Source of the DNA: Oscillospiraceae bacterium
GTDB lineage: Bacteria > Bacillota > Clostridia > Oscillospirales > Ruminococcaceae
Direction: 5' to 3'
Length of the DNA stretch: 35,299 bases
NCBI GenBank assembly: GCA_024699425.1
Contig: JAILPP010000064.1
Coordinates: forward strand, 1 to 35,299
Below the pieces are notes generated by a model. It was not told the origin of the DNA. It did not search any database and worked only from the letters and a program-made list of their open reading frames with translations. Position numbers and translations under genes: made by a program. Shown one piece after another: positions 1-35,299 of the stretch. How positions within the stretch are numbered: the first letter of the stretch is position 1; each line of letters starts with the position of its first letter.

Positions 1-1
1 C

Positions 2-100
2 GACCGCAGGAATACTGTATGTATTGCAAGGGAGAGGCTCAAAGTCAGGCACAAAAAAGACAAGGAAGATGGCACTTCGGAAGTTTTCGAGGAAGTCTAA
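2..100 (+). CDS. 3' end of an upstream CDS truncated by the window edge (C-term ...RERLKVRHKKDKEDGTSEVFEEV*), product unknown
   Basis: Frame 2 is open from the window start to TAA at 98-100, and an intrinsic terminator follows at once; not in the ORF track because it lacks a start. Confidence 0.5.
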   Translation, partial: DRRNTVCIARERLKVRHKKDKEDGTSEVFEEV

Positions 101-102
101 TC

Positions 103-130
103 AAAAGTCCCCCTTCACGGGGGACTTTTT
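103..130 (+). terminator. Intrinsic terminator
   Basis: AAAAGTCCCCC-TTCA-CGGGGGACTTTTT. Confidence 0.85.
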
Positions 131-171
131 GCGGTTCGGCAGAAATCCCCCAAAAAATCCGAAAAAAGCAC

Positions 172-200
172 TTGACAAACGGCGGCAAACGTGCTATACT
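172..200 (+). promoter_or_regulatory. Sigma-A promoter of cysK
   Basis: TTGACA-N17-TATACT. Confidence 0.85.
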
Positions 201-267
201 ATAATCATACTAAACAGATAGGCTAAAAGAGTAAAGTAGGAATACAGCCTGTCAGAAGGAGAATACT

Positions 268-1197
268 ATGGCAAAGATTTATACTAATGTGACCGATCTC
301 ATCGGCGGCACGCCCCTGCTCGAACTGACCCACATCGAAGATGCGAACAAACTCGGAGCAAAACTCCTTGGCAAGCTGGAATATTTCAATCCGGCAGGTT
401 CTGTCAAGGACAGAATTGCCAAAGCGATGATCGACGATGCAGAGGAAAAAGGACTGCTCAAGCCCGGCAGCGTCATCATTGAGCCGACTTCGGGCAATAC
501 AGGCATTGGTCTGGCAGCGGTGGCAGCGTCCCGCGGTTATCGTCTTATCATCACCATGCCGGAAACGATGAGCATTGAGCGCCGCAACCTGATGAAGGCA
601 TACGGTGCAGAGCTTGTCCTGACCGAAGGTGCAAAGGGCATGAAAGGTGCAATCGAGAAGGCAAATGAACTTGCGCAGGAGATCGAAGGCAGCTTTATCC
701 CGTCGCAGTTCACAAACCCTGCCAATCCCGCCATTCACGAGAGAACCACGGGCGTGGAGATCTGGAACGATACCGACGGCAAGGTAGATATTTTCGTAGC
801 GGGTGTCGGCACAGGCGGCACGCTGTCGGGCGTGGGTGCCTATCTGAAATCTCAGAATCCCAATGTCAAGGTTGTTGCTGTTGAACCGAAGGGTTCGCCC
901 GTTCTTTCCGAGGGAACAGCAGGCAGACACAGCATTCAGGGCATCGGCGCAGGCTTTGTGCCGGAGACGCTGAACACGGACATTTACGATGAGATCATCA
1001 CCGTAGAGAATGAAGATGCTTTCGAGACAGGCAAGAACATTGCCCGCAGCGAGGGTGTACTGGTGGGTATTTCTTCCGGTGCGGCAGTCTGGGCAGCGGT
1101 TCAGCTTGCAAAAAGACCCGAAAACAAGGGCAAAACGATCGTTGCGCTGCTTCCGGATACCGGCGAGCGTTATCTGTCCACTCCCATGTTTGAATAA
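268..1197 (+). CDS. cysK: Cysteine synthase A (O-acetylserine sulfhydrylase)
   Basis: PLP fold-type II motifs [58 protein letters not shown]. Confidence 0.96.
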
Positions 1198-1214
1198 AAA
1201 CGGCTTTTGTCGGA

Positions 1215-1251
1215 AATGCCCGTGCCTGATTTCAGGCACGGGCATTTTCTT
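1215..1251 (+). terminator. Intrinsic terminator after cysK
   Basis: AATGCCCGTGCCTG-attt-CAGGCACGGGCATTTTCTT. Confidence 0.9.
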
Positions 1252-1379
1252 GCAGAGATTCCGGCGGAACAATCTTCCGGATGTTCAGGCAGAAAAAATT
1301 GAAAAAAGCTATTCCTTTTTTTCGGAAGATGTGATATAATAAAGATGATTATATTAAAAACAGAACGGAGGTTTTGTCG

Positions 1380-3425
1380 ATGATACAACCCTACTACCTG
1401 AACCGGGAGCTGTCGTGGCTCTATTTCAACGAGCGTGTACTGGAAGAAGCGGAAGATTCGTCCGTTCCGCTGTTTGACCAGCTCAGCTTTTCGGCGATCT
1501 ACCAAAGCAATCTGGACGAATTTGTGCAGGTACGGGTCGGAACGATGCTTGAGCGCATGGAGACAGACCCGAAGAAAAAAGACGGCAGAAGCGGCATGAA
1601 ACCCAAACAGCAGTTAAAAATGATGCTTGGGCGCATCGGTGAGCTTGTCCCCCGCAAGGACAAAGCCTATTTGCAGACAATGGAGCAGCTCCGTGCATTC
1701 GGTGTGGAACACGTTACATTCAGCGAAGCCGCACCCGAAGAGAAAGCCTACCTTGAACAGTACTTCAAGCGTGAAGTCAAGCCCCTGCTCTCCCCCATTG
1801 TCATTGACAAGGGGCAGCCGTTCCCGTTCCTGCGGAACAAGGAGCTGTATGTTGTGGTACATTTAGCGGGGAGAAATTCCGTCAAGCTGGGCATTATTCC
1901 GGCAGGCGGCAACGCACTCGGCAGAGTGATCCGTCTGGGACATTCGGGGCGGTTCATACTGCGGGAAGATCTCATCATGCACTTTGCGCCGCAGGCATTC
2001 AAGGGGCACAAAGTCCTTGATGCGGCGATCATGCGTGTGACACGCAGCGGAGTCATTACTTATAATGAAACAGCCCCCGATGAATTTACAGATTTCCGTG
2101 TTGTCATGGAAGACCTGCTGCACAAGCGCAGCAAGCGTGACGTGGTACGTCTCCAGATGAACAGCGCACTTGCGCCCGATGTCATGGAATTTCTGCTCCA
2201 GAAGCTGAAGATCAGAAAGCGTCAGCTTTTCTTTGAGGAAATTCCGCTTGACCTGTCCTTTGTCTACAAGTTGCAGGAATTCAACGACTCCGCCGACCTG
2301 CGTTTTCCGCCGGAGAAGCCGCAGAACCGCAGGGACATTTCCCCGAAAAAGGCAATGATGACACAGATCGCCGAACATGATCTGCTGCTTTCCTATCCTT
2401 ATGAAAGCATCACGCCTTTCCTGCGGCTGCTGGACGAAGCGGCGCTGGATCCTGATGTGGCATCTATCCGCATCACACTTTACCGTGTGGCATCCAACAG
2501 CCGTGTGATCGAAGCACTCTGTCAGGCAGCGGAGAACGGCAAGGATGTACTGGTTCTTGTGGAACTGCGTGCAAGATTCGACGAAGAAAACAACATCACA
2601 TGGGCAAAGCGTCTGCAAGATGCGGGATGTACGGTCATTTACGGACCGCACAACATGAAAGTGCATTCCAAGCTGCTGCTGATCTCCCGCCGCACGGAAA
2701 ACGGCATTCAGTATTTCACGCAGGTAGGAACGGGCAACTACAACGAAAAGACCGCCCGTATTTATACCGACCTTTGTCTGATGACGGCAAATGAACAGAT
2801 TGCAGAAGATGCCCGTCATGTATTTGATGCACTCTCCACGGACAGTCTGGTGGAACAGTCCGAAACGCTGATGGTTGCGCCGCTGTGTATGCGAAGCCGT
2901 CTCCTGCGCATGATCGAAGAAGAGATACAGCACGCCAGAAACGGCGAAGAAGCGTATTTTGCCGCCAAGATCAACTCGATTTCCGACAGGGGACTGATGG
3001 ACAAACTCTGTGAGGCATCGCAGGCGGGCGTAAAGATCGAGCTTGTCGTGCGTGGCATCTGCTGTCTGATTCCGGGTGTAGAGGGATTCACGGACAATAT
3101 TCGTATTGTCAGCATCGTGGGACGGTATCTGGAACACAGCCGCATTTACATTGCAGGCACAAAAGAGCGCCGTCAGGTCTACATCAGTTCTGCGGACTTC
3201 ATGACCCGCAACACCATGCACCGTGTAGAAGTCGCCGCCCCCCTGCTGGACGAAACCCTGCGGGAACAGGCGGTGGAACTGGTGCAGCTCTGTCTCTCGG
3301 ACAACACCAAGGCACGTCTCGGACAGTCGGACGGCACATTCCTGCACTGTGACCCTGCGACGGGCAAAGATGCCGTCAATGCGCAGGAAACGCAGTACCG
3401 CAGAGCCGTCAAAGCGTCCAGATAA
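1380..3425 (+). CDS. ppk1: Polyphosphate kinase 1
   Basis: NRELSWLYFNERVLEEA, LYRVASNSRVIEAL, HSKLLLISRR, TGNYNEKTARIYTD; ATG at 1380 is 8 nt after GGAGG, preferred over the TTG at 1374. Confidence 0.95.
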   Translation: MIQPYYLNRELSWLYFNERVLEEAEDSSVPLFDQLSFSAIYQSNLDEFVQVRVGTMLERMETDPKKKDGRSGMKPKQQLKMMLGRIGELVPRKDKAYLQTMEQLRAFGVEHVTFSEAAPEEKAYLEQYFKREVKPLLSPIVIDKGQPFPFLRNKELYVVVHLAGRNSVKLGIIPAGGNALGRVIRLGHSGRFILREDLIMHFAPQAFKGHKVLDAAIMRVTRSGVITYNETAPDEFTDFRVVMEDLLHKRSKRDVVRLQMNSALAPDVMEFLLQKLKIRKRQLFFEEIPLDLSFVYKLQEFNDSADLRFPPEKPQNRRDISPKKAMMTQIAEHDLLLSYPYESITPFLRLLDEAALDPDVASIRITLYRVASNSRVIEALCQAAENGKDVLVLVELRARFDEENNITWAKRLQDAGCTVIYGPHNMKVHSKLLLISRRTENGIQYFTQVGTGNYNEKTARIYTDLCLMTANEQIAEDARHVFDALSTDSLVEQSETLMVAPLCMRSRLLRMIEEEIQHARNGEEAYFAAKINSISDRGLMDKLCEASQAGVKIELVVRGICCLIPGVEGFTDNIRIVSIVGRYLEHSRIYIAGTKERRQVYISSADFMTRNTMHRVEVAAPLLDETLREQAVELVQLCLSDNTKARLGQSDGTFLHCDPATGKDAVNAQETQYRRAVKASR

Positions 3426-3453
3426 CCGCCGTATTTAACGAAAGGAGACTACA

Positions 3454-4845
3454 TTGGAAGAACAGAAAGCAACCAACGAACCCCAGACACAATTTGTCCT
3501 TCGGGAAGAATCATGGCAGAGCCGTGCGCAGAAAGCGTTGTGGACGTTCCTGACGATTGCCGCAGCGATCATATTCTATCATCTGCTGCAATACCTCGGC
3601 ACGATCTCGGAATTTGTGCAAAAGGTTCTGCACGGCATGAGCCCTTTGTTCTGCGGACTGGTCTTTGCCTATCTGCTTGCGCCGATTGCAGGATTCTACG
3701 AGCGCAACATCACAGAAATTGTCGCCCGTTTCCATGCCAGTCATAATGAAAAGCCGACAGAAAAGACACCTGCGCGTATCCGTGGTGTAACGGGCATACT
3801 GACACTTCTGACAGCGCTGCTGTTCATTGCCCTGCTGCTGCTGCTGATTATCCCTGAAATTTCCAAGAGTGTATCGGGCATTGTCAAGGAACTGCCGTCA
3901 CAGATCGAGACACTCACCACGCAGCTTCAGAACAAAACGCTGTTTGACAACTCCAGTCCCCTCGGAGAGTTTGCCAACAACAAAATTCTGGAAGCACTCA
4001 ATGGCGTGGTAAGCTGGCTGACGAAAGACCTGTTCAAGCAGTGGACAACGTTTCTGGATTATTTCAAAAGCGTTGCGGGCGTGATCTACAATCTGGTCAT
4101 CGGACTGATCCTGTCGATGTACATTACGATCGACAGAGAGAAGCTCCAGAACCAGATCAAGAAGCTCACCTATTCCATTCTGCCGACCAAGCGTGCCCTG
4201 AACGTGCGCATCATGTTCAACCGTGCCAACAAGAAGCTCTCCACCGCCATTCGCGGCAAGATCGTAGACTCGCTGATTATCGGCATGATTCATTTTATTC
4301 TGCTGAGTTTTGCAAATCTTCTGCCGTGGTTCAACTATCCCTACCCTGTACTGCTGGCAACGATCGTCGGCATCACGAACGTTGTGCCGTTTTTCGGGCC
4401 GATCGTCGGCGGAGTCATCACGGGCGTACTTGTACTGTTCGAGAATCCGTCCATGACGATTCCCTATGTCATCATGGTTGTGATTCTGCAACAGTTTGAC
4501 GGCAACTTCCTTGACCCGCACATTGTCGGCGGTTCGATCGGGCTGCGTCCGCTGTGGTCGATCAGTGCCTGCCTTCTGGGAAATGCGATCATCGGCGTAC
4601 CGGGCTTTGTACTCGGTCCCCCTCTCGTGTCGTTCGTCTATGAGCTTGTGCGTGAAGCGTGTGACCAGCGTCTGCGGGAGAAGCATCTGGAAAAGAAGTT
4701 CGGTCTGCCGTCACAGGAAGAGCTTGCCGAACAGCAGAACCCGCCGAGGCAAGTCCAGCCGGAGACAAAGCGTCTCGGCGATTTTGTGCAGTCCAGTGCC
4801 GAGAAGTTTTCCGACTTCATCCAGAAGATGAAGAAAGACAAATAA
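3454..4845 (+). CDS. AI-2E family transporter (permease)
   Basis: Multi-TM protein with GITNVVPFFGPIVGG...GNFLDPHIVGGSIGLRPLW typical of the AI-2E/UPF0118 family; TTG start after AAAGGAG. Confidence 0.9.
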   Translation: MEEQKATNEPQTQFVLREESWQSRAQKALWTFLTIAAAIIFYHLLQYLGTISEFVQKVLHGMSPLFCGLVFAYLLAPIAGFYERNITEIVARFHASHNEKPTEKTPARIRGVTGILTLLTALLFIALLLLLIIPEISKSVSGIVKELPSQIETLTTQLQNKTLFDNSSPLGEFANNKILEALNGVVSWLTKDLFKQWTTFLDYFKSVAGVIYNLVIGLILSMYITIDREKLQNQIKKLTYSILPTKRALNVRIMFNRANKKLSTAIRGKIVDSLIIGMIHFILLSFANLLPWFNYPYPVLLATIVGITNVVPFFGPIVGGVITGVLVLFENPSMTIPYVIMVVILQQFDGNFLDPHIVGGSIGLRPLWSISACLLGNAIIGVPGFVLGPPLVSFVYELVREACDQRLREKHLEKKFGLPSQEELAEQQNPPRQVQPETKRLGDFVQSSAEKFSDFIQKMKKDK

Positions 4846-4851
4846 AGCATC

Positions 4852-4880
4852 ACCCCTCCGTCTGATTGACGGAGGGGTTT
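4852..4880 (+). terminator. Intrinsic terminator after the AI-2E transporter gene
   Basis: ACCCCTCCGTC-tgatt-GACGGAGGGGTTT. Confidence 0.85.
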
Positions 4881-4909
4881 CAAATGTGATTCTCAGGAAA
4901 AAAGCAAAG

Positions 4910-4939
4910 ACCCTCCACAGTCAACAAACTGTAGAGGGT
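4910..4939 (-). terminator. Terminator downstream of tRNA-Thr
   Basis: ACCCTCcACAG / CTGTaGAGGGT hairpin with a T-rich tract on the minus strand. Confidence 0.75.
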
Positions 4940-4944
4940 TTCTT

Positions 4945-5020
4945 TGGAGCTGATGACCGGATTCGAACCGGTGACCTACGCCTTACCAAGGCGTTGCGCT
5001 ACCACCTGTGCCACATCAGC
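4945..5020 (-). tRNA. tRNA-Thr (anticodon GGT), CCA encoded
   Basis: Minus-strand GCTGATG...ACGCC-TTGGTAA-GGCGT...GGTTCGAATCC...CATCAGC-T-CCA cloverleaf. Confidence 0.95.
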
Positions 5021-5047
5021 ACTGCGGCATCTCCTGCCGACTTATAT

Positions 5048-5076
5048 ATTATAGCACAGATCAAAAGAAAAGTCAA
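5048..5076 (-). promoter_or_regulatory. Sigma-A promoter of tRNA-Thr
   Basis: Minus strand TTGACT-N17-TATAAT. Confidence 0.8.
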
Positions 5077-5086
5077 GCCCTATTTC

Positions 5087-5130
5087 AAAAAACCGCATCA
5101 AAAAGTATAACACTTTTCAATGCGGTTTTT
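5087..5130 (-). terminator. Terminator after the Na/Pi cotransporter gene
   Basis: AAAAAACCGCAT...ATGCGGTTTTT with an inner AAAAGT/ACTTTT stem. Confidence 0.8.
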
Positions 5131-5135
5131 ATACA

Positions 5136-6929
5136 TTATGCCATACCGGGCAGCTTGTACTTTTCGGAGTAACGCTCAAAGTTATCGTTGAAATTCTTAT
5201 TGCCGAACTTCACCTTGGAAAGATAATTATGCGTCTCAAACATATTATGAGAAGTTTCGATGACCGACACAGCGATATTGGAGCAATGATCGGAGATACG
5301 CTCATAATTATAGAGAATATCCGCAAGCACGAAGCCCGTATTGATCGTACAGGTGCCGTTCTGCAAACGTTTGACATGATTCGCCTTGATATCGCGGGTC
5401 AGGTAGTCGATCACCTGTTCCAGCGGTTCAATATTGACGGCTTTTTTCTCATCAAGGGACTTATAGACCTCATGCATATTTTGCAGAATTTCGGTAATGG
5501 CATCGGTCAGCACCTGCATTTCCTGCTGTGCCATATCGGAAAAATGCAGATCCTTGTCAAAGATCTCCTTTGCACTTTCAGCGAGATTGATCGCATGGTC
5601 GCCGAGCCGTTCAAAATCGCCGATGGCACGCAGCACACGGGACGACACCTGGCTGTCATGGTCAGAAAGCGCTCTGGTACTGAGCTGAACGAGAGAAGAA
5701 CCGATCCTGTCCTCATAGCTGTCGAGTTTTTCCTCATTCTTGTAGACTTTTTTGACCACACGCTCATCATAATTTGTGAGGAGCGAAATGCTCATCAAAA
5801 CGGTTTCCATTGCAAGGAGCGACATTCTCTGTGAAGCGTTCTCACATTCAGCGACAGCAACAGAGGGTGTTGTCAGGAGGCGTTTGTCGAGGAGAGCGTG
5901 GTGCTTGTGCTGTTCCTCTTGGCCGTCCGCCTTGTCGGGGAGTACGATATTGGCAATTTTCTCCAGCCACTTTGCAAACGGGAGCAGAAGAATGGTCGTC
6001 AGGACATTAAAGACAGTATGCACAATCGCAATGCCCACGGAATTGATGATCCAGCCGGAGAATGCAAATCCGATTGCCATTTCGAGAATTTCATAGACTG
6101 TCAGGAAGATGACCGCACCAATGACGTTGAATGCGATATGAATGACGGCAATTTTCTTGGCATTGCGGTTGACACCGAAGGAAGAGATCAGTGCAGTCAC
6201 ACAAGTACCGATATTCTGTCCCATGATAATGGGAATCGCCATGCTGAAGGTAATTGTTCCGGTATTTTCCGCAAGTGTCTGCAAGATACCGATGGAAGCG
6301 GCAGAACTCTGAATGACACCGGTCACGACCGTGCCGACCAGCACGCCGAGAACGGGGTTATCAAACTTGGTGAGGAGTGCCTGAAAATCGGGAGAATCCT
6401 TCAGCGGTGCTACGGCATCCTTCATCAGAACCATGCCGTACATCAGCACTGCAAATCCGACTAAGATCGAGCCGATGTCACGCTTTTTATTATTGGGTTC
6501 GCTTTTGGACATCATCATGACCGCCCCGACGAGGGCAAAGATGAGGGAAAAGTATTCGGGATTGAGGAGGGAAAGCCACAGCGAACCTTCCGTATCGACA
6601 CCCATGAGACACAGGAGCCATGTAGTAAAGGTTGTGCCGATATTGGCACCGATGATGACCACAACCGTCTGTGAGACTTCCATCACGCCGCAGTTGACCA
6701 GTCCGACCAGCATGACCGTCAGAGAGGAGGATGACTGCAAGACAATGGTGATACCCGTTCCGAGAATGAGACTCAGCCACCAGTTGGAGGTCAGTTTTTT
6801 GAGAGCCTGCTCCATTTTGCCGCCTGCCATTTTCTCCAGACCGGAGGACATGACATTCATGCCGTACAAAAAGAACGCCAGACCGCCGATGACCATGATA
6901 CACGCCAGAACAATATCCTTGACTTCCAT
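5136..6929 (-). CDS. Na/Pi cotransporter family protein with C-terminal PhoU-like domain
   Basis: GLEKMAGGKMEQALKKLTSNWWLSLILGTGITIVLQSSSSLTVMLVGLVN and second repeat GVIQSSAASIGILQTLA...MGQNIGTCVTA; helical PhoU-like C-terminus; start at MEVKD after AAAGGCGG. Confidence 0.94.
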   Translation of the reverse strand: MEVKDIVLACIMVIGGLAFFLYGMNVMSSGLEKMAGGKMEQALKKLTSNWWLSLILGTGITIVLQSSSSLTVMLVGLVNCGVMEVSQTVVVIIGANIGTTFTTWLLCLMGVDTEGSLWLSLLNPEYFSLIFALVGAVMMMSKSEPNNKKRDIGSILVGFAVLMYGMVLMKDAVAPLKDSPDFQALLTKFDNPVLGVLVGTVVTGVIQSSAASIGILQTLAENTGTITFSMAIPIIMGQNIGTCVTALISSFGVNRNAKKIAVIHIAFNVIGAVIFLTVYEILEMAIGFAFSGWIINSVGIAIVHTVFNVLTTILLLPFAKWLEKIANIVLPDKADGQEEQHKHHALLDKRLLTTPSVAVAECENASQRMSLLAMETVLMSISLLTNYDERVVKKVYKNEEKLDSYEDRIGSSLVQLSTRALSDHDSQVSSRVLRAIGDFERLGDHAINLAESAKEIFDKDLHFSDMAQQEMQVLTDAITEILQNMHEVYKSLDEKKAVNIEPLEQVIDYLTRDIKANHVKRLQNGTCTINTGFVLADILYNYERISDHCSNIAVSVIETSHNMFETHNYLSKVKFGNKNFNDNFERYSEKYKLPGMA

Positions 6930-7006
6930 ACACATTCCGCCTTTCGTTTCTTTTCCCGTATATCCTAACATGGAAACCTTGAAAGCACCTTAATTCTGTC
7001 AGTTTC

Positions 7007-7060
7007 AGTATAACAGTGCAATATCAAATATAAACAAGAGTAATGTTAAATCTGTGTTAA
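7007..7060 (-). promoter_or_regulatory. Promoter region of the Na/Pi cotransporter gene with Pho-box-like direct repeat
   Basis: Minus strand TTAACA-CAGAT-TTAACA (7044-7060) upstream of TATACT -10 (7007-7012). Confidence 0.6.
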
Positions 7061-7074
7061 ATAAAAAAGGAGCG

Positions 7075-7100
7075 AAAAATCCCTCTGCCGCAGCAGAGGG
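7075..7100 (-). terminator. Terminator after the solute-binding protein gene
   Basis: AAAAATCCCTCTGC-cgca-GCAGAGGG; U-tract on the minus strand. Confidence 0.8.
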
Positions 7101-7114
7101 AAGGATTATCACTG

Positions 7115-7142
7115 GACTTCCTCGGAAGTTTCCGAGGAAGTC
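7115..7142. repeat. Perfect 13-bp inverted repeat abutting a stop codon
   Basis: GACTTCCTCGGAA-gt-TTCCGAGGAAGTC. Confidence 0.85.
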
Positions 7143-8536
7143 TACTGTAAATTATACTCATCGAGTTCCATATCAATCAGCGGAGAGAGGGTATCCCGCA
7201 GATCCTCCCATGTATCGCCCGTATCGGGATACAGAAGCAGACCATCGAAGATATTATTCATAATACCTCTTGTCTCGTAGGTATATGCGCCGTTGGTATA
7301 CATCATACCGCCCATGCCCAGACCGAACTCATACAGCGGCTTGGCAGAATCCTGATACTGTTGAATGGCATCATACTGTTCTTCAGTCACAACGCCGACG
7401 GTTTCACCGAGGCTGTTTTTAACGGGAGTGAGTGCCTCTTGTTTTGCGGTTTTCTGATATTCCTCATTGACAGCCGCCATGCGTTCGCAGAGGATATAGG
7501 AAGCGACCAGTGCGCCCTTTTCGGAATCCGCCGCCAGCATCTTGGCATTATAGCCGCCGGAGTAGTAATACTCGCTGATATTGGGGGACTTGGGGAACGG
7601 AACGACCATAATATCGGCATCGGGATTCTTGGCATTGGAAGCGCCGAGTGCCCAGTCGCCCATGGAATAGAACAGGACTTTATTGCTGGTGGGATAATGG
7701 TTATACCATGTGGCATCATACAGCCCCTGTTTTGCGATGTCCGCAAGAACGCCCTCAGCCGCACCGATCTCGGCGTGTTCGATATTATTGGTAAACTGAT
7801 TGCCGTCGAAGCCGATGACCGCCTGACCGGAAGAATGGAGCAGTCCGGAAGCAAACCAGCCTGCGATGCCGTAGTTGCCGCTTTCCTTGTCAGCGAACTG
7901 TTTCATCATATCCATCATGGTATTCCAGTCCCATTTCCCCTGCTGATAGAGGGTATAGGGGTCATCGAAGCCGTTCTCCTTGCAGAGTTTGCGGCTGTAA
8001 GTGAGAACAAGGGGGTCAGATACGGAATACGGGACAACATAGTGTTTTCCTGCGTAGGCGAACATATCAATGGCATCACGCACGCCGTCCCACACGGAGT
8101 CATTGAGATCCATATAATCATCAAGCGGGTCAAACAGCTCACGGGAAACGCCGTCGGGCATTGTATTGATATCAAAGGGGAACATATCGACAGGCTCGCT
8201 GGTATTGACACGCTGCATGAGAATATCGTATTTATTTTCCGCCGTTGCGGGGATCCATTCGACCTTGGCGTTGTACTGTTTTTCAAACATGGCAAGCGCC
8301 GTACTCTGTTCCTGACCGGCAGCGGGATTGAGGTCATAATCAGCGACCCAATAGATCGTATTTGGATCAATGGTAAGAGCCGTTTCGCCTGTCTCCTGTG
8401 AAACCTCAGCAGATACGTCTGCGGTTTCAGTCGCTGAACTGTCAGGGGAGGTATGTTTTTCTTTATTGCAGCCGGCTGCTGTTGTCAGCATAGCGAGACA
8501 CAGGACACCTGCCAGCAAACGGGTCAGCTTCTTCAT
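7142..8536 (-). CDS. Extracellular solute-binding protein (family 1-like lipoprotein, ABC sugar type)
   Basis: Lipobox MKKLTRLLAGVLCLAMLTTAAGC; FEKQYNAKVEWIPATAENKYDILMQRVNTSEPVDMFPFD is typical of sugar-type SBPs. Confidence 0.88.
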   Translation of the reverse strand: MKKLTRLLAGVLCLAMLTTAAGCNKEKHTSPDSSATETADVSAEVSQETGETALTIDPNTIYWVADYDLNPAAGQEQSTALAMFEKQYNAKVEWIPATAENKYDILMQRVNTSEPVDMFPFDINTMPDGVSRELFDPLDDYMDLNDSVWDGVRDAIDMFAYAGKHYVVPYSVSDPLVLTYSRKLCKENGFDDPYTLYQQGKWDWNTMMDMMKQFADKESGNYGIAGWFASGLLHSSGQAVIGFDGNQFTNNIEHAEIGAAEGVLADIAKQGLYDATWYNHYPTSNKVLFYSMGDWALGASNAKNPDADIMVVPFPKSPNISEYYYSGGYNAKMLAADSEKGALVASYILCERMAAVNEEYQKTAKQEALTPVKNSLGETVGVVTEEQYDAIQQYQDSAKPLYEFGLGMGGMMYTNGAYTYETRGIMNNIFDGLLLYPDTGDTWEDLRDTLSPLIDMELDEYNLQ

Positions 8537-8576
8537 TCCAAATCAATTCCTTTCCATTATGATAAGGCTCTTCCTT

Positions 8577-8605
8577 ATTATAATCCTTTTGTAGCGAAAA
8601 GTCAA
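8577..8605 (-). promoter_or_regulatory. Sigma-A promoter of the solute-binding protein gene
   Basis: Minus strand TTGACT-N17-TATAAT. Confidence 0.75.
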
Positions 8606-8772
8606 TAGTCATATTGCGCAAAGTATGTGATAATTCTGTGATTTTATGCATCAGTGAAACTTTTCCACAATGCAAGGCAAAAGAAACCCGACAAAATTTT
8701 CCACAAATAACGCAGTCGGAATGCCGCATACTATCTGCGTGAGTGAAAGACTCACAGAAAAGAGGGAAACAG

Positions 8773-9009
8773 ATGAACCATAACCATATCTGGGACAAGA
8801 TTTTTCTGTCTCTTCTGATTATCGGCGGTCTGAACTGGGGTCTTGTAGGGCTGTTCCGGTTTGACCTTGTGGCGTGGATGTTCGGCGGTGCGGAATCGCT
8901 TCTGAGCCGAATGGTGTATATCCTTGTTGCGATCTCGGCGGTGTGGTGTTCGACGCTGCTCTTCCGGATCGGTGAGGAGACGAGTGAGCAGATGCACGCC
9001 ATCGGCTAA
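8773..9009 (+). CDS. DUF378 domain-containing small membrane protein
   Basis: LLIIGGLNWGLVGLFRFDLVAWMFGG...SRMVYILVAISAVW is the DUF378 signature; start after AGAGGGAAACAG. Confidence 0.9.
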   Translation: MNHNHIWDKIFLSLLIIGGLNWGLVGLFRFDLVAWMFGGAESLLSRMVYILVAISAVWCSTLLFRIGEETSEQMHAIG

Positions 9010-9010
9010 G

Positions 9011-9053
9011 AAAAAAATCCCCGTTCCTGTGAGATGGGAACGGGGACGTTTTA
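9011..9053. terminator. Bidirectional terminator between the convergent DUF378 and rpsT genes
   Basis: TCCCCGTTCC-tgtgagatg-GGAACGGGGA with A/T flanks. Confidence 0.85.
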
Positions 9054-9065
9054 TTGTGAAAAAGC

Positions 9066-9320
9066 TCAGTTGTTGAGGAGCTTCGCCAGATGAGCCTTCT
9101 TTCTTGCTGCGTTGTTCTTGTGCAGCAGATTGTGGGCGCAAGCCTGGTCAACACGCTTGATTGCAGTTTTGATTGCAACCTCCTTATCGGATGCGTTGTT
9201 GGCAGCCGCCAGCTCAGCCTTTTTAATCATGGTCTTGAGATTGGACTTGCGGGCTTTGTTTGCCTCAGCCTTGGTCTTATTGACCTTTACTCTCTTCTTA
9301 GCGGACTTGATATTCGGCAT
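9066..9320 (-). CDS. rpsT: 30S ribosomal protein S20
   Basis: MPNIKSAKKRVKVNKTKAEANKARKSNLKT...HKNNAARKKAHLAKLLN; RBS AAAGGAGG. Confidence 0.97.
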   Translation of the reverse strand: MPNIKSAKKRVKVNKTKAEANKARKSNLKTMIKKAELAAANNASDKEVAIKTAIKRVDQACAHNLLHKNNAARKKAHLAKLLNN

Positions 9321-9462
9321 TTCTACGGACACCTCCTTTGATAAAAACTAACGGATGAATAATCCACCCTGATCGGCATAAAATAAGAAAGCAGTGAGAC
9401 ACAGCTACTTTCGGGCGATACGGTCGCCCGCGCATAGTATGCCGTTACTATACCTACATTGT

Positions 9463-9491
9463 ATTATACCATGATTTCCACAAAAAAGCAA
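9463..9491 (-). promoter_or_regulatory. Sigma-A promoter of rpsT
   Basis: Minus strand TTGCTT-N17-TATAAT, followed by a ~130-nt leader. Confidence 0.7.
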
Positions 9492-9562
9492 GCCGTTTTT
9501 TCACGAAAAAAGAAAAGGAATTTTTCCACTTTTTCAGCAAATTTGCCAAGGAGATGTTGCAT

Positions 9563-10408
9563 ATGCAGTACCGTACCGATCTTGCCGTAGAATCGCTTGC
9601 TTCCGTGCGAACCCGTGAGGGGATCACGGAGCATAAGCGGGGCAGATATTTCCGCATCACGGAAATACACATCAAAGACGACAAAGCAGGACAGCCGCTT
9701 GGCAAGACGAAAGGGCGGTATATCACGCTGGAAGGGCAGCCGCTTTCCCGATTTTCGGACGATTACGAAGGCATGGCAGAAGAACTTGCAGGCGAACTGC
9801 GTCCGCTGCTGCCTGCGGAGGGCTGTGTGCTGGTGACGGGGCTTGGCAATGCGGAGATCACGCCCGATGCGCTCGGACCCCGTGTGATCCCGAAAATTCT
9901 TGCGACCCGACATCTGCAAGCGGAACTTGGCGAAGAGGAGACATTTCTGCGTTCGCTGCGGTCAGTTGCGGCGCTTGCGGGAGGTGTTCTGGGGCAGACG
10001 GGCATTGAATCCGCCGAACTGATCCGTGCCGCAGCGGAACACATCAGACCCGCCGCCGTAATCGCTGTAGATGCGCTTGCCTGTTCGTCACTGGAGCGAC
10101 TTGGGACGACGATACAGATTTCCGATGCAGGCATTTCGCCGGGCAGCGGCGTAGCGAATCACAGGCTTGCCCTGAATGCGGAAAGTCTGGGAATCCCTGT
10201 AATTGCGGTAGGCGTTCCGACCGTGATCGGAATGCGCACGATCGCAGAAGACCTGACGGGGCGCAGACCTCTGCCCATGCGGGAAGAAATGATGGTCACG
10301 CCCCGTGACATAGACCGTCTGATCTCACAGGCGGCGCACCTGATCGCCTGCGGCATCAACTTAGCGCTGCACCCGCAGATGGACTATGCCGATGTAGCGG
10401 CACTGTAA
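9563..10408 (+). CDS. gpr: GPR endopeptidase (spore germination protease)
   Basis: YRTDLAVESLASVRTREGI, TGLGNAEITPDALGPRV, DALACSSLERLGTTIQISDAGISPGSGVANHR, GVPTVIGMRTI; ATG at 9563 is spaced correctly from AAGGAG. Confidence 0.95.
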   Translation: MQYRTDLAVESLASVRTREGITEHKRGRYFRITEIHIKDDKAGQPLGKTKGRYITLEGQPLSRFSDDYEGMAEELAGELRPLLPAEGCVLVTGLGNAEITPDALGPRVIPKILATRHLQAELGEEETFLRSLRSVAALAGGVLGQTGIESAELIRAAAEHIRPAAVIAVDALACSSLERLGTTIQISDAGISPGSGVANHRLALNAESLGIPVIAVGVPTVIGMRTIAEDLTGRRPLPMREEMMVTPRDIDRLISQAAHLIACGINLALHPQMDYADVAAL

Positions 10409-10410
10409 TC

Positions 10411-10450
10411 AAAAAAAAGCACCGGACAGAATTGATCCGGTGCTGCATTT
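10411..10450. terminator. Bidirectional terminator between convergent gpr and the S1-domain gene
   Basis: AAAAAAAAGCACCGG-acagaattgat-CCGGTGCTGCATTTT. Confidence 0.8.
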
Positions 10451-10905
10451 TATTTTTTTCTGCGGGATTTGTTTTTCCTGTCCGTATTGCGTTTGATGTC
10501 GCTGATACGCTCCTCGCTGTGCTGTTTGAAGCGGCTCATCATATCCTCGAACGTCATTTCGGACTGCGGCTTCTGGGGTTTCGGCTCCCAGACGATACCC
10601 TTGTCACGTTCCTGACGGCGGGGCGGACGATTTCTCTGCTGCGGCGGTGCAGCCGACTCCGGCTGTGCCTTTTTGATGGACATACTGATCTTGCCCTGTT
10701 CATTGACAGCCATCACCTTAACGGTAACGCTCTGTCCTTCGCTCAGGAAGTCATGGATGTCGCTGACGTAGGTATTGGCGACCTCGGAGATATGCACCAT
10801 GCCCGTAATGGGGCGGCTTCCCTCCACAGGCACTTCGACAAAAGCGCCGTAATTCGTAATACCCTTGACCTTGCCCTCATAGATCTTTCCGATTTCCAAC
10901 TGCAT
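10450..10905 (-). CDS. yabR: S1 RNA-binding domain protein (YabR-like)
   Basis: MQLEIGKIYEGKVKGITNYGAFVEVP...GMVHISEVANTYVSDIHDFLSEGQSVTVKVMAV; located downstream of divIC as in Bacillus. Confidence 0.9.
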   Translation of the reverse strand: MQLEIGKIYEGKVKGITNYGAFVEVPVEGSRPITGMVHISEVANTYVSDIHDFLSEGQSVTVKVMAVNEQGKISMSIKKAQPESAAPPQQRNRPPRRQERDKGIVWEPKPQKPQSEMTFEDMMSRFKQHSEERISDIKRNTDRKNKSRRKK

Positions 10906-10955
10906 ATTGTGTAAAAGCCCCCTGCTTTCTTAATAATAACAAATTCATTTCCGCA

Positions 10956-11264
10956 TCAATTATGCGAAGTATCGTAATAACGGCGCTCATCAGGATAGGC
11001 ATAGTCGTTATTTTCGACAGCGAGTTTTTCCATATACCTGCCGATGTCATCGGATTTGATCAGAGCCGCAAGCTCTTCATTCTGTGCGGTGACGGACTCG
11101 ATGCTTTCCTTGAGTTCCGCCATCTCCTGTTTTTTCTCGATGATCGCATTCTGTGTGCTGATGAACGCAATGGTACAAGCGGCGATAAACAGCACCAGAG
11201 CTACCCGCAGGAGCAGATGCGCTCCGGAGCGTGGACGATTGATCTGACGTTTTGTTTTTGCCAT
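10956..11264 (-). CDS. divIC: Septum formation initiator family protein (FtsB/DivIC)
   Basis: Single TM followed by coiled coil IEKKQEMAELKESIESVTAQNEELAALI; MAKTK start after GGAAAGGAA. Confidence 0.85.
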   Translation of the reverse strand: MAKTKRQINRPRSGAHLLLRVALVLFIAACTIAFISTQNAIIEKKQEMAELKESIESVTAQNEELAALIKSDDIGRYMEKLAVENNDYAYPDERRYYDTSHN

Positions 11265-11778
11265 GTGCATTTCCTTTCCATTGATGTCTACACTTATTAT
11301 ACACCTTTTTCCCATGTGCCTGCAAGTTATTTTCTATATTTTCTTTGTTCTTGCTGCAACTTTGGCTGATTCGTGCAAAACGGATGTTGATTTTTGTGAA
11401 AATAAGAGAAAACCACCGACCGAGCAACTGAAACGGCAGGCAGAGGATTTTCCACAATCCGTACAGCAGACGGACAGTCGGTTCGCCGAGCGTCAGTTCA
11501 TAGACGATGAGTCCCAGCAGACAGCCGACGGCGTAATACACACGAAACACGCCTTTTGCGCAGGCACTTGCGTAGCAGAGGAGCAAAACGGCAGTACCGA
11601 GCAGCCAGAGTGCATCTTCGACAGCGGCAGCAAGTGCGGGATGCCGCACGCAGCGGCGGAACAGTCGGAAACCGTCAAGGAAGATTCCCGACGGAATGCC
11701 GAGCAGAACCGACCCGCCGAACAATGCAAGTTCCTGCTGAACCGTCCGGAAGGTATCCGGAATGGGCTGTGCCGTCAT
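11077..11778 (-). CDS. yabQ: Spore cortex biosynthesis protein YabQ-like; frame extends 188 nt into divIC
   Basis: Membrane protein FGGSVLLGIPSGIFLDGFRLFRR...ALWLLGTAVLLLCYASACAKGVFRVYYAVGCLLGLIVYE; ATGA overlap with the yabP stop; synteny yabP-yabQ-divIC-yabR. Confidence 0.82.
   Translation of the reverse strand: MTAQPIPDTFRTVQQELALFGGSVLLGIPSGIFLDGFRLFRRCVRHPALAAAVEDALWLLGTAVLLLCYASACAKGVFRVYYAVGCLLGLIVYELTLGEPTVRLLYGLWKILCLPFQLLGRWFSLIFTKINIRFARISQSCSKNKENIENNLQAHGKKVYNKCRHQWKGNAHGKNKTSDQSSTLRSASAPAGSSGAVYRRLYHCVHQHTECDHREKTGDGGTQGKHRVRHRTE
11296..11325 (-). promoter_or_regulatory. Promoter of divIC located inside the yabQ frame
   Basis: Minus strand TTGCAG-N18-TATAAT. Confidence 0.55.
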
Positions 11779-12050
11779 CGGAAGAGCCTCCCGATGAAGC
11801 CGATGGGAGAGAGTTTATCCTTATCGCCGTAGAGCAGCCCCCAGATATCGCCGTCCACGATCAGTTCGCCCTGTTCGATGCTGATGGAACGGATATGGAG
11901 TTCCCTGCCGGTAATGGTAAGTTCACCGAGCTGTGTATACAGGACGATTTCCTTTTCATCGAAGCGGTCAATGTCGGTAATGCCGGAGATGGCAAGAGAT
12001 GCGCGGTTTTCCAAAGTCAGCGAATGCTGTTTCTGTGCGGCTTCCTGCAT
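11775..12050 (-). CDS. yabP: Sporulation protein YabP
   Basis: HSLTLENRASLAISGITDIDRFDEKEIVLYTQLGELTITGRELHIRSISIEQGELIVDGDIWGLLY; start set by AAGGAGG at 12050; the longer 381-aa frame is antisense to pta. Confidence 0.93.
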   Translation of the reverse strand: MQEAAQKQHSLTLENRASLAISGITDIDRFDEKEIVLYTQLGELTITGRELHIRSISIEQGELIVDGDIWGLLYGDKDKLSPIGFIGRLFR

Positions 12051-12073
12051 GGATGTCAGCCTCCTTTTTCCAC

Positions 12074-12081
12074 ATTGTATG
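12074..12081 (-). promoter_or_regulatory. SigE-like -10 element upstream of yabP
   Basis: Minus strand CATACAAT 24 nt upstream of the yabP ATG; -35 poorly conserved. Confidence 0.45.
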
Positions 12082-12141
12082 CGTGAAAAGTGGAAAACAG
12101 AACTTTCCGCCGCAGCGGAAGTTTTCCACATTTTTTCTCTA

Positions 12142-12170
12142 TTGCAATTTAAGAAAGAATGTGGTATAAT
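12142..12170 (+). promoter_or_regulatory. Sigma-A promoter of pta
   Basis: TTGCAA-N17-TATAAT. Confidence 0.8.
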
Positions 12171-12218
12171 AAACTTACCAAGCCCTTCAGGGCAAATAAC
12201 AAAATGGAGGTCATACCT

Positions 12219-13238
12219 ATGGCAATGTTTGACAAGCTGCTTGCGAACCTCAAGGCAAGCAGAAAGACGATCGTATTCACCGAGGGCACAGATGCCCGTA
12301 TCCTTGATGCAGCGGCAAAGCTCCTTGCGGAAGACCTGATGGATGTCATTCTCTGCGGCAATGCAGAAGAAGTACAGGCAGCCGCAAAGGCAGGCAATTT
12401 CAATGTAGACAAGGCAACCGTACTTGACCCGGCAACTTATGCGGAAATGGATGCAATGGTAGCAGAGATGGCAGCACTCCGCAAGGGTAAGATGACCGAG
12501 GACGAGTGCCGTGCAGCGCTGTCGAAGTCCAACTATTTCGGCACGATGCTGGTGAAGATGGGCAAGGCAGACGCACTTCTTGGCGGTGCGACCTATTCCA
12601 CAGCGGACACAGTACGTCCTGCGCTCCAGATCATCAAGTGCAAGAAAGGTGCAACGCTTGTCAGCTCCAGCTTCATTCTGTTCCGTGAGAAGGACGGCGC
12701 AGAGGAGAAGATCGCAATGGGCGACTGTGCGATCAACCTGAGCTATGAGGACAAGCTCGACAAGGAAGGCAATGTTGTACAGACAGGCGCACAGAAGCTG
12801 GCAGAAGTTGCCGTTGAGACAGCCCGCACAGCGGCATTTTTCGGCATTGATCCGAAGGTAGCGGTTCTGAGCTTTTCGACGTATGGTTCGGGCAAGGGCG
12901 GCACGGTGCAGCTCTCTCACGATGCAGTCATTGAAGCCCGCAAGATCGACCCTGAGCTGGTCATTGACGGTGAATTTCAGTTTGATGCCGCCGTATCTGC
13001 GGAAGTTGCCAAGACCAAGTGCCCGGATTCCAAGGTAGCAGGACAGGCAAACACCTTTATTTTCCCGCTGATCGAAGCAGGCAACATCGGCTACAAGATT
13101 GCGCAGCGTCTGGGCGGCTATGCGGCATACGGCCCGATTCTTCAGGGTCTGAACGCCCCGATTAACGATCTTTCCCGCGGCTGCAACGCAGAAGAAGTTT
13201 ATGCAATGGCGATCATCACCGCCGGCATGGCAGAGTAA
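12219..13238 (+). CDS. pta: Phosphate acetyltransferase
   Basis: KTIVFTEGTDARILDAAAKL, KADALLGGATYSTADTVRPALQII, VAVLSFSTYGSGKGG, DGEFQFDAAVS, GYKIAQRLGGYAAYGPILQGLNAPINDLSRGC; RBS GGAGG. Confidence 0.97.
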   Translation: MAMFDKLLANLKASRKTIVFTEGTDARILDAAAKLLAEDLMDVILCGNAEEVQAAAKAGNFNVDKATVLDPATYAEMDAMVAEMAALRKGKMTEDECRAALSKSNYFGTMLVKMGKADALLGGATYSTADTVRPALQIIKCKKGATLVSSSFILFREKDGAEEKIAMGDCAINLSYEDKLDKEGNVVQTGAQKLAEVAVETARTAAFFGIDPKVAVLSFSTYGSGKGGTVQLSHDAVIEARKIDPELVIDGEFQFDAAVSAEVAKTKCPDSKVAGQANTFIFPLIEAGNIGYKIAQRLGGYAAYGPILQGLNAPINDLSRGCNAEEVYAMAIITAGMAE

Positions 13239-13241
13239 TAC

Positions 13242-13279
13242 AAAAACCCCCTTACGCCTGACGGCGAAGGGGGTTTTCT
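13242..13279 (+). terminator. Terminator after pta
   Basis: AAAAACCCCCTTACGCC-tgac-GGCGAAGGGGGTTTTCT. Confidence 0.88.
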
Positions 13280-13308
13280 GTATCTTTGCAGTTTTATTTC
13301 GTGCAAGA

Positions 13309-15708
13309 TTATCCCATCACAACGACGATCTCATTGACATCGAGCAGGTCAGCCGCCTTGATTCTGAACGGTTCTCTGACGGTCTTGCCGTTGAGCGTGA
13401 CAGACTTGACACCACTCTGAACGTGGTTGGGATTCTGTACGTCGATATTCAGGCGTTTGCCGCGGAACGTCTTGCGCATTTTGAAGCCGTCCCACTCGTG
13501 CGGAATCGACGGGCTGACGGTAATGCTGTCCGCATCGGGACGAATGCCGCAGATACCCTCCGTACAGCCGACCATAACGGTGGAAGCCGTACCGGTGAGC
13601 CAGTGAACGTGGGAACGTCCCGCAAACGGCGAAGCCTTGGATTCGGTGAACTGACCGTGAACATAAGGTTCCATGCAGCGGATTTCCGCCCTGTCGTTGA
13701 AAGCGGCAGGAGAGGACTCCATGAAGTATTCAAATGCTCTGTCGCCGTGACCGAGCAGACCTTCCGCAAGGATGAGCCAGCCCTGTGACTGCGAGAAGAT
13801 ACCGCCGTTTTCCTTGGTATCGAGATTGAACACCTGCATGAGCGCACCGTCAAAATGGTGATCCTTGTACGGCGGTTCAAGGAGTTTCGCACCATAGGGA
13901 GTATTGAGGATATTGTGAACGCTTTCCATAGCAGTATCTGCCTGTTCGCCCGATGCGAACTTGGAGATGACCGCCCAGCTTTGCGGATTGAGCCACATAT
14001 TGGCTTCGGGGTCATGTTTTGCGCCGACGATCACACCGTCCTCACGGATACCGCGGATAAATCTGTCCTCATCCCAGCATTTAGCGAGGGAGTTGCCGAG
14101 TTTCTTCTGCACGTCGTCGATATACTTGATATAATCCGTATCCTTCTTTTCCTTTGCCATATCACGGATCACGCTCATTGCGTAATAGAGCTGGAACGCC
14201 ACAAATGTGGATTCGCCCTTTACGCCGAGGCGGAGACAGTCGTTCCAGTCGGCGTGCAGACCTGCGGGCATATCGTGACTGCCCATATGATTCATGGAGA
14301 AGTCGATCGCACGCTTGAGATGTTCATAGACGGTATCCTCGCCGCCGTTGGCATAGACGATTTTCTCATCGAGGAAGCCCGCATTGCCGGACTCACCGAT
14401 ATACTTGACGATAGTCGGGAACAGCCAGAGCGCGTCGTCCGCACGATAAGAGGGATGACCTGTTTCCTTGACATATTCGGGGTCATCGGGGGTATTCTCA
14501 TGACCTGCATTGTGATTGAACTTGACGAGGGGCAGACCGCCGCCGTTGTCCACCTGTGCCGAGAGCATGAAGCGGATTTTTTCGGCAGCCATTTCGGGGT
14601 CAAGGTGAATGATACCCTGAATATCCTGAACGGTATCCCGATAGCCGTAGCCGTTGCGCAGACCGCAGTAAACAAAAGAAGCGGCACGGGACCAGATGAA
14701 TGTAATAAAGCACTGGTAAGCGTTCCATACGTTCATCATATTGTTGAATTCTTCGGAAGGCGTTTCGACCTCAAAGTTTTCGAGTTTCTTATGCCAGAAG
14801 GTTTTCAGCTCTTCCAGCTCCTTGTCCACAACGCCGGCAATCTCGTAGCGTTTCATGATCTCCGCAGATTCGGCATCGTTCTTCATACCGAGCAGATAGG
14901 TAAGTTCTCTTGTCTCGCCGGGTTTGAGAATGATCTGTGTGCGAAGCGCACCGCAGGAATTTTCGTTGAAGTTCATGGAATCGTCGCACGCGCCCTGTTC
15001 GACCATGATCGGATTGGAATAGGTTCTGTACGGACCGATGAAATTTTTGAGTGAACCGCAGCAGTCAGACACATCTGCGCCCGTCATACCGAAGAAGCGT
15101 TCGAGGTGATTGGAACCTGTCTCGTCCTTATCGGAATGCTCATTGATATGCTGCAAGATCTTATTGCCGATGCGCTCCGTGCGGGAGATGAAGAGCGTAT
15201 ACTGCAAATTGACCTGATCCTGTTCATAATTGCAGTCATTGGTAAATTCAATAAAGCCGTACACGGACAGGACGCGGGGCTTATCATCGAGGTTGGTGAC
15301 TTTCGTGCGCCACACTTCATAAGTCTGACCGGCGGGAACGTAGTAAGTAGTTTCCGTACCGATGCCCGCATATTCGGAAGTCATGACGGAATAGGCGGTA
15401 CCGTGGCGGCACTCGCTCTTATACTGATCGAGGGGCTTGCCGACGGGCTGCCATGTTGCCGACCAGTAGTCGCCGCTTTGCATATCCCGCAGGTAAATAT
15501 ATCTGCCGGGCAGTGCCATCATGGAATTGAAGCGGAAGCGTGCGATTCTGCCGTTTGCGCCGGACTGCACAAAGCTGTAACCTGCGGCATTGTTGGAAAT
15601 GATCGCACCATAAGCGGGCGAGCCGAGATAATTGACCCACGGTGCAGGTGTGTCGGGGCGAGTGATAACATACTCCTTGTTTTTGAGATCAAAGTAGCCG
15701 TACTGCAT
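13309..15708 (-). CDS. GH94 phosphorylase, probably cellobiose phosphorylase
   Basis: MQYGYFDLKNKEYVITRPDTPAPWVNYLGS, GYRDTVQDIQGIIHLDPE, GLHADWNDCLRLGVKGES, SKASPFAGRSHVHWLTGTAS; start after AAAAGGAGAG at 15708. Confidence 0.92.
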   Translation of the reverse strand: MQYGYFDLKNKEYVITRPDTPAPWVNYLGSPAYGAIISNNAAGYSFVQSGANGRIARFRFNSMMALPGRYIYLRDMQSGDYWSATWQPVGKPLDQYKSECRHGTAYSVMTSEYAGIGTETTYYVPAGQTYEVWRTKVTNLDDKPRVLSVYGFIEFTNDCNYEQDQVNLQYTLFISRTERIGNKILQHINEHSDKDETGSNHLERFFGMTGADVSDCCGSLKNFIGPYRTYSNPIMVEQGACDDSMNFNENSCGALRTQIILKPGETRELTYLLGMKNDAESAEIMKRYEIAGVVDKELEELKTFWHKKLENFEVETPSEEFNNMMNVWNAYQCFITFIWSRAASFVYCGLRNGYGYRDTVQDIQGIIHLDPEMAAEKIRFMLSAQVDNGGGLPLVKFNHNAGHENTPDDPEYVKETGHPSYRADDALWLFPTIVKYIGESGNAGFLDEKIVYANGGEDTVYEHLKRAIDFSMNHMGSHDMPAGLHADWNDCLRLGVKGESTFVAFQLYYAMSVIRDMAKEKKDTDYIKYIDDVQKKLGNSLAKCWDEDRFIRGIREDGVIVGAKHDPEANMWLNPQSWAVISKFASGEQADTAMESVHNILNTPYGAKLLEPPYKDHHFDGALMQVFNLDTKENGGIFSQSQGWLILAEGLLGHGDRAFEYFMESSPAAFNDRAEIRCMEPYVHGQFTESKASPFAGRSHVHWLTGTASTVMVGCTEGICGIRPDADSITVSPSIPHEWDGFKMRKTFRGKRLNIDVQNPNHVQSGVKSVTLNGKTVREPFRIKAADLLDVNEIVVVMG

Positions 15709-15880
15709 AAGATGACTCTCCTTTTCGGGGAATTTTTCAAGCAAAGCGGTCTGAACCGTGGGGGCTGACCGTTTTGCCTTCGTGCTATACACTTATAAAC
15801 ATTGTATCATATCCGTTGGCAAAATGCAAGGGGTTTTGTGAAAAAAATGCGCCTCTGTGCAAAAGGCGGACGATTTCCCT

Positions 15881-15910
15881 GTATATTCCCGCCATATCCC
15901 GTGCATACTA
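15881..15910 (+). promoter_or_regulatory. SigG/SigF-type forespore promoter upstream of sigG
   Basis: GTATA (15881-15885)-N18-CATACTA (15904-15910), matching GHATR-N18-CATXHTA. Confidence 0.65.
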
Positions 15911-15941
15911 TTCCCGAACCTTCAGGAAGGGAGTGGAAAGT

Positions 15942-16715
15942 ATGTCCTATCAAAAGGTCACGATCGCAGGGATCAGCACATCGGAGCTGACCGTGCTGAC
16001 GGAGGCGGAAAAGATCGCACTTCTGCGGGAGTATCAGGAAACAAAGAGCAAAGCCGTGCGGGACAAGCTCATCAAGGGCAATCTGCGTCTTGTGCTGAGT
16101 ATCGTGCAGCGGTTTGCGGGGCGTGGCGAAGATGCGGACGACCTGTTCCAGATCGGCGTGATCGGACTGATGAAAGCGATCGACAACTTTGATCTGAGCA
16201 AGGAAGTACGATTTTCGACGTATTGTGTCCCGATGATTTCCGGCGAACTGCGGCGGCATCTGCGTGACCACAACCACATCAAAGTAAGCCGTTCCCTGCG
16301 TGACCTTGCCTACAAGGCGATACAGGCAAAGGAAGCGCTCACCAACCGTCTGCGGCGTGAACCGACCATGGACGAAATTGCGGAAGAAGTGGGAGAAAAG
16401 CGAGCCGACATCGTGATTGCGCTGGAGAGCATCAGCGACCCGATCTCGCTGTACGAGCCTGTGTATTCCGATGCGGGCGACACGCTTTACGTCATGGATC
16501 AGCTCAGTGACAAGGACAGTGCGGAAAGCTGGATTGCGCAGTTTTCGATGCGTGATGCAATGAAAGCCCTCGGACAGCGGGAAAAGAACATTCTGTACCT
16601 GCGGTTTCTGTGCGGCAAAACGCAGATGGAAGTAGCGCAGGAGATCGGCATTTCGCAGGCGCAGGTGAGCCGTCTGGAGAAAAACGCCATTGCCCGCATC
16701 AAGGATGCGGTCTGA
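15942..16715 (+). CDS. sigG: RNA polymerase sporulation sigma factor SigG
   Basis: VTIAGISTSELTVLTEAE, NLRLVLSIVQRFAGRGEDADDLFQIGVIGLMKAIDNFDLSKEVRFSTYCVPMISGELRRHLRDHN, KTQMEVAQEIGISQAQVSRLEKNAI. Confidence 0.93.
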   Translation: MSYQKVTIAGISTSELTVLTEAEKIALLREYQETKSKAVRDKLIKGNLRLVLSIVQRFAGRGEDADDLFQIGVIGLMKAIDNFDLSKEVRFSTYCVPMISGELRRHLRDHNHIKVSRSLRDLAYKAIQAKEALTNRLRREPTMDEIAEEVGEKRADIVIALESISDPISLYEPVYSDAGDTLYVMDQLSDKDSAESWIAQFSMRDAMKALGQREKNILYLRFLCGKTQMEVAQEIGISQAQVSRLEKNAIARIKDAV

Positions 16716-16720
16716 ACGCT

Positions 16721-16755
16721 GCGGGCAGGAGAGGATTCTCCCGCCCGCTTCTTTA
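16721..16755 (+). terminator. Probable terminator after sigG
   Basis: GCGGGCaGGAGA-ggat-TCTCCcGCCCGC followed by TTCTTTAT. Confidence 0.65.
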
Positions 16756-16857
16756 TGTCACGGACACCTGTCCACACACCAAATACACCAAATCAACAAA
16801 AACAGACCGTCAAACTACAGCATATTTACAAAATTTTCCGAAATGCTTTTCTACATC

Positions 16858-16886
16858 TTGACGAATCCGAAAAAGCATAGTATAAT
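16858..16886 (+). promoter_or_regulatory. Sigma-A promoter of serC
   Basis: TTGACG-N17-TATAAT; ~240-nt leader before the ATG. Confidence 0.75.
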
Positions 16887-16955
16887 AGATACTGGGTGTT
16901 ACGCTTGCCTGAGAATGTGAAATTTTTCACAAAGTCAGCGTGACCGATCAAATAA

Positions 16956-17101
16956 CTATAAATGAGCGCAGACTGTCAGAATATACAAAAGCGATGCGGG
17001 TGCAGGGCGGTCACCGCCCTGCCGAGGGTGGGTGGGGGGCGAGTAGCCCCCCAATACCAGCCCGCAGCCTTGTATACTTTGCTAAGAATGCCCATTTATA
17101 G
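16956..17101 (+). repeat. 146-nt terminal-inverted-repeat element, copy 1, in the serC leader
   Basis: CTATAAATGAGC...GCCCATTTATAG ends; hairpins GCAGGGCGG-TCA-CCGCCCTGC and TGGGGGGC-GAGTA-GCCCCCCA; same length as copy 2. Confidence 0.85.
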
Positions 17102-17131
17102 CAAACAAAAACAATGTGGAGGTAACGACCA

Positions 17132-18217
17132 ATGAGCAGAGTTTACAATTTCAGCGCAGGTCCGGCGGTTCTGCCGGAAGAGGTTCTTCAGGAATGTGCA
17201 GCAGAGATGATGGATTACAAGGGCTGCGGTATGTCCGTTATGGAAATGTCCCACCGTTCCAAGGTATACGATCAGATCATCAAGGAAGCAGAAGCTGACC
17301 TTCGTGACCTGATGAACATTCCGGACAACTACAAAGTGATCTTCGTACAGGGCGGCGCATCTCTGGTATTCGCAGAAGTTCCGATGAACCTGATGAAGAA
17401 CGGCAAGGCAGCCTACATCATCACAGGTCAGTGGGCAAAGAAGGCAGCAGCCGAGGCTGAGAAGTACGGCGAGGTTGTCAAGGTTGCATCCTCTGCTGAC
17501 AAGACCTTCTCCTACATTCCGGACTGCTCCGATCTGGACATTCCGGAAGATGCAGACTATGTTTACATCTGCGAGAACAACACCATCTACGGCACAAAGT
17601 TCTGGGAACTGCCGAACACAAAGGGACACATTCTGGTATCCGATGTATCTTCCTGCTTCCTGTCCGAGCCGATCGACGTATCCAAGTACGGCGTGGTATA
17701 CGGCGGTGTACAGAAGAACGTAGGACCTGCCGGCGTACAGATCATCATTGTCCGTGAAGACCTGATCGCAGACGGTCCCGCATTCAAGCAGACCCCGACC
17801 ATGTGCGACTGGAAGATCCAGGCAGACAATGCTTCCCTCTACAACACACCTCCCTGCTACGGCATCTATGTATGCGGCAAGGTCTTCAAGTGGATCAAGA
17901 AGATGGGCGGTCTTGAGGGCATGAAGGCGCACAACGAGAAGAAGGCAAAGATCCTGTACGATTTCCTCGATGAGTCCAAGCTGTTCAAGGGCACTGTTGA
18001 GAAGAAGGATCGTTCCATCATGAACGTACCGTTCGTAACAGGCAATGCTGACCTCGATGCAAAATTCGTAGCCGAGGCGAAGGCAGCAGGTTTTGAGAAC
18101 CTCAAGGGACACAGAACCGTTGGCGGTATGAGAGCATCTATCTACAACGCAATGCCGCTGGAGGGTGTTGAGAAGCTCGTTGCATTCATGAAGAAGTTCG
18201 AGCAGGAGAACGCCTGA
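17132..18217 (+). CDS. serC: Phosphoserine aminotransferase
   Basis: VYNFSAGPAVLPEEVLQ, VIFVQGGASLVFAEVPMNL, VYGGVQKNVGPAGVQIIIVRED, VGGMRASIYNAMPLEGVEKLV. Confidence 0.97.
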   Translation: MSRVYNFSAGPAVLPEEVLQECAAEMMDYKGCGMSVMEMSHRSKVYDQIIKEAEADLRDLMNIPDNYKVIFVQGGASLVFAEVPMNLMKNGKAAYIITGQWAKKAAAEAEKYGEVVKVASSADKTFSYIPDCSDLDIPEDADYVYICENNTIYGTKFWELPNTKGHILVSDVSSCFLSEPIDVSKYGVVYGGVQKNVGPAGVQIIIVREDLIADGPAFKQTPTMCDWKIQADNASLYNTPPCYGIYVCGKVFKWIKKMGGLEGMKAHNEKKAKILYDFLDESKLFKGTVEKKDRSIMNVPFVTGNADLDAKFVAEAKAAGFENLKGHRTVGGMRASIYNAMPLEGVEKLVAFMKKFEQENA

Positions 18218-18296
18218 TTCATTTCGGACGAATACGCAACCGTGCAGGGAGCAGACAGCTCCCTGCATCCCCATATAGAATAGGAGGTCATTTCCC

Positions 18297-19403
18297 ATGT
18301 ACAATATTCTGACCCTGAACAAGATCGCAAAGTGCGGTACTGACAAGTTCGACACTGCAAAGTACACCGTTGGTGATTCCGTAGAGAATCCGACGGGTAT
18401 CATGGTACGTTCCGCAGTCATGCACGACATGGAGTTCGGTGCAGATCTGCTGGCAATCGGCAGAGCAGGCGCAGGCGTGAACAACATTCCCGTTGAGAAG
18501 TGTGCCGAAGCAGGTATTGTTGTATTCAACACCCCCGGCGCAAACGCAAACGCCGTAAAGGAGCTGGTTCTGGCAGGACTGTTCCTTGCTTCCCGTAAAG
18601 TCACCAAGGCAGTACAGTGGGCATCCACGCTGGAAGATACTGCCGAGATGAACGTTGCAAAGCAGGTGGAAAAGGGCAAGTCGAATTTCGGCGGCTGCGA
18701 GATCACAGGCAAGACACTGGGCATCATCGGTCTGGGAGCGATCGGCCGCAAGGTTGCATTTGCAGCCAAGGCTCTGGGCATGACCGTGATCGGCACAGAC
18801 CCGTTCCTGTCCGAAGCAGCAGCGAAGGAACTGGAAGGCACCTGCAAGGTAGTTGCCACCAAGGAAGAGATCTATGCAGAGGCAGACTACATCACCCTGC
18901 ACGTTCCCTGCAACAATGACACCAAGGGCTTTTTCAATGCCGATGTATTTGCAGCGTGCAAGGACGGCGTAAAAGTTCTGAACTTTGCCCGCGGCGAGCT
19001 GGTCAATGACGATGATCTGGAGAAAGCCATTGCATCCGGCAAGGTATCCGCATATGTAACGGACTTCCCGAATGCCAAGACCGTCAAGATGGACGGCGTA
19101 GTTGCAATTCCGCATCTGGGCGCTTCCACCGAGGAGTCCGAGGATAACTGCGCAATGATGGCAGCCGATGAGCTGATCGACTACATCGAGAACGGCAACA
19201 TCAAGAACTCTGTCAACTTCCCGAACGTAGCAGCCGATGCAGCCAAGAAGGTATGCGTACTGCACAAGGAAGGCGCACAGCTCCCCGGCACAGTTCTGGC
19301 AACAGGTGCAAAGAAGGGCTTCGGCTACACGATTCTTGCAGACGGCGCTGCAGAAGCGCTCAAGGCAATTGACGGTGTAATCCGTGTCCGTGTGATCGGC
19401 TGA
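18297..19403 (+). CDS. serA: D-3-phosphoglycerate dehydrogenase with a shortened C-terminal ACT-like region
   Basis: IGRAGAGVNNIPVEKCAEAGIVVFNTPGANANAVKELV, LGIIGLGAIGRKVAFAAKALGM, IPHLGASTEESEDNCA. Confidence 0.94.
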   Translation: MYNILTLNKIAKCGTDKFDTAKYTVGDSVENPTGIMVRSAVMHDMEFGADLLAIGRAGAGVNNIPVEKCAEAGIVVFNTPGANANAVKELVLAGLFLASRKVTKAVQWASTLEDTAEMNVAKQVEKGKSNFGGCEITGKTLGIIGLGAIGRKVAFAAKALGMTVIGTDPFLSEAAAKELEGTCKVVATKEEIYAEADYITLHVPCNNDTKGFFNADVFAACKDGVKVLNFARGELVNDDDLEKAIASGKVSAYVTDFPNAKTVKMDGVVAIPHLGASTEESEDNCAMMAADELIDYIENGNIKNSVNFPNVAADAAKKVCVLHKEGAQLPGTVLATGAKKGFGYTILADGAAEALKAIDGVIRVRVIG

Positions 19404-19422
19404 ATCAAAATGATCTGAAAAC

Positions 19423-19452
19423 AAAAAGCCTCCGTTCATGCGGAGGCTTTTT
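19423..19452. terminator. Bidirectional terminator between serA and the GH74 gene
   Basis: AAAAAGCCTCCG-ttcatg-CGGAGGCTTTTT. Confidence 0.9.
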
Positions 19453-19461
19453 ATTTTGGTT

Positions 19462-22152
19462 TTACTTTTTGATCGGCAGATCCGAATCCTTGAGAATATT
19501 CAAAGCACGTTTGAGGATATTCAGGGAGTCGGCGGAATCCACCTCACCGCTTTCGTCCATATCTGCATTTGCAGCACCCTGTTCGGACAATTTGCTGCTG
19601 CCGACGAGGAACTTATTGGCAAGGATCACGTCCATGATATTGACCTCATCGTCACAGTTGGCATCGCCGTACAGCTTTGCAGAGGAAGCGGTTTTCGTCT
19701 CTGTTGTCTTATCGGTTTCGGTGGTCTTGTCGGTTTCGATGGTTTTTTCGGTAGTTTCCTCCGTAGAGGGCTTTGTCTCGACGGGAACGGACGGTTCCGA
19801 ACCTGCGACCTGACCGTAAACGATACCGCAGCCTACGGTAGACATATACATCTTGCCGAACTCGTCCATATCACCAACGATATAGTTACCGTTGCCCGTA
19901 CCGCCGTAGAGGTGTGTGGTATTGATGCAGACCCATGTCTTGCCGCCGTCCGTGGAACGATAGATACCTTCGGGGTCAGAATCTGCGGGCTTGCCGTAGA
20001 TGAAGAGCGTATTCAGTCCGTCCTTCTTTTCGGGTGCGCCGTAGCCGACACACTTTGCATAGGAGACATTCTCCATTTTCTCGACTTTTTCGCCCTGATC
20101 GGAGATACGGTACAGACCGTTCCAGCCTGTTGCCATGATGATCGTGCCGTCACCGAGATAAGCGGGGTCACCTGCATGGTCGCACATATCGTACTTGACA
20201 ACGGGGATATCCTTGAAGGTCTTACCGTAGTCGGTACTGATGACGAACGAATAGTGTGACTCCTCGAAAGTCGGTTCTTTCTTGGTCATATCGGAAGCCC
20301 AGTAATCATTGTGTGTAACACTGGAACCATAGATAATGCTGGGATCCTTGGGGTCAACGAGGGTATACACGCCCTTGGAGGACTTGATGCCCTCGGACTT
20401 GTTCCATGTCTCACCGAAATCATCGGAATAGGACACAGCGCCGCCCGTGCTGGTATTGATAATTCTGTACTTGCCTTTTTCGAGTTCGGTGATGGAGAGT
20501 TTACCGCCTGTGCAGGCAGGCTTGAACGCCGTCCATGTTTTGCCGCGGTCGAGGGTATAGAAGGCGCTGCCTGTATTATTGCCGTCGCCGTTGGCGGTTC
20601 TTGCCCACACATCGGTATTCTGCGGGCAAACGGTAATTGCGGAAGTCGAGCCCATATTCGGCTGATACTGCAAGCCGATCTTGTCATTCTGTTCATGAAC
20701 GAAGCCGTCATAGTCGCCGATGGCAGACAGATCAAGACCGTCGGGGGTGGAGATGAAATCGAGGGAAACGACTTCTTCGATGCCGTCGGGGTGGAACGTG
20801 TAGACAGGTTTTTCGCCCCAGACATCGGTGCAGACGAACGAACCGTTACCGGAAGTCAGGAAAGCCCTGTTGGGGTCACGGGGGTCAAGCACCATAGAGC
20901 CGACCCAGTGGATCGCCTTATCCTTGATCCAGTCATAGCCGCCTGTCTGGATATAATCTGCTTCCAGCGGACCTTGCCAGCCCATTTCCTTACCGGGGGT
21001 AATCCCTCTCCATGTCTTGCCGCCGTCCTCGGAACGGAAGAACTGGTCGCCCCATGCCACAGCATCTCTGTCCCACGCATCAGCGGAGTACATCTGACCT
21101 GCCCACACGCCGCAGGTTGTCGCAACGAGGTGATCAGGGTTTTTGGGATCGGGGTAGATCTCACCGAAGCCGTTGCCGGAGGGAGAAATATCCGTAACCG
21201 TTCCCGCCTTGACATCATAGCGGTAAGCGCCGCCGGACATACCGCCGAACGCAAGCGCCGCCATATATGTGATAATGATATTGCCGTTGGCATCAGCCAT
21301 GAGGCGTGACGGGAACACATCGGTCGGGAGGTCTTTGGACAGTACCTCGAACTTATCGTCCTTGGTGCTTGCGACATGGACATTTGCCACGCCGTTCTTG
21401 GAGGTACCGACATAGACCTTACCGCCGGAAACGACGATATTGGCAACGCCGTTCTGTGTCTGATAAGCGCCGTCCATTGCAGCGCGGGCGATATTCTCTG
21501 TCCATGTGGGCCACTTGGTAGTTTCGGAGAACAGACCGAGGTCATCGTAACCGATGACAGGCTCCCATGTTTCGCCGCCGTCGGTGGACTTGATGAGTGC
21601 AGACTTGGAATTGGTATCGCAGGTAACGTCGCCGCCGGCATAGATGACCTTGGGGTTATCGGGGTCAACAGCGATTGCCTCACCGAACTGTCTGCCGTCA
21701 CCGTTGCCCATGACTTTAATCAGATTGGTGACATTGATCTCCTTGAAGGTCTTGCCGCCGTCGGTTGTCTTGAAGATGACGGTTTTCTCGGCAGAGAAGT
21801 AAGCACAGCCGCAGAGGAAGTAGACGGTATCATCATCTGTCGGGTCGATTGCCATTGCATCGACGGAGAGCAGACCTCTGTCCGCCTCGGTGAGGAAGCC
21901 GAAGAGCTGTTCCCAGCTTTCGGTGTCGTAGTTATACTTGTAAGCGCCGCCGACATCGGTACGGGCATACATCACGTCCTTACCGGTCACGATGCCGGAA
22001 ACGAAGCCGCCGCCGCCGATGCGAAGCGTACCCCACTCATAGTTCTGCTCAATGCTGTCGGTAGCGGAAGCGGGGAGAGCAGGGATCGCCGCCGCACTGC
22101 AAAGCATGACTGCACTGACAGCCGCTGCAACCATTCTTTTGATTCTGTTCAT
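19462..22152 (-). CDS. Secreted GH74-family (xyloglucanase-type) beta-propeller glycoside hydrolase with Thr-rich linker and C-terminal dockerin
   Basis: Signal peptide MNRIKRMVAAAVSAVMLCSAAAIPALPASA; GGGGFVSGIVTGKDVMYARTDVGGAYKYN; BNR-type D(G)GKTW repeats; linker TTETDKTTETDKTTETK; dockerin pair DANCDDEVNIMD / DMDESGEVDSAD. Confidence 0.92.
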   Translation of the reverse strand: MNRIKRMVAAAVSAVMLCSAAAIPALPASATDSIEQNYEWGTLRIGGGGFVSGIVTGKDVMYARTDVGGAYKYNYDTESWEQLFGFLTEADRGLLSVDAMAIDPTDDDTVYFLCGCAYFSAEKTVIFKTTDGGKTFKEINVTNLIKVMGNGDGRQFGEAIAVDPDNPKVIYAGGDVTCDTNSKSALIKSTDGGETWEPVIGYDDLGLFSETTKWPTWTENIARAAMDGAYQTQNGVANIVVSGGKVYVGTSKNGVANVHVASTKDDKFEVLSKDLPTDVFPSRLMADANGNIIITYMAALAFGGMSGGAYRYDVKAGTVTDISPSGNGFGEIYPDPKNPDHLVATTCGVWAGQMYSADAWDRDAVAWGDQFFRSEDGGKTWRGITPGKEMGWQGPLEADYIQTGGYDWIKDKAIHWVGSMVLDPRDPNRAFLTSGNGSFVCTDVWGEKPVYTFHPDGIEEVVSLDFISTPDGLDLSAIGDYDGFVHEQNDKIGLQYQPNMGSTSAITVCPQNTDVWARTANGDGNNTGSAFYTLDRGKTWTAFKPACTGGKLSITELEKGKYRIINTSTGGAVSYSDDFGETWNKSEGIKSSKGVYTLVDPKDPSIIYGSSVTHNDYWASDMTKKEPTFEESHYSFVISTDYGKTFKDIPVVKYDMCDHAGDPAYLGDGTIIMATGWNGLYRISDQGEKVEKMENVSYAKCVGYGAPEKKDGLNTLFIYGKPADSDPEGIYRSTDGGKTWVCINTTHLYGGTGNGNYIVGDMDEFGKMYMSTVGCGIVYGQVAGSEPSVPVETKPSTEETTEKTIETDKTTETDKTTETKTASSAKLYGDANCDDEVNIMDVILANKFLVGSSKLSEQGAANADMDESGEVDSADSLNILKRALNILKDSDLPIKK

Positions 22153-22271
22153 AGGGAACATCCTTTCTGTAAAAATATAGAGGAAAGCGCTGTGCTTCTG
22201 TTCACAGGCTTTGAAACGGTGAACCCGGAATCCCCCGATGAGATTTCCTTGCATGATTCACGTCTATCCTT

Positions 22272-22300
22272 ATTTTAATCTATTTTGCTTGAAAAAGCAA
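22272..22300 (-). promoter_or_regulatory. Promoter of the GH74 gene with overlapping inverted repeat
   Basis: Minus strand TTGCTT-N17-TAAAAT; TTGCTT-GAAA-AAGCAA palindrome over the -35 and spacer. Confidence 0.55.
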
Positions 22301-22405
22301 GTAGGATTTGCCGAAAGTTTACAGAAAAGTCATAAATTCTATTGCAAAACTTATCGAAAATGTTGTATAACAGAAACAGCCCCGCAAATGCGAAAAAAGG
22401 TACAC

Positions 22406-22446
22406 AAAAACCCCCCGATGCCCGAAGCGGCACGGGGGGTTTTTGA
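22406..22446 (-). terminator. Terminator after the small acidic protein gene
   Basis: AAAACCCCCCgatgcc...ggcacGGGGGGTTTTT. Confidence 0.75.
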
Positions 22447-22459
22447 TTTTGCAGTCAGA

Positions 22460-22795
22460 TCAGTCAGCGTCCACAGCATCCTTGATGTCATCAATGGCAT
22501 CTTCCACTGCATCGGCAGCCTTTTCAACGAGATCGGTAACCTTATCGGCAGCCTTATCCACAGTTTCCTCAGCGGCATCGGCAACTTTTTCCACAGTCTC
22601 TCCGAACTCCACGCTGTCGTCAGCGTAATTGCACTGCTCACCGCAGGCAATATCGTCCAAAAAGTCATCATCGTCAAACTCGCAGCTATCGAAGCGCATC
22701 TTACGCTTGCTGTTCTGCTTTTGCAGAATGAAGACAACCGCAGCGGCAGTTGCAATGGCGGTCGCAGCAATGATTGCAAAAATCTTCCAGTTCAT
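22460..22795 (-). CDS. Small single-TM protein with acidic Ala/Asp/Val-rich heptad-like tail, unknown function
   Basis: MNWKIFAIIAATAIATAAAVVFILQKQNSKRK then EKVADAAEETVDKAADKVTDLVEKAADAVEDAIDDIKDAVDAD; own promoter and terminator. Confidence 0.8.
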   Translation of the reverse strand: MNWKIFAIIAATAIATAAAVVFILQKQNSKRKMRFDSCEFDDDDFLDDIACGEQCNYADDSVEFGETVEKVADAAEETVDKAADKVTDLVEKAADAVEDAIDDIKDAVDAD

Positions 22796-22875
22796 GGTAA
22801 ATGCCTCTTTTCTCCGCAGGATAAAAATTTGCCGTCTGCTGCGGTCAGAGTGTCGGCTTTTCTTCAGATATACAT

Positions 22876-22904
22876 ATTATACCACATCTGAAATGAAAAT
22901 TCAA
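22876..22904 (-). promoter_or_regulatory. Sigma-A promoter of the small acidic protein gene
   Basis: Minus strand TTGAAT-N17-TATAAT. Confidence 0.7.
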
Positions 22905-22975
22905 CACTTTTTCAAAAATTTTTTCCGTCTGTGCTATGAACGGACAGTTCCCTGCCCGCATGATGATTCGTTCAC

Positions 22976-25561
22976 TCAACCGAAATACTGTTCCGAAAAC
23001 GCCCCGTCCGCATCGGAGAAGAATTGAGAATCGTCCACGGAAGCGCCGCCTGTAACGAAAGGATCATTTTTCATGACAGAATCGAGCATACAGAAGCTGC
23101 CCTTTGCGATCACAGCCTCAGCGAGGTCGGAATCCTTTTCGGGGATGATATAATCCGTGCCGTTGAAGTTGATGACGTAGCAATTTTCGGCGGTGACATA
23201 ATTTTTCCGTGCAGCCGACAGCAGTGCATACAGTTCGGGGTATGTTTTTTCGAGTGAGTCGTCATAAGAGAAGTAGATCGTATCCTCATAAGCAGGATCA
23301 CCGTACTTGAAGAAATTAGTTGTCAGTGTGCTGTGCGGGTAATCGACGGAAGCGGTGCGGTACTGATCGGGCGCATAGATGCGCATACCCATCCACTGAT
23401 TATGGAAAGCGCTGTCATAGGTCGCATCGGCATACCCGATCCATTCGGCGGTATTGAACGGTTCGATGCCCCATTCCTTGAGCAGCTCCCAGCTCTTGGC
23501 GCATTTGCTGTACATGGGGAGACCGGAGAGGTAGCCTTTGATTTCGGAAGTGCGGAAATCCTCGGCTGTCATCGCTTCCAGATCGAAGCGGTACGCCTGC
23601 CAGAGCTGTTCAAACTTCTGCGGAGCGTCCTTGATGTAAGCAGAATGTGTCGCTGTATCCTGTGCATCTCTGGGCGTAGCAGTCATTTGCAGGCGGAGAT
23701 TGCCGGGAATCATATTCTTTTTCAGGTAGCTGACATATTCCGTATACTGATCTGTCATACGGGAAGACATACCCTTGGAAGTTGCCTCGGCATAGAGTCC
23801 CGTTCCCTGTACGATGTCGAGAAATCTGCGCCAGTAATCGGCATTGAGATCATAGACACGGTGAACGGTGCTGCCCGTGAGCGTGTAGTAAGTCAATCTC
23901 ACCTGATGGGTGTCGATATAATGACCTTTTGCCTCATCGGGGAGAGGATTCTTCGGGTCGAGCCAGTCACCGACACTTTTTTCGCCGCTTTCATCGTCCA
24001 CATTGGCAACGGGGAGGCGCAGCGTATAGGACGGGAACTCGTTATAATAATTGCTGTCGTATTCCTGTGTTGTGTAGACCAGTTTTGCATAGCGTTCCTT
24101 CAGCATCTCCTCACTCAGCGGATCCTGAAGCGCATAGTAGTTAGAACTGTACTCATTCCGGCGATTGGACAATCCGGGGCTGTGCATTTTTTTCACAGAC
24201 TTCTGGAAGCCGATCAGATCACGGTGGAATTTTGTAACTTCGGAGATCACATCACGGTCGGTATATTCGAGAACGTAGTCATAAGTGCGGTAGATGTTAT
24301 CATCTGCATGGAATTCCACACGCACGGAGCTGACCCCGACAGAAGCGGGAACATAGTTGACCCTGCCGAAGCAGCCTGTTGCCGTGAGGAGGAAGTAACC
24401 GCCGATACTCAGCCCGACCGTAGCCACATAGGTGATAACAGAGAGCCAGAAGCGTTTGAAACCGCGTTTGCGGATGACTTCCATGATAAAGTATCCGATT
24501 GCCGAAGCGATGAGGACGGGACCGAAAACGCCTGTACGCATGGCGCAGAGAACGGCAACAGTAGCAAGGGTAAGCATCACATAGTATGCAGCGGTATAGA
24601 TGAACGGCTTGCCGACATCTTCTGCTTTGCGGCGTTTATAGAGCAGCCATGCGCCGGCGGTCAGCACAGCGGTGAGCAGGAAAATGGCGAAGATCCAGCG
24701 CAGATAGCTTGGGATCATATCATGGGAAGTCGTCTGCACGGCAGCGAACTGATAACTTGAAGGGCTGATCGTATCTGTAATTTCACCGCTGATGAGCAGC
24801 ATCAGATAGATCAGACCGCCGATGGGGGACATAAAGCCGATGATCTGCCATGTATACTCAAATTCAAAGCTGAGGTCATTGGTAACAAGTGCAATGATGA
24901 GAGCGACCGTGCCGGGAATCAGACCGTTGAGGAGGATATTGGTGTAAATGCTTTCAAAGAGCGTACCGCAGCAGACGGTCACGAGTACACTCAGCGAGTA
25001 ATAGAGAAGCATGAGGAAGAACAGACCGAGCGTTGCGAGGGCGTAGATCTTGACGATTTCGCCCATGAATTCGCCGAACGATGCAAATTCCTGATCGTTT
25101 TCCCAGAGGACAAACGGACTCAGACCGAAGATCACGCCCCAGCCGAGCAGAACGGCGATCATATACGGCACGATATACATGATACACCCGCCCGCATAAT
25201 CCGAGAAGAAGCGCTGTGTACCCGTGAGGGGCAGAGCATAGAGCATATCGACTTTGGTTTTCTTATGAGTTTCGATAAAGGAATTGATTGCGGCGAACAT
25301 ACCCATAAACACGGCAACGCCGAGGAAAAGCGCAGCGATCACGATATACATTTCATATCCGTGACCGGTATCCATGAGATCAATAAAGTCCTCTTTTCCG
25401 TCATGAGATTCCGTGACCAGCTCCCACATAAGCGCCGCCGCGCCGAGCGGGATACCGAGGAGCTGTAAAATGCAGGTCACAATGGTCATTTTCTGATTCT
25501 GTTTCACCACCCGCAGCGCATTGCGGAAGGGCAGTGATTTATGCAAAGACGTTGCTGTCAT
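22976..25561 (-). CDS. ABC transporter permease (ABC-2-like) with large C-terminal extracytoplasmic domain
   Basis: Multi-TM N-terminal half (AAINSFIETHKKTKVDMLYALPLTGTQRFFSDY) then ~450 aa mostly soluble domain; overlaps the upstream ATPase gene by 23 nt. Confidence 0.82.
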   Translation of the reverse strand: MTATSLHKSLPFRNALRVVKQNQKMTIVTCILQLLGIPLGAAALMWELVTESHDGKEDFIDLMDTGHGYEMYIVIAALFLGVAVFMGMFAAINSFIETHKKTKVDMLYALPLTGTQRFFSDYAGGCIMYIVPYMIAVLLGWGVIFGLSPFVLWENDQEFASFGEFMGEIVKIYALATLGLFFLMLLYYSLSVLVTVCCGTLFESIYTNILLNGLIPGTVALIIALVTNDLSFEFEYTWQIIGFMSPIGGLIYLMLLISGEITDTISPSSYQFAAVQTTSHDMIPSYLRWIFAIFLLTAVLTAGAWLLYKRRKAEDVGKPFIYTAAYYVMLTLATVAVLCAMRTGVFGPVLIASAIGYFIMEVIRKRGFKRFWLSVITYVATVGLSIGGYFLLTATGCFGRVNYVPASVGVSSVRVEFHADDNIYRTYDYVLEYTDRDVISEVTKFHRDLIGFQKSVKKMHSPGLSNRRNEYSSNYYALQDPLSEEMLKERYAKLVYTTQEYDSNYYNEFPSYTLRLPVANVDDESGEKSVGDWLDPKNPLPDEAKGHYIDTHQVRLTYYTLTGSTVHRVYDLNADYWRRFLDIVQGTGLYAEATSKGMSSRMTDQYTEYVSYLKKNMIPGNLRLQMTATPRDAQDTATHSAYIKDAPQKFEQLWQAYRFDLEAMTAEDFRTSEIKGYLSGLPMYSKCAKSWELLKEWGIEPFNTAEWIGYADATYDSAFHNQWMGMRIYAPDQYRTASVDYPHSTLTTNFFKYGDPAYEDTIYFSYDDSLEKTYPELYALLSAARKNYVTAENCYVINFNGTDYIIPEKDSDLAEAVIAKGSFCMLDSVMKNDPFVTGGASVDDSQFFSDADGAFSEQYFG

Positions 25562-26444
25562 AGCCGAGTCCCTCCAATTCGTAAATAAAGATTTCCTCCA
25601 GAGTCAGCGGCACCATATCCGCAACGACGGGATTCTGCGGAGCAAGTGCGGCACGGATGGTATCCTCTTCGCCCTTGGCAATGATGTGATAGATACTCTG
25701 TGTTTTTTCAAAGTGCAGGATTTCCAGACCGGGAAAATCGGCAGCCGTAAATTCCCGTTCCTTGTCGGCAAAGACAGCCTGTACTTTATGGACAGCACCT
25801 TTGAGGCTGTCGAGCTGGCGGTTGAAGATGATCTTGCCCTTATGCAGGAGAGCCGCCGTATCGCACATTTCGTTGATCTCCTTGAGGTTATGCGACGAAA
25901 TGACGACGGTGAGATTACGTTCACACATGGCATCGACGAGCATTCTCTTGACGATGATACGCATTGTGGGGTCAATGCCGTCAAATGCTTCATCGAGGAG
26001 CAGATAGGGCGTACAGCAGGCGATTGCGGTAATGATAATAGCCTGCCGCTTCATGCCTTTGGAATACGTACTGATTCTGCGGTTGCGTGGGAGCTGGATC
26101 ATACTTTCGAGCCGTTCAAAAATCGCATCGGAGAAGTTCGGGTAGAACTGCATATAGAATTTTTTGAGCTGGTCAAGGGTAAACCCCGCAAACTGAATGG
26201 TTTCATCGTTGATGAAAAAGACTTTCTGTTTGGCGGCGACATTATCGTAAACGTTTTCGCCGTCGATCAGCACTTTTCCCCCTTCAGGGGAATAAATGCC
26301 GCTGAACAGGCGCAGGATGGTGGATTTACCGGCACCGTTCGAGCCGAGCAAGCCGAAGGCAGTGCCCTCTCTGATCTCCAGATCAACGCAGTCAAGGGCT
26401 TTGAAGTCGCCGAACTGCTTGACTGTCTGCTGTAACTGCATCAT
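25539..26444 (-). CDS. ABC transporter ATP-binding protein
   Basis: Walker A GSNGAGKST, signature YSKGMKRQA, Walker B YLLLDEAFDGID; ATGA overlap with the GntR gene. Confidence 0.95.
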   Translation of the reverse strand: MMQLQQTVKQFGDFKALDCVDLEIREGTAFGLLGSNGAGKSTILRLFSGIYSPEGGKVLIDGENVYDNVAAKQKVFFINDETIQFAGFTLDQLKKFYMQFYPNFSDAIFERLESMIQLPRNRRISTYSKGMKRQAIIITAIACCTPYLLLDEAFDGIDPTMRIIVKRMLVDAMCERNLTVVISSHNLKEINEMCDTAALLHKGKIIFNRQLDSLKGAVHKVQAVFADKEREFTAADFPGLEILHFEKTQSIYHIIAKGEEDTIRAALAPQNPVVADMVPLTLEEIFIYELEGLGYDSNVFA

Positions 26445-26824
26445 AATTTCTTCTCCTCCTTTGACGCTTTGTTATCTGAAATGCTGTCAATGCGCTTATG
26501 CAGAACATCCCTGCCGATTCCCGCATCGAGTGCGCGGTTTGCCGCCTCATCGAAGCCGGACAGGAGCTGTTCCTGTGCAAGGAGCGTATCGGGCTTTGCG
26601 ACGAAGCAGCCTCTTCCGGCGAGGGTACAGATAAAGCCGTCACGTTCGAGCAAAGTATAGGCTTTGGCAACGGTATTGGGATTCACGCCGAGGTCAGTGG
26701 CAAGCGCACGGACGGAAGGGAGCTTGTCATTCTCCTTGAGAACGCCTTTCATGACCAGCAGAGTGACTCTGCGGTAGAGCTGCTCATAGATGGGAACACG
26801 GCTCATCAGATCAATGTCAAACAT
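26441..26824 (-). CDS. GntR family transcriptional regulator (YtrA-type, short effector domain)
   Basis: PIYEQLYRRVTLLVMKGVLKENDKLPSVRALATDLGVNPNTVAKAYTLLERDGFI wHTH, ~127 aa. Confidence 0.93.
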   Translation of the reverse strand: MFDIDLMSRVPIYEQLYRRVTLLVMKGVLKENDKLPSVRALATDLGVNPNTVAKAYTLLERDGFICTLAGRGCFVAKPDTLLAQEQLLSGFDEAANRALDAGIGRDVLHKRIDSISDNKASKEEKKL

Positions 26825-26898
26825 AGATCCTCCTCCTTTCTGACTTTCCGACTATCTGAATAGTGTATGAAGTGTATCAGTCGTGTTAGTACAGTTAT

Positions 26899-26927
26899 AG
26901 TATAGCACGTTCCGAATGATTTGTCAA
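26899..26927 (-). promoter_or_regulatory. Sigma-A promoter of the GntR-ABC operon
   Basis: Minus strand TTGACA-N17-TATACT; GTGTATGA/GTGTATCA direct repeats downstream. Confidence 0.8.
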
Positions 26928-27066
26928 GTGGTTATGCAGAATTTTTTTGCAAAACCTATTCCATTTTTCCTGATAATCTGGTATAATAGAAAGGGCAGGC
27001 TGTGAAAGTGCAATTCACCTCCCTGTCCCGACACAAAGGGCATAAAAGTAAGAAAGGAATGTTCCC

Positions 27067-28533
27067 TTGAATAAATATAAAAAGCTGGCGCAGAATACTG
27101 CTGTTTTTGCCATAGGCAGTTTTGGCTCGAAGATACTGCTTCTTCTGCTGACAAGGCTGTATTCTGCCAACATCAACCCCGGTGACACGTCCACGAAGTC
27201 ACTTCTGGAGCAGACGGCGAACTTTATCATTCCGATCGTGACGTTCTCCATTTACGAAGCGGTCATCCGTTACGGACTCGACCGTGAATATGACAAGCGG
27301 GAAGTATTCACATCCGCCTGTATTATAGAGATTGCAGGCATGGTGCTGCTTCTGCTCTGTTCTCCCCTGCTGGGTCTGCTTCCGTACACGCAGGGATTTC
27401 TGCTGCATCTGATCGCCTTTATACTTGCCTCAGCATTCCGGCAGCTCTCGTCGCAGTTTGTGCGTTCCCGTGACATGACGAGACTGTTTGCGCTTGACGG
27501 GATACTTGCGACGTGTTCGCTGTTCTTTTTCAACGTGCTGTTCATCTCGAAGCTGCACATGGGGGTGCAGGGGTTCATGCTTGCGTCAGTGCTGGCGGAT
27601 ATGCTGTCGGGTATTTTCCTGACGGTCATGGCGAAGAACTGGCGTTATCTGGACTTCCGTCACGCCTTCAACCCCGATGTCATCAAGACCATGCTCCGGT
27701 TTGCCATTCCCATGATTCCGACAGCAGTTCTCTGGATCATCACGGGCTTTTCGGACAGACTGTTCGTGCGGTATATGGACGGATATTCGGTCAGTGCGGA
27801 CGTAGGTGATGCAGCGGCGGGCATTTACGACTATGCCTCGAAAGTCCCGAACCTGATCTCAATGGTTTCGACGATATTCTTTCAGGCGTGGAACATGAGT
27901 GCCATCACGGAGCAGAATTCGAGTGACAAGGGCGAATTTTACCGCAACATTTTCAAGGCATATCAGGCGTTCATGTTTTTAGGTGCAGCGGCGATGATCG
28001 TGTTTGTGAAGCCGCTTTCGGCGTTCATCATCGACTACAGCCGCTATCCGGAGTATGAGCGATGCTATCTGTACACACCGATCCTGATTATTGCGGTTGT
28101 GATGATGAGTTTCAACCAGTTTTTGTCAAGTGTCTACGTTGCCACGCAAAAGACGAGCCACAGTATGTGGACAGCGCTTGCCGCAGCGGGCACGAATCTG
28201 ATTTTAAATGTGATCCTGATTTACAAATGGGGTGTACAGGGTGCAGTGGTAGCGACATTTGCGAGTTATTTTGTATGTTATGTCATCCGCATCATTGACA
28301 CCCGCAGGCTGATTTATTTTGAAGTCGATCACATTCGGTTTTATGTCAATTTAGCCGTACTGTTCGGCATGAGCATTCTTGCCATTCGTGAACCTGTGTG
28401 GTATCATATCGGTGAACTGGTGCTTGCGGTCTTTATGCTTGTTTACAATTTTGAAGCCGTCCGCATGGTAATGCGCATCGTCGGAAAAGTCGCGGGCAAA
28501 TTTCTGCGCAAGCCCGTCAATAAAAGGAGGTAA
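27067..28533 (+). CDS. Oligosaccharide flippase / polysaccharide biosynthesis family membrane protein (MOP superfamily)
   Basis: NTAVFAIGSFGSKILLLLLTRLYSANI...AIPMIPTAVLWIITGFSDRLFVRYM; ~12-14 TM; TTG start after AAAGGAA. Confidence 0.88.
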   Translation: MNKYKKLAQNTAVFAIGSFGSKILLLLLTRLYSANINPGDTSTKSLLEQTANFIIPIVTFSIYEAVIRYGLDREYDKREVFTSACIIEIAGMVLLLLCSPLLGLLPYTQGFLLHLIAFILASAFRQLSSQFVRSRDMTRLFALDGILATCSLFFFNVLFISKLHMGVQGFMLASVLADMLSGIFLTVMAKNWRYLDFRHAFNPDVIKTMLRFAIPMIPTAVLWIITGFSDRLFVRYMDGYSVSADVGDAAAGIYDYASKVPNLISMVSTIFFQAWNMSAITEQNSSDKGEFYRNIFKAYQAFMFLGAAAMIVFVKPLSAFIIDYSRYPEYERCYLYTPILIIAVVMMSFNQFLSSVYVATQKTSHSMWTALAAAGTNLILNVILIYKWGVQGAVVATFASYFVCYVIRIIDTRRLIYFEVDHIRFYVNLAVLFGMSILAIREPVWYHIGELVLAVFMLVYNFEAVRMVMRIVGKVAGKFLRKPVNKRR

Positions 28534-28538
28534 CGATC

Positions 28539-29249
28539 ATGGGAACACCGCATTTACAGGGAAACAAGGGAGATTACGCAAAAACGGTACTGATGCCGGG
28601 CGATCCGCTGCGGGCGAAATACATTGCGGAAACGTATCTGGAGGACGCAAGATGTGTCAATGAAATCCGTGGAATGCTCGGATACACAGGCACATACAAG
28701 GGCGTACCGGTATCCGTACAGGGCAGCGGTATGGGGCAGCCGTCCATGGGAATTTACTCCTATGAGCTGTATCATTTCTTTGACGTGCAGAGTATTATCC
28801 GCATCGGGACGGCAGGGGGCATAGATGATTCCGTGCAGCTCCGTGATGTAATTTTAGGGCAGGCGGCGTGTACGAACGGCAATTATGCAGCGCAGTACCG
28901 ACTGCCGGGCATCTATGCGCCGATCGCCTCTTTCCGTCTGCTGAAAGCGGCAGCGGAGACAGCGGAACAGCTTGCCATGCGTGTGCGGGTAGGCAATCTG
29001 TTTTCGAGCGATATGTTCTATGATGCCGCAGATTCGCTTGCCGACTGGAAGAAAATGGGCGTTCTGGGCGTAGAGATGGAATCGGCGGCGCTGTACATGA
29101 ACGCCGCCGCCGCAGGGAAAGAAGCGCTGTGCATCTGCACCGTTTCGGACTGTCCGCTGCGGCAGGAATTTACTTCAGCAGAGGAACGTCAGACGGGCTT
29201 TGGCAGAATGATGGAACTTGCGCTGGAAACCGTGACCCGACTGCACTGA
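28539..29249 (+). CDS. deoD: Purine-nucleoside phosphorylase DeoD-type
   Basis: VLMPGDPLRAKYIAETYLED, GMGQPSMGIYSYELYHFFDVQSIIRIGTAGGI, GVEMESAALYMNAA. Confidence 0.96.
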   Translation: MGTPHLQGNKGDYAKTVLMPGDPLRAKYIAETYLEDARCVNEIRGMLGYTGTYKGVPVSVQGSGMGQPSMGIYSYELYHFFDVQSIIRIGTAGGIDDSVQLRDVILGQAACTNGNYAAQYRLPGIYAPIASFRLLKAAAETAEQLAMRVRVGNLFSSDMFYDAADSLADWKKMGVLGVEMESAALYMNAAAAGKEALCICTVSDCPLRQEFTSAEERQTGFGRMMELALETVTRLH

Positions 29250-29266
29250 GAACAGGGAGAACCGCT

Positions 29267-29464
29267 ATGAACGAAAAAATGATTGCCCGCATCAACGAAC
29301 TTGCGCACAAATCGAAATCCGAAGGACTGACCGAAGCCGAAAAGGCGGAACAGCAGCAGCTCCGTGATGCCTACCGAGCCGCATTCCGTGCGAATCTGAC
29401 ACAGCAGCTTGAGCATACTTATGTAATGGACGAACACGGCAACAAGAAAAAATTAGGCACATGA
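29267..29464 (+). CDS. DUF896 domain-containing protein
   Basis: MIARINELAHKSKSEGLTEAEKAEQQQLRDAYRAAFRANL. Confidence 0.93.
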   Translation: MNEKMIARINELAHKSKSEGLTEAEKAEQQQLRDAYRAAFRANLTQQLEHTYVMDEHGNKKKLGT

Positions 29465-29476
29465 CCGCAGAAATGC

Positions 29477-29505
29477 TTGACTTTTTCGGTAAAGTGTGCT
29501 ATACT
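29477..29505 (+). promoter_or_regulatory. Sigma-A promoter of secG
   Basis: TTGACT-N17-TATACT. Confidence 0.8.
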
Positions 29506-29551
29506 ATGAAGGTATTCGTATCAATCCGCAATATAAGGAGCGTAAAAGAGC

Positions 29552-29833
29552 ATGGAAATTTATGAGATCATCTGCGGTGCAGTTGTACTGTTGCTGGCAT
29601 TGCTGATCATCATTCTGTGTCTGATGCAGGACGACAAGGCACAGGACAGCATGACCGCAGCACTGGGCGGCGGCATCAATGATTCGTATTTTGGTCAGAA
29701 CGAGGGCAACACCCGTGAGGCAGCGCTTGCAAAGCTGACCAAGATTCTGGGTATCATTGCGTTTGTTGTCATCGTTGCGATGAACATTGTGATCCCGTGG
29801 ATCATGACGCTGGTGCAGTCGGGCACGAACTGA
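29552..29833 (+). CDS. secG: Preprotein translocase subunit SecG
   Basis: Two TM segments, LCLMQDDKAQDSMTAALGGG; RBS AAGGAG. Confidence 0.88.
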   Translation: MEIYEIICGAVVLLLALLIIILCLMQDDKAQDSMTAALGGGINDSYFGQNEGNTREAALAKLTKILGIIAFVVIVAMNIVIPWIMTLVQSGTN

Positions 29834-29842
29834 GACAAGCAC

Positions 29843-29884
29843 AAAAAGACTCCCCCTGAACAGATTCAGGGGGAGTTTCTTTTC
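29843..29884 (+). terminator. Terminator after secG
   Basis: AAAAAGACTCCCCCTGAA-caga-TTCAGGGGGAGTTTCTTTT. Confidence 0.9.
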
Positions 29885-29919
29885 CGTCCTGACGCATCAG
29901 AAAAATTTGTGGGAAACGG

Positions 29920-29948
29920 TTGATTTTTTGTGAAAAATCTGGTATAAT
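29920..29948 (+). promoter_or_regulatory. Sigma-A promoter of the acidic membrane protein gene
   Basis: TTGATT-N17-TATAAT. Confidence 0.75.
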
Positions 29949-29983
29949 AATAACTGAATCATCTTTTGAAAGGAGGCATCTTA

Positions 29984-30712
29984 ATGACTTCGCCTGTAGA
30001 TGTGGATGTTCTCGTAAAATTCGCCATACGCCTGAGCATCATATTTGTTCTGATCTTTATTCTTGCGCTGATTACGCCGAGGCTTGCAAAGCTCGTGGAG
30101 AGCTGGATCGAAAAGAAACGCAAAAACCGTGAGTCGGAGGAAGAAGAAGATTATGGTGTACGTTCCATCTACGAGCTGCCGCGGAGAAAGCGCAGTTCTT
30201 TGAAAGAAGATGCATACGAGGACGACTATGATCTGGAAGAAGAGGACGAAGAGTTTGACGGCGAGGAATATTCTCTCGATAACGAACCGCAGCCGGAACC
30301 GGAAGAACCCGAAGAAGATCTGACGGAAGATTATGCGGAAGAACTGTCGGACGAACAACCGGAAGCGCCGCCGCAGCCTGAAATTTCCCAAAAGCCGGAA
30401 GAGCCTGTTTACCTGTTCAGCTTTCACAAGCTGGAAGAGAAGCCGTATGATCTGACGCTCTGGAAAGTCCGTTACAAGCGGGCGATCCCGATCGACATCG
30501 GGGAACAGGATTTCAGTTCCATTGCATTCGGCAGCAAATTGCACCCCTGCGCCTATGTCGGTCCGGGCGAAGAGGACGACGACGATGCTGAGAGCTTTAT
30601 CGGCGAACCGCTGATCCCCTTTGATTCGGAAGACGAAGACTTTTTTGATGATTTTTCCGGGGAAGCGGAGGATGGCGAGGACGACGGCGATACCCCGTGG
30701 TTTATGCGGTAA
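29984..30712 (+). CDS. Membrane-anchored highly acidic protein of unknown function
   Basis: One TM near the N-terminus followed by Glu/Asp/Pro-rich tract; start after AAAGGAGG. Confidence 0.8.
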   Translation: MTSPVDVDVLVKFAIRLSIIFVLIFILALITPRLAKLVESWIEKKRKNRESEEEEDYGVRSIYELPRRKRSSLKEDAYEDDYDLEEEDEEFDGEEYSLDNEPQPEPEEPEEDLTEDYAEELSDEQPEAPPQPEISQKPEEPVYLFSFHKLEEKPYDLTLWKVRYKRAIPIDIGEQDFSSIAFGSKLHPCAYVGPGEEDDDDAESFIGEPLIPFDSEDEDFFDDFSGEAEDGEDDGDTPWFMR

Positions 30713-30749
30713 CATCTGATTACATATCAACGAAAGGAATCAAAAACAC

Positions 30750-32195
30750 ATGGCAAAGAATGACAAGAAAATGGTAGATGCGATCACGTCTATGGACGAA
30801 GATTTCGCACAGTGGTACACGGACATTGTAAAGAAGGCGGAGCTGATCGCCTATACATCCGTCAAGGGCTGCATGGTCATCAGACCTTACGGCTATGCGA
30901 TCTGGGAAAATATTCAGCGCATTCTTGACGGGATGTTCAAGGAGACAGGACACGAGAACGTGAATATGCCCATGTTCATACCGGAGTCCCTGCTCCAGAA
31001 GGAGAAAGACCATGTTGAGGGCTTTGCGCCGGAAGTGGCATGGGTCACCATGGGCGGCAACAACAAGCTGGAGGAGCGCCTCTGTGTACGTCCGACTTCG
31101 GAAACGCTGTTCTGCGACCATTACAAGGACATTGTGCATTCCTACCGTGATCTGCCGAAGCTCTACAACCAGTGGGTCAGCGTAGTACGCTGGGAAAAGA
31201 CGACCCGTCCTTTCCTGCGTTCCCGTGAATTCCTGTGGCAGGAGGGTCACACCATTCACGCCACCGCACAGGAGGCAATTGAAGAGACAGAGAAGATGCT
31301 GAACGTCTACACGAAGTTCTGTGAATATGCGCTGGCAATGCCTGTTGTACAGGGCAAAAAGACGGAAAGCGACAAATTTGCAGGAGCAGTTTCGACGTAT
31401 GCGATTGAAGCGCTGATGCATGACGGCAAGGCATTGCAGGCAGGCACGTCCCACTATTTCGGAGACGGATTTGCCCATGCATTTGACATTCAGTATGCAG
31501 ACAAGGACAACACTCTGAAATACCCGCATCAGACGAGCTGGGGCGTGACCACAAGACTGATCGGCGCGATCATCATGACCCACGGTGACAATAACGGACT
31601 GGTACTGCCGCCCGCAGTGGCACCGATTCAGGTGGTGATCGTACCGGCAGCGATGCACAAGGAAGGCGTACTGGAGAAGGCAAACGAGCTGTATGCACAG
31701 CTCAGGGCAGCGGGCATTCGTGTCAAGCTGGACGACACGGACAATTCACCGGGCTGGAAATTTGCGGAATATGAAATGAAGGGTGTACCGGTGCGACTGG
31801 AGATCGGACCCCGTGACATTGCAGCGAACCAGTGTGTTCTTGCGACCCGTCACAACGGCGAAAAGACGAGCGTATCCCTGGACGGTCTGACCGAAGCGGT
31901 ACAGGCGAAATTGCAGGAAGTACACGACGGACTGTATGCAAACGCCCTTGCCAACCGTGAACGCCGCACATACCAGTGTCAGACGATCGACGAGATCAAC
32001 AAGGCGCTGACCGAGAACGGTGACGGCTTTATTGAAGCCATGTGGTGCGGAGAAGAGGCTTGCGAAGATGATGTAAAGGCACAGACAGGCGCAGGTTCCC
32101 GCTGCATTCCGCTGGTACAGAAGCAGCTTTCGGACAAATGTGTCTGCTGCGGCAAGCCTGCGAAGTGCATGGTACTGTGGGGCAAGGCATACTAA
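30750..32195 (+). CDS. proS: Prolyl-tRNA synthetase (archaeal/eukaryal-like type)
   Basis: LRPTSE-equivalent [60 protein letters not shown]-terminal zinc-binding-like region. Confidence 0.96.
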
Positions 32196-32198
32196 GAG

Positions 32199-32344
32199 CT
32201 ATAAATGAGCGCTGACTGTCAAAATATACAAAAGCGAGGGGGGTGCGGGGCGGTCCCCGCCCTGCGGGGGGGGTTTGGGGGGCGAGTAGCCCCCCAATAC
32301 CAGCCCGCTACCTTGTATATTTTGCTAAGAATGCTCATTTATAG
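32199..32344 (+). repeat. 146-nt terminal-inverted-repeat element, copy 2
   Basis: Perfect 12-bp TIR CTATAAATGAGC/GCTCATTTATAG, internal 12-bp stem CAAAATATACAA/TTGTATATTTTG, flanking direct repeats CTAAGAG(C). Confidence 0.9.
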
Positions 32345-32392
32345 CTAAGAGCCTGATTTCGGAAGGATTTATGACAGGATAAGGAGTAAGCT

Positions 32393-33658
32393 ATGAGAAA
32401 GAGCAGAATAATGGCTATGCTGCTGACGATACCGCTGATCCTGACGGGCTGCGGTTCTGCGGCAGTCACTTCTTTACCGGATGAGACAATTGTTGTGATG
32501 ACAGAATCGACAGCTCCGCCGGAGACAGAACCGCCGACCGAGGCGACCACGGAAGAACCGACCGAACCGCCCGTCGAACTGGACATTGACCTGACGCTGG
32601 AAGAAAAGATCTATCAGTTATTCATTGTCAGTCCGGATTTTCTGACAGGGCAGAAGAACGTCCAGTATGCGGGCGACACAACAAGAGCCGCACTGAACGA
32701 GCATCATGTAGGCGGACTGGTCTATTTTTCGGAGAATATGCGTTCGATCAGCCAGACGAAAGACCTGCTGCACAACACGCAGGACATTGCGATGGAAGAC
32801 GGGGGCATCGGGTTATTTCTTGCAGTAGATGAAGAGGGCGGTTCTGTCGCCCGCTGCGGGCAGAAACTCGGCGCAGCCCCGATGGACAGCATGGAGCTGA
32901 TCGGCGGACGGAACAGCCATGATGAAGCGGTAGAAGTGGGGCAGACATTGGGCAGAGTCCTGCATCTGCTGGGATTCAATCTGGACTTTGCGCCCGTTGC
33001 GGATGTCAACCTGAACCCTGACAACGAACTTGGCGACCGTATTTTCAGCACAAGTCCGGAAGTTGTCTCGAACATGATTGACGGTGTAGTTACGGGCATA
33101 CAGGAAAAGGACAATGTAGCGGCAACGCTGAAACATTTTCCGGGCATAGGCGCAGCCGATGCCAGCACGCACGACAGTGACAAAGTGGTCATCAAGCGCA
33201 GTCTTGACACGATGCGAGGCACGGAGTTTGTCCCCTTTGAGCGTGGCATCAAAGCGGGAGCAGATTTTGTGATGGTATCGCACATCACGACAACGGGAGT
33301 CGGTGACGGACTGCCGTCTTGTCTGTCGGAAAAAGTCTGCACGGACATTCTGCGCAAGGAGCTGCATTTTGACGGTATCATCATCACCGATTCGATGCAG
33401 ATGCAGGCGATCACGGCGAATTACGATGCAGGCGAAGCGGCAGTCAAAGCGATTCAGGCGGGCTGTGACATGATCCTGATGCCCGAAAGCCTGAATGAAG
33501 CGGTTGCCGCAGTACAGGAAGCCGTTGAGGACGGAAAGATCACCGAACAGCGGATTGACCGCAGTGTCAAGCGTATTCTGGACGAAAAGAAGAAGCTGGG
33601 AATCCTGCAAAAAGAGGAAGTCCCGACCGAAGAAGAAACGGAAGAGCAGGGGGAATAA
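32393..33658 (+). CDS. GH3-family lipoprotein, probable beta-N-acetylhexosaminidase (NagZ-like)
   Basis: Lipobox LILTGCG, Thr/Glu/Pro linker; AVDEEGGSVARCG, NLDFAPVADVNLNPDN, ATLKHFPGIGAADASTHDS, IIITDSMQMQAI. Confidence 0.93.
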   Translation: MRKSRIMAMLLTIPLILTGCGSAAVTSLPDETIVVMTESTAPPETEPPTEATTEEPTEPPVELDIDLTLEEKIYQLFIVSPDFLTGQKNVQYAGDTTRAALNEHHVGGLVYFSENMRSISQTKDLLHNTQDIAMEDGGIGLFLAVDEEGGSVARCGQKLGAAPMDSMELIGGRNSHDEAVEVGQTLGRVLHLLGFNLDFAPVADVNLNPDNELGDRIFSTSPEVVSNMIDGVVTGIQEKDNVAATLKHFPGIGAADASTHDSDKVVIKRSLDTMRGTEFVPFERGIKAGADFVMVSHITTTGVGDGLPSCLSEKVCTDILRKELHFDGIIITDSMQMQAITANYDAGEAAVKAIQAGCDMILMPESLNEAVAAVQEAVEDGKITEQRIDRSVKRILDEKKKLGILQKEEVPTEEETEEQGE

Positions 33659-33689
33659 GCCCCCTGCCCTCATCAATACGGAGCAATTT

Positions 33690-34280
33690 ATGGAACAACA
33701 GCGACTGGAACAGCAGCTTGCATTTCTGCTGGAGCTGGACAAGCTCAAGAACGTGTATCGTCAGACGATGGTACTGCATGAAGACAGGCAGGAGAACGAT
33801 GCCGAGCATAGTTTTCACCTGGCGCTCATGGCAGCGGTACTTGCGGAACACGCAAAAGAGCCTGTAAACGTGCAGCACGTCATGCAGATGGTACTCATTC
33901 ACGATGCCGTAGAAGTGGATGCAGGAGACACTTATGCCTACGATGCTGCGGGCAACGCAGACAAGCGGGAACGGGAGCTGAAAGCTGCCGACCGTATTTT
34001 TGCGCTGCTGCCGGAAGATCAGGCAGCGGAGTACCGCAGTCTATGGGACGAATTTGAAGCACGGGAAACGGCGGAAGCGAAATTTGCCAATGCCCTTGAC
34101 CGTATCCAGCCGATGCTGCTCAACTACAAAAAGGGCGGTATCTCGTGGATACGCCACGGCATCACGGAAGAGCAGGCGAGAAATCGCAATTGTGCGATCG
34201 TTTCCGACGGCAGCGATACGATCGGCGCACTGTGCGAAGAGATCATCGAAGCGGCAAAGCGTGAAGGAATGCTGCAATAA
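33690..34280 (+). CDS. HD domain-containing hydrolase (YfbR-like nucleotidase family)
   Basis: DAEHSFHLALMAAVLAEHA...VLIHDAVEVDAGDTYAYD. Confidence 0.9.
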   Translation: MEQQRLEQQLAFLLELDKLKNVYRQTMVLHEDRQENDAEHSFHLALMAAVLAEHAKEPVNVQHVMQMVLIHDAVEVDAGDTYAYDAAGNADKRERELKAADRIFALLPEDQAAEYRSLWDEFEARETAEAKFANALDRIQPMLLNYKKGGISWIRHGITEEQARNRNCAIVSDGSDTIGALCEEIIEAAKREGMLQ

Positions 34281-34294
34281 CACAGGAGGTAAGC

Positions 34295-34717
34295 ATGAAA
34301 GGAATCAATCTCCACTGTCAGGGCATACTGCGGAGGACAGTCACAGAAGATATGACCGCCCGACAGATGAAAAGCGGGTCATTGCGGGTACTTGCAACGC
34401 CGGCAGTCGTTGCGCTGATGGAAGAAGCGGCGTGTGAAGCGATTGCCTATTTTATGGAAGACGGTGAAACGACCGTCGGCACGTCCATGAGTATAGATCA
34501 CGTTGCGCCATCGCCTGTGGGCAAGAAGATCCGTGTCGAAGCAGATGTGCAGACGTTTTCAAAGCGTGAGATCGTATTTCACTGCACCGCCTATGACGAG
34601 GACACCTGCGCTCTGATCGCATCGGGAACGCACAAGAGAGTGGTGGTAAACTGGGTAAAATTTCAGGAAAAGGCAGATAAAATGCTGGAGGCAGGAAATG
34701 CAGTCGCCGCCACTTGA
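34295..34717 (+). CDS. Hotdog-fold thioesterase (FlK-like)
   Basis: VLATPAVVALMEEAACEAI...VGTSMSIDHVAPSPVGKKIRVEADV. Confidence 0.85.
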   Translation: MKGINLHCQGILRRTVTEDMTARQMKSGSLRVLATPAVVALMEEAACEAIAYFMEDGETTVGTSMSIDHVAPSPVGKKIRVEADVQTFSKREIVFHCTAYDEDTCALIASGTHKRVVVNWVKFQEKADKMLEAGNAVAAT

Positions 34718-35210
34718 AATAGAGCGTAAATATCTGATCCGCCGCCCGTCGGAGTCGCTGTTGCAAAGTCTGCCGGAGGCAGATGCAACGGAGATCACGC
34801 AGACCTATCTGAAAGCGGACGAATCGGGCATGATGCGCCGTGTACGGAAGCGTGGCACATTGTCAAAGGACTGGCAGTACACCTACACCCGCAAGCAGAC
34901 GATCGGATTCGGCAAGCGAATCGAGCTGGAAGATGAGATCACGCAGGCGCAGTATGAAGCACTGTTACAGGAAGCCGCCCCCGATATGCACCCGATTCAG
35001 AAAGTGCGCTGGTGTTTTGTCTATGAGAAGCAGCTTTTCGAGCTGGACATCTACGCCATGAGTGAAACGCTTGCGACACTGGAAATCGAACTGCCGGACA
35101 TTGACACGCCCGTGCAGCTCCCCCCGCAGATTGAAATTCTGTCCGATGTAACAGGCGACAAGCGTTACAGCAATTTCACATTATCCCGCAGCAATACATT
35201 TCCGGAATAA
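34698..35210 (+). CDS. CYTH domain-containing protein
   Basis: EIERKYLIRR N-terminus, KRIELEDEIT, alternating charged beta-strand residues; overlaps thioesterase 3' end by 20 nt. Confidence 0.88.
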   Translation: MQSPPLEIERKYLIRRPSESLLQSLPEADATEITQTYLKADESGMMRRVRKRGTLSKDWQYTYTRKQTIGFGKRIELEDEITQAQYEALLQEAAPDMHPIQKVRWCFVYEKQLFELDIYAMSETLATLEIELPDIDTPVQLPPQIEILSDVTGDKRYSNFTLSRSNTFPE

Positions 35211-35235
35211 AAAAGCACCCGAAAGGGTGCTTTTT
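35208..35235 (+). terminator. Terminator after the CYTH gene
   Basis: AAAAAAGCACCC-gaaa-GGGTGCTTTTT. Confidence 0.9.
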
Positions 35236-35236
35236 A

Positions 35237-35299
35237 CTATAAATGAGCGCAGACTGTCAAAATATACACAAGCGATGCGGGTGCAGGGCGGTCACCGCC
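35237..35299 (+). repeat. 146-nt element, copy 3, truncated by the window end
   Basis: CTATAAATGAGCGCAGACTGTCAAAATATACACAAGCGATGCGGGTGCAGGGCGGTCACCGCC, nearly identical to copy 1. Confidence 0.85.

Follow-up and report, generated by a model that had tools for sequence, protein, structure and literature searches.

A probable MITE behind proS in a Ruminococcaceae genome, with ISBsm1-type ends and a hairpin cassette as its interior

The element at 32199-32344 of the window (here the whole stretch of 35,299 nt analysed, from contig JAILPP010000064.1 of an Oscillospiraceae bacterium) is, with a probability that we put at about 93%, a non-autonomous DNA transposon (MITE), for which an ISBsm1-type transposase would be supplied in trans by a full-length insertion sequence (IS) and whose interior is a cargo cassette. 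The element is short and without a transposase gene, has terminal inverted repeats and a target duplication of fixed length, and exists in many copies, and an autonomous IS with matching ends occurs in the same genus. A first-pass annotation made from the letters alone had left the choice between a mobile element that is non-autonomous and a structured RNA that is dispersed. The former is borne out by the many copies, the 7-bp duplications and the same-genus IS with identical ends; the latter holds in part for the interior, where the two apical hairpins form an independent covarying cassette, but not for the outer stems, which are transposon ends and a subterminal motif. The features of the window are as follows.

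32192..32198, + strand: left target site duplication CTAAGAG, containing the proS stop TAA (32193-32195); from the sequence and the 7-bp statistics of 24 copies
32199..32344, + strand: MITE copy 2, complete, 146 bp
32199..32210, + strand: left terminal inverted repeat CTATAAATGAGC, the same sequence that ends the 1342-bp IS in locus L092
32217..32234, + strand: left subterminal motif TGTCAAAATATACAAAAG; MITE copy L012 has TGTCAAAATGCACAAAAG, with GTCAAAATGCACAAAAG common to the right end of an IS of genome G017
32245..32265, + strand: cassette hairpin H1, GCGGGGCGG-TCC-CCGCCCTGC; covariation, and a covariance model match at 32239-32299
32276..32296, + strand: cassette hairpin H2, TGGGGGGC-GAGTA-GCCCCCCA; covariation and covariance model match
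32313..32324, + strand: right subterminal motif TTGTATATTTTG
32333..32344, - strand: right terminal inverted repeat (GCTCATTTATAG on the + strand)
32345..32351, + strand: right target site duplication CTAAGAG; from the sequence and the 7-bp statistics
16949..17108, + strand: MITE copy 1 (16956-17101) with its duplication CAAATAA / CAAACAA, one mismatch
35237..35299, + strand: MITE copy 3, cut by the contig end

The outer inverted arms (32197-32210/32333-32346) pair over 14 bp at 100% identity, comprising the 12-bp ends plus the flanking AG/CT, and the inner arms (32220-32231/32313-32324) pair over 12 bp, also at 100%. The perfect 12-bp terminal repeats, the second 12-bp stem and the two apical hairpins described earlier are thus all present in 32199-32344, and no ORF of at least 100 aa lies within it. 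The predicted fold has a free energy of -85.2 kcal/mol (z -6.7), and we read this multi-branched structure as two things overlaid on each other, namely transposon ends in the outer stems and a hairpin cassette in the inner ones. MITE copy 1 is 90% identical, with one mismatch in its right end. H1 of the window copy departs from the family consensus GCAGGGCGG-TCA-CCGCCCTGC. More generally, the cassette at 32238-32271 is off consensus at several positions, mostly changed to G, and similar changes are seen in L015 and L029; instead of true mutations, these are possibly a poly-G artefact that two-colour sequencing left in the assembly.

In the organism's own assembly (G000; 1.75 Mb in 152 contigs, 66% complete), BLAST at E<=0.001 returned 44 matches to the MITE. 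Allowing one mismatch, there are 70 occurrences of the end motif CTATAAATGAGC, compared with two of the reversed control. The element therefore has further copies well beyond the window, and its first description as a three-copy element was too low a count. One end motif in this genome, at L074:3032, proved unrelated. Length variants range from 52 to 256 bp. The shortest (L078 547-598, contig C91) has both ends and a one-mismatch 7-bp duplication without the cassette and is either an empty MITE or a deletion; longer copies at L017, L067 and L087 carry a nested module of about 50 bp and still have perfect 7-bp duplications. Several contigs start or stop inside a MITE copy, and as contig ends fall repeatedly inside repeats, the assembly is likely affected too. 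At L062 from position 533 onwards (contig C67), the left half of a MITE continues straight into apparent coding sequence near the contig end, as a truncated insertion or a chimeric contig. Outside this genome, only two weak matches were found among 198 genomes of the wider family, both in one genome, and neither the left end nor the cassette had an exact match in viral contigs.

Both ends could be paired for 24 copies, and their flanks were compared at each length from 2 to 12 bp with shuffled flanks. At 7 bp, the duplication is perfect in seven copies and has one mismatch in nine more, so that 16 of 24 have at most one mismatch, compared with means of 0.28 (perfect) and 0.87 (at most one mismatch) for shuffled flanks; all other lengths (2-6 and 8-12 bp) are at background in these copies. 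The 7-bp sequence varies from copy to copy. Because the duplications are 7 bp long and site-specific, the CTAAGAG flanks of the window copy are a true target duplication, the left one including the proS stop as had been noticed at first, and the earlier caution that the flank match could be coincidental falls away with the 24 paired copies. Eight of the 24 copies have no recognisable duplication, owing to end decay or deletion. Since the 146-bp copies diverge by 3-10% from their own consensus and nine of the 16 clear duplications contain a mismatch, recent activity is not demonstrated. In relatives, proS is followed at the same junction by the GH3 lipoprotein gene without the MITE of the window; these relatives are too diverged to display a base-exact empty site.

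A genus-wide search with the end motif revealed, in Ruminococcus sp. UBA3665 (G008, DFJS01000004.1), two inverted end motifs 1342 bp apart, and many end motifs in Ruminococcus sp. SIG535 (G017, SVNI01). The 1342-bp IS (L092 574-1915) has ends identical to those of the MITE at 12 of 12 positions and encodes an intact 406-aa DDE transposase (P0001). A transposase scan of genome contigs gave a single intact copy. The protein matches DDE_Tnp_1 (E 2.7e-16) and contains the motifs DDT, D.WY and YREK, the last as YAQRWEIEVFFRTVK with the full Y-2-R-3-E-6-K spacing. The IS is flanked by tatatta on its left (L092) and at the start of the contig holding its right flank (L093), and a second variant in G017 by ctcacat on both sides, joining L101 and L108; both duplications span contig ends, the joins being inferred from matching ends. 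The assembly that holds the window yielded no relative of this transposase, but at 66% completeness the absence is weak evidence.

The IS and the MITE also agree inside the terminal repeats. The subterminal AAAATGCACAAA of the IS corresponds to the inner stem of the MITE, and GTCAAAATGCACAAAAG is common to MITE copy L012 and the end of a G017 IS. The second 12-bp stem of the original description thus exists as a stem but corresponds to the subterminal motif of the partner IS, and most simply it would be part of the transposon end. Elsewhere in G017 (L097 4510-4795, contig C53), left and right IS end fragments directly adjoin each other, which suggests a deletion or nested insertion.

The placement of the partner IS was examined with protein models and with annotated elements. 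The best NCBIfam model for P0001 is IS701 at 133 bits, below the 150-bit cut-off, and IS4 models score lower. Among annotated plasmid proteins, those nearest to it are transposases of the IS701 family, with 33-37% identity along most of the sequence; one of them is named ISBsm1. The Geobacillus element annotated as 'IS701-like element ISBsm1 family' (CP128455.1) has ends CTGTAGATGAGC and the duplication TTACTGA, and a Priestia relative has the duplication TTATTAA. De Palmenaer et al. (2008, PMC2266710) describe IS701 as having a 4-bp target duplication and usually lacking the YREK tyrosine; for the ISPepr1 subgroup of IS4, they give duplications of 7-8 bp and YT-AA-YTT as the ends. As to IS701, the duplication is 7 bp instead of 4 bp in the MITE, the IS and the ISBsm1-type relatives, and the YREK motif of the partner is complete. 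The ISPepr1 subgroup was rejected, for its duplication length fits but the ends CTATAAATG do not. Because the traits of both groups differ from those of the partner IS, it is filed as ISBsm1-type, a group defined in this analysis from four plasmid relatives, of which two have the 7-bp duplication (the other two having none at the ends chosen) and two share the ends. The partner has ends CTRTARATGAGC, a 7-bp duplication and, like the group, a YREK transposase of about 390-406 aa; by these sequence features, it is probably an ISBsm1-type element within the IS4/IS701 superfamily and not a canonical IS701. It resembles annotated ISBsm1-type elements in its ends (CTGTAGATGAGC compared with CTATAAATGAGC), duplication, size of about 1350 bp and DDE transposase (33-37% identical), but it is only a distant relative of the annotated plasmid elements, and the MITE differs in having no transposase gene.

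In the mechanism that we propose, an ISBsm1-type DDE transposase from a full-length IS would recognise in trans the terminal CTATAAATGAGC and the subterminal TGWCAAAATRYACAAAA, move the DNA between the ends and insert it where the two target strands are cut 7 bases apart, which would give the 7-bp duplication. The present copies may have been mobilised in a host lineage by this IS or by one closely related to it. The interior would be cargo: two or three GC-rich hairpins forming a cassette, which spreads outside the ISBsm1-type MITE as well.

The cassette has a distribution of its own. It is present in other species, mostly without ISBsm1-type MITE ends, and the covariance model finds 93 copies in the organism's own genome and 88, 87, 56, 51, 45, 30 and 25 in seven other members of the genus, with none in 23 of 38 genus genomes. 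The covariance check proposed at the outset was run on H1 and H2 and gave strong covariation: in 20 sequences, 97.1% of pairs are standard and 10 of 19 pairs are changed on both sides, and the score is 0.427, compared with 0.156 for shuffled sequences and at most 0.129 for slid structures, although the sequences were picked for diversity and the score is not an unbiased estimate. In the two closest relatives (L130 in G011, L131 in G027), a free cassette lies downstream of proS in the proS-GH3 gap, oriented like the one that the MITE carries in the window; shared ancestry or coincidence may account for this. Several loci of G027 (L042, L045, L049, L190, L198) show chains of more GC-rich hairpins (e.g. 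GGGTCAAGGGGCGAG.AGCCCCTTGC) beginning with H1 variants, a hint that the genus may have a larger family of modular repeats.

The cassette is also housed in a second MITE. In G013, it lies inside an element of 134-136 bp with ends CAATGCTAACAACTTA, a 10-bp duplication and about 45 copies; five of 12 duplications are perfect, compared with 0.4 for shuffled flanks, and the end motif occurs 93 times, with none for the control. In G006, the same MITE holds other GC-rich hairpins in place of the cassette. The nested module of about 50 bp (TAAGCGACCAGC...GCTGGCTGTCTGCTTATGCC) is found in both MITEs, the ISBsm1-type one of G000 and the second one of G013, and its place in the cassette is the same in each; given as TAAGCAGACAGCCAGCGAGG...GCTGGTCGCTTA, it interrupts about 16 copies of G000, always at a single site that separates H1 from H2. 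The loci are as follows.

L161, L169-L178, L227, L228 (G013); L219-L226 (G006); L191 (G027): second MITE
L017, L057, L067, L069, L087 (G000); L227, L228 (G013): nested module

We tentatively suggest, at somewhat short of an even chance, that the GC-rich cassettes of this Ruminococcus clade are exchangeable cargo. Two or more MITE families, whose ends are unrelated and whose duplications measure 7 and 10 bp, would have acquired the same covarying cassette, with the same nested module at the same position, and one of these families carries different local hairpins in another species.

The strong fold (z -6.7) and the covariation of H1 and H2 could also mean that we are dealing first of all with a structured RNA in dispersed copies, a cis-regulator or small RNA whose fold is under selection. 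In line with this, none of 121 cassettes lies inside predicted genes, although 84% of the sampled DNA is genic by a simple codon-usage caller that was checked on the window, and the ISBsm1-type MITEs show a weak tendency to point the same way as their tandem neighbours (14 vs 4, p 0.03). However, free cassettes are unbiased by strand (19 vs 14, p 0.49), placement in tandem genes is near background and the neighbouring genes differ. The outer stems belong to the transposon, as ends bordered by target duplications, and the covarying sequences were hand-chosen. Scans of the element for promoters and intrinsic terminators found none. At the gathering threshold, Rfam matched nothing in the window except a tRNA, so that in this catalogue the element has no family; PhotoRC-I hits in related loci (search to E<=1) scored 18-22 bits against a threshold of 45 and were taken as chance. 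We consider such an RNA unlikely as the primary nature of the element.

The cassette might instead be a REP/REPIN moved by a RAYT (Y1) transposase, with the MITE built around it. Intergenic GC-rich palindromes of which eight members of the genus have 25-93 each, found also free of MITE ends, would suit such an origin, and free cassettes do resemble REP, BIME and REPIN in this respect, but the cassette consists of two or three different hairpins, inspection by eye showed no conserved GTAG/CGTC tag at their foot, and Y1_Tnp (PF01797) had no match in 14 genus genomes, including all eight with 25-93 copies, under a search that detected its positive controls. A REP/RAYT origin was rejected on the missing transposase, and we give it very little probability. 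Marginally less probable still is that the short copies arose by internal deletion and decay from the IS and are not a MITE family multiplied as such. Their ends and subterminal motif do match the IS; yet past about 45 bp no likeness to it is visible by eye, and many copies have equal length and a common non-IS interior. These, together with separate 7-bp duplications, indicate that the short form itself transposed repeatedly, as the MITE reading has it.

Known bacterial MITEs such as RUP, NEMIS/Correia, ERIC, EFAR, Nezha (PMC3733652) and MITEPye1 (PMC11578231) are likewise short, geneless and intergenic, with terminal inverted repeats, target duplications and stem-loops. They have other ends and another transposase family, and the cassette of the window MITE occurs also free and in a second MITE family. 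Literature searches found no described MITE for Ruminococcus. As a MITE for which a partner IS group is identified, the window element is of an ordinary type; what is unusual is its exchangeable hairpin interior.

The analysis provides a catalogue-ready MITE for Ruminococcus with an identified partner IS group, and it suggests that IS701 has an ISBsm1-type branch in which 7 bp are duplicated instead of 4 bp. If the exchange of cargo is true, MITEs would spread host-specific structured elements, and a hairpin interior would have been favoured repeatedly, by a transfer route not yet known. One cassette, found free and in two unrelated MITE families, offers a testable case of part exchange among the small repeats of gut bacteria, and it bears on how such repeats reach intergenic spaces.
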